Part shown: positions 1-64,000 of the stretch, one piece after another
Position numbering within the stretch: position 1 is the first letter of the stretch
How the letters are laid out: every line of letters starts with the position of its first letter
From: Thermoplasmatales archaeon
Lineage (GTDB): Archaea; Thermoplasmatota; E2; UBA202; JdFR-43
NCBI GenBank assembly: GCA_014361195.1
Contig: JACIWA010000001.1
Coordinates: forward strand, 62,001 to 126,000
Reading direction: 5' to 3'
DNA length: 64,000 nt
Translations under genes and position numbers: made by a program
Notes under the pieces: model-generated
Told to the model about the DNA's origin: nothing
The model's input: only the letters and a program-made list of their open reading frames with translations
The model's database searches: none

Positions 1-76
1 TCTTTGCAATTCTATAAACAAATGGCCTGAAGCCGACGCCCTGCACAACCCCCTGAACAATTATTCTGGCGAGCAC
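1..76 (-). CDS. hypF: HypF-like carbamoyltransferase, N-terminal fragment (partial)
   Basis: The reverse strand reads from a GTG start into [19 protein letters not shown] and then leaves the window. This is the acylphosphatase-like N-terminal motif of HypF, which supplies the carbamoyl/cyanide ligand for [NiFe] hydrogenase maturation. The FRPFVYR ending favours HypF over a stand-alone acylphosphatase. A TATA-like box about 24 nt upstream supports the GTG as a leaderless start. Only about 25 residues are visible, so the rest of the protein and any hydrogenase context cannot be judged. Confidence 0.6.
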
Positions 77-93
77 AAGAAAAAATAAATGGC

Positions 94-105
94 ATATAAT
101 AATTT
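94..105 (-). promoter_or_regulatory. TATA-like box for the hypF-like gene
   Basis: The reverse strand carries an AAATTATTATAT box centred about 24 nt before the GTG start. It is back to back with the promoter of the next gene, so the interval to 147 is a divergent promoter region. Confidence 0.45.
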
Positions 106-119
106 TGATTGGGATAAAG

Positions 120-129
120 TTATTTATTT
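120..129 (+). promoter_or_regulatory. TATA-like box for the HisA-like gene
   Basis: TTATTTATTT is centred about 23 nt before the ATG at 147, consistent with a leaderless transcript. Confidence 0.4.
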
Positions 130-146
130 GAAAAACATTATTCTTG

Positions 147-611
147 ATGGAGGAATTTCCTGTTGTTACTATAAAAAGAGGGAAAATTAAGAGGGAAAAT
201 AAAATATGGAGGAAAAAGGAAAGAATTGATTTGATAGATGGTTTGATAGAAAAACATGGTATGGTTTATATAATCGATATGGATGGTAAAGAAAAGGGCT
301 CGCCGAATTTAAAACTTTATAAATCAATCGGGAAAAATATATGGGCGGATACATTTCCAAGAAGCATAGATGATGTGATTGACCTGTTTGTATGTGGAGT
401 GGAAAGAATAACAGTTCGTTCTATTAGAGAGGAATTTTTTGAAGAAATAAAGAGCATAAGTGAAAACGAGATTTTTGTTTTTGAGAATATAGAGAAAGCG
501 GAAAAATATAAACTGGCTGGAGTTGTTACTGAAAAAGAGCTAAACTTTGATAGCAGATTTCAGATATGGAAAATTGATAAGGAGAACGAGGTTATAAGGA
601 GGTTAAAATAA
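147..611 (+). CDS. Small HisA/HisF-related TIM-barrel-like protein
   Basis: The protein has 154 residues and resembles archaeal HisA-like proteins of unknown function. The visible family features are an early strand with [12 protein letters not shown] followed by [10 protein letters not shown], and a later [19 protein letters not shown] segment that matches the second half of a phosphate-binding TIM-barrel repeat. It is much shorter than true HisA (about 240 residues), so catalysis of the ProFAR isomerase reaction is doubtful. I start at the ATG, because the codon before it is only a TTG and the TATA-like box sits about 23 nt upstream of the ATG. The stop overlaps the ATG of the next gene (TAATG), which implies translational coupling. 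Confidence 0.55.
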
Positions 612-1072
612 TGGATGATTTAAAAATACTATTTGCTTTCTTGTTCAATAAAAAGGGGGATAAAATAAGAGAAGAGGATGTTTTCAATGTTCTTTCATTT
701 GAAATGGGATGGATGACCCCAAAAGAAGGCAAGAAAATAATAGAGAAAGGGCTGGAAAAAAATTATATAAAAATAGAGGAAAATTTAATAAAACCAAATT
801 TTGATTATAAAGAAGTAGAAATACCTCTTGGCTTCAAATTCGATGAGAGTAAAATCAGTGAATATGAAAAAGATATATTTTCTAGAATTGTCAGCAGAAT
901 AGAAAAAAGTTTAAATATAGGGAATAAAAGGATAATGGAGGAAATAGAAGAAATGAGTAAAAATATGGAAGTCTATCCAGAAGTAGCAGCTCTTCTATAT
1001 GCAAAGAAAAGAGGAATTGAGATAGATGATTTCGTAGAAGAAATAGAAAGAATGATATTTTCAAAGAAGTGA
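611..1072 (+). CDS. DUF2240 family archaeal protein
   Basis: This 153-residue protein matches the archaeal DUF2240 family in length and pattern. It has an N-terminal winged-helix-like part (LFNKKGDKIREEDVF, EMGWMTPKEGKKII) and a helical acidic C-terminal half. The function is unknown. The start overlaps the stop of the upstream HisA-like gene, so the two probably form an operon. The end runs 12 nt into the convergent permease gene. There are no catalytic motifs; the winged-helix reading is inference. Confidence 0.65.
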   Translation: MDDLKILFAFLFNKKGDKIREEDVFNVLSFEMGWMTPKEGKKIIEKGLEKNYIKIEENLIKPNFDYKEVEIPLGFKFDESKISEYEKDIFSRIVSRIEKSLNIGNKRIMEEIEEMSKNMEVYPEVAALLYAKKRGIEIDDFVEEIERMIFSKK

Positions 1073-2287
1073 TATTATAACTGGAATCATTAAAAATCCC
1101 ATGCAAACACTTCTCCTTACTCTTAGTTCAAGGCATAATATTCCAATAAGAGAGGAAGTTAATAATATCAGCAGTCCCACTGGCCCATTTGATATTATAA
1201 CCATTACTATTATTATCAGTAGGGAAATTTTCAGAATTAATTTATAAGAAATTTTGGATATGTTAATTGCAATTTTTTTCCCTATATAAATTGTAGCAAA
1301 ATATGAAAAGATGGCGGAGATTATTACCGCAATCATAAAAAGATTCAGAGGATATGGAAAAATAATTCCTTCCCATCTTTCAATATAAATTAATTCCTTT
1401 ATTGCAATTGCAAAACCACTTCTTGCTTTTAAAATAATAAAAAGAGCAATTATAACAAAGAAACTTGTTGCGGTGTTTGTTGCAGAAAGAATAGATATAA
1501 CCTCTTCATTGCTTCTTTCTTTTTTGATTGTCATTACAATTGTTGTTGCAATTGCAGAGCTTATTCCTGGCAAAATCGAAACTATTCCTCCTGCGACTGC
1601 GCCCTCGCAAATAGCCCTTTTGCTCAAATCTCTCTTCTTGCTTTCCACTAATTGCTCAGGGATATCTGTTTTATAGGAGTAAATCAATGCGGGCAAGCCG
1701 AACAAACCAGTAAGGGCGGGGAAGATCGGCGAGGATTTTATAAGAAATGAAGAGCTCATGTCCCAAACCGCAAGCCCCAGCAAGCCGGAAATAAAAAATA
1801 TCAGCAATGCGGAAAGAAAGTTTTTGTTTGTGAAAATCACTAATATTGAGATGCATATAAGAATCCATGGAACAACTTTCTCTATTGTGTAATAAAGATT
1901 AAGAGGACTTGTTAGGATAAATTTGAAAGGATAGAGAAGAATCATGCATATTATAACTGATAGCAAACTTGAATATGCGGATATTTCAACCGCTTCATAT
2001 CCCCTTCCCTCCATAACCATTGAATGAGCGGGCAATGCAATCAAAGCTTTATCCTCATCTGGAGCTCCTATGAAAGTAGATGGTATAATATTTAAAAAAG
2101 TGTGAGCAATTGCAGCTGATATAATTAGGATGCATAAATAAATGGCAAATTCATTTGAAATAATAGAAGAGATAAAAATCATAAGGATGGCTATATTGTT
2201 TGTATGCAATCCTGGCAATAGTCCAGTTATTATGCCTATAAAAGAGCCAATTAGGGAAAAAAGAACTGCAAGAAAAAAATCAATCAT
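1061..2287 (-). CDS. TctA-like (DUF112) membrane protein
   Basis: This 408-residue protein has about ten hydrophobic segments. It resembles the archaeal branch of the TctA family, the large membrane subunit of tripartite tricarboxylate transporters. Typical family signatures are GIITGLLPGLHTNN near the N-terminus, the PSTFIGAPDEDKAL motif near residue 70 and a second GILPGISSA-like motif (GIVSILPGISSAIATTIV) mid-protein. No TctB or TctC partners are nearby, as is usual for the archaeal form, so the substrate is unknown. The start overlaps the stop of the upstream OB-fold gene by 8 nt, suggesting co-transcription. Confidence 0.75.
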   Translation of the reverse strand: MIDFFLAVLFSLIGSFIGIITGLLPGLHTNNIAILMIFISSIISNEFAIYLCILIISAAIAHTFLNIIPSTFIGAPDEDKALIALPAHSMVMEGRGYEAVEISAYSSLLSVIICMILLYPFKFILTSPLNLYYTIEKVVPWILICISILVIFTNKNFLSALLIFFISGLLGLAVWDMSSSFLIKSSPIFPALTGLFGLPALIYSYKTDIPEQLVESKKRDLSKRAICEGAVAGGIVSILPGISSAIATTIVMTIKKERSNEEVISILSATNTATSFFVIIALFIILKARSGFAIAIKELIYIERWEGIIFPYPLNLFMIAVIISAIFSYFATIYIGKKIAINISKISYKLILKISLLIIIVMVIISNGPVGLLILLTSSLIGILCLELRVRRSVCMGFLMIPVIISLL

Positions 2288-2879
2288 ATTTTTCTACCCC
2301 GTGATATGGTTTATTCACTTTTATGAAAAATGATGCCTGATAAGAATCATAATAGAAAAATCCTTTTACAAAAACCTTATCTCCTTTATTCACTGATATA
2401 TTTTCAAAATATACTTTTATTTTGTAATCAAGATATTCATCTGTTAGATAAAAATAGCTTTTAGAAGTTGAATAGATATATCCAGTAACATTCACATCCA
2501 ATCCAACGTATTTTTCATAGTTCTCCAGCAAATAGGGCAAGGAGATTGATTCTTCATACCATTTCCTACAAATTTTTAAAGAGCTTGCATAAAGAACAAA
2601 TTCATCTTTATATTCCCCGATTTTCCCAATTGCTTCTATCTCATCTCCATAATTAATTTCTTCATTTTTTTCATAAAAAATCTTCCCTATTGCATTATAA
2701 CTTGTAATCTCTATTAAGCTACCTATCTTATTTCTGACAATACCCCTCACCCTCACCTTTTCTCCATTATATTTATAAAATTCGTCAAGGTTTATTTCAG
2801 CGGGCTTATCCATAAAAGAAATGAAATATAAACATAATATCCCTAGCATGGCAAATGAAAACAATAAAATTTTCCTCAT
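2280..2879 (-). CDS. Membrane-anchored double OB-fold protein
   Basis: The 199-residue protein begins with a hydrophobic signal-anchor (ILLFSFAMLGILCLYFISF). Two similar beta-rich modules follow. Each has a strand pattern typical of OB folds: VRVRGIVRNKIGSLIEI then GDEIEAIGKI, and VNVTGYIYSTSKSYFYL then GDKVFVKGFF. It is probably exposed outside the cell, tethered by its N-terminus. Its gene overlaps the TctA-like permease gene, so the two may work together, but that is inference. The start ATG follows an A/T-rich stretch near 2885-2900. No enzyme motif is visible. Confidence 0.6.
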   Translation of the reverse strand: MRKILLFSFAMLGILCLYFISFMDKPAEINLDEFYKYNGEKVRVRGIVRNKIGSLIEITSYNAIGKIFYEKNEEINYGDEIEAIGKIGEYKDEFVLYASSLKICRKWYEESISLPYLLENYEKYVGLDVNVTGYIYSTSKSYFYLTDEYLDYKIKVYFENISVNKGDKVFVKGFFYYDSYQASFFIKVNKPYHGVEKYD

Positions 2880-2912
2880 AAAATTAAATATTTGAAAATA
2901 AAATAAATTTTT

Positions 2913-3563
2913 CTATTCAATCCCATCTGGCGTTATAAGGAAGGTGGCGCTTTTCCCCTCCGGCAGGCTCCTGTGCTTCATTATCGTTGCCTTTCTTATC
3001 TCTTTCCCGTCTCTGTTGCCGACTTTCTCGAGCATTATTATTGTTTTTGCTATATGGTCCATGCTTCTTCCCGCAAATGGCTTTACTTCTTCACCAACAG
3101 AATAAACCTGGCTTGTTATTATAACCGGTATATCTCTCTTTCTTGCTTCAATCTGCAGTTTTATCAATTGGTTTGTTAAATAACGGGTTGCTTTTGCCTC
3201 ATCCTCTATCATTTCAAGCCTGTAGAAGAGGTTTGCGCTATCAAGAATTATTAACCCTGAATCTATTTTTATAGCTTTTGAAACCATTTCATCCTGCTCT
3301 TTCAGAGAAAATGGAGAAAATAAGAGAAGTTTTTCAAGAAGTTTTTTTTCTTTAATAACCTGTGCAATTCTTTCCCTTGATATTCCTTCCGTATCTATAT
3401 AAACAACTTTTTTCCCCTCCATGGCACAGCTTTTTGATGCTTGGATGCAAATATTTGTTTTTCCAGTACCTCCTTCACCATATATTTCTGTTACAATACC
3501 ATGCTCTATACCTCCTTCAAGAAGATTATCAAGAGAACAATTCAATTTCAATTTTTTATCCAC
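2913..3563 (-). CDS. radB: DNA repair and recombination protein RadB
   Basis: RadB is the short archaeal RecA/RadA paralogue that modulates homologous recombination. The 216-residue protein has Walker A GEGGTGKT at residues 29-36, a Walker B-like strand in GLIILDSANLFYRLE, and a core-only architecture lacking the N-terminal HhH domain of RadA, as expected for RadB. I keep the GTG at 3563 because the family starts just before a short LDxLLEGGIEHG segment, which is present here. A TATAAAAG-like box lies shortly upstream. The gene stands alone, next to a decayed IS element. Confidence 0.9.
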   Translation of the reverse strand: MDKKLKLNCSLDNLLEGGIEHGIVTEIYGEGGTGKTNICIQASKSCAMEGKKVVYIDTEGISRERIAQVIKEKKLLEKLLLFSPFSLKEQDEMVSKAIKIDSGLIILDSANLFYRLEMIEDEAKATRYLTNQLIKLQIEARKRDIPVIITSQVYSVGEEVKPFAGRSMDHIAKTIIMLEKVGNRDGKEIRKATIMKHRSLPEGKSATFLITPDGIE

Positions 3564-3605
3564 ATTTGTAATCTTTTATAATTAAAAATATTTATTGCTT
3601 TAATT

Positions 3606-4394
3606 GCTGTGTTGCATAAATATTAAAATAGCCTAAACTTATTTAATCTTGGGATGGTTATGAAAAGACAAAGATGGGGTAAAAAATATGTCGATAAAAG
3701 AGATTGGCGGGTATATAACGAAAAACTTATGGCTCGTGGAGAAGCGTATATTTCTCTAGATTTTATTAACTCTTGAGACAAGTTAGAAAAATTAAACAAA
3801 AACAAGGTTGGTGCACCCTTGGTTAGCTGGGTTCTGGAAGGATTTTTAAGGGGTATCTAAGTTAGTGAGTTTTAGTGTGCTGAACTATTCTACGATATGC
3901 AGAAGAGTAAATAGAGTTAAGCTCTAAATAAGAAAGACCTTAACTCAATACGAAGAAAAAGAAGTTGTATATCACTTCTCTCTAGTGGTGTAAAGGTAAC
4001 GAACAAGGTGAGTGGATGCGACATAAATGGAAAGTTCGCAGAGGCTGGATAAAAGTCCATAATTTTCAAAAACTTGAAAGCGTTGTATTAGGGCAGGAAT
4101 AAAAATCAGAAGAAATGCATGTCCTACATTTAAAAATAAAAAAACCAAGAAAAAGTATGCAAGCGAGTTCCTTAAACTAGGAAGAGATGGTATACTGAAA
4201 GCATTTTCTCTGAGTCAAACGTAAATCTGGAGAATATGTTCCATGAGGTGGAATTAAAGTATCTTTTCTATAATGCCTTGATACAGTATGGTATAACTAA
4301 TAGGACGCTATGGACAGATCCATAAGAAAATCTAAAAAATAAAAACATAGATTAAATGAAAGACTAAAAATTGGTTAATTATGCAACAAAGCAG
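3606..4394 (+). mobile_element. Degenerate IS5-like insertion sequence
   Basis: The element is bounded by imperfect terminal inverted repeats. The left end reads CTGTGTTGCATAAATATT and the right end, read on the other strand, begins CTGCTTTGTTGCATAAT. Between them lies a broken transposase gene. The first about 45 bp and last about 50 bp also occur at 7096-7221, which confirms the element ends. No clear target duplication can be read at the edges. Confidence 0.75.
3654..4323 (+). pseudogene. IS5-like DDE transposase, decayed
   Basis: Fragments in several frames add up to an archaeal IS5-group transposase. The first frame reads KYVDKRDWRVYNEKLMARGE and continues to an internal TGA where a Trp codon is expected. 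Then come STICRRVNRVKL, EWMRHKWKVRRGWIKVH (a signature near the catalytic core) and a C-terminal stretch with WYTESIFSE followed by FHEVELKYLFYNALIQYG. Several frameshifts and stop codons separate these pieces, so the gene cannot produce active enzyme. Order and spacing match a single roughly 220-residue transposase that has decayed in place. Confidence 0.75.
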
Positions 4395-4546
4395 GTTAAT
4401 ACTATTTTGAATAAACAACCACCATTTTAATTTGTTTTTGCTGCTAAACTCAGAGTTTTCAGTTTACTTTTGCCATTTCATCCTTGAGAAGAAATAGATT
4501 AATCACTCTTTATCTTTTCAGACAATGCTTACAATGCCTTACTCCT

Positions 4547-6016
4547 TTATGGATTAAATATCCATACAATTATTTTATCAGTTGCAACTCCTCCAGCTTT
4601 TCCATAAAAAGCTCCAACAGTTACTTCATATAATCCAATTCCAGTCCTCCATCTCCATTCATATGGTGGAGAATAATCTATTTTTCTAGGCTTATATTCA
4701 TACCAAACATCTACAAGTAAAAGGTAAAATTCTACTCTATCTATTATGTTCATGGGATCAAAAGCATCGCATTTTACAGATATATCTCCTAAAATTATTG
4801 GAATTTCTGTAGGAAAAATTTCTCTTCCAAATATATAAAAATAATTTTTTGGCTTAACAATTTTTATTTTTGGAGGAGAATAATCTGCGCATTTAACAAC
4901 CCATCCTCTCCAATCAACACTAGTGTGAGTTTCATAAGCCTTATCTCCAACTATGATATAGTGATTCTCATCTAAAATTTCAATTGCAGAAGCTACCTCG
5001 GGTGATCTTGTTCCAAAGCTTTTATTCCATATTTCTTTTCCTTTCTCATCTATTTTTAAAATCCACATATCCGCTCTTCCTACTGCAAATAGAAGTGTAG
5101 AACCTGCTAAAATATATCCATCCTTGATTTTTTTACCATCACATAGCACGGCAAATCCTCCTCCATATCCTTTCTTCCATATCTCATTTCCTTCCTTATC
5201 TATTTTTATAACATATGCACTTCCCCCAGGTGCATATTCAGTTCCTCCATATATTATATATCCATCTTCACCTTCTGTTATATAAGTCCTAATCTCGATC
5301 AACGCCCATCCATATGTTCTATTCCATATTTCATTTCCTCTTTTATCTATTTTAATCACCCATGAATCCGATTCTCCTTGTATTGAATAAGAGGAAGTTG
5401 TTCCAGAAATAAGATATCCATCTTCAGTTTCCAGAATTGAATTTCCATGCTCTATGCCTTCTCCACCAAAAGTTTTTTCCCATTCTAGATTCCCATTTTT
5501 ATCTGTTTTTATCACTAAAATATCAGGGTTATCCCTATAAGCATTTCCAACCATCGCATATCCTCCATCTTTTGTTGCTATAATTTTTTCTCCATAATCC
5601 TCAGTTGGTCTTACATATGTTTTATTCCATATTTCATTTCCTTCTTTATCTATTTTAATTATCCAGTAATCATCTCCACTATATCCTCCAATAACAAATC
5701 CATCTTCAGTTTCAGCAATGCTTTCTCCAATTTCCTCCACTCGCAAATTTCTTCTAAAAGTTTTATTCCATATTTCATTTCCTTCTTTATCTATTTTAAC
5801 AACCCATACCTTCCATGCTTCTTCCTCTATTTTCCATATTCCCCCCAGCAGAACTATTCCATCATCTGTTACAATTCCATCCTTAAAAGTAGAAGTTGTT
5901 GCTCCAAATTCTTTATTCCATTCTTCATTATTTTCTTTTTTTGCTGAATTAAAAGAGTTTATAGAAATAGTTATTAAAAATAGAATTAAAGCAGAGATTC
6001 CAAATATTTTTTTCAT
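4547..6016 (-). CDS. Exported repeat protein with C-terminal Ig-like domain
   Basis: The protein has about 489 residues. It starts with a signal peptide (FGISALILFLITISINS) and then holds roughly seven repeats of about 50 residues, each built around WVVKIDKEGNEIWNKTF and a following GGYSGDDYWIIKIDK-like strand. This suggests a beta-propeller-like surface protein. The last about 105 residues form an Ig-like domain (IKIVKPKNYFYIFGREI, PPYEWRWR) shared with the large protein at 7265-9409. I start at the second ATG (6016) because it lies about 24 nt from a strong TATA box; the ATG at 6031 would be too close. It is not a PQQ enzyme: no catalytic residues are visible. The gene lies between two copies of one IS. 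Confidence 0.65.
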   Translation of the reverse strand: MKKIFGISALILFLITISINSFNSAKKENNEEWNKEFGATTSTFKDGIVTDDGIVLLGGIWKIEEEAWKVWVVKIDKEGNEIWNKTFRRNLRVEEIGESIAETEDGFVIGGYSGDDYWIIKIDKEGNEIWNKTYVRPTEDYGEKIIATKDGGYAMVGNAYRDNPDILVIKTDKNGNLEWEKTFGGEGIEHGNSILETEDGYLISGTTSSYSIQGESDSWVIKIDKRGNEIWNRTYGWALIEIRTYITEGEDGYIIYGGTEYAPGGSAYVIKIDKEGNEIWKKGYGGGFAVLCDGKKIKDGYILAGSTLLFAVGRADMWILKIDEKGKEIWNKSFGTRSPEVASAIEILDENHYIIVGDKAYETHTSVDWRGWVVKCADYSPPKIKIVKPKNYFYIFGREIFPTEIPIILGDISVKCDAFDPMNIIDRVEFYLLLVDVWYEYKPRKIDYSPPYEWRWRTGIGLYEVTVGAFYGKAGGVATDKIIVWIFNP

Positions 6017-6033
6017 ATTGTCTTTAATCATTT

Positions 6034-6045
6034 TTTATATATAAA
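6034..6045 (-). promoter_or_regulatory. TATA box for the repeat-protein gene
   Basis: The reverse strand reads TTTATATATAAA, centred about 24 nt before the ATG at 6016. It decides the choice of start codon in favour of a leaderless transcript. Confidence 0.55.
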
Positions 6046-6073
6046 ATTACCTAAAACAAAAAGAGAAATTGTA

Positions 6074-7039
6074 TCAAGAGCAATTCTCTGCAAAGGATGA
6101 ATTATAGCTATCAGTTGAAGAGCAATTCTCTGCAAAGGATGAGTTATAGGTATAAGAGGAATTCACTGCACAGGATGAGTTACAGATATCAGTTGGCAGG
6201 CAGTTCTCTACATAGGATGAGTTATTATCACCTGGCGAGCAATCCTCTACATAGGGTGAGATATAGATATCAGTTGGCCAAACTGCGCCAGGAGTTGGAT
6301 CAAGATCTATTCTGTTGTCCGTTGCCCACATCCATGCTGCCCATACTAATTCAGAGCAATAGTACCCAAACCCAAGAGAATTTGGGTCTGGATCATCTAC
6401 TTGTTTTGTACGGTAAACCCAGCAAGAGAGATAATCAAAAGGTCTGGGTTTATTTGATTCATTTCCCCATATACGAGATGCTCTAAGAACTCCAAAGTCA
6501 GCAGCTGCCTTTTTTAAAGTTGGAGAAGCGCCTTTTACTCTTTTGTAGGCAACAGCCTTGCTATTAAATATTTCTGTCATGTTATCTATTTCAACTCTTC
6601 CATAATCTTCATTGCCTGAATATGATTTGTTGTGTAGTGATGCAGCATTGAATGGATAGCTTATTCTCTCTTCTTCCGTCCATTTTTCCATATGAGGGTC
6701 TGCTTCTATTACATATCCTGCTCCCTTGTATAAAGCAGCATGGTCCCAACCGGTTATGATAGGTTTCATAGGCATTTCATCTGCAAATACAATGTCTCCT
6801 GGTTCAACATATGGAGGAGGGATTGGGTGAGTTTCTTCTTCTATATCTCCTTCTTCTATAGCTGCAAGTACGAAGCCTTCTGATGCACCATATGAAGGAG
6901 GGATTGGTTGACTTTGTGCTATATCTGCAAATATATTGTCTCCTGGTTCAACATCTGAAGTTGATAGATTTTCTCCTTTTATTGTTGAAATTGTTGTTAT
7001 AAGAATTACTAATCCCACCAACACTATTTTCCCTTTCAT
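6074..7039 (-). CDS. Exported permuted papain-like (YiiX/NlpC-P60-like) amidase with sequon-rich tail
   Basis: The protein has about 321 residues with an N-terminal signal peptide (IVLVGLVILITTIST). The middle carries PGDIVFADE, then GWDHAALYKGAGYVIEADP, which supplies the His, and later GFGYYCSELVWAAW, which supplies the Cys. This His-before-Cys order is that of the permuted NlpC/P60 (YiiX-like) group. A PGDNIFAD copy near the N-terminus suggests a small internal duplication. The last about 55 residues are low-complexity repeats of YNSSFAENCS type, dense in N-X-S sequons. I use the ATG at 7039: a GGTGAG motif lies 4-5 nt upstream and a TATA box lies beyond it. The substrate is unknown. Confidence 0.65.
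   Translation of the reverse strand: MKGKIVLVGLVILITTISTIKGENLSTSDVEPGDNIFADIAQSQPIPPSYGASEGFVLAAIEEGDIEEETHPIPPPYVEPGDIVFADEMPMKPIITGWDHAALYKGAGYVIEADPHMEKWTEEERISYPFNAASLHNKSYSGNEDYGRVEIDNMTEIFNSKAVAYKRVKGASPTLKKAAADFGVLRASRIWGNESNKPRPFDYLSCWVYRTKQVDDPDPNSLGFGYYCSELVWAAWMWATDNRIDLDPTPGAVWPTDIYISPYVEDCSPGDNNSSYVENCLPTDICNSSCAVNSSYTYNSSFAENCSSTDSYNSSFAENCS
6075..6250 (-). repeat. Short tandem repeats encoding the sequon-rich tail
   Basis: Diverged copies of a roughly 36-45 nt unit, seen on the plus strand as GCAATTCTCTGCAAAGGATGA and CAGTTCTCTACATAGGATGA variants, encode the (N/S)SS-x-EN-CS repeats at the protein C-terminus. The copies nearest the stop codon are the most alike. Confidence 0.6.
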
Positions 7040-7070
7040 TTTTCTCACCAATATGTAAATTTTTTTTTTT

Positions 7071-7082
7071 TATATATAAAGC
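7071..7082 (-). promoter_or_regulatory. TATA box for the papain-like amidase gene
   Basis: The reverse strand reads TTTATATATA followed by an A-run. It would place transcription start near 7050, leaving a short leader with a GGTGAG ribosome-binding motif before the ATG at 7039. Confidence 0.5.
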
Positions 7083-7095
7083 TATCGGTTAATAT

Positions 7096-7221
7096 GCTTT
7101 GTTGCATAAATATTAAAATAGCCTAAACCTATTTACTCTTTGGATTGGAACATGAAAACACGCGGAGTAAAAAACATAGATTAAATGAAAGACTCAAAAT
7201 TGCTTAATTATACAACAAAGC
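7096..7221 (+). mobile_element. 126-bp MITE-like internal-deletion copy of the IS at 3606-4394
   Basis: The left end, GCTTTGTTGCATAAATATT, continues with AAAATAGCCTAAAC as at 3606-4394. The right end matches that element's last about 50 bp (AACATAGATTAAATGAAAGAC and then a TTA-TGCAACAAAGC-like terminus). The two ends meet with almost the whole transposase gene missing. Terminal inverted repeats are near perfect over about 14 bp. The element is non-autonomous. Confidence 0.8.
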
Positions 7222-7264
7222 AATGTTTCCAAAAACCTTTAATAATCGATTTTAATTTAACTTT

Positions 7265-9409
7265 ATGAAAAAATTTATATTTATTATTGGAGCTATAATT
7301 TTGCCTATTGTAATTGCCCAACCAGTGATAAATTCTGTAAGTGATTCTCCTGATCCAGTAGAAGTTCCAGGATATAATAATATCACCGCTGATATAACAG
7401 GAGCAATTTCTGCATATGTTGAAATATATTATCCAAATTCAACATTAAAAGGAAATTATTCAATGACAAATATTCCTCCAACAACCTGGTATTATAACTC
7501 AACATATGCTTATCCAGCTCCGCTTGGCACCTACACATATATAGTTAAAGCTTATGATGGAGTTGATTGGGCTGAGTCTTCATCTTATACTTTTACATTG
7601 CAGGATACAACATCTCCTTCTTCAAGTGTAGCGGTAATATCTCCTTACTGGAGGAATTCTTCCGTGCTAATAAATGCGTCTGCAACAGATAATTATGCTA
7701 TCTCAAATGTTTCCTTATGGTATAGGTACTCAACAGATAATTCTTCATGGGGAGCATGGACTTTCTTTGAAAAAGATAATTCCCCACCCTGGCAGTGGAA
7801 TTTCAATTTTCCAGATGGAGAGGGATATTATGAATTTTACTCAATAGCAAACGATACTTCCGGAAATACTGAAAGCAAAACAAATGCGGAGGCAATCGCA
7901 GGCTATGATGCTTCACTTCCTTCTTCAAGCGTCAACTCAATGGCATACTGGTATTCAACACTTCCGGTAGTAATCACAGCAACCGCAAATGATGCCCTAT
8001 CTGGAGTTAAAGAAGTTACCCTGTATTATAGGTATAGCGCAAATAATGCAAGCTGGGGAACATGGAATGTTTTTTCAACAGATAACTCTCCACCCTGGCA
8101 ATGGAATTTTAACGCTCCAAATGGAGATGGCTATTATCAATTTTATAGTATAGCAAAAGATAATGCAAATAACATCGAGACCATTCCTCCAGCAGCAGAT
8201 GCGGGAATAGGCATAGATACTCATTCTCCAACCACAACAATTAATCCATCCGGAGGCTATGTTTCACCATCCTCCCCAATAAATCTAACAGCAACAGATG
8301 CAGTATCTGGTGTGAATTCCACTTATTATCGCATATGGAACGGGAGCTGGAACCCTGCGCCTGGAAGCGGGGTGGGTAATGGGAGTAACTTTTATCTGTA
8401 TTCTGGCAACTTTACTCTTGTCACTGCTGGAACAAATTATGTTGAATTTTACAGTGATGATATAATTGGAAATGAAGAGACAATCCACAATGTTACCTTT
8501 ACAGTTGATAATGTGCCCCCTTCAATATCTGGTGTTTCAATAAATCCGCAAACGCAGGTTAGTGGTGGATATGTAAATATTTCATGCAATGTTGCAGATG
8601 TGGGGGCGGGCGTGGATAAAGTCTATGTGGTTATAATTTATCCGTGTGGCTTGGGAGAATGTAATTTTTCGATGAATTATATTGGCTGTCAGACATATTA
8701 TTTAAATCAATCATACATAACTATAGGAACATATCAATTCAGAATAGTTGCTCATGATAAGGCATGCAACTGGGCACAGAGTAGCATATATAACTTTACA
8801 ATAACAGGCCCGAATAGCCCACCAATCACATCCTGCATTCTGGATCCATCTACTCCAGATGGAGAAAACGGATGGTATCTAAGGAATGTAAATGTAACGT
8901 TAAATGCAACTGATCCAGATGGAGATGCAATTGCCTATATCAAATATAGAATAGATGGAGAGAGCTGGATAAACTATAATGGAACATTTACTATAAGTGA
9001 AGAAGGAGATCACCTATTGGAGTTTTATAGTGCGGATAACAAAGGAAACATTGAAAATATAAAAAGTGTCTATATAAAGATAGATAAGTCCAAGCCATTT
9101 GTAACTCTTGAAAGACCAATGCCTGGCTATCTCTACTTATTTGATAGAGCAATATGGCCTCTAGCAACAGGCAATACTGTTATAATTGGAAGAATAGTTG
9201 TAAGAGCAATTGCTATAGATACTCATTCATCAATTGCAAATGTATCATTTTATGTAAATGGATATTTGCAGAGCATAGATCCAGTTTATCCATATGAATG
9301 GATATGGCGTGGTTGGATTGGATATGCATATTTGCATGTTGTTGCATACAATAAAGCGGGTTTATCTGAAGAAACAGAGCCATTGATGGTTTATATGATT
9401 AGCCTGTAA
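7265..9409 (+). CDS. Large exported protein with repeated Ig-like modules
   Basis: The 714-residue protein begins with a signal peptide (FIFIIGAIILPIVIAQ). It contains several Ig/fibronectin-like modules. Two neighbouring modules share DNSPPWQWNFN and the pattern GYYEFYSIANDTSGNTE, typical of extracellular OmpL47-like and CARDB-like domains. The last about 100 residues repeat the Ig-like domain of the protein at 4547-6016, with GYLYLFDRAIWP and PYEWIWRGW. It is probably a surface or S-layer-associated protein; no enzyme motif is visible. The TrmJ gene starts directly after its stop codon. Confidence 0.65.
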   Translation: MKKFIFIIGAIILPIVIAQPVINSVSDSPDPVEVPGYNNITADITGAISAYVEIYYPNSTLKGNYSMTNIPPTTWYYNSTYAYPAPLGTYTYIVKAYDGVDWAESSSYTFTLQDTTSPSSSVAVISPYWRNSSVLINASATDNYAISNVSLWYRYSTDNSSWGAWTFFEKDNSPPWQWNFNFPDGEGYYEFYSIANDTSGNTESKTNAEAIAGYDASLPSSSVNSMAYWYSTLPVVITATANDALSGVKEVTLYYRYSANNASWGTWNVFSTDNSPPWQWNFNAPNGDGYYQFYSIAKDNANNIETIPPAADAGIGIDTHSPTTTINPSGGYVSPSSPINLTATDAVSGVNSTYYRIWNGSWNPAPGSGVGNGSNFYLYSGNFTLVTAGTNYVEFYSDDIIGNEETIHNVTFTVDNVPPSISGVSINPQTQVSGGYVNISCNVADVGAGVDKVYVVIIYPCGLGECNFSMNYIGCQTYYLNQSYITIGTYQFRIVAHDKACNWAQSSIYNFTITGPNSPPITSCILDPSTPDGENGWYLRNVNVTLNATDPDGDAIAYIKYRIDGESWINYNGTFTISEEGDHLLEFYSADNKGNIENIKSVYIKIDKSKPFVTLERPMPGYLYLFDRAIWPLATGNTVIIGRIVVRAIAIDTHSSIANVSFYVNGYLQSIDPVYPYEWIWRGWIGYAYLHVVAYNKAGLSEETEPLMVYMISL

Positions 9410-10111
9410 ATGGATTGCTTTATAATAGTTGTTGAGCCAAAATATGCGGGCAACTTAGGAGCAATTGCAAGAATAATGAAAAATTTTGGATTTAAAAAAC
9501 TAATTGTTGTTTCTCCTTCATTTGATATAGATAGCGATGATTGCAGAAAATATGCAATGCACGCTCAGGAAATAATTGATAATGCAAAAATTTCTGGAAG
9601 ATTTGAAGATGCTATAAAAGAGATGGATTATGTAGTTGGAACAACATCAAAAGAAAGCAAACACGAAAAACACCATCTCAGGAAAGCAATTGATTCAAGA
9701 GAATTTGCAAAAGAAATTTATAAGATAGAAGGCAATGTTGGAATTGTTTTTGGCAGAGAAGATTATGGTCTGTTAAATGAGGAGTTAAAAAAATGCGATT
9801 TGATAGTTAAAATTCCAACGAGCAAAGAATATCCATCTCTTAATCTTTCTCATGCAGTCAGTATATTGCTATATGAACTTTTCATTCATAAAAGAAAGCA
9901 GAGAAAAAGAATTTTGGCGGATGGAAAGGAAAAGGAAAAGCTGTATGAATTTTTCAGAATTTTATTGGAAGAAGTGGATTATCCAGAGCATAAAAAAGAG
10001 AATACAGAAATTATGTTCAGAAGAATAATGGGAAGAGCAATGCTATCAAAGTGGGAATATCATACTCTAATGGGTGTGCTTAAGAAAGCAATAAATGCGG
10101 TAAAAAAATAA
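9410..10111 (+). CDS. trmJ: TrmJ-like SPOUT RNA 2'-O-methyltransferase
   Basis: The 233-residue protein is a TrmH/SpoU-type RNA ribose methyltransferase of the TrmJ group, which in archaea methylates position 32 of tRNAs. The motif 1 region is VVEPKYAGNLGAIARIMKNF, motif 2 is IVFGREDYGLLNEEL and the knot motif 3 is YPSLNLSHAVSILLYEL. A helical C-terminal extension of about 80 residues follows, as in TrmJ. The ATG follows the upstream TAA without a gap, so it may depend on read-through transcription from the surface-protein gene. The exact tRNA target is inferred from the family. Confidence 0.8.
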   Translation: MDCFIIVVEPKYAGNLGAIARIMKNFGFKKLIVVSPSFDIDSDDCRKYAMHAQEIIDNAKISGRFEDAIKEMDYVVGTTSKESKHEKHHLRKAIDSREFAKEIYKIEGNVGIVFGREDYGLLNEELKKCDLIVKIPTSKEYPSLNLSHAVSILLYELFIHKRKQRKRILADGKEKEKLYEFFRILLEEVDYPEHKKENTEIMFRRIMGRAMLSKWEYHTLMGVLKKAINAVKK

Positions 10112-11428
10112 TTATTTTGATAACTCCTTTATGCTCTTTTTATATTCTTCAGCAATTCTTTTTGCTTCTTCCTCGCTTTTGCTCTCAACATATATTCTTA
10201 TTATTGGCTCTGTTCCAGAGGGGCGTATTAAAATCGAGTAATCTTTGCCAATTATTTTAATTCCATCAGTAAAATCCACATTTCCACTTACATTTTCCTT
10301 AATTTTCTCTATCACTTTTTCTTTTTCCCTGCATTCTACTTTTTCCTTCACTATAAAATATTTTGGCAAATTTTTAACCATATCTGATAATTTTTCGCCT
10401 TTTTCAGCCATTAATTTAATCATGAAAACGCTGGCCATGCCACCATCCCTGCAATATTGATGCTCCGGAAATATCATTCCACCATTTTCTTCTCCTCCAA
10501 AAATTGCATTTATTTCTTTCATCTTTTTTGCAACATTTCTTGCCCCTACTTTTGTGTAAAAAACACTTCCTCCCTTCATCTTTACATATTCCTCAACACA
10601 TCTTGATGTAGATACAGGAACAACAATTTTCCCCTTCTTTTTTTCAAGTTTATATCCAGCAAAAATTGCAAGGGAATAATCCCCGCCAATATATTCTCCA
10701 TTCTCCGCTATAAATATTGCCCTATCTGCATCCCCGTCATAAGCTATCCCTAAATCCGCATCAACCGCCTTAACCGCTCTAATTAAATCGCTCACGTTCT
10801 CCTTAACTGGTTCATAATTTCTCACAGGCAAACCCCTCGGCTCGCTATTTAGAGTAATTGCATCCGCAACACTCGCCACAATATAGGGCATAGCCAGACA
10901 ACCCGCCCCGTTTCCGCAATCAATAACCACTTTTAGCTTTGTTTCCTCCGCCTCCGCATTCTTGAGCACACCTTCAATATAAAAGTCTATTATGTCTAAA
11001 TTATAGATGCTACCAATTTCGTTCCAAGGTTTTTTTCTGAACTTTTCTGAGTGGGATATTTTTTCTATCTCTTCCTCAACTTCTCTCTGCAATTCTTCCC
11101 CTCTGTTATCAACTACTTTTATTCCATTATACTGGGGTGGATTATGGGAAGCGGTTATGATTACGCCTGCATCGAAATCGCTATTCTTCAAATAATATTG
11201 CAAAGCGGGCGTGGGGGCTATATTTGCATCATATACATTGCAACCAACGCTTACCAAGCCAGAAATTACTGAATTCTTTATCATCTCGCTTGATATTCTT
11301 GTGTCCATTGCAATCGCAATATCTCCTTCAAAATAGCTTCCAATTGCTTTTGCTATTTTAACCGCAAATTCGGGGGTAATTTCTTCATTTGCCACCCCTC
11401 TAATTCCATTTGTCCCAAATAATGGCAT
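10112..11428 (-). CDS. glmM: Phosphoglucosamine/phosphomannomutase
   Basis: This roughly 438-residue protein belongs to the alpha-D-phosphohexomutase family and interconverts hexose (or hexosamine) 6- and 1-phosphates for sugar-nucleotide synthesis. It has the phosphoserine loop ITASHNPPQYNGIK, the metal-binding DGDADR, the sugar-binding GEENGGM and the phosphate-binding RPSGTEPIIRIY near the C-terminus. I choose the ATG before PLFGTNGIRG, the family's usual start, because an ATAATATATT box lies about 21 nt upstream; ATG 11434 is also possible. The archaeal GlmM branch fits best, but phosphomannomutase activity cannot be excluded. Confidence 0.85.
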   Translation of the reverse strand: MPLFGTNGIRGVANEEITPEFAVKIAKAIGSYFEGDIAIAMDTRISSEMIKNSVISGLVSVGCNVYDANIAPTPALQYYLKNSDFDAGVIITASHNPPQYNGIKVVDNRGEELQREVEEEIEKISHSEKFRKKPWNEIGSIYNLDIIDFYIEGVLKNAEAEETKLKVVIDCGNGAGCLAMPYIVASVADAITLNSEPRGLPVRNYEPVKENVSDLIRAVKAVDADLGIAYDGDADRAIFIAENGEYIGGDYSLAIFAGYKLEKKKGKIVVPVSTSRCVEEYVKMKGGSVFYTKVGARNVAKKMKEINAIFGGEENGGMIFPEHQYCRDGGMASVFMIKLMAEKGEKLSDMVKNLPKYFIVKEKVECREKEKVIEKIKENVSGNVDFTDGIKIIGKDYSILIRPSGTEPIIRIYVESKSEEEAKRIAEEYKKSIKELSK

Positions 11429-11451
11429 GTTCATAAATACCAAATAATATA

Positions 11452-12588
11452 TTAAACTAATTCATAGAAAACCAGGCCGGTAAGCAATTTTGGATCAAAC
11501 CATGTCGATTTTGGAGGCATAATTTTTCCCGCATCCGCAACCACCTCTACTTCATAAATGCTTGTTGGATGAAGGTAAAAAACTAAATCATTTCCTTCCT
11601 CATCTACAAGCTTTTCATATTCTTCCCTACTCATCTTACCCCCAACAAAGAATATATTTGGATCCTTTCTCACATCTTTTATACCAAATACAGGAGTGAT
11701 AATTTTATCATGCAATATACTTACATCCAGCGAAGCCACAACATCATCTGGAATTTCTTTTGGGATAATTTTCCACCATTTTTTATTCCAGTAAATTTGT
11801 ATTTCATGTTTTTTTGGCTCCTCGATTTTATCCATTTCCTCTATTTCAAAATCTTTTTTAATTTCCTCAAGAAAATCTTTTTTTGCCTTCCTTATTACCC
11901 TATTATACGGCAAAATTCTTACTTCATCATCATTTGCTGAAAATACCATTGCATATCTTGCCTTTTCCCCTCCATATTTTTTAAAATAATACCAGCTGGC
12001 AGCCATTCTATGATGGCCATCCGCTATGTAAAGATCGAGGGGCAAAAACAATTCTTTTATTTCTTCCACCTCCTCCACCCCCCATAGCCTTTGTTCATAA
12101 CCATATTTTTCAAAAGAGGTGAGAGGATTCTCTTTCATTATTTTATCCATCATTTTTTTCAACTCTTTATTTTTCTTAAAAACAGTCCATACAAGTCCTG
12201 TTTGCACTTTCAGCTTCTCAATGATCTTCATTCTATCTTTTAAAGGCTCTTCCCTTGTTTCCTCGTGCTTCTTTATTTTCCCATTTTCATAGTCAAGCAG
12301 GGAGGCACAAATAATAAAGCCCCTCTGGGAAAATTCCTTGCTTTTTTCTTGATATAAATAGATGGATGGAGGATCTTTTAGCATATCCTTTCTAAAATTT
12401 TCATATGCCTTTCTTGCATTTTCATATTTCTCCTCTCCCTTTCCAGTAGGCAGTATTATATGAATTGCGCTTCTTGGATTCTTCCTCAGTTCAATTGCCT
12501 CCTTTTCACTTATAACATCATATGGCTTTGTACAAAATTCTTCTGGATAGGTTATTCTTAAACCCTCGAATTCTCTTATATCAACCAT
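11452..12588 (-). CDS. DUF1015 family protein
   Basis: The 378-residue protein matches the DUF1015 family. It begins with a YPEEFCTKPYDVISEKEA-type segment, has an HIILPTG strand and carries the conserved IADGHHRMAASWYYF motif in the middle. That motif resembles the ParB/sulfiredoxin-type fold, but the function is unknown. The protein is likely cytosolic, with no signal peptide. The gene lies upstream of glmM on the same strand, with a short gap that holds the glmM TATA-like box, so the two may be independent. Confidence 0.75.
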   Translation of the reverse strand: MVDIREFEGLRITYPEEFCTKPYDVISEKEAIELRKNPRSAIHIILPTGKGEEKYENARKAYENFRKDMLKDPPSIYLYQEKSKEFSQRGFIICASLLDYENGKIKKHEETREEPLKDRMKIIEKLKVQTGLVWTVFKKNKELKKMMDKIMKENPLTSFEKYGYEQRLWGVEEVEEIKELFLPLDLYIADGHHRMAASWYYFKKYGGEKARYAMVFSANDDEVRILPYNRVIRKAKKDFLEEIKKDFEIEEMDKIEEPKKHEIQIYWNKKWWKIIPKEIPDDVVASLDVSILHDKIITPVFGIKDVRKDPNIFFVGGKMSREEYEKLVDEEGNDLVFYLHPTSIYEVEVVADAGKIMPPKSTWFDPKLLTGLVFYELV

Positions 12589-12612
12589 GCATGTAATTGC
12601 ACACCCATTTTT

Positions 12613-12978
12613 TTATTTTTCTTCTATAATTGGCTTATAGAAAGAAATTTTGTCTATCGCTTCTTCTATATTCTCAACTTTTGTAATAAGATAGTAATCG
12701 ATCTTATCATCTTTAGTTACTTTGAGTATATAGCCATTCTTAGTTGAATACACAATTTCTTTTTTTATTTCTTCCTCAAATTTCTTCTCTTCTTTAACTT
12801 TTTTCTTTCTTTCAATTCCTTCATCAATCATTCTCTCAATTTCTTCAATACTCTCTTTAGCGGTTTTCTCCCATTCTTTTTCTACAGCAATATCTTCGTA
12901 TCCTTTAAAAAACTCTTCTTCCATTCTTTTCTTTTCCTCATGCTTCAAAAAGTTTTCTTCCAGTTTGAATTCAGGCAT
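12613..12978 (-). CDS. Highly charged helical hypothetical protein
   Basis: I do not recognise this 121-residue protein. It is rich in Glu and Lys, with long predicted helical runs (EEKKRMEEEFFKGYEDIAVE, ERKKKVKEEKKFEEEIKK) that could form a coiled coil. The C-terminal third is more beta-like (GYILKVTKDDKIDYYLITKV). The ATG has an AAATATTTAAATAG box about 25 nt upstream, which supports a real leaderless gene. Its neighbours give no functional clue. Confidence 0.5.
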   Translation of the reverse strand: MPEFKLEENFLKHEEKKRMEEEFFKGYEDIAVEKEWEKTAKESIEEIERMIDEGIERKKKVKEEKKFEEEIKKEIVYSTKNGYILKVTKDDKIDYYLITKVENIEEAIDKISFYKPIIEEK

Positions 12979-13050
12979 AAATTTAATTTTGTTTCTATTT
13001 AAATATTTATTGGTTAAAATTGCTGGAGAGTTCTCCTAAAATTATTCAAA

Positions 13051-13060
13051 AAATATTTAT
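13051..13060 (+). promoter_or_regulatory. TATA-like box for the MFS/Topo VI operon
   Basis: AAATATTTAT is centred about 24 nt before the ATG at 13080, consistent with leaderless transcription of the MFS-top6B-top6A-tsr3 unit. Confidence 0.5.
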
Positions 13061-13079
13061 CCAGAAAGATATATAAACT

Positions 13080-14282
13080 ATGGATTCAAAAAAATCTTTA
13101 GCAATAAAACTGATAATAATTTTTGGGATAGTCAGTTTATTCGGGGATATTATATATGAAGGAACAAGAGGGGTCACTGGCCCTTATCTAAAAATATTGG
13201 GAGCAAACGCTTTGATAGTTGGATTTATTGCGGGTTTCGGGGAATTTATGGGTTATTTATTTCGCTTATTTTCGGGTTATTTTTCTGATAAAACAGGGGC
13301 ATACTGGTTTTTTACCTTTATTGGCTATAGCATGATTGCCTTCATTCCTTTGCTATCAATAGCAAACATGTGGCAAATAGCGGGATTTTTTATAATAATG
13401 GAGAGAATTGGAAAAGCATTAAGAAGCCCAGCAAGAGATACAATTATTTCTCATTTAACAAAAAGAGTTGGCTCCGGCTTCGCATTCGGGTTGCATGAAT
13501 TACTTGATCAGATAGGAGGAGTTATTGGACCATTAATCTTTACTTTTACTTTGCTCAACAGGGAAGCTTCGGTTGGAGATTATAAAATAACATTTGCATT
13601 TATGTGGATTCCTTTCATCTTTCTTATTTTTGCGCTATTTTTTGCCTACTTTTTTTCAGGAAAAATAGAAAAAGAGGAAGAAAAGTATGTGGCTAAAAAA
13701 GGGCTTCCAAGAATTTTCCTGCTATATACAATTTTTACATTCATCACAACTTTTGGCTTTATAAGTTTTGCAATATCCGGCTATCACTTTAAAGCAAAAA
13801 ACATCTTCCAGGATTATCAAATTCCATTAATGTATGCTTTCGCGATGGCGGTGGATGGGATTGCAGCAATTTTTATAGGAAAAACATATGATAGGATGAA
13901 TAAAAAAGGCAGTGGGCTGAGATTACTTCTTGTTATTCCTTTCCTAACCTTATTTTCATCCATCCTAATTTTTTCAAATTTTAAACTTTTAATAGTAATA
14001 GGAGTAATTTTATGGGGAATTGTAATGGGAGCACACGAAACAATAATGAGGGCTGGAATATCTGATATAACGCTTGCAAATCAAAGAGGAACTGCATATG
14101 GAATATTCAATTTTTCATATGGGGTTGCTTTCTTCCTCGGCGCTTCTCTGGCGGGCTTCCTTTATGAATATTCTGTAAATGCTCTTATAATTGTAATTGT
14201 TTTAATCCAGATTTTTGCTATGATTTTCTTTCTTGCACAAATAGAAAAAGCTAAATTACAAACCTATTATTTACATAGATGA
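13080..14282 (+). CDS. MFS transporter
   Basis: This 400-residue protein has about twelve transmembrane segments and the major facilitator pattern. The loop between TM2 and TM3 ([16 protein letters not shown]) is a clear variant of the MFS motif A, and a central charged loop separates two six-helix halves. Related archaeal proteins have no assigned substrate. The last codons overlap the ATG of the Topo VI B gene (ATGA), so it is the first gene of that operon, although no functional link is known. Confidence 0.8.
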
Positions 14283-16132
14283 GTATAGCGGAAGAGCTTG
14301 CAAAAAAGCAGAAGGAAATATCTGTTGCGGAATTCTTTGAAAGGAATAAACAGATACTTGGTTTTGATAATCTTACCAGAGCTTTAATAACATGTGTAAA
14401 GGAAGCGGTTGATAATGCTCTGGATGCCTGCGAAGAGGGAGGAATATTGCCGGATATATTAGTAGAGATAAAGGAAATAAAAGAGGATGAATATAGAATA
14501 GTTGTTGAGGATAACGGGCCTGGCATAGTTAGAAGCCAGATTCCGAATGTTTTTGCTCGCTTGCTATATGGCTCACGCTTTCATACTCTAAGGCAAGCAA
14601 GAGGACAACAAGGAATAGGGATATCTGCGGTGGTTCTTTATTCTCAACTCACTACTGGAAAGCCAGCAGTTGTCACCTCTAAAATAGGAGAAGGTTTCCC
14701 AGCCCATAAACTAGAGGTTTTTATCGATACCAAAAGAAATCTACCTAATGTAGTAAAGGAGGAGATGATTCACTGGGAGAAGAAAAGCGGTACTAGAATT
14801 GAGGTTTTTGTCAGAGGTAAATATATAAAAAATAGAAAACAAAGTGTTTATGAATATCTGAGGAGCACTGCAATTGTTGATCCCCATGCCTTTATAACCT
14901 TAATTGAGCCAGATGGAAATAAAATAGTTTTTGAAAGAGCGACAAATGAAATGCCACCTCTACCAAAAGAAATAAATCCACATCCTCACGGAATAGAGAT
15001 AGGCATGCTTCTCAGGATGTTGAAAGAGACAAACGCAAGGAAGATAAGCACTTTTCTTGCAAATGAATTTTCATCAGTGAGTATGCAGAAGGCAAAGGAA
15101 ATTTTATCAAAAGCGGGAATAAGCGAAGATGCAAGGCCAAATGAAATAACTCTTGAAGAAGCCAAGAATCTTATAGAAGCATTCAGGCAAACAAAATTTC
15201 TCCCCCCTCCAACAAACTGCCTCTCTCCAATAGGAGAAGAGTTAATAAGGAAAGGGCTGAGAAAGGAAACTCAAATGCTTTCTCCAGAATTTATAGCGGT
15301 TAATACAAGAAGCCCGAGTGTATTTTCTGGCACCCCATTCATGGTTGAAACAGGAATAGTTTATGGAGGAAACTTACCCGCTGAAGAAAGAGTGGAAATT
15401 TTAAGGTTTGCAAATAGAGTTCCATTGCTCTATCAGGAAGGTGGATGTGTTATAACTGAGGCAATAAAAAACATAGACTGGCGCAGGTACGGGCTGGAGC
15501 AAAAAGGAGGAAAAGGCCTGCCGTACGGGCCAGCCATAATTCTTGTTCATGTAGCTTCTGTAAATGTCCCATTTACTTCTGAGGCAAAAGAAGCGATAGC
15601 GAATATTGATGAAATAGAGAAAGAAATAAAATTATCCCTCCAGGAGTGTGCTAGGAAAATGAAAATTCATCTTTCAAAAAAAGAAAAGAAGAAAAGAGCT
15701 AAGGATAAATTCATTCTTGTAGCTAAAGTACTCCCTGAAATTGCAAAAAAGTCGGCTAATATGCTCAGCAAAAGCATTCCTGACGTCAGTAAAATAATAA
15801 CAAAAATAATGAATATTATATGGATTGAAGATGAAGTAATAACAAAAAATGGAAATGTGGAGAGCAGAGTTTATATAACAAATTACAAGAATAAACCATA
15901 CAGCTTCACAATTTATTTGGAGGCTCCTAAAGAAAGAATAATAAGCGTTTCTCCTCCACCTGTTGAAATAAGGGATAGGGTAGTAAAATGGGAGATAAAG
16001 GATATAAAACCCACCGAAAAAGTAGAGCTATCCCTTGCTCTTAGAGGAGATGAATTTGAAAATAATATATATGTTGGAAAAATAGATCCTATAAATGTGA
16101 TAGGAGCAGAAAAATGGGAGGGTGAAGAATGA
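14279..16132 (+). CDS. top6B: DNA topoisomerase VI subunit B
   Basis: This is the ATPase subunit of the type IIB topoisomerase, which relaxes and decatenates DNA. The 617-residue protein has a GHKL ATPase core with [15 protein letters not shown] (N box) near residue 45, VEDNGPGI and then [10 protein letters not shown] in the ATP lid. A helix-two-turn-helix region, a transducer domain and a C-terminal Ig-like domain follow, in the order expected of archaeal Top6B. ATGA overlaps at both ends couple it to the MFS gene and to top6A. Length is typical of the family. Confidence 0.95.
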
Positions 16133-17208
16133 ATGCGCAGGAAAATCTTAAAAAAATTGTTGAAAAAATATACAATGATATGATAAATACAAAAATTCCA
16201 TCTGTTGAGTTGCCAGCAAGAATAAAATCAAATATAATATTTGATGAAAAATATAGGGTATGGAGATATGGAAATGAAAAAAGTTTGCGCTCCGCGGTTT
16301 CGCTGGCGGGGGCGGTTTCTTTGCTGAGGATGCTATATACAATAGAATTCATAAATCAGATGATTGAGCAGAGAAAAAGCTCAACTCTGAGGGAAATGTA
16401 TTACATCTCTGAGGGGTGGGGTGAAGCAAAGTTTGAGAGTCAGGATGAGTCTGATAAGCTAGCTGAAGACCTTGAAATATTAGCGAGCGCTTTAAGGGAA
16501 GACTTTAAGCTTCGTCCTGAAGAGGATGGGGCGAGCATAATTGGAGATATTGTAATAGAAGAAGTTACAAGAAAGGGAGAGAGAAAAAGAATTCATTGCC
16601 AGGATGATGTGGGTGATAGTGGCTACTCAATTCCATATAATGTGGAGAAGGATAAAATAAAATTTATTGAAACTGGAGCAAACAAGATAATAGCAATTGA
16701 GACAGGAGGTATGTTTGATCGACTTATTGAAAATGGGTTTGATGAGAGAAGCAATAGTATTTTAATTCATTTGAAAGGTCAGCCCGCAAGAAGCACAAGA
16801 AGGCTAATAAAGAGGATGAATGAAGAATTGAATTTGCCAGTAATTGTTTTTACTGATGGAGATCCATGGAGCTATAGAATATATGCATCAATAGCATATG
16901 GTGCAATAAAAACCGCCCATATATCTGAATATTTAGCAACTCCATCCGCACAATTCTTAGGAGTAACCCCATCTGATATTCTTGCTTATGATCTCCCATC
17001 TGATAAACTTACAGAAGAAGATATAAATGCTCTTAATGCAGAGCTAACTGATCCTCGCTTCCAGGATGATTTCTGGAGGGAGGAAATAAAATTGCAGTTG
17101 GAAATAAATAAAAAGTCAGAACAGCAGGCTCTGGCAAAATATGGGCTTGATTATGTAACTGATGTATATTTGCCAGAAAAAATGGCTGGGATGGGATATG
17201 AAGTATAA
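16129..17208 (+). CDS. top6A: DNA topoisomerase VI subunit A
   Basis: This is the DNA-cleaving, Spo11-like subunit of topoisomerase VI. The 359-residue protein has a winged-helix 5Y-CAP domain with the catalytic tyrosine in [10 protein letters not shown] (Y91 or Y92). A TOPRIM domain follows, with [12 protein letters not shown] and the metal-binding [11 protein letters not shown]. It overlaps top6B by the ATGA junction, and its 3' end overlaps the Tsr3 gene by 11 nt, so the three are co-translated. Length and domain order match the archaeal family. Confidence 0.95.
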
Positions 17209-17701
17209 TTATAACTTATATGTTTATCATTCAAATGATGATGACCCAAAGAAATGCACCGCAAAAAAACTGGCGAGATTTGGTCTGGTAAAAATTGTTA
17301 AAAACTTAAGGAATTTGCCTGGAAATGCGATTTTACTTGATCCTTTCTCAGAAAAATCTCTATCAAAAGAAGATTCAAAATTTAAAAATATAGTTGCAAT
17401 TGATTGCTCATGGAAAAATGCGGAGCTATTTTTTTCCAGGATAAAGCACAGCGAAAGAAGAGCATTACCATACCTCATAGCGGTAAATCCTGTAAATTAT
17501 GGAAAGGTATGCATGCTGAGCACAGTAGAAGCTTTATCTGCAGTTCTTTTTATTTTTGGAGAAGAAGAGCATTCAAAAATTTTACTCAGTAAATTTAAAT
17601 GGGGATTAAATTTCCTTGAATTAAACAGAATGCCTCTCGAGGATTATAGAAAGGCGAGCAATAGCAAGGAAGTCATTGAGATGATGAACAGATATATCTA
17701 G
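17198..17701 (+). CDS. tsr3: Tsr3-like 16S rRNA aminocarboxypropyltransferase (DUF367)
   Basis: Tsr3 transfers the aminocarboxypropyl group of SAM to a conserved uridine derivative in small-subunit rRNA helix 31. The 167-residue protein has the family pattern [42 protein letters not shown] and [16 protein letters not shown], followed by [15 protein letters not shown] start at the ATG within the end of top6A because family members begin right before this LYVYH strand. The stop overlaps the extended end of the convergent lipoprotein gene by a few bases. Confidence 0.85.
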
Positions 17702-18150
17702 ACCTTCTTTATGGCGCTGGCGGAAATTGGCACTGGGGCATGCTGGGTGAAATCCCATCCTTCTTCAAAAACTTCTAAATCGTATGTCTATATGGTAGTA
17801 TTTACCGCTTTTTTAAAATGGTCTTTCTTTATGTGCAACTTAACTTCCACATGGTCTCCTTCTTTTAAATCGGTTAGGTTTGCATCAAAATATATTCCAT
17901 AATCTGGTGAGGAAGCAAAAGAGATAAATGTGACATTTTCTTGTGACATTTTTCCAGATATGTTGTCATCTATTATAAGAACATCTCCTTCTTCAAGAGA
18001 TTTATAACCATAGTAGTAATAAAATGATTCATTATAAACTTCTTTTTCCGTGTCATTTATAAGTTCATTCATACTCATTCTAACCGTTTTCCTTTCAACG
18101 CATCCAAAAAGTAAAAAAGATGCAAAGATAAATGCTATAATTTTTTTCAT
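17698..18150 (-). CDS. Lipoprotein with OB-fold-like domain and in-frame amber codon
   Basis: The first 120 codons encode a small lipoprotein: a signal peptide with lipobox LLFGC, then a beta-rich OB-like module with GDVLIIDDNISGKM and DLKEGDHVEVKLHIKKDHF. The frame reaches a TAG at 17788-17790 after AVNTTI, then continues open for 29 codons (TYDLEVFEEGWDFTQHAPVP and on) to a second TAG at 17698-17700. That tail looks like the natural last strand of the module and fills an otherwise empty interval. Either the TAG is a mutation or error, or it is read through. The shorter product ends at 17788. The function is unknown. Confidence 0.55.
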
Positions 18151-18199
18151 GAAATAAAAGGCATGGGGATATAAAAATATATCTCTTAAGTTGATGCAG

Positions 18200-18904
18200 A
18201 AAATTTTAACTCAGTTGTTATCAAAAGGATGAAAAATGAAACAAAGATGATATGCTGGAAGGATAAAAAACCTGAGAAGTGAAAAGGTTTCGATTGAGTT
18301 ATTTCGCTTTAGAATGTTGCCTAGCATAGATAGTTTGCTAATAAATGACAGGCATCTTTTCTTGGGCACCATCGGTTGGAGAACTGTAAGTGGAAAACCT
18401 GAATTATGTGGAGGACAGATATCACATTTTTATTATCCGCGGGATCCTGAACATGAATGTTATTTCCATTGTTTAAAACTTGGTTTGAATTGGCAAAAAA
18501 GAAAGAGTGGAAATAACTTTGCCTGAAGACTTCGACAAGTTCTTGAAATATCGATATCGTCGAGAGAGGAAAAGCTGAGGCTTCAGCATTCAAGATTGGA
18601 GGAGAGGAGATATTATCATATTTGGTTCATGAAGGAGTGAAAATCGCCATAGTAAATGGGAAAGAAAGGATATATATTTCTTGTGGAAGATGAAATTGAA
18701 AAAGCCGAGTCTAAAGTTAGATGCTAAGGGCTTCACTGGAGCAGACATATTTGGTGCAACTTTTTAGCAATATATATGGATAATCTCACTGTGAGGAAGG
18801 CTATAAAATTCGCATCAATATCTGCGGGATTAAAGATAAGATACATAGGATTGGAAGGATTTCCAACAAGAGAGGAAATATTGAGCTATGCCACACAGAT
18901 TTAA
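18200..18904 (+). pseudogene. PfkB-family sugar kinase, decayed
   Basis: The clear part starts near 18572 with KAEASAFKIGGEEILSYLV followed by KIAIVNGKERIYIS. It continues in another frame as KLDAKGFTGADIFGATF, the remnant of the PfkB catalytic GAGD motif, now lacking residues. A third frame then gives VRKAIKFASISAGLKIRYIG and GFPTREEILSYATQI up to a stop. At least two frameshifts and a small deletion in the active site show the gene is dead. Upstream, 18200-18570 holds only broken frames (FLGTIGWRTVSGKPELCGG is one island) that may be its N-terminal part, but I cannot align them. It sits directly left of the cassette array. Confidence 0.65.
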
Positions 18905-18997
18905 CGCCTTAATATTAAGGTACGGAAGAGGAATTATTGGGAGTGGCTTCTGGGCAACGCTTCATCGCTTCGCTCCTCGTCCTCACTTTGTTCGGGT

Positions 18998-19085
18998 TAT
19001 ATAACACTGGCTATACGGCTCAGCCACTTCATGGCTTTGCCCAAATTGCCTTTAGCAACTTCACTTACCCATCAGCCGTTAAGCG
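18998..19085 (+). repeat. attC-like site 1
   Basis: The left core is TATATAAC and the right core GTTAAGCG. Inside them, GGCTATACGG (from 19009) can pair imperfectly with the segment before the right core (CCCATCAGCC). An internal AGCC-loop-GGCT hairpin adds further pairing. It shares CCTTTAGCAACTTC with the site at 23693-23755. This is the weakest of the sites by pairing. The 93 bp to its left (18905-18997) contains CGCTTCATCGCTTCGCTCC-like sequence but no gene that I can recognise. Confidence 0.45.
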
Positions 19086-19103
19086 ACATTGCAAAACCAA
19101 AAG

Positions 19104-19113
19104 TATTTAAATA
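19104..19113 (+). promoter_or_regulatory. TATA-like box inside the aspartic protease cassette
   Basis: TATTTAAATA lies about 38 nt before the ATG at 19147 and would give a leader of about 13 nt containing GAGGG as a ribosome-binding motif. It lies after the cassette core, so the cassette carries its own archaeal-type promoter. Confidence 0.4.
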
Positions 19114-19146
19114 TGCAACACTTAAAAATATAAAAGAGGGAATTAA

Positions 19147-19680
19147 ATGGAAAAGGTGATAGAGAAGGTTAGGCTTACAAGTTTGTTTGATCCAGCAAAG
19201 TCAATCGAAGTAGAAGCAGTTATTGATACAGGAGCAACGATGCTCGTTCTACCTCAAAATATCATTGCCGAACTCAATCTGAAAAAGATGAGAGAGGCAA
19301 GAGTAAGATACGCAAATAACAAAACGGAGATTAAATCAGTCTACGGTGTTGTAACTGTCGAAATGTGCGGAAGGGCGGGCGAGTTCAATGTTTTGGGAGA
19401 ACCAGAAGGCACTCAACCTCTTGTGGGGCAAATAGTGCTTGAGCAATTAGACCTCATAGTTGATCCCAGCACGAGAAAGGTTATTCCTAATCCAAGATCG
19501 CCTGAAATGCCGATGGTTGAAATACTTATGGCAACAGCGTATAATAGCGGAAAAGACTTTCGTCCAAACCTAAGGACTTCTTTTATCCGCGAAACGTTAG
19601 GCGAAATGCTCGCTCGAAACTTAAGCAAAAGGGGCTTTCAAAATGACTTACACACAATCCAAGATCAAAGTGATTCTTGA
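19147..19680 (+). CDS. Retropepsin-like clan AA aspartic protease
   Basis: The 177-residue protein has the retropepsin-like motif EAVIDTGATMLVLP near residue 30 and the later GQIVLEQLDLIVDPSTRKVI. These are typical of the small prokaryotic clan AA proteases of about 125 residues, which probably act as dimers on unknown substrates. Family members usually end near PNPRSPEMPMVEIL. Here the frame runs on for about 50 more codons through the attC-like site 2 and overlaps the next gene by 38 nt. The tail is therefore probably encoded by the recombination site, acquired when cassettes were joined. The start has GAGGG 8 nt upstream. Confidence 0.75.
   Translation: MEKVIEKVRLTSLFDPAKSIEVEAVIDTGATMLVLPQNIIAELNLKKMREARVRYANNKTEIKSVYGVVTVEMCGRAGEFNVLGEPEGTQPLVGQIVLEQLDLIVDPSTRKVIPNPRSPEMPMVEILMATAYNSGKDFRPNLRTSFIRETLGEMLARNLSKRGFQNDLHTIQDQSDS
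19538..19603 (+). repeat. attC-like site 2
   Basis: The outer cores are CGTATAAT and GTTAGGCG. Inside, GCGGA-AAAG (19547-19555) pairs with CTTT plus TCCGC (19580-19590), with a small bulge. A central GTCC (19562-19565) pairs with GGAC (19574-19577) around an 8-nt loop. The right arm ACTTCTTTTATCCGC is the same as at 20802-20815 and nearly the same at 23730-23743. It lies within the 3' end of the aspartic protease frame and about 40 bp before the CPBP start. Confidence 0.65.
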
Positions 19681-20470
19681 GGTCTTTTTTGTTTTCCTTG
19701 TAACCTTTCTGATCATTTGGGCTATGCAAATTCCACTATTAGGCGAGTGGAAAAGTCGCGTTTTGCAGCGGCCTTTCCTAGAGTATGCCGTGATGATTGC
19801 CATGCCTTCGGTTTTTCTATTAGTGACTCGAAGGAACTTCGCTGCCTACGGGATTTCGTTTAAGAATCTCAAGTATCATTTGGACGTGGTATTGACGTGT
19901 TTCCTCCCTGTGGCGGTGTCCTGTGTGCCATTTGCCTTTCTAAATTGGACGCGATGGGACGGCGCATTGCTCTTGGCGGTGATAGAGTTGGCGGTACTCT
20001 TTGCAATAGCATGGATGTTAAGGAACAAGCCCACTGCGAGCAATCTGGGTACCATCAGTGCGTTCTCATTCCTTCTGCTTGGCATTTCGCCATCATTGGG
20101 ACCGATGATTGGAAAAGCGTCTTCAGCTTTCATCTTCTACTTTGCGTTTCTCGGCCCTGGTGAGGAGATACTGTTTCGGGGTTACATCCAGTCACGACTA
20201 AATGAGACTTTTGGTCGTCCTTACCGCTTTTTCGGCGTGAATTGGGGCTGGGGAGTAGTCATTACCTCTCTGATCTTCGGATTTATGCATGTTTTGAATC
20301 ACTTCAATCCATTCTTAGGGAATTTCGAGCTGATGTGGTGGTGGGGTCTTTGGACGTTTTTCAGCGGGCTTGTCTATGGATTTATCCGAGAGAAGACCGG
20401 CAGCGTCGTGGCTCCAGCCATCCTGCACGGATTACCGCAGGCGATTGCATATGCATTTCTGGAGTTGTAA
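19643..20470 (+). CDS. CPBP-family intramembrane metalloprotease
   Basis: The 275-residue membrane protein is a member of the CPBP (Abi/CAAX prenyl protease-like) family. The glutamate motif is GPGEEILFRGYIQSRL, the second motif is FGFMHVLNHFNP and the third is HGLPQAIAYAF near the end, all in the expected transmembrane helices. About eight hydrophobic segments are visible. Bacterial members process bacteriocins or act in immunity; the role here is unknown. The gene is visibly richer in G+C than the core genes, which points to transfer. It starts about 40 bp after the attC-like core. Confidence 0.8.
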   Translation: MTYTQSKIKVILEVFFVFLVTFLIIWAMQIPLLGEWKSRVLQRPFLEYAVMIAMPSVFLLVTRRNFAAYGISFKNLKYHLDVVLTCFLPVAVSCVPFAFLNWTRWDGALLLAVIELAVLFAIAWMLRNKPTASNLGTISAFSFLLLGISPSLGPMIGKASSAFIFYFAFLGPGEEILFRGYIQSRLNETFGRPYRFFGVNWGWGVVITSLIFGFMHVLNHFNPFLGNFELMWWWGLWTFFSGLVYGFIREKTGSVVAPAILHGLPQAIAYAFLEL

Positions 20471-20502
20471 TTACACGGGTTCACCCCTTGGCTCGCACTA
20501 TC

Positions 20503-20828
20503 GCCAAACAGCGGATAAAAGGCATCGCTACGCTTCGCCCAAATCCAGCCCTCTATACGTATGCATTATGTAAACATTTTGAAAAACAATAGGACAGAAA
20601 GGATTTACATAGGTTACACCAAAGACATAGAAAGAAGGTTAGTTGAACATAAGAAAAAAGATGTTGATATAGAATTGGTGTACTACGAAGCTTACAACAA
20701 TGGGAAACAAGCACAACTAAGGGAAAGAAGGTTAAAGTTGTATGGTAGTGCTTGGCGAGGATTAGAAAGGAGGTTAGGATTATAGCGCTTAGAGGGCTGG
20801 GCTTCTTTTATCCGCAAAACGTTATACG
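20503..20828 (+). repeat. attC-like site 3/4 split by a GIY-YIG gene
   Basis: The left half begins with GCCAAAC, then GCGGATAAAAG (20511-20521) and CCAGCCCTCTA (20545-20555). The right half has TAGAGGGCTGG (20790-20800), CTTTTATCCGC (20805-20815) and the core GTTATACG (20821-20828). Both 11-nt pairs are exact inverted repeats. The two halves therefore form one recombination-site-like palindrome whose loop contains a 225-bp gene. The stem is longer and better matched than in the other sites. Confidence 0.65.
20561..20785 (+). CDS. Small GIY-YIG nuclease domain protein
   Basis: The 74-residue protein is a stand-alone GIY-YIG domain. HYVNILKNN stands for the first (GIY-like) strand and RIYIGYTKDIERRLVEHKKK carries YIG and the catalytic Arg. 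ELVYYEAYNNGKQAQLRERR has the Glu-bearing helix region, and the end is short. Such small domains are common in bacteria and archaea and are thought to be nucleases, but most are uncharacterised. The gene lies entirely inside the loop of the palindrome at 20503-20828, with 5 bp or less between either end and the inner stem. No promoter is evident. Confidence 0.8.
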   Translation: MHYVNILKNNRTERIYIGYTKDIERRLVEHKKKDVDIELVYYEAYNNGKQAQLRERRLKLYGSAWRGLERRLGL

Positions 20829-20859
20829 CAATCAGCCTCGGGGCGCTATTTTAGAAATA

Positions 20860-20869
20860 TTTTTATACA
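20860..20869 (+). promoter_or_regulatory. TATA box in the ParB cassette
   Basis: TTTTTATACA is centred about 27 nt before the ATG at 20892, which suits a leaderless archaeal transcript. It lies between the cassette core and the first gene. Confidence 0.5.
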
Positions 20870-20891
20870 TTTAACTTTTGTATCTGTTATC

Positions 20892-21692
20892 ATGGAAGTA
20901 AAAGAAATAAAACTAGACGACATTAATTTATCAGAATTTAATACTCGTAAAGATTTAGATGCTGGAACTGAAGATACAAATCTTGATGATTTAGCTAATA
21001 GTATAAAAGAGAAGGGACTGCTGAATCCTATAATAGTTATGAAAAGACAAGACGGAAAGTATGATTTGATTGCTGGTCAAAGACGATTTCTTGCGTGTAA
21101 AAAACTCGGATGGAAAACCATTCCTGCTATCATAAGAGACAAATTAGATGACACAGACGCTACAATAATATCACTCGTTGAAAACGTACATAGAGCCGAT
21201 ATGAACCCTGTTGATAAAGCAAGAGCATATCAAAAAATTTATGAGAAATATAAAGATTATAATAGAGTTGCCAAAGAAACAGGTGTATCGATTTCTACAA
21301 TCAAGAAATATTTAGCACTTCTTAATCTTGCGCCTTCGATATTAGAAAAACTAACAACCGCTGAGGGGCCAGCTGGTATTAGTACTTTATCAAAACTAGC
21401 TGAAACTTTCTCACCAGAAGAACAAGAAGAGGCGCTTGAAGAAATTAGCGGATTTAAACAAAATATACAACTTGAACTTATAAAAAGAAGTGGCGGTGAT
21501 TTGAATAAATTATCAGAATTGAGAGAACAAGCCCTTGAGGGAGCTTTTGATACCCATCTTTGTCGAAGTATTGATGAATGTCCATTCATTCCAAAAGAAT
21601 TAATACCTTCAGTCAAAGATGCTATAAAGAAATTTAAGGAAGATGAACAACCGCTGAAAGAAGTTATCAAAAAATTAAAGTGGAGATGGTAA
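20892..21692 (+). CDS. ParB/Spo0J-family DNA-binding protein
   Basis: The 266-residue protein has the ParB N-terminal domain with SEFNTRKDLD, then LIAGQRRFLACKKLGW (the GxRR CTP-binding type motif) and ENVHRADMNPVDKA. A helix-turn-helix follows (RVAKETGVSISTIKKYL). The C-terminal third is not one I recognise and has CRSIDECPFIPKELIP. ParB proteins are CTP-dependent DNA clamps. No ParA is present, so classic partitioning is unlikely. The next gene starts one base after the stop, so the pair probably forms one cassette with one function. Confidence 0.8.
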   Translation: MEVKEIKLDDINLSEFNTRKDLDAGTEDTNLDDLANSIKEKGLLNPIIVMKRQDGKYDLIAGQRRFLACKKLGWKTIPAIIRDKLDDTDATIISLVENVHRADMNPVDKARAYQKIYEKYKDYNRVAKETGVSISTIKKYLALLNLAPSILEKLTTAEGPAGISTLSKLAETFSPEEQEEALEEISGFKQNIQLELIKRSGGDLNKLSELREQALEGAFDTHLCRSIDECPFIPKELIPSVKDAIKKFKEDEQPLKEVIKKLKWRW

Positions 21693-21693
21693 A

Positions 21694-22674
21694 ATGGCTA
21701 TTTTGTATCTCGATGTAGAAACTTTCTCTGATGGAGAATTCAAATTTGGTAACACAAAAATAATTTCAATTCAAGTTCAATATGAAGACAATAATGGAAG
21801 GATCAATATTTCGAAAGAATGGAAGGATGGAGAAGAACAAATATTGAAGGGTTTTTACGAGTATCTGAAAAATCTCCTCCAAACTGGGGATGTAACGATT
21901 ATAGGTCATAACCTGCTTAGATTTGATATTCCAATGTTAATTCATAGAATGGCTCATAATAATATTGATTCTTATGAAAACTTAATGGATTTATTTCACA
22001 ATTTTTTTGTAATAGATAATATGCAGTGTTCATTACCAGAATTCAAATTTAAAGGACTCGGTGCCGAAGAGGAAAAACGGTTTATTTTGTATCTAGATAT
22101 AGAAACTTTCTCTAAGAGAAAAAAATTCAAATTTGGTAACACAAAAATAATTTCAATTCAATATAAACGTAGTAAGGGAAAGCTCAATATTTTGAAAGAA
22201 TGGAAGGTTGGAGAAAAACAAATATTGAAGGATTTTTACGATTATCTGAAAAATCTCCTCCAAACTGGGAAAAGTGTAACGATTATAGGTCATAACCTGC
22301 TTAGATTTGATATTCCAATGTTAATTCATAGAATGGCTCATAATAATATTGATTCTTATGAAAACTTAATGGATTTATTTTTTCACAATATTTTTATAAT
22401 AGATACTATGCAATGTTTATTACCATTTAACAAATTCAGATTTAAAGGACTCTGTGCCGAAGAATTAGCTAAAAAATTGAAAATAAGCAAACCAAAATAT
22501 AAAAACTCCGAAATCCCAGATTTTTACAAAGGAAAAGAGTTCAATAAAATAGAAGAACATATAATTGCTGATATGAAGTTCATAAAAGATTTATGGCGGA
22601 TATTAACAAAAGAGCCGGATAAATTAAAATTATTATTAACAGAAGAGCCGGATAAATTAAAATTGTTAAAATAA
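21694..22674 (+). CDS. Tandemly duplicated 3'-5' exonuclease-like (DEDD, RNase H-fold) protein
   Basis: The 326-residue protein holds two copies of one domain. Each has the exonuclease I motif (YLDVETFS, YLDIETFS) and motif II (IIGHNLLRFDIPML). Only the second copy continues to a motif III-like segment (EEHIIADMKFIKDLW), so the first is probably truncated. Copy spacing is 128 codons, and 106 bp are identical between them, so the duplication is recent. The C-terminus ends in two copies of an 11-residue EPDKLKLL unit. Related domains occur in predicted family B polymerase-type exonucleases. It is paired with ParB. Confidence 0.7.
   Translation: MAILYLDVETFSDGEFKFGNTKIISIQVQYEDNNGRINISKEWKDGEEQILKGFYEYLKNLLQTGDVTIIGHNLLRFDIPMLIHRMAHNNIDSYENLMDLFHNFFVIDNMQCSLPEFKFKGLGAEEEKRFILYLDIETFSKRKKFKFGNTKIISIQYKRSKGKLNILKEWKVGEKQILKDFYDYLKNLLQTGKSVTIIGHNLLRFDIPMLIHRMAHNNIDSYENLMDLFFHNIFIIDTMQCLLPFNKFRFKGLCAEELAKKLKISKPKYKNSEIPDFYKGKEFNKIEEHIIADMKFIKDLWRILTKEPDKLKLLLTEEPDKLKLLK
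21891..21996 (+). repeat. First copy of 106-bp perfect direct repeat
   Basis: The sequence from TGTAACGATTATAGG to GGATTTATTT is identical to 22275-22380, 384 nt downstream. It is the best conserved part of the duplicated exonuclease domain. Confidence 0.9.
22275..22380 (+). repeat. Second copy of 106-bp perfect direct repeat
   Basis: This is identical to 21891-21996. The flanking parts of the two domain copies have diverged by substitutions and small indels that keep the frame. Confidence 0.9.
22611..22664 (+). repeat. 33-nt tandem duplication at the 3' end of the exonuclease gene
   Basis: AGAGCCGGATAAATTAAAATT occurs at 22611 and again at 22644, giving two EPDKLKLL units just before the stop codon. 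Confidence 0.85.
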
Positions 22675-22714
22675 ATTTCGGTACCCCTCAATTGACTTTC
22701 TCCTTGTCTCATTC

Positions 22715-22774
22715 GTTGAACCCCTTGCACTTTCAGTCGCTTCGCTTCTTCAAAGCGCATAATAACGGTTAGTA
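22715..22774 (+). repeat. attC-like site 5
   Basis: The left core is GTTGAAC and the right core GTTAGTA. TGCACTTT (22726-22733) pairs with AAAGCGCA (22752-22759) with one mismatch, around a loop with TCGCTTCGCTTCTTC. The arm differs from the CTTTTATCCGC type, so this site may come from another array. It follows the exonuclease gene by about 40 bp. Confidence 0.5.
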
Positions 22775-22793
22775 GAAATTCACTCCACCTCAC

Positions 22794-23585
22794 CTATCTA
22801 AATTTAAGAGAACCTGTGTGTTTAAAATAAATCTTAATTGGTTTATTGAACTTTTTACTTAATTCTTTAATCTCCTTTTCTTTTTCAAACCAAAATTCCT
22901 TTGATAAATTCCTGTATTTATCTTCCAACTCAGGAAAATTCTTTTTTATCGCTTCAAAAACTTCTTTTCTACATTGATTCAAATTCAAATCCTCAAAAAT
23001 AAACAAATCAACAAATGGAGAAACTTTCTTAAAAATCTCTTCCAAATCTGTTAAATATGGGAAAATTGGACCAACAAAAACATAGGTATAAAATCCTTCT
23101 TGTTTCAATTTCTTCGAGTTTCCAATCTTGCATCTGAATTTGGAAAAAACAGCTCAAATACTTTTTTGATATTTTCATCTAAAGTTGTTATTGTCGAATC
23201 TAATTCTATGTTTTTGAAGCATTTGAATAAATCATGTCTCGTGTGATTAAATCGGATTTCGTTAAAATTGATAATTTTAGGTTTGGATTTAAGTTTTGAA
23301 GAAATTTCCTTGTTAATTGGTATTTTTATCGATTGGTTGGTATGCATCTCCACCATTGCATAAGATAGCTGTCCCTTCTTTATCTTTGCTTTCCTTGACA
23401 ACCAATTCAGGTGCATTTATTTTTACATCGACAAATCCACCCCATTTTTCTTTTTGTTTCCTCCATCTACAAAGAAATTTTAGATAACAATAAATGCACC
23501 TATGAGTACAACCACGATAATAATTAATGCCCCAATCTGCACCAGGAATTTTGGTTTATTACACTTCTTGCTTTTACTTCTTATA
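22794..23585 (-). pseudogene. Radical SAM protein (SPL-like, COG1533 type), decayed
   Basis: Read on the reverse strand, fragments in successive frames give EVKARSVIN, then IPGADWGINYYRGCTHRCIY, whose CxxxCxxC binds the 4Fe-4S cluster, and WGGFVDVKINAPELV. Further on come STITTLDENIKKVFELFFP and then YTYVFVGPIFPYLTDLEEIF with DLFIFEDLNLN. This is the full order of a roughly 290-residue radical SAM protein of the spore photoproduct lyase-like group. At least three frameshifts break it. Unlike the other cassette genes it lies on the reverse strand, between two attC-like sites. Confidence 0.75.
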
Positions 23586-23657
23586 TTTTAACCATACCTA
23601 AGAATAGATAAAAGATGCATTTAAATTATACCATTTCGGGGCGAGGCTTCGTGAACT

Positions 23658-23678
23658 CAAAATTTCTACGAAATTTTG
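23658..23678. repeat. Perfect 9-bp stem hairpin
   Basis: CAAAATTTC and GAAATTTTG flank a TAC loop. It lies just left of the attC-like site 6 and may be part of that site's neighbourhood or a terminator. Confidence 0.6.
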
Positions 23679-23692
23679 GTGCTATCGCACTC

Positions 23693-23755
23693 GCACAACA
23701 TTGGATAAAAGGCTTCCTACCTTTAGCAACTTCTTTTATTCGCAAAACGTTATAC
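23693..23755 (+). repeat. attC-like site 6
   Basis: The left core is GCACAAC and the right core GTTATAC. TTGGATAAAAGG (from 23701) pairs with CTTCTTTTATTCGCAA before the right core, with a bulged C and A. The centre has CCTTTAGCAACTTC, shared with site 1. This is the right end of the array. The next 145 bp up to the PorA promoter contain short open pieces but no gene that I can support. Confidence 0.65.
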
Positions 23756-23929
23756 ATCATTTCGATTTGTGCTAAAAAAGTGATTAAAGCCATGTTATTC
23801 AAATCACCCTGAAAGAGTTTGGAAATTTCGCATTGAAAGAAAGCAGTAAAGTAATGAAAAAACAGCCCTTTTAATGGAAAAAGGGAGATTTCTCTCCTGA
23901 AATGCTTTTGCTGAAAAAACCCTTAAATG

Positions 23930-23938
23930 TTAAATATT
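23930..23938 (+). promoter_or_regulatory. TATA-like box for the PorA-like gene
   Basis: TTAAATATT is centred about 22 nt before the ATG at 23956, which selects that start over the upstream ATG at 23902. Confidence 0.4.
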
Positions 23939-23955
23939 CTTTATCTATTATCTAC

Positions 23956-26169
23956 ATGAATGGAAGGCATTTAGCATTTGCTCTAGCAATATTATTTTTT
24001 ATAATTTCACCGAGTATCTCCTTTTATTTTGTTCCTTCAATGAAGAAAATACCATCCAGCCTGAATGAAACCATATTTTATGAAGGAGAGCTCGGAATGC
24101 TCAACCCAAAAACCGCTTCTCTTGATTATAAAAATGTTGAAATTACAAGGAAAATAAGGAGCATAGGCTATGAGGGAAAAGTTCTTCTTATAAAAGAGGA
24201 AATAGAGGTTTTTGATAGATATAGCAAAGAAAAAATAAATGATTTATGCACGACAAATTTATATGGCATTGACCCCTACACCGCAAAAAACATTGAGGGT
24301 TTTGGAGATTTAGATAGAAGCGGCCAATGGATATTTCCAATAGGAGTGGAAAAAAGGGATTATCTTGTATGGAATACAGATCTCGATACCCCCTTCAGAA
24401 ATGGCTACATCACGAAGGAGGAGGCGCAGGCCCAGGGGAAATATGCAGGAGAGGAAAAGAGAGGAGGTATAAAGACTTATAAATTTTCGGGAGGACAGGA
24501 AAATGTGTTTTTTGGATATCTTCCTGATCTACCTGAAGTAAAAGTTTTTTATAGTGGGGATCTTACCGCCTGGGTTGAGCCAACTACTGGAACAATAGTT
24601 GATTTACAGAAACATATATGGCAATATGCTCATTTTCCAAATCTAAGGAAACTTCCTTCTAACCTTAATACAAGTGTTTTTTTGGACGGAAAAATTGTTA
24701 TTTTAAATACTTCAAATGCTCTTTATGAGAAAAGGAATTTGAGTGTATGTAACCATATAGAAACCCTGAAGAACTTTGAAAATTATTATATAATAAAAAA
24801 TGAGGTAATTGCAACTGATGAGAATGGCAAAAGAGTAGAGGACTTATGCTCTTATTCAGAAGATGCGGTGAATCCATATACAATGGAATTGATTGAGTTT
24901 TTATGCGGAAAAAAAGGATTGCTTACATTTCCAATAGGTGTTGAAAAGAAAGATTACGGGTTATGGAATCCTGATATAAAGGATGTATCGGATGTAAAAT
25001 TTGTGAGGGAGGAAGATATAGGAGGGCTAAAGGTTTATAGATATGAAAGTGAGGTGAAAAATTATTTTATGGGCAATAGAAGTGTGGAAGGATTAAGTGA
25101 TAGAGATATAAAACTTTACTACAGTGGAAAAACAAATTACTGGGTTGAGCCATCCACCGGTTTCATAGTTTATCTTGAAAAAGAAGGATGCATAGATGCA
25201 AGTTTTCCTGATTTACACACCATACCAGAAAATTTTGAAGCAAGCATAAAGATGGAGGGCAAGCTATGGATTGCATCTGTTATGAAGGATATAGAAATGG
25301 TGAGAAATTTAAAAGCGGAAAACTTGCATTGGGAGGATGGGAAAAAAGTTATTGTTATAAAGGATATAACTGAAACCAGGGATAAAAGAAATGGTGAGAA
25401 AATTGAAATGGCCTGCAAGGAAGAATATCATGGAGTTTATGCAGACACATGCGAGGAAGCAAAAAATTATGGAGATATGGAAAGAGAGGGGTTATTTACA
25501 TTCCCGCCAGGCGTTGAAAAAAGGGATTATCTAATGTGGAATACTGAAATAAATTTGCCATCGATAGTTTCATTTATAAGAGAAGAAGATCATGAAGGAA
25601 TTCATACCTATCTTTTCGAAACAAAAGAAGATAGATTTTTGTATGATTCAACACTTGGAATTAATTTAAGATATATAACTGAAACAAATTATTGGGTTGA
25701 ACCAAAAACAGGGCTCATTATTGACATGAATAAGAATTCGATTAAAAAAATAAATCCTCTTGAATTAATAGCTGGAATCAGAGGATTTCTGTGGGTTGAT
25801 ATATATAAATTAGAGTTATCTTTTAGTGAGGAAACAATTAAGGAAATGAGGGAGAAATCCGCTACTATGGCCCGCCTGCTCAATTTTTCATCCTCAAATA
25901 GTAGCATTGTCAGGATAAACCTGAAAACAAGGGATATTTTTGAGAATATTGAAAAAGCAAAAGAGCAAAAAAATCAGGTAGAGAAATTATCTGAAAATAA
26001 AGTAAAGGTGCTTGATTTAAGATACTGGATGAAGGAGAGGTCAGTAAATGAAATGGTGGAAGAAGCAAAAAAGGCGTCTTTCCTGCTGATTTTCTTACAG
26101 ATTGTAATTCCTTTGCTTTTAATTTTATTTGGTATAATTCTTCTAATTTATTGGATTAAAAACAGATAA
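23956..26169 (+). CDS. PorA/DUF3068-like exported protein with three repeated domains
   Basis: The roughly 737-residue protein has a hydrophobic N-terminal segment (LAFALAILFFIISPSISF) and a C-terminal transmembrane helix (LLIFLQIVIPLLLILFGIIL), the topology of DUF3068 (PorA-like) proteins. It contains three copies of the family domain in tandem. Each has a FPIGVEKRDYLVWNTD-type motif and ends with YWVEPTTGFIV-type residues (near 190, 420 and 610). Usual DUF3068 proteins have one domain. Most of the protein is predicted to lie outside the cell. The start follows the TATA-like box; the function is unknown. It lies directly right of the cassette array. Confidence 0.7.
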   Translation: MNGRHLAFALAILFFIISPSISFYFVPSMKKIPSSLNETIFYEGELGMLNPKTASLDYKNVEITRKIRSIGYEGKVLLIKEEIEVFDRYSKEKINDLCTTNLYGIDPYTAKNIEGFGDLDRSGQWIFPIGVEKRDYLVWNTDLDTPFRNGYITKEEAQAQGKYAGEEKRGGIKTYKFSGGQENVFFGYLPDLPEVKVFYSGDLTAWVEPTTGTIVDLQKHIWQYAHFPNLRKLPSNLNTSVFLDGKIVILNTSNALYEKRNLSVCNHIETLKNFENYYIIKNEVIATDENGKRVEDLCSYSEDAVNPYTMELIEFLCGKKGLLTFPIGVEKKDYGLWNPDIKDVSDVKFVREEDIGGLKVYRYESEVKNYFMGNRSVEGLSDRDIKLYYSGKTNYWVEPSTGFIVYLEKEGCIDASFPDLHTIPENFEASIKMEGKLWIASVMKDIEMVRNLKAENLHWEDGKKVIVIKDITETRDKRNGEKIEMACKEEYHGVYADTCEEAKNYGDMEREGLFTFPPGVEKRDYLMWNTEINLPSIVSFIREEDHEGIHTYLFETKEDRFLYDSTLGINLRYITETNYWVEPKTGLIIDMNKNSIKKINPLELIAGIRGFLWVDIYKLELSFSEETIKEMREKSATMARLLNFSSSNSSIVRINLKTRDIFENIEKAKEQKNQVEKLSENKVKVLDLRYWMKERSVNEMVEEAKKASFLLIFLQIVIPLLLILFGIILLIYWIKNR

Positions 26170-26171
26170 AC

Positions 26172-27971
26172 TTATCTAAATCTCGCTCTCTTACTCAGCA
26201 TAACTGGAAGTGAAAGAGGTCTGAAATTAAAGCCCTTCATTTTTTCCTTTATTAAAAGATTTAAATCCTTTAAACTTACTTCTTCTTTATCGCATTCAAA
26301 TCTATATCTTGGCCTGAATTTTCCTTCTTTCTCCTTCTCTCCATATACAATTATTATCGGTATCCATTCCTTCTCTGCGTCTCTTATCTTTTTTGAAACG
26401 CTCTCATCCCTGTCATCTATATCTATCCTTGCCTTTATCTTTCTAGCAATCTTTTTACAATCATCTAAGAAGGTTTCATTTACTGGAATTATTCTAACTT
26501 GAGTTGGAGCAAGCCAGAATGGAAAAGATGGCTTTATTCCTTTTTTAATTTTCATCGCTTCTTTTTCTAAAATTGCACAAACACATCTATCAATCCCCCC
26601 AGAAATTGATGCATGAAGCAAATATGGATATTTTCTCTCCCCGTTTTCATCTATATAGGTGATTTCAAATGATTTTGGATTATCAACATCTATCTGAACG
26701 GTTGAAAGAGCAAAAGATTTGCCAACTGAATCATTTAAATTTATTTCAAATTTTGTTACAAAATAGAAATATTTTTTATCCCACATTTCAACAAGCACAG
26801 GCTTCCCCCATATTTTAACAAGTGATACGAAAAAATCCTTATTTTTTTCAAAAAAATCCTTTACAAACCTCATTGCAACTTCCCCCTCTATCTCAATTAA
26901 TTTTGCCCACTCCATAGATAAAAGAAATTGCTTTTTAAACTCTTCCAAGGACTGCTTTTCATCCTTGCATATGGTATGCATATCAGGCATTGTAAATGCC
27001 CTCAACCTCTTAATTCCCGCAAGCTCACCATGCTGTTCCCTCCTGAAAGATTTTGCCAGCTCAAAAAACCTTATTGGAAGATTTTTATATGATATATGCA
27101 TCTCGTGTGCCATCAGATATTGCCCAAAGCAAGCAGCAAACCTCAAGAAAAATTCATCTCCTTTATCCCCCCTTACAACATACTGACGAGCTGGAAACTT
27201 CTTTATATATTTGCTCAGCGAGGGATGGCTTATATCATACATGATTGGCGTCTCCACCTCCATGGCGCCCGCGGAAAGGCACATCTCCTCGACTTTTTCT
27301 TCAAGCAATCTCTTTATCAGATAGCCTTTTGGATACCATTTCATATTTCCGTAATCTGATGCATTTTCATAACCTACAAGCTCATGCTCCTTCATCAATT
27401 TTATATGAGCGGGCTCCTCTTCTGATTTTCTGCTGCCAAAAGCTTCATACTCATAAAATATTTTTAGCTCTTCATGATTTGAAAAATCAAATTTTTCTGC
27501 TTCAATCAATTCTCCCTGAGGGGTGAGAATATACCATTCAGATTTTACTTCTTCTCCTTTCTCTTCCTTTTTGCACTGGATATGGCGGGATAGCTCAGAT
27601 AAAGGATGGCCCTTACAACTTATCTTGAAAGATTTATACCATCCAAATGGTGCCCTTTTTACATTGTAATCTCTTTTCAGCTCTTCCTCCATATTTTTCA
27701 TTATTTCAATTGCAATTTCAGGAGGAGCAAGCTCACTCGATAAATGCGCATAAGGATAGAGCATTATGTTTTTTGTATTAATCATCATTGCAACATTTCT
27801 TATTTCATTGCATGCTACTTCATAAGCTTCATCATCTTTTTCAACAGAAATAAAAGAAACAAGAGCATCTTCCATCCTGTCTTTTTTCTTATCTGTTTCT
27901 TCCGCTTTTTCAATCGCTTTTTCTTTAATCTCGTATTCCATGAAATCAGCGTGAATGAATAATATCCTCAT
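26172..27971 (-). CDS. thrS: Threonyl-tRNA synthetase, archaeal type
   Basis: The roughly 599-residue enzyme charges tRNA-Thr. It begins with the archaeal editing domain (MRILFIHADFMEYEI, later KRAPFGWYKSFKISCKGHPL) that removes Ser-tRNA. The class II catalytic core has FAACFGQYLMAHEM, FRREQHGELAGIKRLRAFT with motif 2, and LLHASISGGIDR with motif 3, including the zinc-ligand Cys and His residues. A C-terminal anticodon-binding domain follows (PVNETFLDDCKKIARKIKAR). I use the internal ATG at 27971 because the editing domain always starts with this MRxLxIHAD strand and a strong TATA box lies 25 nt upstream. Confidence 0.95.
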   Translation of the reverse strand: MRILFIHADFMEYEIKEKAIEKAEETDKKKDRMEDALVSFISVEKDDEAYEVACNEIRNVAMMINTKNIMLYPYAHLSSELAPPEIAIEIMKNMEEELKRDYNVKRAPFGWYKSFKISCKGHPLSELSRHIQCKKEEKGEEVKSEWYILTPQGELIEAEKFDFSNHEELKIFYEYEAFGSRKSEEEPAHIKLMKEHELVGYENASDYGNMKWYPKGYLIKRLLEEKVEEMCLSAGAMEVETPIMYDISHPSLSKYIKKFPARQYVVRGDKGDEFFLRFAACFGQYLMAHEMHISYKNLPIRFFELAKSFRREQHGELAGIKRLRAFTMPDMHTICKDEKQSLEEFKKQFLLSMEWAKLIEIEGEVAMRFVKDFFEKNKDFFVSLVKIWGKPVLVEMWDKKYFYFVTKFEINLNDSVGKSFALSTVQIDVDNPKSFEITYIDENGERKYPYLLHASISGGIDRCVCAILEKEAMKIKKGIKPSFPFWLAPTQVRIIPVNETFLDDCKKIARKIKARIDIDDRDESVSKKIRDAEKEWIPIIIVYGEKEKEGKFRPRYRFECDKEEVSLKDLNLLIKEKMKGFNFRPLSLPVMLSKRARFR

Positions 27972-27990
27972 GAAGGTAAAAACTTGAGTC

Positions 27991-28000
27991 ATATAAAAAT
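27991..28000 (-). promoter_or_regulatory. TATA box for thrS
   Basis: The reverse strand reads ATTTTTATAT, centred about 25 nt before the ATG at 27971, so the mRNA is probably leaderless. Confidence 0.55.
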
Positions 28001-28051
28001 TTAAGCAAAACTTCACAGCAAAATAAATAAATTGTTTTCTAATTATGAAAT

Positions 28052-28273
28052 ATGAAAATAGAAATAAAGATAGAGGGGGAAAGCATACAGGAGCTGGTTG
28101 GAGAAATAAGGAAGCTTGTGGAGATGAATAGAGAAGAAATAAAAAAACTTCTGCAAATTATAGGAGAAGAGGCAATAGCGGTTTTAAATGATGAAAAAAT
28201 ACTTGAAAAAGGAGCGGAGCTATATATAAAGCTGAACAGAGAAATAAATTTAAAATATAGAGAAGAAAAGTGA
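28052..28273 (+). CDS. Small charged helical hypothetical protein
   Basis: I do not recognise this 73-residue protein. A short beta start (KIEIKIEGESIQEL) is followed by amphipathic helices rich in Glu and Lys. An AAATAAATAAATT box lies about 25 nt upstream, and the phosphoesterase gene starts one base after its stop, so it is probably a real first gene of a two-gene operon. Confidence 0.5.
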   Translation: MKIEIKIEGESIQELVGEIRKLVEMNREEIKKLLQIIGEEAIAVLNDEKILEKGAELYIKLNREINLKYREEK

Positions 28274-28274
28274 T

Positions 28275-28823
28275 ATGATTATTATTTGTGCTGCTGATTT
28301 TCACGGCAAAAAGGAGAAATATGAAAATTTTATCAAAGGGATAAAGAATGAGATGCCAGATATTGGTATAATAGCTGGGGATCTTGGATTTATAAATGAG
28401 GAAATTTTTAATGGGATAGATTTGCAAATTTATGCGGTTTATGGAAATACAGATTCGGAGCTAAAATATAAAAAAATAAAGTTCATTGATGAAAAAAGGC
28501 TAGAAATAAATTCTATGAAAATTTGCGGGGTAAAGAAATTTTTCACGGAAAAAGAAGGAATAGATATAGTTGTAAGCCATTATCCTCCTTATAAAACGAA
28601 GGATAAAGCATTTTTTGGGATGCATATTGGAGACAAAAGTTTAAGAAAAATTATGGAAGAAAAAAAGCCCTCATATATTATATGTGGACATGTACATGAA
28701 GATGCAGGATATGGAAAATTTGGAGATACAATTGTTGTAAACAGTAGTGTTGGAAAATCTGGAGAATATACAATTATTGATACAGAGAAAAAAGAAATAA
28801 TTATGGTTGGATATGATGCCTGA
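28275..28823 (+). CDS. Calcineurin-like metallophosphoesterase (YfcE-type)
   Basis: The 182-residue protein has the metallophosphoesterase motifs in order: ICAADFHGK (DxH), IIAGDLGF (GD), VYGNTDSE (GNxD), VVSHYPPY (a GH-type strand with His) and ICGHVHEDAG (GHxH). The short length and motif set fit the YfcE/MJ0936-like phosphodiesterases. The substrate is unknown. The 3' end overlaps the convergent archaeosine synthase gene by 23 nt. Confidence 0.8.
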   Translation: MIIICAADFHGKKEKYENFIKGIKNEMPDIGIIAGDLGFINEEIFNGIDLQIYAVYGNTDSELKYKKIKFIDEKRLEINSMKICGVKKFFTEKEGIDIVVSHYPPYKTKDKAFFGMHIGDKSLRKIMEEKKPSYIICGHVHEDAGYGKFGDTIVVNSSVGKSGEYTIIDTEKKEIIMVGYDA

Positions 28824-30537
28824 CTTTTACAGCTTCTCCACTCGAGCTTTCCACCATCTCCTCTGAATTCATTTTTGCAACCCCAACCGCCCTCACTTCA
28901 TTTTCATGAAAAACAATCACTTCATCCCCCACCCTTATCTTTTCGTCCGCATCCACCACCCCGCAGGCAAAAATGCTCCCTTTTGGATAAAAATCCTCTA
29001 TCTCCACCCAATAATTTTTACCCATTTTCTTTCCTCCTTCAATAGTTAAAGAAAAAAGACCTCTCTCTGGAACAAATGAAGCAATTTGTTTACCCTCATA
29101 ATATAACTTATAGTGTGGAAAATTACCTCTTACAACACACTTCTCCATGAACTTTTCTGGATTTGAAAACTGAAAATAAAGCATTGAAAAAACATTTTCA
29201 TAATCCCTTCTCTCTTTACTTACATATTCAAAATTCTCGCAGATTTTCAAAGCGTTTGACAAATTTTTAAGCGAAGAAGGTGAAACAGGATGATCAATAC
29301 AGGTATTGATTGCATCTATTTCAAGAATGGATGATATAGGGGGCGAGAGGTGATTTATTATTACTTCATAATTGTTTTTAAAAATGAATTTTTCAAAGCA
29401 TTTCTTTATTATATCAATTTCTTCCTTATCCCAGTGACCGATTGTTGAGATATCATAATGAGCGGATGGGTATGTATATTCAAGCTCTCTTGGAACAATT
29501 GCAAGAGGAGAGGTTACTATAACTTCATGTATAACATTTCTATTTTTGAATGAAGAGATCAATTCTATAAATTTTTTATGAGACTTTGATTTTGAATAAG
29601 GTTTTTTTGAAGAACATGGGAGAAGCAAAAGTATTTTCGCTGATTGCGGTTTCCTGTAAATATTGCAAATTCTTTCTCTAAATCTCAAAATATCCGGCCT
29701 ATAAAAGGAGTATAGAGAGGCAATTATTTTTTTTCCATTTATCGGATATCTTTTTTCCTGATAGGAATATTTTTCAATATCCATAATTCTTATTATTGAA
29801 GCAAGATGCGTGGAAAAATGAATTTTTGATTCAACATATTCCCTTAAGTTGCCATTTGCTATATACTCCCTTACTTTTATCAGCTCATTTTTCATTACTT
29901 CATAATTGTGAAAAAGCAAATCTTCAAAATTTTCTATACCATTTTTACAGTATGCACAGGAACAAGGATATTCTTTTAATTCATCTAAATTAAATTCACT
30001 TTCGGAAGTAAAATATATTTTCTTTCTGCTTTTAAAAATTAAATCAACAGAATCAAAAAGATCAATTCCACAGTAGGAAAGAATTGGAAGATTTAATGGA
30101 TTTGCTATCGCAGGCGCATATAGAACTTTATAACCTATTTTACCTCTTATCTCAGCCAAATAATCAACAAAATCTCTTGGATTTGAATAAGCTTCCTTTG
30201 AATTTGCCATCACATATATCTTTTCTTCTTTTTGGCAAGAGTTTTTGGATACAAAACTAAAGAAATCATTTTCCGCCAGAAAACGGGGGAAATCCTCACC
30301 AAAAAAATAAGGGTAGGATAAGGAAGGAGGGATGCAGAACTTGCATTCTTCAGGATAAAAAAAACTTCCTCCTAACCCTATTTCTTCCCCCAGTTTAACT
30401 TCCGAAAATTCAGGTGGCTTTATTCTCTTTGAAGAATACCATAGAATATTTGGAATCTTTATTTTTTTATTTTCTATTTCAATATAGCCCGCTCTTGTAT
30501 TACAACTTCTTGCTTCTATTTCAAGTTTAAGACTCAT
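28801..30537 (-). CDS. arcS: Archaeosine synthase (ArcS/TgtA2-like)
   Basis: ArcS converts preQ0 at position 15 of archaeal tRNAs toward archaeosine. The 578-residue protein has a degenerate TGT-like N-terminal domain with a Cys group CSCAYC near residue 192. The diagnostic ArcS motif PCSSKKPYSKSKSH is at residues 307-320. A C-terminal PUA domain is present (VGDEVIVFHENEVRAVGVAK). TGT itself is not in this window. The ATG overlaps the stop of the upstream dehydrogenase gene (ATGA), so it is part of that operon. Confidence 0.85.
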   Translation of the reverse strand: MSLKLEIEARSCNTRAGYIEIENKKIKIPNILWYSSKRIKPPEFSEVKLGEEIGLGGSFFYPEECKFCIPPSLSYPYFFGEDFPRFLAENDFFSFVSKNSCQKEEKIYVMANSKEAYSNPRDFVDYLAEIRGKIGYKVLYAPAIANPLNLPILSYCGIDLFDSVDLIFKSRKKIYFTSESEFNLDELKEYPCSCAYCKNGIENFEDLLFHNYEVMKNELIKVREYIANGNLREYVESKIHFSTHLASIIRIMDIEKYSYQEKRYPINGKKIIASLYSFYRPDILRFRERICNIYRKPQSAKILLLLPCSSKKPYSKSKSHKKFIELISSFKNRNVIHEVIVTSPLAIVPRELEYTYPSAHYDISTIGHWDKEEIDIIKKCFEKFIFKNNYEVIINHLSPPISSILEIDAINTCIDHPVSPSSLKNLSNALKICENFEYVSKERRDYENVFSMLYFQFSNPEKFMEKCVVRGNFPHYKLYYEGKQIASFVPERGLFSLTIEGGKKMGKNYWVEIEDFYPKGSIFACGVVDADEKIRVGDEVIVFHENEVRAVGVAKMNSEEMVESSSGEAVKVRHHIQP

Positions 30538-31481
30538 CTCTTAATTAAATTTTTGTTCACCCAGTAGTCAGGCTCCTCCCCATCCAGCGCTTTTAATATT
30601 TGCTCCGCGCAGATTATACCCGCCCTCTCCTGCCCTTCAATGGTGGATGCTCCTATATGAGGAGTGAATATAGCATTTTCTAGCTCAAAAAGAGGGGATT
30701 TTTCAGGGGGCTCTTTTTCATATACATCAATGGCAGCTCCCGCTATCTTTTTTTCTTTCAGGAATTTATACAATGCTTCTTCATCCACAATTCCTCCTCT
30801 AGAGCAATTTATGAGGAAAGCACTTTTTTTCATTAAAGAAAGCATTCTTTCATTGACCATATGGTGGGTATCTTTTGTTTTTGGGATATGAATCGAAACA
30901 AAATCTGCCTCGCTGAAAATTTTTTCAATGCTCTTCAATTTTGCCCCCATTTTCCTTGCTTTTTCTTCAGTGCAATTCGGACTATATACAAGAACATTCA
31001 TTCCTATGGCATTTGCAATTTTTGCTACTTCCTGAGCAATATTTCCGGAGCCAATTAAACCGAGAGTTTTTCCATATAGCTCTATCCCTTCCATTTCCTT
31101 TTTTGCCCATATTCCTTTCCTCATTGTTGCATCGCCATAGCATATTTTTCTTGCAAGTGCAAACATAAAGCCAATTGTTAATTCCGCAACTGAGTGAGTT
31201 GTTCCAGTGGGTGAGTTAACAACAATTATTCCTTTCTTTGATGCGGTTTCAACATCTATGTTATCAACTCCTATCCCCGCCCTTCCGATAACCTTCAGCT
31301 TTTTTGCATTTTCTATGATTTCCTTTGTAACCTTTGTTGCGCTCCTCACCATCAAAGCATCATATTCTCCTATTTCTCTTGCAAGCTCCTCGCCTCTCAG
31401 CTCTTTGAAATACACTTCATGCCTCTCTCTCAATTTTTTAATTGCCTCTTCCGATACCTTATCAGTAACTATTATTTTCAT
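30534..31481 (-). CDS. serA: D-3-phosphoglycerate dehydrogenase-like 2-hydroxyacid dehydrogenase
   Basis: The 315-residue protein is a D-isomer-specific 2-hydroxyacid dehydrogenase, closest to SerA, the first enzyme of serine synthesis. It has VIGRAGIGVDNIDVE, the NAD-binding LGLIGSGNIAQEVAKIA, NCSRGGIVDEEAL and the catalytic PHIGASTIEGQE. There is no C-terminal ACT domain, so it matches the short form. I choose the ATG at 31481 because GGTGAG lies 4 nt before it and the protein start IIVTDKVSEEAI fits the family. The exact substrate is not proved by sequence. Confidence 0.8.
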   Translation of the reverse strand: MKIIVTDKVSEEAIKKLRERHEVYFKELRGEELAREIGEYDALMVRSATKVTKEIIENAKKLKVIGRAGIGVDNIDVETASKKGIIVVNSPTGTTHSVAELTIGFMFALARKICYGDATMRKGIWAKKEMEGIELYGKTLGLIGSGNIAQEVAKIANAIGMNVLVYSPNCTEEKARKMGAKLKSIEKIFSEADFVSIHIPKTKDTHHMVNERMLSLMKKSAFLINCSRGGIVDEEALYKFLKEKKIAGAAIDVYEKEPPEKSPLFELENAIFTPHIGASTIEGQERAGIICAEQILKALDGEEPDYWVNKNLIKR

Positions 31482-31485
31482 TTTC

Positions 31486-32247
31486 TCACCTTTCACTAAT
31501 CGATAATTTCTTTAAATTTTTTACTGCTCCAAGATTTGTACCATCTAAAAGATAAACGCAGGAATTTTCAATATCCGCAATTTTCGGAATCGGCCCATCC
31601 AGCTTCTCCATATTTACGGCGGTGCCGCCGCACAGCAAATTGAAGGAGGGCATTATTATAAAATTCATTTTTTTATTCCATCTAATATATCTATTTAAAT
31701 TTTTATTCAAACTTCCTCTTACCCAGCATGGTTTTGTGTAATATCCATAATTGCTTTTAATTTTTATTACAGGATGAAGATGTGCAAAAATAATATTTTT
31801 TCCGCTCATTAAATCTTGCGATGGCCAGGCGTGCCCGTGAGCAAATGAAATTTTGCCCATTTTGAAACCTCTTGCATTGTATATATCAGCTCTTTTGCTT
31901 CTTAAAAATGCATCGTGATTACCTTTAACAATTATTATCTCGACAAGTTCGCTCAATCTTTTCAAAAAAAATCTGACTTCTTTTCTTTCTTTTTCCATAA
32001 AATACTTATTTTCTCCGCCAGAGGAAGCGGATATCACATGTTTTAAATCCCCAACAATTATCAGCTTATTTGCATTATTTTTTTCAATTAAAGACTCTAT
32101 TCTTTTCAAAATATTAGATGTCTGGATTGGAATGTTTATGCCATGGAGGTGGTATTCAAATTCTATACCTAAATGTAGATCTGCTATCACAATTGCCTTT
32201 TCCTTTTTTATATAAAGAGCCCTTTCATTGATTAAGGGACATATCAT
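31486..32247 (-). CDS. Metallophosphoesterase (COG1407-type)
   Basis: The 253-residue protein has the phosphoesterase motifs IADLHLGIEFEYHLHG (DxHxG), IVGDLKHV (GD), VKGNHDAFL (GNHD), SFAHGHAWP and IFAHLHPVIKI. This pattern is that of archaeal ICC-like phosphoesterases, COG1407, which often accompany DNA-repair helicases elsewhere; none is seen here. The gene is between a membrane-protein gene, whose end it overlaps by 4 nt, and serA. The substrate is unknown. Confidence 0.8.
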   Translation of the reverse strand: MICPLINERALYIKKEKAIVIADLHLGIEFEYHLHGINIPIQTSNILKRIESLIEKNNANKLIIVGDLKHVISASSGGENKYFMEKERKEVRFFLKRLSELVEIIIVKGNHDAFLRSKRADIYNARGFKMGKISFAHGHAWPSQDLMSGKNIIFAHLHPVIKIKSNYGYYTKPCWVRGSLNKNLNRYIRWNKKMNFIIMPSFNLLCGGTAVNMEKLDGPIPKIADIENSCVYLLDGTNLGAVKNLKKLSISER

Positions 32248-33332
32248 GTTAACCTCACAAATTGTAAATAATATTTGAGAAAAGGAGATAGAGTGATATT
32301 CATAAGAAAAGGAAGAAAAATTATTCCCAGTATAAAAATCATCGAGAAGCCAACAAAGCGTGCAATTGCCCTTCCAATATTGTGCATTCCAAAGAATTCA
32401 AAAATTGAGGAAATTGCAATTCTTATAGGAAAGCCAATTAACGCAAAGGTGAAAATATAAAGGATTAATGAAAAGGAAAATTTTATAAAATTTTTTAAAT
32501 CGAAGATATCAAGCCCAACAATTCTTTTAATTTCGCAATTCCAGAGGAATATTGAAATGCAGAAAAAGAAGATAGAGGAAGTTATAGAAAAACCGAGATA
32601 ATCTTTATCTTCTTCAACCTGCTCTTTCTTAAAAAATAAGGAAAATATAAATATTATGAAGGAAAAAATCCAGATATAAATAAGCCATCTATAACTGAAT
32701 TTTTCATAAAATTTATTATCTATGAAAATAGCTTTTGCTTCTCCATAGAATTTCTTTTCATTTGTACTATATTTTCCTTCTCCAGTGAAAAAAATAAAGG
32801 AAAAATTTTTGTTCTCTTTCACAAAAAAATTTCCATTTTTTGCAAGAACAAAACTTTTTGGCTCAATAGGCATCAAATTTTTTATTTCCATTTCCTTCTC
32901 GCTTTCATTCAAATAAATTATTTCATAGGGAAAGATAGTAATCTCTCCTTCAATCTCTCCCCTGATTATTTCATAAAATTTTTTTTCATCATCGAATGTG
33001 ACATAGCATTCATTGCCTTGAAAATATGTTCTATTTGTAATGAACTTATCCGAAATAAAAATTTTATCGCATTTAAAATTTATTTTTTCTTCAAGATAAA
33101 TCTCCTTTGTAGAATTTTTTATCTCCATGTTATTATAAACAGCGGTGAAATTTTTGGAAGAAATTGCGGAAGCAATGCCACTTATATTTCCAAAAAGCAT
33201 CATTTCGCCTTTTATTTCAATTTTTGTAGAAGGATAAAATTTAATTCCCTCAGGAAAAACCTTTATGAAAATGAAGGAAGAAATCAGAAATATAAAAATT
33301 GATAAAGTTGTTATTTTAGCTCCTTTGCCCAT
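32244..33332 (-). CDS. Multi-pass membrane protein of unknown function
   Basis: I do not recognise this 362-residue protein. An N-terminal helix (ITTLSIFIFLISSFIFI) is followed by about 190 extracytoplasmic, beta-rich residues. About five helices then fill the C-terminal half (WLIYIWIFSFIIFIFSLFF, SSIFFFCISIFLW and others). The layout loosely resembles TMEM43/DUF1625-like proteins, but no signature is clear enough. It is the first gene of the minus-strand operon leading to the phosphoesterase, serA and arcS. Confidence 0.5.
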   Translation of the reverse strand: MGKGAKITTLSIFIFLISSFIFIKVFPEGIKFYPSTKIEIKGEMMLFGNISGIASAISSKNFTAVYNNMEIKNSTKEIYLEEKINFKCDKIFISDKFITNRTYFQGNECYVTFDDEKKFYEIIRGEIEGEITIFPYEIIYLNESEKEMEIKNLMPIEPKSFVLAKNGNFFVKENKNFSFIFFTGEGKYSTNEKKFYGEAKAIFIDNKFYEKFSYRWLIYIWIFSFIIFIFSLFFKKEQVEEDKDYLGFSITSSIFFFCISIFLWNCEIKRIVGLDIFDLKNFIKFSFSLILYIFTFALIGFPIRIAISSIFEFFGMHNIGRAIARFVGFSMIFILGIIFLPFLMNITLSPFLKYYLQFVRLT

Positions 33333-33390
33333 GAAAATATATGTGTGTTTATAAATAAACTTAACTATTGGTTTAAAATTTCAAAAAAGA

Positions 33391-33400
33391 ATTTATATGA
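33391..33400 (+). promoter_or_regulatory. TATA box for the histidine kinase gene
   Basis: ATTTATATGA is centred about 25 nt before the ATG at 33420, consistent with a leaderless transcript. Confidence 0.5.
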
Positions 33401-33419
33401 GAAAAATATTTAGCAAAAA

Positions 33420-34898
33420 ATGATAGATAAGCTATTTGGATTATATCAGTTGTCTTCGCAATTGATGCTTGCAAACTCCAGTGATGAGTTATATGAAACT
33501 TTCTCATCTATACTAAAGAATGTATTCAATTTCGATGCTTTTGAATTATTAATAAAAGAAGGAAATGAGTTAAAGGAGGCGAAGGTTGTTGGTTTATTTG
33601 AATTACCAGAGCCCTTGCTACTGAATGGCAATAAAGGTATAACTGTAGCATGTACAAAAGAGAAAAAAACGATATATGTGCCAGATGTATCTAAAGATAG
33701 CAGGTATATTGAGGGAGCAAAAGGAATGAAAAGTGAAGTTGCGGTGCCCATAATTTATAAAGATGAGTTGATCGGAGTTATAAATGTTGAGAGAAAAAAG
33801 ATAAATGGGTTCACTGATGAAGATATAAAATTGCTTGAGATTTTCTCGAATATTTTGGCTACCGCGATTAAAAATCTTGAAATAAAAAATAAATTGGAGG
33901 GTTCTGAAAGAAAATACAGGAGCATTTTTGAGAACTCGGTTGAAGGAATATATAGAATTAAAGAGGGAAAACTTATCGAAGCAAACAAAGCGCTGGAGGA
34001 ATTTTTTGGATATAGCGAAGAGGAACTAAAAAACATGGATCTGGAAGAACTGTATAGGAATCCAGAGGATAGAAAAAATTTTATTGAAAAATTAAAAAAG
34101 TATGGTTCAGTGAAGAATTATGAAGTTGAATATTTAAAAAAAGACGGCGAGATTGTAATAGGAAATGAATATGCAACACTTGTGAGGGAAGGAAATGAAG
34201 AATATGTAGATGGCATAATTCATGATATTACAAGCCTGAAGAAGGCACAGGAGGAGGCGGAATTCTTCAATGCCCTCCTGCGCCATGATGTCGCAAATAA
34301 GTTGCAGTTGATAATTGGGTATCTCGAAATAATGATGGAGGAAGAATTAAAGGAGGAACACAGGGAAATGATCGAGGCTGCTTTAAATTCCGCACTCTCC
34401 GCAAGCAAGATAATAGATAATGTGAGGAAATTGCAATTTTTGGAGAAGGAATGGGTAAAAAAGGATTTTGATATTGATAAATTTGTGGAAGATCTGATAA
34501 AAGAATATGGCAAGGATGCCAGGGAGAGGAATATAAATATAGAGCATGAAAAATATGGAAAAAAAATATTTTCAACGGAGCTTATCGGTGAAGTAATTTC
34601 AAACTTGCTCGGGAATGCGATATATCATTCAAAAGCAAAAAATATAAAGATAGGGGTTAGCGATGAAGGAAAGGAGATAAAAATATATGTGCGTGATGAT
34701 GGAATTGGGATAAGTGAGGAATTGAAGAAAAATCTATTTAAAATGGGTGCAAAAGGAAAGGAAAGCAGGGGTAGCGGTTTAGGATTATATTTATCAAAAA
34801 GAATTGTTGAAAAGATGGGCGGGAGAATAGAGGTTAGAGATGCAGTGAAGGAAGGAAAGAATAAAGGAACCATATTCGAAATATATTTACCAAAATGA
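33420..34898 (+). CDS. Sensor histidine kinase with GAF and PAS domains
   Basis: The 492-residue protein lacks membrane segments and so is a cytosolic sensor. Residues about 5-155 form a GAF domain (AVPIIYKDELIGVINVERK). Residues about 165-280 form a PAS domain (RSIFENSVEGIYRIKEG and EYLKKDGEIVIGNEY). The H-box LLRHDVANKLQLIIGYLE holds the phospho-accepting His. The ATPase part has EVISNLLGNAIYHSK (N box), VRDDGIGIS and GSGLGLYLSKRIV. No response regulator is near it; the partner is unknown. It overlaps the amidohydrolase gene by ATGA. Confidence 0.85.
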   Translation: MIDKLFGLYQLSSQLMLANSSDELYETFSSILKNVFNFDAFELLIKEGNELKEAKVVGLFELPEPLLLNGNKGITVACTKEKKTIYVPDVSKDSRYIEGAKGMKSEVAVPIIYKDELIGVINVERKKINGFTDEDIKLLEIFSNILATAIKNLEIKNKLEGSERKYRSIFENSVEGIYRIKEGKLIEANKALEEFFGYSEEELKNMDLEELYRNPEDRKNFIEKLKKYGSVKNYEVEYLKKDGEIVIGNEYATLVREGNEEYVDGIIHDITSLKKAQEEAEFFNALLRHDVANKLQLIIGYLEIMMEEELKEEHREMIEAALNSALSASKIIDNVRKLQFLEKEWVKKDFDIDKFVEDLIKEYGKDARERNINIEHEKYGKKIFSTELIGEVISNLLGNAIYHSKAKNIKIGVSDEGKEIKIYVRDDGIGISEELKKNLFKMGAKGKESRGSGLGLYLSKRIVEKMGGRIEVRDAVKEGKNKGTIFEIYLPK

Positions 34899-35668
34899 TT
34901 TTTAATTCTCATACACATATAGGTGATGCCTTTATTTCTCTTGAAAAAAAATATAGTATAGAAGAACTTTTTGCTCCATATGGAATTAAACATAGAATGC
35001 TTGAAAAAGCAAGCGGGGAAGAGATTTTGAATGGTATAAAGAAAGCAATTGATATAATGGAAAAATGCGGAACAGATTTTTTTGTGGATTTCAGGGAAGG
35101 AGGAATTGAAGGAGTAAAAATACTCAAAGAAGCATTAAAAGGAAGGAAAATAAAAGCAATTATTCTCGGGAGACCAAAAAATTTTATTTATGACGAAAAA
35201 GAAATTGATGAATTGCTTGATATAAGTGATGGGATTGCTCTGAGCAGTGTATATGATTGGGATAAAAATGAAATTGAAATGGTTGCAAATCATGTTCATG
35301 AAAGAAAGAAAATTTTTGCAATTCATGCAAGTGAGGTAAGAAGGGAGGATGTAGAGCAAATAATTTCTTTAAAGCCAAAATTTGTTGTTCATCTATGCAA
35401 GGCAAGTGATGAGGACATTAAAAAAATAGTGAAGGAAAAGATAGGTGTTGTTATTTGCCCTCGCTCAAATTTTAATTTCAATTTATCCCCGCCTTTAGAG
35501 AAGCTAATTGAATATAAAGCAAATATAATGCTTGGAACTGACAATGCAATGATTGTTGAGCCAAATATATTTGAGGAGATGAAATTTCTTATAGAAAAAT
35601 TTGATATTGAAGAGGAGAAAGCTTATGATATGATAAGCAAAAACCCATGTAAATTTTTTTTAAAATGA
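34895..35668 (+). CDS. Amidohydrolase-superfamily protein
   Basis: The 257-residue protein has the metal-dependent hydrolase pattern: NSHTHIGDA (HxH) at the N-terminus, FAIHASEVR with a metal-site His, VVHLCKASDED and LGTDNAMIVEPN with the terminal Asp. It is shorter than cytosine or chlorohydrolase-type enzymes, matching small archaeal members of unknown substrate. Its ATG overlaps the stop of the histidine kinase gene, so both are translated together. A role in that signalling pathway is only inference. Confidence 0.7.
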   Translation: MIFNSHTHIGDAFISLEKKYSIEELFAPYGIKHRMLEKASGEEILNGIKKAIDIMEKCGTDFFVDFREGGIEGVKILKEALKGRKIKAIILGRPKNFIYDEKEIDELLDISDGIALSSVYDWDKNEIEMVANHVHERKKIFAIHASEVRREDVEQIISLKPKFVVHLCKASDEDIKKIVKEKIGVVICPRSNFNFNLSPPLEKLIEYKANIMLGTDNAMIVEPNIFEEMKFLIEKFDIEEEKAYDMISKNPCKFFLK

Positions 35669-35704
35669 GGAAATTTTAAAAAAGATGATGTATTACATAA
35701 GGTA

Positions 35705-36559
35705 ATGAATAAGCCAAAAAAGGAGCTTAAAGTTAAGGACTTAATGAATAAAAAGCCGATATATGCGGAGATACCTGGAAGTAGGGAAGATGTATTGAGA
35801 ATATTTGGAAAGTATGAAGTAAGCAGTGTGCCTGTTGTTAAAGCGGGAACAAAAAAATTTGTTGGTATGATTACAAGGAATCGTATATTCGAAAATCCTG
35901 AAGAACAGCAACTAGCTTTGCTTGTGGATAAAAATCCTATTGTGCTTTCACCAGATGCAAGTGTTAAAAAGGCGGCGAAAATATTCTATGAGAATAGATT
36001 GCATGGTGTGCCTGTTGTAAAAAAAGATGAGCTCGTTGGAATGATCTCTCCCCCACATTTACTCTCCCTCCTAAAAGAAAAAACCGATAAGGTTGAAAAA
36101 TATCTCTCACCCTTATGTGTGCCTCTATATCAGGAAACTCCTCTGCCAGCGGTTATGAAAATATTCAGGATAACAAACGCTCCCGCCCTGCCTGTTGTGG
36201 ATGAAAATGGGGAACTTGTTGGGATAGTTTCAGATGGTGACCTTTTCACTTTCTCCCATTTGCAGGAAAGCGTGAAGAAATCAGACCTTGGCATAGGAGA
36301 AGACGAAGATATGTGGACTTGGGAGGGTATAAGAGATGTTATGCGCCTGTATTATGAAACTTCAAAAATTCAGCTCCCGCTTGTGCCAGTTAAAGAAGTG
36401 ATGGTAAAAAAAGTAATAACCGCTTATATTAAATCAAAAATTTCTGATGTTGCAAAGAAAATGCTGGAAAATAGGATTGACCAGCTCCCGGTAATAAATG
36501 AAAATGATGAGCTAGTTGGTATGGTATATGATATAGATTTGATGAGTTCATTAATATGA
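35705..36559 (+). CDS. Four-CBS-domain protein
   Basis: The 284-residue protein consists of two CBS pairs. The repeated pattern VKDLMNKKPI, SSVPVVKAGTKKFVGMITR, HGVPVVKKDELVGMIS, PALPVVDENGELVGIVSDGD and DQLPVINENDELVGMVYDID marks the four modules. Such proteins usually sense adenine nucleotides and regulate a partner. The ATGA overlap with the GlyRS gene couples the two, but a direct regulatory role is not established. Confidence 0.85.
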   Translation: MNKPKKELKVKDLMNKKPIYAEIPGSREDVLRIFGKYEVSSVPVVKAGTKKFVGMITRNRIFENPEEQQLALLVDKNPIVLSPDASVKKAAKIFYENRLHGVPVVKKDELVGMISPPHLLSLLKEKTDKVEKYLSPLCVPLYQETPLPAVMKIFRITNAPALPVVDENGELVGIVSDGDLFTFSHLQESVKKSDLGIGEDEDMWTWEGIRDVMRLYYETSKIQLPLVPVKEVMVKKVITAYIKSKISDVAKKMLENRIDQLPVINENDELVGMVYDIDLMSSLI

Positions 36560-38166
36560 AAGATATGACAGAAAAGACGGATATATATGAAAAAATAATG
36601 GCTTTAGCAAAAAGGAGAGGGTTTATATACCCATCTTATGAAATTTATGGAGGGGAAACAGGCTTTTATGATTATGGGCCACTGGGTTGCTTAATGAAAA
36701 ACAATATAGAAAATGAATGGAGAAATTTCTATGTGATCAAGGAAGGATTTTATGAAATATCAACACCAGTCATAACTCCCTATGCGGTGCTAAAAGCATC
36801 CGGACACGTTGATAAATTTATAGATGAAATTGGATATTGCAAGAAATGCGAGTTGAGCTTTAAGGTTGAGGAGTTGAAAAATGGCTTATGCCCCATATGC
36901 GGAGGAAATGTGGAGAGGAGTGAAATAAATCTAATGTTTGAAACAGGGATAGGGAGAAAAAAAGAAAGAGCATTCTTGCGCCCTGAGACCGCGCAGGGAA
37001 TATTTGTCAACTTTCCTTTCCTTTATGAATTTTCCAGGAAGAAAATACCTTTTGGAATCGTCCAGATCGGAAAGGGTTTCAGAAATGAGGTTTCACCGAG
37101 ACAAGGAATGATAAGATTAAGAGAATTTTCCATGGCGGAGGCGGAAATATTTTTCGGTGAAGAAAATAAAAAACATGCCAAGCTCAAAGAATTTGAAAAT
37201 GAAGAGATAAAAGTGGTTTATGAAGGAAGAGAAGAGAAAATAAAACTTATGGAAGGCATTGGAAAAATATTTGGGAATGAAGCAATTGCATACTATCTCG
37301 CATTAACAAAAAAATTTTTGGTGAAAGTTGGGATACATGAAAACAAAATTCGTTTCAGAAAGCATGAAAAAAATGAGCTTGCTCATTATGCAAATGAATG
37401 CTGGGACGCGGAAGTTTATTCAGAAAGATTTGGATGGATTGAATGCGTTGGAATCGCAGATAGGCAGAGCTATGATTTAGAAGCTCATATGAAGGCAACT
37501 GGATTTGATATGAATGCAATTGAAACTTTTGATGAACCTATAAAAGTTAGAAAAAAAGTGGTGAAGCTAAAAATGGATAAAATAGGGAAATTATTCAGGG
37601 AGAAAGCGAAAATCATTAAAGAAAAGTTTGATGGGGCGGAATTTACTGGAAAGTTAAGCATTGAGATAGATGGAGAAATTTATGAAATAGGAGAAGAATT
37701 TTATGAGATAGTTGAGAAAGAGGAAAATGTATATTTGAGAAAATTTTTACCCCATGTAATAGAGCCATCTTATGGAATAGATAGAATTTTCTATTTTATA
37801 ATGGAGCATAATTACATGGAAAAGGAAAAAGAAGGAGAAAAATATGTTATTTTATCTATTCCACCAAATATTGCTCCAATAAAAGCGGGTGTCTTTCCTC
37901 TCCTGCCCAAAGATGGTTTGCCGGAAATAGCAAAAGAAATTGAATCAAGCTTAAGAAGAAATAAAATAATTTGTTTTTATGATGAAAGTGGAAGTATAGG
38001 GAGGAGATATGCAAGGATGGATGAAATCGGGACACCTTTCTGCATCACAGTTGATTATCAGACAAAAGAAGATGATACAGTCACAATCCGCTTTAGAGAT
38101 ACTTCAGAACAAATAAGGATAAAAAGGGAAGATGTTGCCAAATGGATAGAAGAAAGGATTAGATAA
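36556..38166 (+). CDS. glyS: Glycyl-tRNA synthetase
   Basis: The 536-residue enzyme is the homodimeric class II GlyRS of archaea. It has ETGFYDYGPLGCLMKNNI at the N-terminus, a zinc ribbon made of CKKC and CPIC (near residues 95-115), motif 2 in FRNEVSPRQGMIRLREFSMA and motif 3 in EPSYGIDRIFYFI. A C-terminal anticodon-binding domain follows (VILSIPPNIAPIKAGVFPL). Length fits the family. The 3' end overlaps the convergent acyl-CoA synthetase gene by 8 nt. Confidence 0.95.
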   Translation: MKDMTEKTDIYEKIMALAKRRGFIYPSYEIYGGETGFYDYGPLGCLMKNNIENEWRNFYVIKEGFYEISTPVITPYAVLKASGHVDKFIDEIGYCKKCELSFKVEELKNGLCPICGGNVERSEINLMFETGIGRKKERAFLRPETAQGIFVNFPFLYEFSRKKIPFGIVQIGKGFRNEVSPRQGMIRLREFSMAEAEIFFGEENKKHAKLKEFENEEIKVVYEGREEKIKLMEGIGKIFGNEAIAYYLALTKKFLVKVGIHENKIRFRKHEKNELAHYANECWDAEVYSERFGWIECVGIADRQSYDLEAHMKATGFDMNAIETFDEPIKVRKKVVKLKMDKIGKLFREKAKIIKEKFDGAEFTGKLSIEIDGEIYEIGEEFYEIVEKEENVYLRKFLPHVIEPSYGIDRIFYFIMEHNYMEKEKEGEKYVILSIPPNIAPIKAGVFPLLPKDGLPEIAKEIESSLRRNKIICFYDESGSIGRRYARMDEIGTPFCITVDYQTKEDDTVTIRFRDTSEQIRIKREDVAKWIEERIR

Positions 38167-39760
38167 ATCCTTTCCTCTTCTTTTCAAGCTCTCTTAGCTC
38201 CGCCCTCTTTATTTTTCCGCTTATTGTCTTTGGCAAACTTTCCACAAATTCTATCTCACGAGGATATTTATAAGGAGCGGTTTGCTGTTTGACAAATTCC
38301 TGCAACTCATTGATTAGTTTTTCACTTGGCTCGTATCCTTTTGCAAGAACAACAAATGCCTTAACAATGTTTCCCCTTATTTTGTCTGGAGATGCAACAA
38401 CTGCTGCCTCCAGCACCGCGGGATGCTTTACAAGAGCATCTTCAACTTCAAAAGGACCTATCCTGTAGCCTGATGATTTTATTACATCATCCGCTCTCCC
38501 TTCAAACCATATATAGCCATCCTCGTCTTTCCTAGCTAAATCTCCCGTGAGATAAAACCCATTAATCGCAAGCTCCTCAATCCTCTTGCCATTCCAGTAG
38601 CCGACCATAAGTCCTGGATGATCTATCGGGACCGCAATCTGCCCAACCTGGCCAGCTGGCAAAACATTTCCATTTTCATCTACTATTTCAATGTTGGCGC
38701 CTGGCATCGGCTTACCCATTGAGCCTGGCAGGACTTTTATACCATCGTAGTTGCAAACCAGCCCAGTTGTTTCTGTTTGACCATAGCCATCATAGATTAA
38801 TAAGCCATATGCCTTTTTGAATCTGTCAATTACTTCCCTGTTTAAAGCCTCTCCAGCGCTCAAAAATTTTTTCATATCTTTTAAGTCATAGCTTTCCAAA
38901 TCTTCTTGAGCCAAAAGCCTGTATTCAGTTGGTGTGGAACAGAATCTATTTACACGATATTTTTCCATCAGTTCAAGATATTTTTTTGCATTAAATCTCC
39001 CATTGTAAATTAGTTGAGATGCACCAACTGCAAGAGCTACTCCTACTGGAGACCAAAACCATTTTGCCCATCCAGGGCTGGTAGTTGCCCATAACAGCTC
39101 ATTTGGTTTTGCATTCCACCAATAAACCGCATTTGTTTTTGCCATGCAATAAATCCATGCATGATTGTGCATCACTCCTTTTGGTTCGCCAGTTGTACCT
39201 GATGTATAATTTATTGTCATTATATCAGTTGATTTTATCCTTTCATAATCAAAATACCTTGATTCTTTTCTTATTTCCTTATAGCTGATCCATCCGTCCT
39301 TTTCTCCATCAACTATTATATAATTTTCTACATTTATTTTATCCCTTACTTCATCGACAAAATCTGTTGAATTTCTGTGGGCAATTATTGTCTTTGCCCC
39401 ACTATTATTTGCTCTGTATTCAATATCCTTTGCCCTAAGCATGTCAGGACAGGGAATCACTATCGCGCCTGCCTTAAAGCTACCTATCTGAGCAACAAAA
39501 ACCTCTGGCAAACGAGGCATTATTACAATTATTCTATCTCCTTTTTTCATTCCTAAGCCTCTTAAAAAATTTGCAAATCTATTTGAGTCATCCCTTAACT
39601 CCCAATAAGTCATTTTTTCTTTATTTCCATTTTCATCTTCATAGTATATTGCTACCTTGCCCCTCTCCTTAGCAACCTTATCAACAACTTCACAAATTGA
39701 ATAATACTCCGGCACATCCCACTTAAAATTTTTTATCCATTCTTCATATTTGTCTTTCAT
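38159..39760 (-). CDS. AMP-forming acyl-CoA synthetase
   Basis: The 533-residue enzyme activates a carboxylic acid with ATP and CoA. It has the ANL-family P-loop NYTSGTTGEPKGVMHNH, DGYGQTETTGLVCN, the hinge YLTGDLARKDEDGYIWFEGR and the C-terminal PKTISGKIKRAELRE with the catalytic Lys. It resembles the medium-chain/acetoacetyl-type ligases of the archaeal acs family rather than the 650-residue acetyl-CoA synthetase. The exact acid is unknown. It is divergent from the HMG-CoA synthase gene, which shares the intergenic promoter region. Confidence 0.85.
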   Translation of the reverse strand: MKDKYEEWIKNFKWDVPEYYSICEVVDKVAKERGKVAIYYEDENGNKEKMTYWELRDDSNRFANFLRGLGMKKGDRIIVIMPRLPEVFVAQIGSFKAGAIVIPCPDMLRAKDIEYRANNSGAKTIIAHRNSTDFVDEVRDKINVENYIIVDGEKDGWISYKEIRKESRYFDYERIKSTDIMTINYTSGTTGEPKGVMHNHAWIYCMAKTNAVYWWNAKPNELLWATTSPGWAKWFWSPVGVALAVGASQLIYNGRFNAKKYLELMEKYRVNRFCSTPTEYRLLAQEDLESYDLKDMKKFLSAGEALNREVIDRFKKAYGLLIYDGYGQTETTGLVCNYDGIKVLPGSMGKPMPGANIEIVDENGNVLPAGQVGQIAVPIDHPGLMVGYWNGKRIEELAINGFYLTGDLARKDEDGYIWFEGRADDVIKSSGYRIGPFEVEDALVKHPAVLEAAVVASPDKIRGNIVKAFVVLAKGYEPSEKLINELQEFVKQQTAPYKYPREIEFVESLPKTISGKIKRAELRELEKKRKGFI

Positions 39761-39780
39761 GTTTTTTGATATGTTTTAGA

Positions 39781-39791
39781 TATTATTAATA
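39781..39791 (-). promoter_or_regulatory. TATA-like box for the acyl-CoA synthetase gene
   Basis: The reverse strand reads ATTATTAATA, centred about 26 nt before the ATG at 39760. Confidence 0.4.
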
Positions 39792-39879
39792 ATTTCGGCT
39801 TTAACCAATGTCGTGGATGTTTATAAATAACGATTTAAACCGAGGTTAAAATCACACTAAGTGAGGATTTCTCATCAAA

Positions 39880-39910
39880 TTTGACATTTTAATTCGACAT
39901 TTTTATATAT
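39880..39910 (+). promoter_or_regulatory. HMG-CoA synthase promoter with two GACATTTT repeats
   Basis: TTTTATATAT (39901-39910) is a TATA box centred about 25 nt before the ATG at 39931. Just upstream are two direct repeats, TTTGACATTTT and TTCGACATTTTT, about 13 nt apart. The second touches the TATA box at the place where a repressor or a BRE-like element would act. The repeats could be an operator; no regulator is known. Confidence 0.5.
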
Positions 39911-39930
39911 GCAAAAAACATGTTGCAGTA

Positions 39931-40953
39931 ATGAGCTATATAGTGGGATACGGGGCTTATGTGCCAAGATATAGGATAAAAGTGGAAGAGATAGCTCGTG
40001 TATGGGGAAGAGATGCAAAAGCAATTTCATCGGGACTAAATATTTTTGAGAAATCGGTTCCAGCAATAGATGAAGATACCGCAACAATTTCGGTTGAAGC
40101 AGCGAGAAAGGCGGTAAAAGCAAGCAAAATAAATCCAAAAGAAATAGGAGCAATTTATGTGGGCTCTGAAAGCCATCCATATGCGGTTAAACCAACTGCC
40201 ACCACAGTGGCGGAAGCAATAGAAGCGGTGCCATATCTCACAGCAGCGGACTATGAATTCGCTTGCAAAGCAGGCACTGCAGGCATGCAAAATTGCATCG
40301 CCTTGGTTAAATCTGGCATGATAAAATATGGTATGGCAATAGGGACGGATGTAGCTCAGGCTGCGCCTGGGGATGCTCTTGAATACACTGCCGCTGCGGG
40401 AGGAGCTGCTTTTATTATTGGAAATGATGGAATAGCAAAGATAAATTGTACTCTTTCATTTACAACTGATACACCTGATTTCTGGAGGAGGGAAGGAGAG
40501 CCTTATCCAGGGCATGGTGAAAGATTCACTGGCGAACCCGCTTATTTCCGCCATGTTACGAATGCTGCAAAAATGCTTATGGAAAAAATGGGGACAAAAG
40601 CAAGTGACTACGACTACGCTGTCTTTCATCAGCCAAATGGGAAATTTCCAATGAGAGTTGCAAAAATTCTTGGATTTGAAAAAAAGCAAATTGAGCAAGG
40701 CCTGCTATGCCCTTATATAGGAAATACATATTCTGGCTCAACAATGCTCGGGCTCGCTTCAATTCTTGATGTTGCTAAAAGCGGGGATAGAATATTTGCG
40801 GTATCATATGGTTCAGGTGCTGGCTCAGATGCTTTTGATATAACCGTTACTGATAAAATAGAGGAATATGAAAGGTGCAATATAAGAAAGATGATAGAGA
40901 ATAAAAAATATGTTGATTATTCAACTTATATGAAATATAGAGGTGAAATATGA
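39931..40953 (+). CDS. hmgB: Hydroxymethylglutaryl-CoA synthase
   Basis: The enzyme condenses acetyl-CoA with acetoacetyl-CoA at the entry of the mevalonate route for isoprenoid lipids. The 340-residue protein has the catalytic Cys in [13 protein letters not shown] (C112), a [18 protein letters not shown] with the active-site His, and [18 protein letters not shown]. It is the short archaeal form. The following thiolase and DUF35 genes overlap it or each other, matching the archaeal thiolase/HMGCS/DUF35 complex that channels acetoacetyl-CoA. A leaderless start is supported by the TATA box. Confidence 0.95.
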
Positions 40954-42116
40954 GGGAAGTTGCGGTTATAGGAGTTGGGATGACTGAATTTGGCGAACTA
41001 TGGGAAAAATCATTCCGCGAACTGGTTGGAGAGGCGGGAATAAAAGCAATTGAAGATGCGGGAATAGAAGGGGAAAGAATAGATGCCTTATATTTAGGAG
41101 GAATGTCAGCGGGTCGCTTCATCGGGCAGGAACACATAGCGAGCATTGCGGTAGAAGTGGCGGGATTGCATGGCCTGCATATTCCTTCAACAAGAGTAGA
41201 GGCTGCTTGTGCATCTGGAGGAGTGGCAATGCATCAGGCATATATAGCGGTTGCAAGTGGAATTTATGATATAGTTGTTGTTGGAGGAGCAGAAAAAATG
41301 ACAGATGTAGTGGGAGGAGAAGCAACTGATATACTTGCCTCTGCTGCAGATCGAGAATGGGAGGCATTTCTCGGCTTAACCTTCCCTGGCCTATATGCCC
41401 TTATGGCAAGATATCATATGCATAAGTATGGAACAACACAGGAACAACTTGCAATGGTTGCGGTAAAAAATCACTATAATGGTAGTTTAAATCCGAAAGC
41501 TCAGTTCAGGAATAGAATAACTGTTGAAGATGTGCTGAATTCACAGATTGTAGCGGATCCGCTGCATTTGCTCGATTGCAGTCCAATAAGCGATGGCTCC
41601 GCCGCTGTGGTTCTCGCCCCCCTAGATTTTGCAAAAAAGCACTGCGAAAAACTAGTAAAAATTTCCGCGAGTGTGCAGGCAAATGATGCGATTTCATTGC
41701 ACAGGAGAAAAGTTTTTGATGGAATACCCGCAGCCCAGCATGCAGCAAAAAAAGCATATAAAATGGCGGGGATTGAAGCAAAAGATATTGATGTGGCGGA
41801 GGTGCACGATTGCTTTACAATTGCGGAAATAATGGCTATTGAAGATCTGGGATTTTTTGAAAAAGGTAAGGGGGGAAAAGCGGTTGAAAATGGCTTAACA
41901 GAGCTTGAAGGAGAAATTCCGATAAATACTTCTGGAGGACTTAAAGCAAAGGGTCATCCTGTTGGAGCGACTGGCGTGGCTCAGATAATTGAAATTGTTC
42001 AACAATTGCGAGGCGAAGCAGGGCAAAGACAGGTTAAAGAAGCTAAAATCGGGCTAACCCATAATATAGGTGGGTCTGGAGGAACTGCGGTTGTACATAT
42101 TTTGGAGGTGGTATAA
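40950..42116 (+). CDS. Acetyl-CoA C-acetyltransferase (archaeal thiolase)
   Basis: The 388-residue thiolase makes acetoacetyl-CoA from two acetyl-CoA. It has the nucleophile in [16 protein letters not shown] (C87), the His in [10 protein letters not shown] and the C-terminal [15 protein letters not shown]. The HDCF motif places it with the SCP2-like archaeal thiolases of the mevalonate pathway. The ATGA overlap with hmgB and the shared base with the DUF35 gene show one operon. Confidence 0.9.
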
Positions 42117-42517
42117 TGGGAGTTGCAAGGTACTGGAGAGAGATTCCTTCAAGATATAATCTTATAGGAAGTAAATGCAATGTATGCAATGAAATATTTT
42201 TCCCCCCGATAAAAATATGCCCGAATTGCAGGAGAAAATCGATTGGAAAAATTGAAGACTATAAATTGAAAGGTGTTGGAACTGTAGAAAGTTTTACAAT
42301 AATAAGGAATGCTCCTCCCGAATTTGAAAGAAATGTCCCTTATGTTATTGCTCTCATAAAAATGGAGGAAGGTTGCTACATAACCGGTGAAATAGTAGAT
42401 TGCGAGTATGACGAAATCCATATAGGCATGAAAGTGGACGCTTGCTTCAGGCGCATTCAGCAGGATGGAAGCGCGGGAGCAATATATTATGGCTATAAAT
42501 TCAGGAAGGCAGATTAA
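42116..42517 (+). CDS. DUF35 zinc-ribbon OB-fold protein
   Basis: The 133-residue protein has a rubredoxin-like zinc ribbon (CNVCNEIFFPPIKICPNC) and an OB-fold part (GVGTVESFTIIRNAPP, YVIALIKMEEGCYITGEI). In archaea DUF35 proteins bridge thiolase and HMG-CoA synthase and hold the shared CoA-binding site. The position directly after both genes supports that role. Confidence 0.9.
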   Translation: MGVARYWREIPSRYNLIGSKCNVCNEIFFPPIKICPNCRRKSIGKIEDYKLKGVGTVESFTIIRNAPPEFERNVPYVIALIKMEEGCYITGEIVDCEYDEIHIGMKVDACFRRIQQDGSAGAIYYGYKFRKAD

Positions 42518-42518
42518 G

Positions 42519-43241
42519 ATGTTTGGAGTATATGGGCTGAACTTAAATATTGAAAAAGGGGGTGTAAAAATAGAAGTTAGCGGAGGCGGGAGGGAGAAAA
42601 ATTATTTCAGAAAAGCTGGGGATGAGGTGATTGAGAAAAAAATTTATGCAAATAATGGGGAGATTATTATTTCTCCTGTTCCTCCGGTAAATCTGCCAAT
42701 CCATGCCTCAAATCATTTAATGATAGAGTTTGATAAAAGCATTTTTGTTGAGCCAGGTGTGGAAGAAAAAATATTTATTAAATTTCCAGTTGAAATAGGT
42801 GTATTTCTATCTGATGAAAAAGATATTGAGCCATTGGACATTTTTACAAAAACAAAATTGAAATATACATTATATGGGCGCCCTGAAGATGGCTTTGTGT
42901 GCAGGTGGTGGAGAAGTGAGATATATAAAGAAATTCCGAATGTTGATGAGCTTTATGAAGGAATTATGGAATTGAAGATTAAAAATAGCTACAGCGAGTG
43001 GACTGAAATAAATAAAATTGTTTTTAATACTCTTACCATGAAAATTTTTTACAAGAATCATGCATATTGTTCCGCAAATCTTGAAATAATTAAAAAGAGT
43101 ATGGGAAAAACATCCTTTAATGAAAAGGTTGAGGGAATGAATGAAGCAATAGATTTATATTTAGCAAAAAGCAGAAAATTAGGAATTTCTCTTGCAAAAG
43201 AAATTGGAAGAGAATTTTTTATGGAGCGTGGTTTCAAATGA
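42519..43241 (+). CDS. DUF432 family protein
   Basis: The 240-residue protein matches the archaeal DUF432 family: MFGVYGLN at the N-terminus, ISPVPPVNLPIHASNHLMIE, LYGRPEDGFVCRWWRSEI and a helical C-terminal part. The function is unknown. I start at the ATG right after the DUF35 stop, as the frame upstream overlaps DUF35 for no reason. Its last bases overlap the start of the MscS gene (ATGA). The pairing with MscS suggests a link to that channel, but this is inference. Confidence 0.7.
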   Translation: MFGVYGLNLNIEKGGVKIEVSGGGREKNYFRKAGDEVIEKKIYANNGEIIISPVPPVNLPIHASNHLMIEFDKSIFVEPGVEEKIFIKFPVEIGVFLSDEKDIEPLDIFTKTKLKYTLYGRPEDGFVCRWWRSEIYKEIPNVDELYEGIMELKIKNSYSEWTEINKIVFNTLTMKIFYKNHAYCSANLEIIKKSMGKTSFNEKVEGMNEAIDLYLAKSRKLGISLAKEIGREFFMERGFK

Positions 43242-44038
43242 CAATCTGGGATATATTTAAATATAAAATAGCGGGAATCGAAGTCGAGGCAATATTAAAG
43301 TTTATAGGAGCAATTCTAATTATAGTAATAATAGCAAAAATAGTTAGAACAAACATAAGGAGGGGTTTAAAGGATAAATTGCCGGATCCAACAGTCAAAA
43401 ATATTGAGAGGTTTTCATATTATGTTATAATAATAATTGGTTTTATTGCTTCTCTTTCCATTATAGGAATTTCGCTATCCGGCCTGCTTGTGGCGGGAGG
43501 AATTTTGGGTATAGTGATTGGTTTTGCAAGCCAGACAGTTGTTTCAAATTTTTTGAGTGGGATATTTTTGATTATTGAAAGACCAATTGGAATAGGAGAT
43601 GCAATAAAGATAGAGGATGTTGAAGGGATTGTTGAGGAAATAAAGATTTTATCAACCACAATAAGGACATGGGATGGAGTATATGCTCGCTTCCCGAATG
43701 AAAAAGTTTTTACTTCAAAGATATACAACTATTACAGTAGCCCTGTAAGAAGATTTGAATATAAAATAGGGATAAGATATAGTGATGATGCAAATAAAGC
43801 AATAGAGATAATAAAAAGAGTGCTTGATGAGCATCCTTTTGTGCTCAAGGAGCCTGCTCCAGTTATTTTTGTTGATGAACTTGGAGAGAGCAGTGTAAAT
43901 TTATCTGTTAGAATATGGGCTCCATCAAATGTATGGTTTTCAGTAAAGACTGAAATGCTATGGAAATTAAAGGTTGCACTTGAAAAAGAAGGAATTCAGG
44001 TTCCATTCCCACAGCGTGTCATATGGATGGCAAAATAA
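43238..44038 (+). CDS. mscS: Small-conductance mechanosensitive channel MscS
   Basis: The 266-residue protein has three transmembrane helices: two N-terminal ones (FIGAILIIVIIAKIV, YYVIIIIGFIASLSIIGI) and the pore helix GLLVAGGILGIVIGFASQTV, rich in Gly and Ala. The beta domain follows with IERPIGIGDAIKIEDVEGIV and then RFPNEKVF, and a C-terminal alpha-beta part. MscS releases solutes on hypo-osmotic shock. It overlaps the DUF432 gene upstream and the DUF488 gene downstream by 16 nt. Confidence 0.9.
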   Translation: MTIWDIFKYKIAGIEVEAILKFIGAILIIVIIAKIVRTNIRRGLKDKLPDPTVKNIERFSYYVIIIIGFIASLSIIGISLSGLLVAGGILGIVIGFASQTVVSNFLSGIFLIIERPIGIGDAIKIEDVEGIVEEIKILSTTIRTWDGVYARFPNEKVFTSKIYNYYSSPVRRFEYKIGIRYSDDANKAIEIIKRVLDEHPFVLKEPAPVIFVDELGESSVNLSVRIWAPSNVWFSVKTEMLWKLKVALEKEGIQVPFPQRVIWMAK

Positions 44039-44412
44039 TATTTTCAATAGGCCATTCAAACAGAAGCAAGGAAGAATTTCTGAGTTTGCTTGAAAAATAT
44101 GGAATTGAAGCAATCGCAGATGTAAGGCGCTTTCCATCTTCAAAGTTTGAAATTTATAAAAAAGAAAATATCAAGAAAATTCTGGGCAAGATAGAATATT
44201 TGCATTTTGAAAATCTTGGCGGATTCAGGCATGGCTATGCTAAATGGATGGAAACAGAAGAATGGAGGAAAGATTATGAAAAATTGAAGAAAATCGCAGA
44301 AATAAAGAAAGTTGCTATCATGTGCGCGGAGAAATTTCCTTTCAGATGCCACCGCAGGCACATATTAAGGAAGATGGAGGAAGAAGGATGGAAAGTGATA
44401 AATATAATATAG
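44023..44412 (+). CDS. DUF488 family protein
   Basis: The 129-residue protein has the DUF488 motifs IGHSNRSKEEFLSLLEKYGI, ADVRRFPSSKF, ENLGGFRHGYA and CAEKFPFRCHRRHI with conserved Cys and His. The function of the family is unknown. The start lies within the end of the MscS gene, and the 3' end overlaps the cyclo-ligase gene by 25 nt. Confidence 0.8.
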   Translation: MDGKIIFSIGHSNRSKEEFLSLLEKYGIEAIADVRRFPSSKFEIYKKENIKKILGKIEYLHFENLGGFRHGYAKWMETEEWRKDYEKLKKIAEIKKVAIMCAEKFPFRCHRRHILRKMEEEGWKVINII

Positions 44413-45005
44413 AAAAACAGAAGCTCAGGGAGGAGATATGGAAAAAGATGGATGCATTAGGAATAGCAATATTTCCCTACGCTTATGGAAGAATACCAAA
44501 TTTTGTTGGAAGTGAGTTAGCGGGAAATAAAGTTACTACTCTTGAAGAATGGAAGAAGGCAAAGATTATATTTTCAAACCCGGATTTTGCACAGCAAAAA
44601 GTGAGGGAAAATGCTCTAAAAGAGAATAAGATTTTAATAATGGCTTCACCAAAATTAAAGCATGGATTTATAAAAATTGATCCAAAAGATGTAAAATGCA
44701 ATGAAAAATTTGCAAGCACAATTTCCGGGGCATTTAAATATGGAAGAAAAATGGATGATCTGATAAAACCTGATTTAATAATCACTGGATGTGTTGCGGT
44801 TGATGAAGAAAATTTTGTCAGGCTGGGAAAAGGAGGAGGATATGGGGACAGGGAGATAGAAATGATCGAGGAAAAATTTGGAAAAATTCCAGTGGTAACA
44901 ACCGTTCATGATATTCAAGTAGTTAAAAATATTCCTTTTGATGAAAAAGATACAAGAGTTGATATAATAGTTACTCCAACAAGAATAATAAGGAGAAAAA
45001 TTTAA
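44388..45005 (+). CDS. 5-formyltetrahydrofolate cyclo-ligase family protein
   Basis: The 205-residue protein belongs to the archaeal branch of the 5-formyl-THF cyclo-ligase family, which forms methenyl-folate or acts on related pterins. Visible features are KQKLREEIWKKMDALGIAIF, SNPDFAQQKVRENALKENK and RLGKGGGYGDREIEMIEEKF, the last being the conserved glycine-rich substrate loop. I choose the ATG with a GGAGG motif upstream, near the end of DUF488. Substrate in this organism is uncertain. Confidence 0.75.
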   Translation: MESDKYNIEKQKLREEIWKKMDALGIAIFPYAYGRIPNFVGSELAGNKVTTLEEWKKAKIIFSNPDFAQQKVRENALKENKILIMASPKLKHGFIKIDPKDVKCNEKFASTISGAFKYGRKMDDLIKPDLIITGCVAVDEENFVRLGKGGGYGDREIEMIEEKFGKIPVVTTVHDIQVVKNIPFDEKDTRVDIIVTPTRIIRRKI

Positions 45006-45043
45006 ACTTATCAAAACATTTTTATCCTCCTGCATATAAAGGG

Positions 45044-45268
45044 GTGATGAACTACACTCTCTTGCTTCTTACCGCTCTTCTCGCATTTACATGGGGAATG
45101 CTCTTCGCCTTCTGGCTTGTATTTGCAAGAACCGCAAAAAAGCTATCTCGCCTAATAGAGGAAATAAGTAAAGGACAATTAACTCTTGAAGAAACCTATC
45201 AACTGGTTAAGAGAATTATAGATAAAGCATATGAGGAGATAAAGAAGGACAAGAATGAAAATCGTTGA
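45044..45268 (+). CDS. Small single-span membrane protein
   Basis: The 74-residue protein has one N-terminal transmembrane helix (LLLLTALLAFTWGMLFAFWL) followed by a charged amphipathic helix. I do not recognise a family. A GGGGTG motif precedes the ATG. It overlaps the next membrane-protein gene by 14 nt and may be its partner. Confidence 0.5.
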   Translation: MMNYTLLLLTALLAFTWGMLFAFWLVFARTAKKLSRLIEEISKGQLTLEETYQLVKRIIDKAYEEIKKDKNENR

Positions 45269-45857
45269 AGCAATAAATGAGGTTTATAAACAAATTCAAA
45301 AGGCAAAACATAGCTTAACCCATCTTTATAAAATTCTTATTTTTATAACGCCTTTTCTCACAATAGCATTTTATTTCGCATTTGTTTTTGATTATCTTCC
45401 ACCAGAAACATGGGCAAAATATGCCAGCCTTGCTGTTGCATATCTATTCCCTCCTCTTGGAAAGGAGTCTGTAATCCCGCTCATGCTGTCAAGCAATGTG
45501 CCTGTATGGATAGTTGGTAGTACAATAGTGATGATGGATATAATTTCATCCGCAATAATTGCATATAACTGGTGGTTTGCGGAGCTCATAATTTATCATA
45601 TCCCTTATCTAGATAGAGGATATGAGAAATTGAAGAAGAAATCGGAGAATTTCAGTAAAAAAAAGTTAATTACATTTGCTCTGATAATTTTTATGATAAT
45701 ACCCTTTCAGGGCACAGGAGGAATCAGCACAACAATAATATCCCGCCTTATCGGTTTCAAACCAAAGAAAACGATTGCAATAGTTTCAGTTGGATCATCA
45801 ATAACAACTTCTTTTATTATAATGGCTTATTTTGGGCTACTTAATTTCATTTATTAG
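45255..45857 (+). CDS. Small multidrug export-like membrane protein (COG2426)
   Basis: The 200-residue protein has about five transmembrane helices and the family signatures PPLGKESVIPLMLSSNVP and IPFQGTGGISTTIISRLIG. Members are annotated as putative small multidrug exporters, but transport is unproven. It overlaps the small membrane-protein gene upstream and runs 21 nt into the convergent epimerase gene. Confidence 0.75.
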   Translation: MKIVEAINEVYKQIQKAKHSLTHLYKILIFITPFLTIAFYFAFVFDYLPPETWAKYASLAVAYLFPPLGKESVIPLMLSSNVPVWIVGSTIVMMDIISSAIIAYNWWFAELIIYHIPYLDRGYEKLKKKSENFSKKKLITFALIIFMIIPFQGTGGISTTIISRLIGFKPKKTIAIVSVGSSITTSFIIMAYFGLLNFIY

Positions 45858-46775
45858 CCATTTCACCGCAAGCTCAACCGCCTTTCTGCTTGAATTTTTT
45901 GGCCTCCAGCCTTTCTGCATTATTTTTGATATATCAAGTGTCATGAATTTTACATCCCCTCTCCATCCTCTTCCATTTATTCCTCCAGTGAAAACATATT
46001 CCGGCTTTAAACCCATTTCCTTGCTTACTATATCCGCTATTTCCTTTACTTCTATGCTATCAAGTGAGCCAATATTGTATATTTCTATTTTATCCTCCCA
46101 TCTTTCCATAGTGTAGAAAATTGCATCTATGCAATCATCTATATAGAGATATGATTTTCTTTGAGTTCCATCTCCCAATATTTCAAGCTTCTCTTTATTT
46201 GCTCTCAATTTTTTTATAAAATCATATATCACGCCATGCGTTGATCTCGGTCCAACAACATTTGCAAATCTGTAAATTATTGCTTCAATGTCAAAAGTAT
46301 GAGAATATGAGCAAATCATTGCCTCACAGGCCAATTTTGTCGCTCCATATATGGAGATTGGAACCAAAGGAGAATAATCTTCTGGAGTTGGTATTTTTTT
46401 AGCATCTCCATATACCGCTGATGAGGATGTGAATATAATTTTTTTAACTCCTTCTTTTCTCATCCCTTCAAGCAAGTTATATGTTGCAACTATGTTATTT
46501 TCAAAAATTGATTTTGTATCTTTTTCTCCCGCTCTTACATCTGGATTTGCAGCAAGATGAAATACAATTTCGCAATTTTTTACCGCATTTCTTGCGTCTC
46601 TTTTATTAATTAAATCCCCTTTTATCAATTCAATTTTATAGAGATGAGCTTCAAGAAATTCTATTTTTCCAGATGAAAAATTATCTACGCATTTAACTTC
46701 ATAACCTTTTTTTAAAAGATGCTCCACCAAGTGACTACCTATAAATCCCGCTCCACCTGTAACCAAAACTTTCAT
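45837..46775 (-). CDS. NAD-dependent sugar epimerase/dehydratase (GalE-like)
   Basis: The 312-residue short-chain dehydrogenase acts on nucleotide sugars. It has the Rossmann motif VTGGAGFIGSHLVEHL, LAANPDVRAGEKD, TSSSAVYGDAKKIPTPED and the catalytic SIYGATKLACEAMI (YxxxK), then RFANVVGPRS. It is probably a UDP-glucose 4-epimerase or UDP-sugar epimerase used for glycan synthesis. A single-gene unit. Confidence 0.85.
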   Translation of the reverse strand: MKVLVTGGAGFIGSHLVEHLLKKGYEVKCVDNFSSGKIEFLEAHLYKIELIKGDLINKRDARNAVKNCEIVFHLAANPDVRAGEKDTKSIFENNIVATYNLLEGMRKEGVKKIIFTSSSAVYGDAKKIPTPEDYSPLVPISIYGATKLACEAMICSYSHTFDIEAIIYRFANVVGPRSTHGVIYDFIKKLRANKEKLEILGDGTQRKSYLYIDDCIDAIFYTMERWEDKIEIYNIGSLDSIEVKEIADIVSKEMGLKPEYVFTGGINGRGWRGDVKFMTLDISKIMQKGWRPKNSSRKAVELAVKWLINEIK

Positions 46776-46873
46776 GAGATGAAATATAAATCAATTAGAA
46801 ATATTTTCCTATCTATGCATAATGCAAGGAAAATGCTCTATAAAAATTTAAGTATAATGTTTTCTTTTAAAGT

Positions 46874-47203
46874 GTGAAAGAAAGGCAAAAAATTGCGCTA
46901 GAGAGAATAAATCGCCTTTTCATTGAAGCGGAGAAAATGGCAAAAGAGAATAGAATGAATTTATGCAATAGATATGTTGAAATTGCGAGAAAAATATCAA
47001 TGAAATATCTTGTAAGAATTCCAAAAATTTATAGGATAAGATATTGCAAAAAATGCCTTTCATATTTTGTTCCGGGCAAAAATTGCAGGGTGAGACTTAA
47101 AAAAAGAAAAGTTGTTATAACATGTCTCAACTGTGGAAATATGAAAAGATATCCTTACTTAAAGGAAATAAAAGAGAGGAGAAAATGGAAATTAAAAAAA
47201 TAG
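46874..47203 (+). CDS. rnp4: Ribonuclease P protein component 4 (Rpp21-like)
   Basis: The 109-residue protein is the zinc-binding subunit of archaeal RNase P. It has an N-terminal helical part (RINRLFIEAEKMAKEN, YVEIARKISMKYLVRIP) and two Cys pairs, YCKKCLSYFVPGKNCRVR and CLNCGN, forming a zinc ribbon. The start codon is a GTG. The UDG gene overlaps its 3' end by 19 nt. Confidence 0.85.
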   Translation: MKERQKIALERINRLFIEAEKMAKENRMNLCNRYVEIARKISMKYLVRIPKIYRIRYCKKCLSYFVPGKNCRVRLKKRKVVITCLNCGNMKRYPYLKEIKERRKWKLKK

Positions 47204-47760
47204 AAGAAGAAATAAAAAATTGCAAGAAATGCAGGCTGTGGAAAGAGAGGAAAAATCCTGTTCCAGGGGAGGGAAATTATAATGCAAAGCTTATGCTAAT
47301 TGGGGAAGCCCCCGGAAAGAATGAAGATGAGGAAGGGCGCCCTTTTGTAGGGAATGCGGGAAAAATATTGAATAATGCTCTTGAAAAAAATGGGATAGAT
47401 AGAAAGAGTGTTTATATAACAAATGTTGTTAAATGCCATCCCCCAAAAAATAGAGCTCCTTATGAAGATGAGATAAAAAAATGCTCTCATTATTTGCAAA
47501 AGCAGATAGAGTTGATAAATCCTGAAATAATAGCTACTCTTGGAAATTTCAGCACAAAAACAATATTTAGATTTTTTGGTTTTAAAGAAGAGGCGATAAG
47601 CAAGCTACATGGCAAGATTTTTGTTTCTCCTCTGCACAATATAAAAATTTTTCCAACATTTCATCCCGCAGCCTGCATTTATAATCCTTTTTTGCTCGAT
47701 AAATTTGAAAAGGATATAGAAAAGCTTGCAGAAATTTTTAAAAGTTTATATAGAGTATAG
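47185..47760 (+). CDS. udg: Family 4 uracil-DNA glycosylase
   Basis: The 191-residue protein removes uracil from DNA and carries a 4Fe-4S cluster. The cluster ligands include CKKC near the N-terminus. Catalytic and binding motifs are LIGEAPGKNEDEEGRPFVGN, TNVVKCHPPKNRAP and FPTFHPAACIYNP. I start at the internal ATG preceded by GAGAGGAG, since the region upstream belongs to the RNase P gene. Confidence 0.9.
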   Translation: MEIKKIEEEIKNCKKCRLWKERKNPVPGEGNYNAKLMLIGEAPGKNEDEEGRPFVGNAGKILNNALEKNGIDRKSVYITNVVKCHPPKNRAPYEDEIKKCSHYLQKQIELINPEIIATLGNFSTKTIFRFFGFKEEAISKLHGKIFVSPLHNIKIFPTFHPAACIYNPFLLDKFEKDIEKLAEIFKSLYRV

Positions 47761-47771
47761 TTATAAATTTC

Positions 47772-48686
47772 ATGAAGGTAGTAGTTGCCCTTGGAGGAAA
47801 TGCATTAACTGGCAAGGATAGAAAAGTAGATTATGAAAAGCAGATGGAAGCGACAAAAAATACCGCAAGCTGTATAGCAAAGATGATTAAAAATGGCTGG
47901 AAAATAGTAATTACACATGGAAATGGTCCTCAAGTGGGAGAGCTATTATTACAGCAAAAAATGGCAAAAACTTCAATGCCTCTCCATGTTTGTGTTGCAT
48001 TAACTCAAGGGCAGATTGGATATGCTATTCAACAAGCTCTTCTCAATGAATTAAAAAAGAATAAAATAAGCAAGGAAGTTGTAACTGTAATAACTCAAGT
48101 AGTAGTAAGCAAAGATGACAATGAATTTTTAAATCCAACCAAACCAATTGGACCAGTTTATTCAGATGATGAAATAGAGGAGATTAAAAAAAATTATAAG
48201 GTTGGGAAATATGAAAATGGATGGAGAGTTCTTGTTCCTTCTCCAAAGCCAATTTCAATAGTTGAAGCGGGAATAATTAAAGAGTTAATTGAAAGAGATA
48301 TTATTGTAATTGCGGGAGGAGGGGGAGGAATACCTGTAATAGAAAAAAATGGAATGCTATATGGAGTTGATGCGGTCATAGATAAGGATTTAGCCTCCCA
48401 AAAACTGGCAAGCGAGATTGGGGCAGAAATCCTTTTAATACTTACAGATGTGGAACATGTTTTTCTGAATTATGGAAAGAAAAATAGCAAAAAAATAGAG
48501 GAAATTACTGTAGATGAAGTGGAGAAATACTATAAGGAAGGGCATTTTCCAGCTGGCTCCATGGGGCCAAAGATAGAGGCGGGAATAAATTTTTTGAGGG
48601 ATGGAGGAAAGGAGGTGATAATTACTTCAATAGATAAGGCATGGGATGCGTTAAATGGAAGGACAGGAACACATATTAAGCCTTAA
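47772..48686 (+). CDS. arcC: Carbamate kinase
   Basis: The 304-residue enzyme makes ATP from carbamoyl phosphate and ADP or the reverse. It has VVALGGNALTGKDRK, THGNGPQVGELLLQQ, IAGGGGGIPVI and PAGSMGPKIEAGINFL, all typical of ArcC in the amino-acid kinase family. No arginine deiminase or OTCase gene is close, so its pathway here is open. Its 3' end overlaps the convergent UbiA gene by 36 nt. Confidence 0.9.
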   Translation: MKVVVALGGNALTGKDRKVDYEKQMEATKNTASCIAKMIKNGWKIVITHGNGPQVGELLLQQKMAKTSMPLHVCVALTQGQIGYAIQQALLNELKKNKISKEVVTVITQVVVSKDDNEFLNPTKPIGPVYSDDEIEEIKKNYKVGKYENGWRVLVPSPKPISIVEAGIIKELIERDIIVIAGGGGGIPVIEKNGMLYGVDAVIDKDLASQKLASEIGAEILLILTDVEHVFLNYGKKNSKKIEEITVDEVEKYYKEGHFPAGSMGPKIEAGINFLRDGGKEVIITSIDKAWDALNGRTGTHIKP

Positions 48687-49532
48687 CATCCCCGCCAGAA
48701 ATGCTATTAGCCCAAAGAAAATTGCAAGAAGAGTTAATTTTCTTGGGGTTGCAATTTCTTTTCCCTTTATTAATAGATAAGAGGAATAGATGAAAAGGAA
48801 GGAAGAAAAGCAAAGGAATAAGAAAAATAGGGGGTTGAGATAATAGGAAGAATCTATTTCCACAAAAAATGGTATAAATGCTATAATGGATGAAAAAATG
48901 AAAAGCAAAGATGATAAATACCTGGAATTTTTTTCTCCTATATATAGGGGAAATGATTTTGTCCTTCTTTCCATATCTCCATAGAAATCCATTATATCCT
49001 TCATTATTTCCCTTCCCAGTCCAGACAAAAATGCAAGAATTGCAAAAAATATTATTATTTTAGAAATCTCTTCTGAGTATGCAAGGGCTCCAAAAACAAA
49101 AGGTATTGCCATTATAAAGGCGATGTAAAAATTTCCGATAACCTTTATTTCTTTAAATTTTACATCATAGAATGTTGCAATTATTAAATTTGTCAATGCT
49201 ATCAAAAAACATGTTTTATTTACAAATATGCTGAATAAAATACCAATTGGAGAGGTGATAAAGTATATGGCTAAGGCGGTTTCCGGTTTTATATCCCCTC
49301 TTACCAGAGGTCTATCAAACCTTTTATTCTTTTTATCCACTTCATAATCAAAATAGTCATTTAGGGCAAATGTTCCCGCTTCAAGAAAAAAAGCGGTAAG
49401 AAAAGAAAAAATTATTTTCTCATGGAAAAAAAATCCTTTTGCGGAAATGATGAATCCAACAACTACTGCAATACCTAGCATTAAACCATGATCCGCCCTT
49501 ATTAAATCAGCAATTGCCTTTATCTTTTTCAC
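48651..49532 (-). CDS. UbiA prenyltransferase, DGGGP synthase-like
   Basis: The 293-residue membrane enzyme attaches a prenyl chain. In archaea this type makes digeranylgeranylglyceryl phosphate, the second ether bond of the lipid core. It has the first Asp motif in LNDYFDYEVDKKNKRFDRPL and the second in REIMKDIMDFYGDMERRTK, with about eight hydrophobic helices. I use the GTG at 49532: a TATA-like box lies about 25 nt upstream, and the longer frame would begin inside the tRNA-Asn gene. Confidence 0.8.
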   Translation of the reverse strand: MKKIKAIADLIRADHGLMLGIAVVVGFIISAKGFFFHEKIIFSFLTAFFLEAGTFALNDYFDYEVDKKNKRFDRPLVRGDIKPETALAIYFITSPIGILFSIFVNKTCFLIALTNLIIATFYDVKFKEIKVIGNFYIAFIMAIPFVFGALAYSEEISKIIIFFAILAFLSGLGREIMKDIMDFYGDMERRTKSFPLYIGEKNSRYLSSLLFIFSSIIAFIPFFVEIDSSYYLNPLFFLFLCFSSFLFIYSSYLLIKGKEIATPRKLTLLAIFFGLIAFLAGMLRLNMCSCPSI

Positions 49533-49551
49533 AATGTTAAACAAGAACAGG

Positions 49552-49565
49552 AGAAATATTTTTTG
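49552..49565 (-). promoter_or_regulatory. TATA-like box for the UbiA gene
   Basis: The reverse strand reads AAAAAATATTTCTC, centred about 26 nt before the GTG at 49532. Confidence 0.4.
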
Positions 49566-49579
49566 CTGGCGAAGAATTT

Positions 49580-49589
49580 TTTTATATCT
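49580..49589 (+). promoter_or_regulatory. TATA box for tRNA-Asn
   Basis: TTTTATATCT is centred about 24 nt before the 5' end of the tRNA. Confidence 0.5.
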
Positions 49590-49607
49590 TCCGCATTTCT
49601 TTTTAGG

Positions 49608-49680
49608 GCCGGCGTAGCTTAGTCTGGAGGAGCACCCGGCTGTTAACCGGGTGGTCACCGGTTCAAATCCGGTCGCCGGC
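49608..49680 (+). tRNA. tRNA-Asn (GTT)
   Basis: The 73-nt sequence folds into a full cloverleaf. The acceptor stem is GCCGGCG/CGCCGGC, the anticodon stem is CCCGG/CCGGG around the loop CTGTTAA with anticodon GTT, and the T stem is ACCGG/CCGGT around TTCAAAT. There is no intron and no encoded CCA. The 3' 18 nt overlap the end of the convergent HPS-RraA gene. Confidence 0.97.
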
Positions 49681-50952
49681 GCTCTTCTCCCATTTTTTCA
49701 ATTCAAGAACTTTTCCCAGACTACTTCCTCTCTTTATCTCCTCTCTTATCCTATTTTCCCTTTCCATTACATTTATCGCCCTATTTGCAATTTCCTGCTC
49801 CTCCTCTTTTGGAATTACAACAACTCCATTATCATCCCCGACAATCCAGTCTCCTTTCCTTACTATTTGCCCACCACAAACTATTTCACATCCTATTTCT
49901 CCATATCCTTTTGGCTCACCCGCCTCTGGAACAATTTTTTTAGAGAATGCGGGGAAATCGAGCTTAATTATTTCATGCACATCTCTTATTGCTCCATCAA
50001 CAACAATTCCTGCAATTCCTTTCCTGATTGCACTTAAAGTGGCAAGCTCCCCCCAAACCGCCTGCTTGCCCTCGCCCGCCTGCACAACAATTACATCTCC
50101 TCTTTCTGCGATGTCAATTGCCTCCACTACTTTTGCCCAATCTCCATCAATCGTTTTTACTGTAAAAGCCCTTCCAACCATCTTATACCCTCTTTTAAGA
50201 GGAAATATATCTCTCATTGCCCCTCTGTTGTGCATTGCATCACATATATTGCAAGTTGATACTTTTATCAATGCTTCTCTTATTTCCTCCTTGCCATATT
50301 TCTTGAATAGCTCGCTTTTAATTTTTTCTCCTTCCATTGCCCTCTTTATATCTTCAGTCGCTTTTTTTGCATCCTCCGCCTTTATTATTGCCCCTCCAAC
50401 TATAATTATACTCGCTCCTTTGCTTATCGCAACCCCAGCATTTTCCGCATTTATTCCACCCGCAACCGCCAAAGGCAAGCTACATACTTTCGAAACCTCT
50501 TCAAGATGATAAAAAGGACTTTTTCCAGCCATCTGCTCATCAATTGAAGTATGGATGCATATATAATCAACTCCCATTTTCTCCAGCTCTTTAGCCCTCT
50601 CAACCAAATTTTTTACACCAATCATATCCACCATAACCTCAATACCATATTTCCTCGCAGACTTAACCACCTCTTTTATTGTTTCATCACTTGCCACACC
50701 CAGAACACATATCACATCCGCCCCCGCTTTTGATGCCATCTCCGCCTCAATATCTCCAACATCAATTGTTTTCATATCCGCAATAATTTTTTTTCCAAAC
50801 TTTTTAAAATTCTTTATTACATGTATTCCTTCCGCCTTTATCAGAGGTGTGCCAATTTCAATCCAGTCCACCCCTCCCTTAACACTCTCTTCAGTAACTT
50901 TTATTGCACGATGCAGATCAACAAAATCAAGAGCAACTTGCAATATTGCCAT
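49663..50952 (-). CDS. 3-hexulose-6-phosphate synthase/RraA-like fusion
   Basis: The 429-residue protein joins two domains. Residues 1-210 form a hexulose-6-phosphate synthase-type TIM barrel (ALDFVDLHRAIKVTEE, KKIIADMKTIDVG, AVAGGINAENAGVAISKGAS), which in archaea runs the ribulose monophosphate route in reverse to supply ribulose 5-phosphate. Residues about 225-420 form an RraA-like domain (NICDAMHNRGAM, VDGAIRDVHE, GDDNGVVVIP), which may be an aldolase-type domain. The last codons and the TGA stop lie within the tRNA-Asn gene, on the opposite strand. Confidence 0.85.
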   Translation of the reverse strand: MAILQVALDFVDLHRAIKVTEESVKGGVDWIEIGTPLIKAEGIHVIKNFKKFGKKIIADMKTIDVGDIEAEMASKAGADVICVLGVASDETIKEVVKSARKYGIEVMVDMIGVKNLVERAKELEKMGVDYICIHTSIDEQMAGKSPFYHLEEVSKVCSLPLAVAGGINAENAGVAISKGASIIIVGGAIIKAEDAKKATEDIKRAMEGEKIKSELFKKYGKEEIREALIKVSTCNICDAMHNRGAMRDIFPLKRGYKMVGRAFTVKTIDGDWAKVVEAIDIAERGDVIVVQAGEGKQAVWGELATLSAIRKGIAGIVVDGAIRDVHEIIKLDFPAFSKKIVPEAGEPKGYGEIGCEIVCGGQIVRKGDWIVGDDNGVVVIPKEEEQEIANRAINVMERENRIREEIKRGSSLGKVLELKKWEKSAGDRI

Positions 50953-50973
50953 ATAGATATATATTTATTATAT

Positions 50974-52281
50974 TTACATTTTCATCTGTAACTGGCGAAG
51001 CAATTTTGCCTGCATTTTCTTATTTGATAAGCTTTTCATCATCTTCTTTGAGATATTATACTGGCGGAGAAGCTCTTTAACATCTTTTTGCTCAACTCCT
51101 GCACCTCTTGCAATCCTTTTAATTCGAGAAGAATTTATTATTGAAGGCTCCTCCAGCTCTTTTTTTGTCATCGAATCCATTATAACCTTGAATTTCTTTA
51201 GCTTTTCCTGCATTGCATGCATCTCCTCATCTTTTAATGTTCTTCCAAAAGGCAAAAGATCAGCAATTTTCTGGAAAGGCCCCATCTTTGTGACAATTTC
51301 CATCTGCTCGTACATATCAAGAAGTGTAAACTTACCACTCATAATTTTTTTAGTTGCCTCACTAACTTCTTTTTCTTTTGCTACTTCCTCAACTTTTTCA
51401 ATTAAAGTCTGCAAATCACCCATTCCAAGCAAACGGGAAAGGAAGCGCTTCGCATCAAACTTCTCAAAATCATCAATCTGCTCACCAGTACCTATATAAA
51501 GAATTGGCGCCCCCGTTTCCGCAACCGCAGAAAGAGCCCCTCCTCCCTTTGCGGAACCATCTATTTTTGTGAGTATTACCCCTGTTATTCCTATTGCATC
51601 ATTGAATGCCTTTGCTTGCTTGCCCGCCTGCTGGCCGATTGAGGCATCCAAAACCAGGATTTTTTCATCTGGGTTAAAAACTTTTGATATTTCTTTCATT
51701 TCTTCAATTAACTCATCTTCCAGCGCATGTCTTCCAGCGGTATCAACTATAATAACATCATATTTTGCAAAAGCTTCCATTCCCTTTTTAACAACATTTA
51801 TTGGATTTCCATTTCCTAGGATAGGAACACCTATTTTTTCTCCAATTTGCTTTAACTGCTCATAGGCAGCGGGACGATGGGTATCTGCAGCAATCATTGC
51901 TACTTTAAGCCCTCTTTTCTGGAAATATCTTGCAATTTTTCCGCATGTTGTTGTTTTACCCTGTCCATATAAACCAACCATCATTATTTTTTGCTTTTTA
52001 AGAGGCAAATCCCTTCCTTTTCCAAGAATTGAAGATAGCTCTTCATATAAAATTTTTAATACATGGTCTCTATTGCTCATTCCTGGCAATGGCTTTTCTT
52101 CCAGCGCTCTTTTTTCTATCCTTTTTGAAATTTCAAGAACAAGTTTTACATTCACATCTCCAGAAATGAGAGCTCTCTGTATATCCCTTACCACTTCCTG
52201 AATCAACTCTTTATCAATGAAAGGGGCATTTGCTATTTTTCTGAATACACTTCTCAGTGCTTCCCCAAGATTTTTAAGCAT
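50974..52281 (-). CDS. srp54: Signal recognition particle 54 kDa protein
   Basis: SRP54 is the GTPase that binds signal peptides and 7S RNA for co-translational targeting. The 435-residue protein has an N-terminal helical domain, the G1 motif GLYGQGKTT at residues 103-111, AADTHRPAAYEQL, the G3 motif VDTAGRHALE, TKIDGSAKGGGAL and a C-terminal methionine-rich M domain. I choose the ATG at 52281, which lies about 26 nt from a TATA box; the frame upstream starts with an unrelated extension. Confidence 0.95.
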   Translation of the reverse strand: MLKNLGEALRSVFRKIANAPFIDKELIQEVVRDIQRALISGDVNVKLVLEISKRIEKRALEEKPLPGMSNRDHVLKILYEELSSILGKGRDLPLKKQKIMMVGLYGQGKTTTCGKIARYFQKRGLKVAMIAADTHRPAAYEQLKQIGEKIGVPILGNGNPINVVKKGMEAFAKYDVIIVDTAGRHALEDELIEEMKEISKVFNPDEKILVLDASIGQQAGKQAKAFNDAIGITGVILTKIDGSAKGGGALSAVAETGAPILYIGTGEQIDDFEKFDAKRFLSRLLGMGDLQTLIEKVEEVAKEKEVSEATKKIMSGKFTLLDMYEQMEIVTKMGPFQKIADLLPFGRTLKDEEMHAMQEKLKKFKVIMDSMTKKELEEPSIINSSRIKRIARGAGVEQKDVKELLRQYNISKKMMKSLSNKKMQAKLLRQLQMKM

Positions 52282-52302
52282 TTCAAAAATTAAACAAAGA
52301 GG

Positions 52303-52311
52303 ATATATATT
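52303..52311 (-). promoter_or_regulatory. TATA box for srp54
   Basis: The reverse strand reads AATATATATCC in this position, about 26 nt before the start codon. Confidence 0.55.
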
Positions 52312-52375
52312 CCTTTTGCCATTATTTTTTAGGGCTAAGAAATACTTTTTCAAAAATCCAAAAATCTACCAAAAA

Positions 52376-52385
52376 CTTTATATAT
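52376..52385 (+). promoter_or_regulatory. TATA box for the tfb operon
   Basis: CTTTATATAT lies about 43 nt before the ATG at 52423 and implies a short leader of roughly 15-20 nt. It drives the operon from tfb to the M24 peptidase gene. Confidence 0.5.
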
Positions 52386-52422
52386 CATAATGCTTTTATG
52401 TTACCGAAAAATTTAAAAAGGG

Positions 52423-53361
52423 ATGAAAATGGTAAAGAAAAAAACTGAAGTGGAGGAAATTGAAAAATGTCCTGAATGTGGTTCAACACATCTTGTTCAA
52501 GATTATGAGAGAGGAGAGCTTGTTTGCCAGGACTGCGGGCTAGTGGTAGATGATGCATATATTGATCAGGGGCCAGAGTGGAGGGCATTTGATCCAGAGC
52601 AAAGAGAAAAGAGGGCAAGAACAGGTGCACCGCTTGATTATACAGCAGCTGATAAAGGACTTAGCACAGTAATTGGATGGAAAAACAAGGATAGCTATGG
52701 AAAATCAATTCCAACAAGAAATAGAGCACAATTATATAGGCTCAGGAAATGGCAGAGGAGGATAAGAGTAGGTGGCTCCTCGGAAAGAAGCCTTGCATCA
52801 GCATTAACAGAGCTTGACAGGATAGCAACTGATATGAATCTGCCAAGAAATGTAAGAGAAGCTTCCGCAATGATATATAGAAGAGCGGTTGAAAAGAACC
52901 TTATAAGAGGGAGGAGCATTGAAGGCGTAACTGCAGCCGCAATCTATGCAGCTTGCAGGCAATGTGGGGTGCCTCGAACCCTTGATGAAGTGGCAATATC
53001 CTCAAAAGTTGATAGAAAGGAAATAGGGCGCACATATCGCTTTTTAGCTAGAGAGCTATGGCTCAAACTAATGCCTACTTTCCCGCAGGATTATGTTGAG
53101 AGATTTTGCTCCGAGCTTAACCTTGGAGAGGAAGTGAAGACAAAAGCACTTGAAATACTCGAACAAGCGGAGGAAAAGGAGCTTACTTCTGGAAGAGGAC
53201 CGACTGGAGTAGCTGCAGCAGCAATTTATATTGCTTCAATACTATGTGGCGAGAGAAGAACACAGAGAGAAGTTGCGGATATTGCAGGAGTTACAGAAGT
53301 GACAATAAGAAACAGATATAAGGAGCTTGCGGAAGAGCTTGACCTTGATGTTGTCCTTTAA
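52423..53361 (+). CDS. tfb: Transcription initiation factor TFB
   Basis: TFB bridges TBP and RNA polymerase at promoters. The 312-residue protein has the zinc ribbon [16 protein letters not shown] with a second pair CQDCG. The B-reader/linker region [18 protein letters not shown] comes next, then two cyclin repeats ([16 protein letters not shown] and [17 protein letters not shown]). A C-terminal helix-turn-helix is present ([20 protein letters not shown]). It is of standard length. The stop overlaps the RlmE start (TAATG). An ATG two codons later could also be the start. Confidence 0.95.
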
Positions 53362-53954
53362 TGAACTGGGTTTTAGAAAGAAAAAGAGATCACTACTACA
53401 AAGAAGCAAAAAAGCACGGATATAGAGCAAGGAGCGCATTCAAGCTTATTCAGATAAACAACAGATATCACATTTTAAGGAAAGGAAGCATTATAGTGGA
53501 CCTTGGCGCTTCCCCGGGCGGATGGAGCCAGGTTGCTTCTAAATATGGAAAGGTTATAGCGGTTGATATAAAAAGGATGGCGCCAATTGAGGGAGTGGAA
53601 TTTATTGAAGGAGATATTACAGATGAGAAAACTGTTGAAAGGATAAAGGAAATTGTGAGTGAGGTTGATGCGGTAATAAGTGATGCATCTCCTAGCCTAT
53701 CTGGAAAATATGAAATGGATCAGGCAAAGAGTGTGTGGCTATGTGAAAGTGCATTTAAAATTGCAAAAGAATTGCTAAAGGAAAATGGTAACTTTGTGTG
53801 CAAAATTTTTGAAGGAAGCGATTTCAGGGAATTTTTAGCGGAGGTAAAGAAATGCTTTAATGTTGTAAAACTTCATCGCCCACAAGCAACCAGAAAAGCG
53901 AGTAGCGAAATATATATTGTTGCAAAAGGGTATAAAAAATATGAAGGAAATTGA
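53361..53954 (+). CDS. rlmE: RlmE-like 23S rRNA 2'-O-methyltransferase (FtsJ family)
   Basis: The 197-residue methyltransferase modifies a uridine of the large-subunit rRNA A-loop. It has SAFKLIQINNRY with the catalytic Lys, the SAM motif VDLGASPGGWSQVA, ISDASPSLSGKYEMDQ with the catalytic Asp and KIFEGSDF with the second Lys, and HRPQATRKASSEIY with the Glu. There is no C-terminal TRAM domain. It is in the tfb operon and overlaps pus10 by 14 nt. Confidence 0.9.
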   Translation: MNWVLERKRDHYYKEAKKHGYRARSAFKLIQINNRYHILRKGSIIVDLGASPGGWSQVASKYGKVIAVDIKRMAPIEGVEFIEGDITDEKTVERIKEIVSEVDAVISDASPSLSGKYEMDQAKSVWLCESAFKIAKELLKENGNFVCKIFEGSDFREFLAEVKKCFNVVKLHRPQATRKASSEIYIVAKGYKKYEGN

Positions 53955-55146
53955 AAAAGAAGTTGAAAAATTGTCAAAATACGGGCTATGCGACTCCTGC
54001 CTTGGAAGGCAGTTTGCAAAATTAAAGGATGGTATGAAAAATTATGAGAGAGGGATAAAAATTCGCTCGCAATTCAAGATTGAAGAAGCACCGCCCAAAG
54101 ATTGCTGGCTTTGCTCTGGAATATCAAATGAAATAGAAAAGTATGCGGAGCTTGTAATGAAAGAAATTAAAAAATATGAATTTGATAGCTTTTTAATTGG
54201 CTGCAAAATAGATGAGGAAATATTGAGGAAGGAAAAGGAAATAGCCACACCATATAGCGAGAGTATAAAAAGAGAAATAGATAGAGAATTAGGAAAAATA
54301 ATTGAAAAAAATATTCAAAAGAGAGTTGATTTTGAATCGCCAGATATTGTTGCAATAATAGATACTTCTTTTGATAGAGTAAAAATAGATGTGAAGCCAA
54401 TCTTTATATATGGAAGATATAAAAAACTTATAAGAGGTATTCCTCAGACAAAATGGTATTGCAGAAAATGCCATGGAATAGGATGCAAATATTGCAATTA
54501 TAAGGGAAAAATGTATGATGAAAGTGTTGAAGAGTTAATTGCTCATGAAGCATTAAAGGAATTTGAAGCAAATGATGAGAGTTTTCATGGAGCGGGGAGG
54601 GAGGATATAGATGTTTTGATGCTTGGAAATGGGAGACCTTTTATACTTGAGTTAAATAAGCCAAAAAAAAGGAGGGTGGAGCTGAAAATGCTTGAGAAAA
54701 AAATAAATGAACATGCAAATGGAAAAGTAATTGTAAGCGATTTAAGGTATGCAAGCAGAGAAGAAATAGAAAAATTGAAAAGTGCTAAATATGAGAAAGT
54801 ATATAGGGTAAAGATAAAATTCGCTGGAAATGGAAAAATTAATGAAGCGGTAAATGCATTAAGGGATAGAAAAATATTCCAACATACTCCTAGTAGAGTT
54901 GCTCACAGGCGGGCGGACAAAATAAGGGAAAGAAAAATAATAGATATAAAAATAAAGGAGATGAAAATGGATGAAGCAATAATTGAAGTAGTTGCAGAAG
55001 CGGGAACATATATAAAGGAGCTTATAACAGGAGATAATGGAAGGACAACTCCCTCGCTTGCGGAGCTATATGGTTCAAAAATAGAGGTTGAAGAGTTAGA
55101 TGTAATATATGTAGGTGATGAAAATGAGAAGGTCGAGAGGATTTAG
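53941..55146 (+). CDS. pus10: tRNA pseudouridine synthase Pus10
   Basis: Pus10 forms pseudouridine at tRNA positions 54 and 55 in archaea. The 401-residue protein has an N-terminal zinc region with CDSCLGRQF and CWLCSG, then CRKCHGIGCKYC. The catalytic segment is FHGAGREDIDVLMLGNGRPF, with the Asp, followed by RVAHRRADKIRER and AGTYIKELITGDNGRT. I start at the internal ATG because the upstream part is the end of rlmE. It overlaps rpl21e by 23 nt. Confidence 0.9.
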   Translation: MKEIEKEVEKLSKYGLCDSCLGRQFAKLKDGMKNYERGIKIRSQFKIEEAPPKDCWLCSGISNEIEKYAELVMKEIKKYEFDSFLIGCKIDEEILRKEKEIATPYSESIKREIDRELGKIIEKNIQKRVDFESPDIVAIIDTSFDRVKIDVKPIFIYGRYKKLIRGIPQTKWYCRKCHGIGCKYCNYKGKMYDESVEELIAHEALKEFEANDESFHGAGREDIDVLMLGNGRPFILELNKPKKRRVELKMLEKKINEHANGKVIVSDLRYASREEIEKLKSAKYEKVYRVKIKFAGNGKINEAVNALRDRKIFQHTPSRVAHRRADKIRERKIIDIKIKEMKMDEAIIEVVAEAGTYIKELITGDNGRTTPSLAELYGSKIEVEELDVIYVGDENEKVERI

Positions 55147-55417
55147 AAGCAAAACAAGAAATAAGTTAGGAAAAAAATTTAGAGAAGGAGAAATGAATGT
55201 TATAACTAGAGCGATGCAGAAATTTGAAGAAGGAGAAAAGGTTGCAATAGTAATAGACCCTTCTGTACATTATGGAATGCCCCATCCGCGTTTTCATGGA
55301 AAAACAGGAAGTATTGCAGGGAAACAAGGTAGGGCATATATACTCAAGATAAGAGACGGTAAAAAAATAAAGCATATAATTGCCTATCCAGAGCATTTGA
55401 AAAGGGTATCAGGATGA
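55124..55417 (+). CDS. rpl21e: Ribosomal protein eL21
   Basis: The 97-residue protein is ribosomal protein L21e of the large subunit: MRRSRGFRSKTRNKLGKKF, VAIVIDPSVHYGMPHPRFHG and KTGSIAGKQGRAYILKI are characteristic. I use the ATG with GGTGAT just upstream, inside the end of pus10. It overlaps the rpoF start by 4 nt. Confidence 0.95.
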   Translation: MRRSRGFRSKTRNKLGKKFREGEMNVITRAMQKFEEGEKVAIVIDPSVHYGMPHPRFHGKTGSIAGKQGRAYILKIRDGKKIKHIIAYPEHLKRVSG

Positions 55418-55725
55418 AAGTTCTCCTTGTTTCTGAAATAAAAGAGACATTGAATAAGATTGGAAAGCAAAGAGAGCTTAATAAAGAACAAAAAATAGCT
55501 CTCGAACACAGCGAGAAGGTGGCATTGATAAGCGCTAAGAAAGGAAGAGAGCTAGTGGAAGAGTTGATGAAGATTGGAAGAATTAATGAAAAACAGGCGT
55601 GCAAAATAGCGGATTTATTGCCAATAGGTAAGGATGAGGTAGTTGCAATATTTGCAAAGGAAACATACATGCCTTCTGATGAAGAAATAGATAAAATTAT
55701 TGAAACGGTTAAAAAATATAAATAA
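55414..55725 (+). CDS. rpoF: RNA polymerase subunit Rpo4 (Rpb4/RpoF)
   Basis: The 103-residue protein is the Rpb4-like stalk subunit of archaeal RNA polymerase. It has LLVSEIKETLNKI, LEHSEKVALISAKKGRELVE and the HRDC-like C-terminal part KIADLLPIGKDEVVAIFAKE. The position between L21e and DUF655 is typical of archaea. Confidence 0.9.
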   Translation: MKVLLVSEIKETLNKIGKQRELNKEQKIALEHSEKVALISAKKGRELVEELMKIGRINEKQACKIADLLPIGKDEVVAIFAKETYMPSDEEIDKIIETVKKYK

Positions 55726-55734
55726 GGAGGCATA

Positions 55735-56286
55735 ATGGAAGATTTTGTTTATATTTTGGATTATTTACCATCAGGAAGAACCGGTTATAGAAGAGCGCCA
55801 GTTGCTTATGGAATAGGGGAGAGGGAATTTACATTGCTCGAGCTTACTCCAAAGCCTGATGTTACAATGAACATAGGAGAAAGAGTTTATGTTGGAAAAG
55901 AGCTAGACAAAAGAGAGAAAATAATGAAAGTAAAAGGAAGAGTAAATTTTGAGGATTTGACGCCCACCGCTCAAGGAGAGCTCTTTTATGTGCTAATTGA
56001 AATAGTTAAGAAAAATGAAGACAGGTTTGTCAAATTTTTCAATGAATCCCCTTCTATAACAACTAGGTTTCACGCTCTTGAGCTTATTCCTGGATTAGGC
56101 AAGAAAACAATGCTTGAAATTTTGCAGGAAAGAAAAAAATCTCCATTCAAAAGTTTTGAAGATATCTCAGCGAGAGTAAAAAATCTTCACCATCCAGATA
56201 AATTAATTGCTAAAAGAATTTTAGAAGAATTGCAGAACCCTGATGAAAAATATCGGTTATTTACACGCCCGCCAGTAAGAAAATGA
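55735..56286 (+). CDS. DUF655 family protein
   Basis: The 183-residue archaeal protein has FVYILDYLPSGRTGYRRAP, a beta domain and a C-terminal helix-hairpin-helix part (LELIPGLGKKTMLEILQERK) that suggests nucleic-acid binding. The family function is unknown. It has an AAGGAGG motif before the ATG and overlaps ksgA by 4 nt. Confidence 0.9.
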   Translation: MEDFVYILDYLPSGRTGYRRAPVAYGIGEREFTLLELTPKPDVTMNIGERVYVGKELDKREKIMKVKGRVNFEDLTPTAQGELFYVLIEIVKKNEDRFVKFFNESPSITTRFHALELIPGLGKKTMLEILQERKKSPFKSFEDISARVKNLHHPDKLIAKRILEELQNPDEKYRLFTRPPVRK

Positions 56287-57029
56287 GGTTTAGTCAGAAT
56301 TTTTTGATAGATGAGGGAGTGGCGGATAGACAGGTAAGTTATGCTAATCTTAATGAAAATGATGTTGTTCTCGAGATAGGAGCGGGAAATGGAATCTTAA
56401 CTAAGAGGATTGCAAAAATTGCAAAAGTTATTGCCATTGAAATAGATGAAAGATTTATACCGAAATTGAAAAATATAAAGAATGTTGAAATAATAAATGC
56501 GGATATAACAGAGCTTGATTTAAAGGATATTTACTTCAATAAAGTAATTTCCAATATTCCATATCATATTTCTTCAGAAATAACATTTAAGCTACTTGAG
56601 AAAAAATTTGATTTAGGTATATTGATGTATCAAAAGGAATTTGCTGAAAGACTTGTTGCCAGAGATGGAAAAAATTATTCTCGCCTTTCAGTAATGGTGT
56701 ATTCAAAGGCGGATGTTGAAATTCTTGAGTTTGTTTCAAGGAAAGCATTCAGACCGACTCCGAAAGTAGATTCATGTATTGTAAAAATTGTGCCAATTGG
56801 AAAAAGATTTAGCATAGATGATAAAATTTTTGAAGAAGTTGTGAGAGTTTTGTTTTCTCATAGAAGGAAAAAAATAAAAAATTCCCTCTCACTCTGCGGA
56901 CTGCTCAGCAAAGAAGAAGCTGAGAAAATTGATGTAGCGGATTTGAGAGTAGAGGAGCTAAGCCCGGAAAAAATAGCGGAAATTTGCAGAATTGTTGAGG
57001 AAAAAAATGAGATGGAAAAAAATATTTGA
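56283..57029 (+). CDS. rsmA: 16S rRNA dimethyladenosine transferase KsgA/Dim1
   Basis: The 248-residue enzyme dimethylates two adjacent adenosines near the 3' end of 16S rRNA. It has FSQNFLIDEGVADRQ, the SAM motif VLEIGAGNGILTKRIA, the catalytic motif in SNIPYHISSEI and YQKEFAERLVA. The length fits. The M24 peptidase gene overlaps its end by 23 nt. Confidence 0.93.
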   Translation: MRFSQNFLIDEGVADRQVSYANLNENDVVLEIGAGNGILTKRIAKIAKVIAIEIDERFIPKLKNIKNVEIINADITELDLKDIYFNKVISNIPYHISSEITFKLLEKKFDLGILMYQKEFAERLVARDGKNYSRLSVMVYSKADVEILEFVSRKAFRPTPKVDSCIVKIVPIGKRFSIDDKIFEEVVRVLFSHRRKKIKNSLSLCGLLSKEEAEKIDVADLRVEELSPEKIAEICRIVEEKNEMEKNI

Positions 57030-57969
57030 ATTAGCGAATATTGATGCATTATTTATAAAAAATTTCAGGGACGAAAACTTTTTTTATTTTACTAAGGCGG
57101 AAGGTATACATGAAAACAGCATTGCAATTGTTACAAGAGATGATGTAAAAATTATTTCCGCTCCTCTCGAAAAAGAAGGAATTTTTTATCATAGCAAGGA
57201 AGAACTTAAAAAAATATTGAAGGAATTTTTGGATGGGAAAAAAGTAGGTTTTAATGGAGCATCTATTCCATACAATGATTTAATTAAGCTGAAGAAAATG
57301 GTAAAAGCTGAATTTATAGATGTAAGTGAGCAAATCAAGGAGGTTAGAGTTATAAAAGATGAAGAAGAAATAAGGAAAATAAAAAAATCTTGTTTGCTTA
57401 CCCTTAAAGCTATTGAGGAAATTGATTTTCACAATAAAAAAGAAAAGGATGTTGCATTTGAAATAGATTACAAAATTAATAGAAATGCAAAAATTGCTTT
57501 CCCAACAATAGTTGCTTTTGGAAAAAATAGCTCTATCCCTCATCATATCCCATCTAAAAAATTATTTTCTAATCCAGCCATAATTGATTGTGGAGCAAAA
57601 TATAAAGGATATTGTTCTGATATAACCAGGACATTCTATGGAGAAAGAGAGAGAAAAGTATATGAAATAGTTAATGAAGCACTAGATATTGCAATTGATG
57701 ATTTGAGAGAAGGGGTAAATGCAAGAGATCTATACAAAAAAGTGGAAAAATTTTTTTCAAAATATAAATTTAAGATGATACATGGCCTGGGCCATTCAAT
57801 CGGGCTGGAAGTGCATGATGGTTATTCTATAGGAAAAGATTCAAATTTTTTATTCAAAGAAAATATGGTATTTGCAATTGAACCTGCAATATATACAAAA
57901 AATTTTGGAATAAGGATAGAAGAAGATGTTTTGATAAAAAAGAATAGGGCAAATATTCTTAGCAAATAA
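57007..57969 (+). CDS. M24-family Xaa-Pro aminopeptidase
   Basis: The 320-residue protein is a metallopeptidase of the M24B group (Xaa-Pro dipeptidase-like). The N-terminal creatinase-like domain is followed by the pita-bread domain with SIPHHIPSKK, IDCGAKYKGYCSDITRTF (two Asp), IHGLGHSIGLEVHDG (His) and FAIEPAIYTKNFGIRIEEDV (two Glu). The ligand set is complete. The ATG lies inside the end of ksgA. Confidence 0.88.
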   Translation: MRWKKIFELANIDALFIKNFRDENFFYFTKAEGIHENSIAIVTRDDVKIISAPLEKEGIFYHSKEELKKILKEFLDGKKVGFNGASIPYNDLIKLKKMVKAEFIDVSEQIKEVRVIKDEEEIRKIKKSCLLTLKAIEEIDFHNKKEKDVAFEIDYKINRNAKIAFPTIVAFGKNSSIPHHIPSKKLFSNPAIIDCGAKYKGYCSDITRTFYGERERKVYEIVNEALDIAIDDLREGVNARDLYKKVEKFFSKYKFKMIHGLGHSIGLEVHDGYSIGKDSNFLFKENMVFAIEPAIYTKNFGIRIEEDVLIKKNRANILSK

Positions 57970-57979
57970 ATTTAATATG
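57970..57979 (+). promoter_or_regulatory. TATA-like box for the translin gene
   Basis: ATTTAATATG is centred about 23 nt before the ATG at 57997. It overlaps the end of the M24 peptidase gene. Confidence 0.4.
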
Positions 57980-57996
57980 TTTCATATTTTTACTTT

Positions 57997-58665
57997 ATGA
58001 AAAATCTTGAAGAAGTTACAAGCTTTATAGAGAAAAAACTGAGTGAAAAGGATGATTTGAGGGAGATGTGCTTGAAGTTTTGTAGAGATATAATAAGGAA
58101 TAGCAGGAAAAGCATAAAGAAGATACACAGTGGAGAAATTGAAGAGGCAAAAAAATATCTTGAGGAGGCGAAGAAGATATTGAAAGAGATAAAAGATTCT
58201 GCTAAAGAACATCCTGATATAATATCCTCCGGTTATTTAGAAGGAGCAATGCAAGAGCTTGCGGAGGCGGAAATTTTTCTTTCAATAATTGAGAACAAGG
58301 ATTTTCCTTTTCCTGAAGAAATAAATGTGAGCTGCTCCGCCTATCTGATGGGGCTCGCGGATGCGGTGGGGGAGCTGAAGAGAAAGGAATTTTATATGCT
58401 GAAAGAAAAAAATGTGAAGGAGGTGGAAAAATTGCTTCATATAATCGAGGAGATAAGCGATAAAATTTTTGAGTTTGATTATCCTTCTGGATTAATCCCT
58501 ATAAAAAAGAAGCAGGATTCAATAAGAAGAATGCTTGATAGGATGAGAGAAGATCTGATATTGTTTAATAAAAGCAGGGAATTGGAAAATAAGATGGAGG
58601 AAATAAAGGAAATGATAAGAAAACTTGAGAATAAAGAGAAATTTAATCTTGGTTCAATGCTCTGA
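57997..58665 (+). CDS. Archaeal translin-family protein
   Basis: The 222-residue protein is all-helical and resembles archaeal translin (COG2178), a ring-forming nuclease or RNA-binding protein. Family features include REMCLKFCRDIIRNSRKSIK, SGYLEGAMQELAEAEIFLS and YLMGLADAVGELKRKEF with the acidic catalytic residues. The 3' end overlaps the convergent hutI gene by 12 nt. Confidence 0.85.
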   Translation: MKNLEEVTSFIEKKLSEKDDLREMCLKFCRDIIRNSRKSIKKIHSGEIEEAKKYLEEAKKILKEIKDSAKEHPDIISSGYLEGAMQELAEAEIFLSIIENKDFPFPEEINVSCSAYLMGLADAVGELKRKEFYMLKEKNVKEVEKLLHIIEEISDKIFEFDYPSGLIPIKKKQDSIRRMLDRMREDLILFNKSRELENKMEEIKEMIRKLENKEKFNLGSML

Positions 58666-59829
58666 TTCATATATTATTTCCCCTTCTTTAATTACTTTAT
58701 CAACGAAATTTATTCCTATTTTATACAAAGCAAAAGAGTGAGAAGGAATGTTTGTGATTATTATATCCGCTTTCTTTCCAACTTCTATGTTTCCAACATG
58801 TTCGTCCATTTTTAATGTTTTTGCGGAATTTATTGTAGCATATTTTAGAGCATCAATGATTTTCATTTTCATTTTATAGCAAGCAATTTGAATTGCAAAC
58901 TGCATATTCGGAACATAGCAATTTGGATTTAGGTCAGTTGCAATAGCAACATTAATTCCTGATTTTTTTATATTTTCATAAGATGGAAATTCCCCCCCCA
59001 GCAAGAAAGGAACAGCAGGAAGAATAACTGCGGTAACGCCTGCTTTTGCCATAAGCTTTAATTCATTTAGCCCAGCTTTTAATAAATGGTCTGCAGAAAT
59101 TGCTTTAATTTGTGCTGCAAGTTTGCTACATCCAATGCATGAAAATTCGTCTGCATGAATTTTTGGTATCATTCCATATTTTTTACCCTCCTGCAGTATT
59201 TTTCTTGATGAATTTACACTAAAATAGCCTTTTTCACAAAAAACATCGCAAAATATTGCCAGTTTTTTTTCTCCTATATAAGGAATGATTTCATTTATAA
59301 CATAATCCACATAATCATCTTCATCTTCTCCTTCTGGAATTGCATGCGCCAAAAATGTTGGAAGCAAATCAATCTTCTCATTCTTATCAATTTCCCTTAT
59401 TATTTGAAGCAATTTAACTTCATTTTTCAAATCCAGACCATAGCCACTTTTAACTTCAGCGGTTGTAGTGCCATGCCTTATCATTTCTTCTATTCTTTCT
59501 TTCGTCTCCTTTTTTATTCTTTCCTTGCTCGCCTTCCTTGTTTCCCTTACTGTATAAAATATTCCTCCCCCTCTTTCTGCTATTTGATGATGACTCGCTC
59601 CCTCAATTTTCCAATCAACTTCAAAATCTCTATAACCCGCAAATACCGCATGAGTATGACAATCAACAAATCCTGGCATTACAAAATTACCGCGGGCATC
59701 TATAATTTCATCCGCCTTCCTTTTTTCCCCTATGCTCTTTATTTTTCCATCCTCTATATAGATGTATTTTTCCTTCCTTATTTTATAGCCATCAAAAATT
59801 TCCCCTATGTTTTTAATGAGCAAGCTCAT
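58654..59829 (-). CDS. hutI: Imidazolonepropionase
   Basis: HutI hydrolyses imidazolonepropionate in histidine degradation. The 391-residue amidohydrolase has DCHTHAVFAGYRDFEVDWKI with the metal His residues, HQIAERGGGIFYTVRETR, KSGYGLDLKNEVKLLQII, IHADEFSCIG and ATDLNPNCYVPNMQF. These are diagnostic of HutI. Histidine ammonia-lyase lies 4 kb downstream on the same strand, which supports the pathway; urocanase is not in the window. Confidence 0.93.
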   Translation of the reverse strand: MSLLIKNIGEIFDGYKIRKEKYIYIEDGKIKSIGEKRKADEIIDARGNFVMPGFVDCHTHAVFAGYRDFEVDWKIEGASHHQIAERGGGIFYTVRETRKASKERIKKETKERIEEMIRHGTTTAEVKSGYGLDLKNEVKLLQIIREIDKNEKIDLLPTFLAHAIPEGEDEDDYVDYVINEIIPYIGEKKLAIFCDVFCEKGYFSVNSSRKILQEGKKYGMIPKIHADEFSCIGCSKLAAQIKAISADHLLKAGLNELKLMAKAGVTAVILPAVPFLLGGEFPSYENIKKSGINVAIATDLNPNCYVPNMQFAIQIACYKMKMKIIDALKYATINSAKTLKMDEHVGNIEVGKKADIIITNIPSHSFALYKIGINFVDKVIKEGEIIYESEH

Positions 59830-59849
59830 AAAAGTAATTCCATCATCAT

Positions 59850-59860
59850 AAATAAATATG
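59850..59860 (+). promoter_or_regulatory. TATA-like box for the transketolase operon
   Basis: AAATAAATATG is centred about 26 nt before the ATG at 59881. Confidence 0.4.
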
Positions 59861-59880
59861 TGTAATTTATTTCATATAAA

Positions 59881-60723
59881 ATGCACGACGAAAAGCTCGT
59901 AAAGGAGATTAAAAAAAATGCATTAAAGATAAGGAAACTGATTGTGGAATCAATCTACAGGGCGGGCTCAGGGCATCCTGGAGGTAGCCTATCAATTGCG
60001 GATATAATTGCCTGTCTCTATTTTCATGAAATGAGGTATAATCCAGAAAATCCGAGATGGGAGGATAGAGACAGACTTGTTCTTTCAAAAGGTCATGCAT
60101 GTCCCGCATTATATTCCGCTCTTGCCCTGTGTGGATATTTTCCTGTTGAGGAGTTGAAAAATCTTCGCAAAACAGGGCATTTCTTGCAAGGACATCCTTG
60201 CATGAGGAAAGTGCCGGGTGTGGATATTTCAACTGGCTCTCTCGGGCATGGGCTGAGTGTTGCGGTTGGTATGGCTCTTGCTGGAAAAATGGATAAAAAG
60301 GATTACAGGGTTTTTGCTATTCTTGGAGATGGGGAAGTGCAGGAAGGAGAGATATGGGAAGCAGCCAATTCCGCATCCCATTTCAAGCTCGATAATTTAA
60401 TTGCAATTCTTGATAGAAATGGCCTGCAGATAGATGGGCCAACTGAAGAAATAATGCATATTGAGCCAATTGCTTGGAGATGGAGTGCATTTGGATGGAA
60501 TGTAATTGAGATAGATGGTCATAACATTAAGGAAATTTTGGATACATTTCATAATATAAAGAAAAACGAGAAACCAACCATAATAATAGCTCATACAATA
60601 AAAGGGAAAGGTGTTTCATTCATGGAAGGAACATTATCATTTCATGGAAAGGCGCCTTCTAAAGAGCAGTATATAAAGGCAATGAGTGAGCTTGAGCAAG
60701 AGGAGCGTGAATTAGATGTTTAA
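59881..60723 (+). CDS. tktA: Transketolase, N-terminal subunit
   Basis: The 280-residue subunit carries the thiamine-diphosphate-binding part. It has RAGSGHPGGSLSIADIIACL, LSKGHACPALYSAL, STGSLGHGLSVAVGMAL and the TPP motif GDGEVQEGEIWEAANSASHF. Split transketolases are normal in archaea. The second subunit's gene overlaps it by 8 nt. Together they move two-carbon units between sugar phosphates, which complements the HPS enzyme in pentose supply. Confidence 0.93.
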   Translation: MHDEKLVKEIKKNALKIRKLIVESIYRAGSGHPGGSLSIADIIACLYFHEMRYNPENPRWEDRDRLVLSKGHACPALYSALALCGYFPVEELKNLRKTGHFLQGHPCMRKVPGVDISTGSLGHGLSVAVGMALAGKMDKKDYRVFAILGDGEVQEGEIWEAANSASHFKLDNLIAILDRNGLQIDGPTEEIMHIEPIAWRWSAFGWNVIEIDGHNIKEILDTFHNIKKNEKPTIIIAHTIKGKGVSFMEGTLSFHGKAPSKEQYIKAMSELEQEERELDV

Positions 60724-61648
60724 GGAAATGAGGAATTTAAGGGATGCATATAGTTCCGCATTAATTGAATTAGGATATAAAAATAAGGATGTGGTTGTGC
60801 TGGATGCGGATTTAGCCCTTTCAACAAAAACAAAGAGATTTGGAACAGTTTTTCCAGATCGCTTTTTTGATGTTGGAATTGCGGAAGCAAACATGATGGG
60901 AATAGCTGCTGGCTTGGCTACCTGTGGAAAAATAGTTTTTGCTTCAACCTTTGCAGTATTTGCAACAGGAAGATGCTATGATGCAATCCGCCAGTCAATA
61001 GCATATCCCTGTCTGAATGTAAAAATTGTGGCAACTCATGCGGGCGTATCTGTGGGAGGGGACGGAGCAAGCCACCAAATGCTTGAGGATATTGCACTTA
61101 TGAGGGCTTTGCCAAATATGACTGTTATTGCTCCCGCGGATGCCACTGAAATGGAAGATGTTGTACCAGCAATTGCAGATTATCACGGGCCTTGCTATGT
61201 AAGAATTGGAAGGGCTGATGCTCCTGTCATATTTGAGAAGCATGGCCAGTTCAAGATAGGGAAGGGATATATTTTGAAGGAAGGAGGGGATATTGCAATA
61301 ATAGCAACTGGAACAATGACCGCAGAAGCAATAAAGGCGGGAGAAATTTTGAGGAAAGAAGGGATAGATGCAATGATTGTGCATATGCCAACGATAAAAC
61401 CAATTGATAAAAAAATTGTTGAAAAGGCAAAGGAGACGGGGAGAATAATAACATGTGAGGAGCACACAATAATAGGTGGGCTGGGGGATGCGGTCGCAAT
61501 GGCAATGGAAGATGATCCAGTTAAAATGAGGAGAATAGGGGTAAATGATGTATTCGGAGAAAGCGGGGAAGCAAATGAATTGCTTGAAAAATATGGATTA
61601 ACCTCAGAAAATATTGCAAGAGTTGCAAAAGAAATGGTTAAATTTTAA
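60716..61648 (+). CDS. tktB: Transketolase, C-terminal subunit
   Basis: The 310-residue subunit contains the pyrimidine-binding and C-terminal domains. It has VVLDADLALSTKT, FFDVGIAEANMMGIAAGLA with the catalytic Glu, FASTFAVFATGRCYDAIRQS, VGGDGASHQMLEDIALMRA and a C-terminal domain with KPIDKKIVEKAKETG. The gene directly follows the N-terminal subunit. Confidence 0.93.
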   Translation: MFKEMRNLRDAYSSALIELGYKNKDVVVLDADLALSTKTKRFGTVFPDRFFDVGIAEANMMGIAAGLATCGKIVFASTFAVFATGRCYDAIRQSIAYPCLNVKIVATHAGVSVGGDGASHQMLEDIALMRALPNMTVIAPADATEMEDVVPAIADYHGPCYVRIGRADAPVIFEKHGQFKIGKGYILKEGGDIAIIATGTMTAEAIKAGEILRKEGIDAMIVHMPTIKPIDKKIVEKAKETGRIITCEEHTIIGGLGDAVAMAMEDDPVKMRRIGVNDVFGESGEANELLEKYGLTSENIARVAKEMVKF

Positions 61649-62289
61649 ACCTCTAACTTCTTTTGCTTTATCTTTTCAAGAGTTTTCCAGCTTTTCCTCG
61701 TATAAGGAGGAAATTTATTAAACCTGTTAAACCATTCTCTTATAAATTCTATTGTTTTTTCATCGCTTGGATAACCACTTCCAAGTGGTTTATTCAGCAC
61801 TTTTTCCAGCTCCTCAGATATTTTTTTAATTTGTCTATCCCTTTCAACCTTTGCAACTATTGAAGCTGCAGAGCAAACAGCATATTTTTCATCCGCCTTA
61901 TGCTCACATACAATTTCGCAATCATATTTTAAATTCTTTTTAAACATCTCACCAAATTCCTTGCTATCATTTCCCGCAGAATCTATGAAATAAACTTTCG
62001 CAAAATTTTTATTTGCAACCTTTGCAAAAACATATGCTTCAAGCTCGTTAATTGTCAATGTTTTCCTCAGGTCATCTATATCCCTTGCTTCAATCACAAC
62101 AATCTCATGAACAAAATTATCCCTTATATAGGATGCAATTTTCTCCCTCTTGCTCGGAGTAAGCTTCTTTGAATCCTTAACTCCCGCCCCCAAAAGCTTC
62201 TCCTCATCTTCTTCCTCAATCCATACACCCGCAACAACCATTGGCCCAATAACCGGGCCCCGTCCCGCTTCATCTATCCCGCATATCAT
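61645..62289 (-). CDS. rnhB: Ribonuclease HII
   Basis: The 214-residue enzyme cleaves RNA in RNA-DNA hybrids and ribonucleotides in DNA. The catalytic DE is in ICGIDEAGRGPVIGPMVVAG, and further acidic residues are in YFIDSAGND and SAASIVAKVERDRQI. The C-terminal GSGYPSDEKTIEFI is typical. It is convergent with the transketolase operon and overlaps the EndoQ gene by 4 nt. Confidence 0.95.
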   Translation of the reverse strand: MICGIDEAGRGPVIGPMVVAGVWIEEEDEEKLLGAGVKDSKKLTPSKREKIASYIRDNFVHEIVVIEARDIDDLRKTLTINELEAYVFAKVANKNFAKVYFIDSAGNDSKEFGEMFKKNLKYDCEIVCEHKADEKYAVCSAASIVAKVERDRQIKKISEELEKVLNKPLGSGYPSDEKTIEFIREWFNRFNKFPPYTRKSWKTLEKIKQKKLEV

Positions 62290-63410
62290 ATTATCACCTC
62301 TCCATATTTTCCTCCTCCGCCGGGAATTATTTTTATTTTTCCTTCTCTAAATGCAATGATTGCATCAACGATTGCTTGAGGGCATCCCTTGAGCTCACTT
62401 AAATTCGCATCAAGGAGTAAATTTATTTCATTTCCATGTTTCAGGAGATCTTCCCATCTTTTAATGGCGAGAGATGAATAGGGGCTTATATTCAGCGAAC
62501 ATGCTATTATCTCCACCAGAGGGAGAATATGAACATATTTTGCTCTATCTTTTGGATGATTTGGTTCTTTATAATCAGCGAGCTCATCAACTCTATCTTT
62601 TACCCCTTTCTTTATCTTACCCCCGCATTTGCATTTCCAGCCCATTTTCTCCGCCTCATTTTTTTCATAAATTCTATAACAGGAATGGCAGGCGGTACGA
62701 TTATATTTCCCTTTCTCTGGAGGATAGCCCGCATTGATAACTATTTTATTTTTTAATATTGCCTTTTTTATCTCATCCCATTCAATTTCATTTAACTCTA
62801 TTCTGTTAAATTCCCTTCCTAAACGATGTGGTGAAGAGGAGTGAGCATCTGAATTTGTTAGGAACGGCAATGAATTTAATTCTTTTATTCGATCAGCATA
62901 GCTTGAATCCGCACTTAGGCCAAGTTCAACAAAAGAAGGCTTCTTTCCATAATATTCAATCAATGAGTCAAAATATGCATAAAGAGAAGTATAAGGAGTG
63001 AATGCATGAGCGGGGCCTATCAAAGCATTTGATTCATAAGAAAAATCGATTAATTGCTCACCGCTTACAAAAATTTTTGGTCTCCCACTTAGCTCATCTT
63101 TTATGTAATTTCTTGCAATTTCTTTAAAATGCTCAACAGAATCAAAATCTGGAAAAAGTAAGAGATGGTGAACTCTATTTTTATCCTCTATCTCGCAGGT
63201 CAGAATGAAATTTATTCCATCTACTTCTATTTTCCCATTTTTATAATAATTCCTTATTTCTTTTTGCCACTTTTCATGCAGACAATCGCCTGTGCCAAGA
63301 ATATGCAATCCCTTTTTCTTTGCCCCAATTGCAAGATTTTTTAAATCAATTTTCTCTGATGTTCCACCAGAAAAAGATGAATGAATATGTAAATCCGCAT
63401 TTGCGAGCAT
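62286..63410 (-). CDS. Endonuclease Q-like PHP-domain nuclease
   Basis: The 374-residue protein belongs to the EndoQ family, which cuts DNA 5' of deaminated bases. The PHP motifs are NADLHIHSSFSGGT (HxH), GTGDCLHEKWQKEI, LTCEIEDKNRVHHLLL and TNSDAHSSSPHRLGREF. A zinc-finger part follows (CHSCYR, WKCKCGG) and a helix-hairpin-helix-like end (LSELKGCPQAIVDAIIAFR). I start at the ATG before the LHIH motif. Together with RNase HII it forms a nucleic-acid repair pair. Confidence 0.85.
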   Translation of the reverse strand: MLANADLHIHSSFSGGTSEKIDLKNLAIGAKKKGLHILGTGDCLHEKWQKEIRNYYKNGKIEVDGINFILTCEIEDKNRVHHLLLFPDFDSVEHFKEIARNYIKDELSGRPKIFVSGEQLIDFSYESNALIGPAHAFTPYTSLYAYFDSLIEYYGKKPSFVELGLSADSSYADRIKELNSLPFLTNSDAHSSSPHRLGREFNRIELNEIEWDEIKKAILKNKIVINAGYPPEKGKYNRTACHSCYRIYEKNEAEKMGWKCKCGGKIKKGVKDRVDELADYKEPNHPKDRAKYVHILPLVEIIACSLNISPYSSLAIKRWEDLLKHGNEINLLLDANLSELKGCPQAIVDAIIAFREGKIKIIPGGGGKYGEVII

Positions 63411-63411
63411 T

Positions 63412-64000
63412 TTATTCCATTTTTCCAACAATTTTTTCTACTTCTCTTACAATTTCTCCATTCTGAATAACTTTTTCAATTTTTTCTATATCTTCGTACA
63501 TTGCTCTATCTTCTTTTAACTCCTTAACATATTTTCTTACAATTTCTTTTGCCCTTTTACTTGCTTTTGATGGACTTAATTCAAAAAAATCCAGGGCTTG
63601 AGATGCAACTATGTATTCAATTGCTATTATTTTCCTCGTATTTTTCATTATTTGCAAACATTTTCTTGCTCCTATGCTTCCCATTGATTGATAATCTTCC
63701 TGATTTGCAGAAGTAGGAATATTATCAACACTTGAGGGATAAGCCATGCTTTTATTTTCACTTGCAAGAGATGCTGCAACATATTGAAGTATCATCATTC
63801 CAGAATTTATTCCAGGCTCTTTTATAAGAAAGGCGGGCAATCCAGATAAGTTTTTATCAAGCAAGCGAAATATCCTTCTTTCAGAAAAATTCCCCATTTT
63901 TGTGAGCAATATATTAAGAATATCAATTAAAATAGCGAGGGGCTCACCATGAAAATTTCCTCCAGATAAGGCAAAGTTTTCAAAGATTAGAGGATTATCA
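63412..64000 (-). CDS. hutH: Histidine ammonia-lyase, C-terminal part (partial)
   Basis: The frame enters at the window edge and reads DNPLIF, LSGGNFHGEPLAILID and then SERRIFRLLDKNLSGLPAF, SGMMILQYVAASLASENK and SANQEDYQSMGSIGARKC. This is the C-terminal half of histidine ammonia-lyase, which deaminates histidine to urocanate. The MIO-forming ASG motif lies outside the window. The gene continues past 64000, so its start is not visible. Confidence 0.92.
   Translation of the reverse strand, partial: DNPLIFENFALSGGNFHGEPLAILIDILNILLTKMGNFSERRIFRLLDKNLSGLPAFLIKEPGINSGMMILQYVAASLASENKSMAYPSSVDNIPTSANQEDYQSMGSIGARKCLQIMKNTRKIIAIEYIVASQALDFFELSPSKASKRAKEIVRKYVKELKEDRAMYEDIEKIEKVIQNGEIVREVEKIVGKME

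Follow-up and report, generated by a model that had tools for sequence, protein, structure and literature searches.

A probable integron cassette array without a recombinase gene in a Thermoplasmata chromosome, and IntI-related recombinases lacking the additional domain in its relatives

Introduction

How did genes of unrelated function, set apart by imperfect palindromes, come to stand in a row in an archaeal chromosome, and what kind of recombinase could have placed them there? The question is raised by positions 18945–23757 of the window, the 64,000-nucleotide stretch of DNA analysed here (positions 62001–126000 of contig C1). It belongs to a 1.25-Mb genome of 39 contigs that is 96% complete and whose closest named relative by RpoA'' is Thermoplasmatales archaeon JdFR-43 (78%). 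The original prediction read the interval as an integron-like cassette array with archaeal flanks and no integrase gene, and pointed to earlier reports of such arrays from archaea. Such reports exist: archaeal integrons and CALINs, that is, cassette arrays without a recombinase, have been described by Ghaly et al. 2022 (PMC9668308). The main text of that article does not mention Thermoplasmatota, and in its methods the additional domain both defines integron integrases and serves to search for them.

Results

Compared by blastn with a congeneric genome (G003), the array lies within an insertion, in place of which 13 bp stand in G003. The flanks match G003 with 82.8% identity on the left and 82.3% on the right. 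The left neighbour is a lipoprotein gene, itself downstream of topoisomerase VI B/A and Tsr3, and the right neighbour is a PorA-like gene. No read-coverage data were available; the two-sided synteny argues against a chimeric contig. As judged by this comparison, the window array is an insertion into an archaeal (Thermoplasmata) chromosome, and the predicted archaeal setting is thus confirmed. The features of the insertion are as follows.

18190–23929, no strand: whole insertion relative to G003, which has the empty site between the lipoprotein gene and the PorA-like gene
18211–18905, plus strand: decayed coding remains with broken frames only, which look kinase-like by eye and probably represent a first cassette truncated on the left
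18999–19084, plus strand: attC-1, R'' ATATAAC, R' GTTAAGC (R1 41.6 bits, E 5e-7)
19147–19680, plus strand: retropepsin-like aspartyl protease cassette gene (PF13975, 4e-7)
19537–19602, plus strand: attC-2, degenerate R'' GTATAAT, R' GTTAGGC (R1 match 19531–19602, 28.9 bits, E 7e-4)
19643–20470, plus strand: CPBP/Rce1-like intramembrane protease cassette gene (PF02517, 9e-18)
20503–20551, plus strand: 5' half of attC-3, R'' GCCAAAC, arm GCGGATAAAAGG, loop motif CGCCCAAATCC, stem CCAGCCCTCT
20561–20785, plus strand: GIY-YIG nuclease gene, 74 aa, in the apical loop of attC-3 (PF01541, 2e-8)
20789–20827, plus strand: 3' half of attC-3, stem AGAGGGCTGG, GCTTC, arm CTTTTATCCGC, AAAAC, R' GTTATAC
20892–21692, plus strand: ParB-like nuclease/HTH cassette gene (PF02195, 3e-24)
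21694–22674, plus strand: cassette gene with a tandemly duplicated 3'-5' exonuclease domain (PF10108, 1e-8)
22794–23600, minus strand: frameshifted remains of a cassette gene, radical-SAM-like by eye, reversed in the array
23693–23755, plus strand: attC-4, the last site, R'' GCACAAC, R' GTTATAC (R1 40.9 bits, E 8e-7)

A comparison of the insert with 390 Thermoplasmatota genomes gave intergenic-site matches in several families, and inspection of these loci revealed arrays with clear attC sites. The sites were modelled with R1, a covariance model built from a full-length alignment of 12 attC sites of other Thermoplasmatota and containing no window sequence. From R'' to R', the layout common to the 12 sites runs through a single base (nearly always A), a 12-pair arm, a loop containing CCCAAAT, CTTC accompanied by two unpaired T, the second arm and about five further bases. 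The pairing covaries, with 43 two-sided changes in the 12 sites (0.481 versus 0.171 when shuffled, 0/500) and 260 two-sided change cells in 81 sites. R1 is not fully independent of the window, since some training sites were found by likeness to the insert; those in L162, L163, L166 and L190 were reached through the recombinase instead. Its E-values are rough. Over 331 kb, R1 matched neither the G003 flanks nor any of seven bacterial class 1 integron regions, and in 142 kb of the present genome it matched five window stretches and one site in a second array, with nothing else. A generic attC grammar of core boxes and arm energy was discarded, as it could not separate AT-rich sites from background.

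The attC covariance-model search that the original prediction proposed thus matched window sites, by our own model, exclusively within the predicted interval. Four attC sites were recognised, with gaps of 0.45, 0.9 and 2.9 kb; this satisfies the CALIN criterion of two or more attC sites spaced by less than 4 kb, and the further criterion that no integrase gene lies nearby is also fulfilled. Five sites had been proposed. Four attCs stand, the candidates at 20.5 and 20.8 kb being halves of one attC, and the candidate at 22.7 kb (GTTAGTA, near 22.75 kb) is unsupported, having no match by R1. The arm said to be shared by three sites is an exact repeat: the arm and core TTCTTTTATYCGCNAAACGTTR occurs in three copies without mismatch, all inside the interval, and elsewhere in the 1.25-Mb genome it has only a single match, with 3 mismatches. 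Sites homologous to attC-1 were found in G002 (77%), G006 (87%) and G036 (92% over 48 bp), and attC-2 overlaps the end of the aspartyl protease frame.

By our model, the window sites meet the attC consensus structure of R''/R' boxes, L''/L' arms and extrahelical bases, and the unpaired TT of the L' arm is conserved in the alignment. R'' and R' do not pair perfectly in attC-2 and attC-3, and for two window attCs the bottom-strand folding energy is not significant compared with shuffled sequences (z −1.3 and −1.0). Because the folding energy is weak for these two sites, the case rests on homology, covariation and a rule concerning cassette starts. If the crossover of cassette circles falls between G and TT, a cassette's R'' is expected to be more complementary to the R' at its own start than to the R' that comes after it. 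Among 34 consecutive cassettes, 105 R'' positions matched the start R' versus 68 expected (0/10,000 shuffles), and R'' matched the start R' perfectly in 19 of the 34 versus 8 with the cassette's own downstream R'. Since R1 scores the pairing with the downstream R', the model is biased against this result. The rule is clear in the relatives and only partly visible in the window. Such a match is the mark of recombination of cassette circles between G and TT; this evidence is indirect and comes from relatives, and excision and capture are inferred.

The two halves of attC-3 were matched separately by R1 (20503–20571, 15.0 bits, E 2; 20777–20827, 22.6 bits, E 0.026). Between them lies the GIY-YIG gene, bordered by a perfect 10-bp stem at the place where attC hairpin 2 normally sits. 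When the halves are joined, the conserved columns agree with those of 8 other attCs, and the bottom strand folds with an MFE of −18.3 (z −4.2). On the strength of the column match and the fold, we read the stretches at 20.5 and 20.8 kb as one split attC and dropped the alternative of two independent degenerate sites. We infer that the nuclease gene was inserted into the apical loop of attC-3, in the single case seen.

The original prediction of unrelated functions between the sites is borne out by the Pfam families of the cassette genes. The aspartyl protease has a paralogue in the second array (59% identical), a homologue of the ParB-like gene is followed by an attC in G356 (L182, 6888–6975), and the radical-SAM-like remains have a homologue in G009 (L181; 83% identical) that adjoins an attC. 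The decayed remains at 18211–18905 have no Pfam match and no homologous DNA at the G003 site. A search of plasmids and viral contigs gave no relatives of the protease or GIY-YIG cassettes; a pattern match in one viral contig (L138) was a chance match within a phage structural gene. Within the exonuclease gene, window 21699–22463 contains two tandem copies with 87% DNA identity, a recent duplication.

No integrase gene was found in the window, as predicted. The original prediction had also proposed looking for an IntI-type recombinase elsewhere in the genome, and the genome-wide TIGR02249 search gave only a 58-residue C-terminal stub on another contig, C2. The stub lies about 120 bp past nusA, inside a 3.6-kb insertion that is absent from G003, so that G003 has the empty sites of both arrays of this genome. 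The second array follows the RNA polymerase operon rpoB-rpoA'-rpoA''-L30e-nusA in the order stub, attI-like palindrome, HNH cassette, second aspartyl protease and ThaI-type restriction-modification cassette. We dropped the stub as proof of an IntI, as it is closer to recombinases without the IntI additional domain (58–65% identity) than to IntI1 (42%); a stub of 58 residues cannot tell whether the domain ever existed in the recombinase of this genome. An intact recombinase with a TIGR02249 match, even XerA, is absent from this 96% complete genome, and 14 of 14 control genomes gave a match.

R1 detected attC sites in 53 of 370 Thermoplasmatota genomes and in 42 of 153 genera, including genomes named Aciduliprofundum sp. 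S145_39 and DHVE2 archaeon S143_98. One cassette between two attCs spans 6 kb (L252, 5548–11633, G079:C1) and has four genes, including a HerA-like and an SMC-like ATPase gene. An IS110-family transposase gene (L177, 4900–6018, G002:C30) adjoins an attC that has no R'' side, as if inserted there. Defence cassettes include Dsr1 (L264, 1806 bits), a TmtA-like protein (L177) and the ThaI-type restriction-modification pair of the window's own genome (L002, 18153–19749), which suggests that archaea exchange such genes as cassettes.

Eight arrays adjoin a tyrosine recombinase gene, either in a co-oriented layout with an N-terminal extension of the protein (L162, L163 and, in part, L166) or in a divergent layout, with proteins mostly of about 270–300 residues (L252, L253, L254, L264 and L190). 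At most of the eight, not all, an attI-like site was recognised; in several, an attI-like palindrome followed by GTT lies between the recombinase and the first cassette. An attC lies within about 5 kb of 8 of the 17 recombinases in the array clade, compared with 0 of 25 others (Fisher 2e-4). In the tree, the array recombinases and IntI are split from Xer with support 100/99, so that membership in the housekeeping Xer clade is not met; the same split was obtained with 14 more integrases (92/84). Only four bacterial IntI were included in the trees.

The array recombinases have the tyrosine recombinase domain with R..K..HxxR..Y (PF00589, 5e-44 and 3e-45), and the IntI-specific additional domain of about 40 residues is absent. 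The distance from box II to HxxR is 55–60 residues, compared with 99–100 in three IntI and 59–66 in Xer, and the TIGR02249 match breaks at about 173–233. Their total TIGR02249 score is 222–225, against a cut-off of 265 that no protein in the 390 Thermoplasmatota genomes passed. The archaeal XerA model NF040815 gave 238 and 239 bits against a cut-off of 220. At locus L201 of G047, a single-contig genome, a recombinase and an attI-like site were found with no cassette by R1, possibly an empty integron.

Discussion

We consider it highly probable, from sequence evidence alone, that this locus is an integron cassette array without a recombinase, and that an IntI relative lacking the additional domain acts on such arrays in the phylum. 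The attC model matches, the insertion and the lack of an integrase all support the predicted integrase-less reading; recombination itself is inferred. Each cassette would have entered as a captured circle, with an attC that would fold into a hairpin on the bottom strand. A tyrosine recombinase would cut the GTTRRRY core between G and TT, and an attI-like site, where GTT follows a dif-like palindrome, would be the point at which the circle joins the array. In the phylum, this enzyme would be the domain-less IntI relative, of which only the C-terminal stub at the second array appears to be left in the present genome. Because only the stub is left, the window array is probably now static unless a recombinase acts from elsewhere.

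An ordinary IntI with the additional domain might instead have moved the attCs, the adjacent domain-less recombinases acting otherwise, for example as XerA on dif. Archaeal IntIs with the domain are reported (PMC9668308), the L162 protein is called archaeal XerA above the NCBIfam cut-off (238 vs 220 bits), and the attI-like sites resemble dif palindromes. This explanation, which we regard as unlikely without dismissing it, must contend with the lack of any Thermoplasmatota protein above the IntI cut-off in the genomes searched, with the adjacency of the recombinases to arrays and their grouping with IntI and not Xer, and with a palindrome followed by the very GTT core at which the first cassette begins. 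The array could also be bacterial DNA brought in by misbinning or a chimeric contig, as integrons are mainly bacterial and coverage data are lacking. This is very improbable and already largely refuted by the synteny of both flanks with the empty site in G003, the position of the second array behind an RNA polymerase operon, the same attC type in 53 of the 370 Thermoplasmatota genomes, including a single-contig one, and the lack of R1 matches in the seven bacterial class 1 integron regions. A reading of the repeats as dispersed palindromes, such as terminators or MITEs, with unrelated insertions between them can hardly be entertained: palindromic, AT-rich sites, some with weak folds, would fit it, but terminators or MITEs would not be expected to show fixed R''/R' boxes, to follow the cassette-start rule or to have attI-like sites and IntI-related recombinases beside them, and the R1 matches in this genome are confined to its two arrays.

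The window array, read as an integron cassette array, appears to be a further case of the known archaeal arrays; what would be new is the system with a domain-less IntI-related recombinase. Insofar as the accessible text of PMC9668308 describes them, the archaeal integrons and CALINs are alike in that attCs separate unrelated cassettes in an archaeal chromosome, the integrase is usually undetected, and attI follows the integrase gene on its downstream side, an arrangement shared by the co-oriented type of Thermoplasmatota arrays. They differ in that their IntIs had to match a profile of the IntI-specific domain, a region that the Thermoplasmatota array recombinases do not have. Bacterial IntI (class 1 IntI1; PDB 2A3V) is likewise a tyrosine recombinase, falls in the same tree clade, is the best PDB match and shares the GTTRRRY cores, but its stretch from box II to HxxR is longer by about 40 residues. 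Archaeal XerA (NF040815; PDB 5HXY, 4A8E) resembles the array recombinases in domain make-up, core length and a dif-like palindrome target, whereas the housekeeping Xer of the same phylum forms another clade and has no neighbouring attC. Group IIC introns and IS1111-type elements insert in attC. Like them, the insertion in attC-3 is mobile DNA within an attC hairpin; unlike them, it consists of a lone GIY-YIG gene in the apical loop and leaves both arms intact. Introns associated with integrons are treated in PMC7923331.

IntegronFinder 2.0 reported zero integrons in complete archaeal genomes (PMC9024848), whereas the single-contig genome G079 holds both attC sites and a recombinase. As IntegronFinder calls IntI by means of the additional-domain profile, it would probably not call domain-less recombinases. 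In the open-licence literature searched for XerA with integrons or archaeal integrons in Thermoplasmata, we found no report of such a recombinase type. The evidence leaves us evenly divided on whether Thermoplasmatota have a distinct integron class, with a recombinase that lacks the domain held necessary for attC recombination, that may be older than bacterial IntI and is hidden in many "integrase-less" archaeal arrays. If domain-less related recombinases act on arrays, this would explain why most archaeal arrays seem integrase-less, and the origin of integrons would become testable by asking whether attC recombination preceded the additional domain. At two loci from two families (L264, G002:C6; L190, G356:C55), the divergent recombinase stands beside topoisomerase VI subunit A, as at the window array, and this shared neighbourhood may mark an old integron locus.
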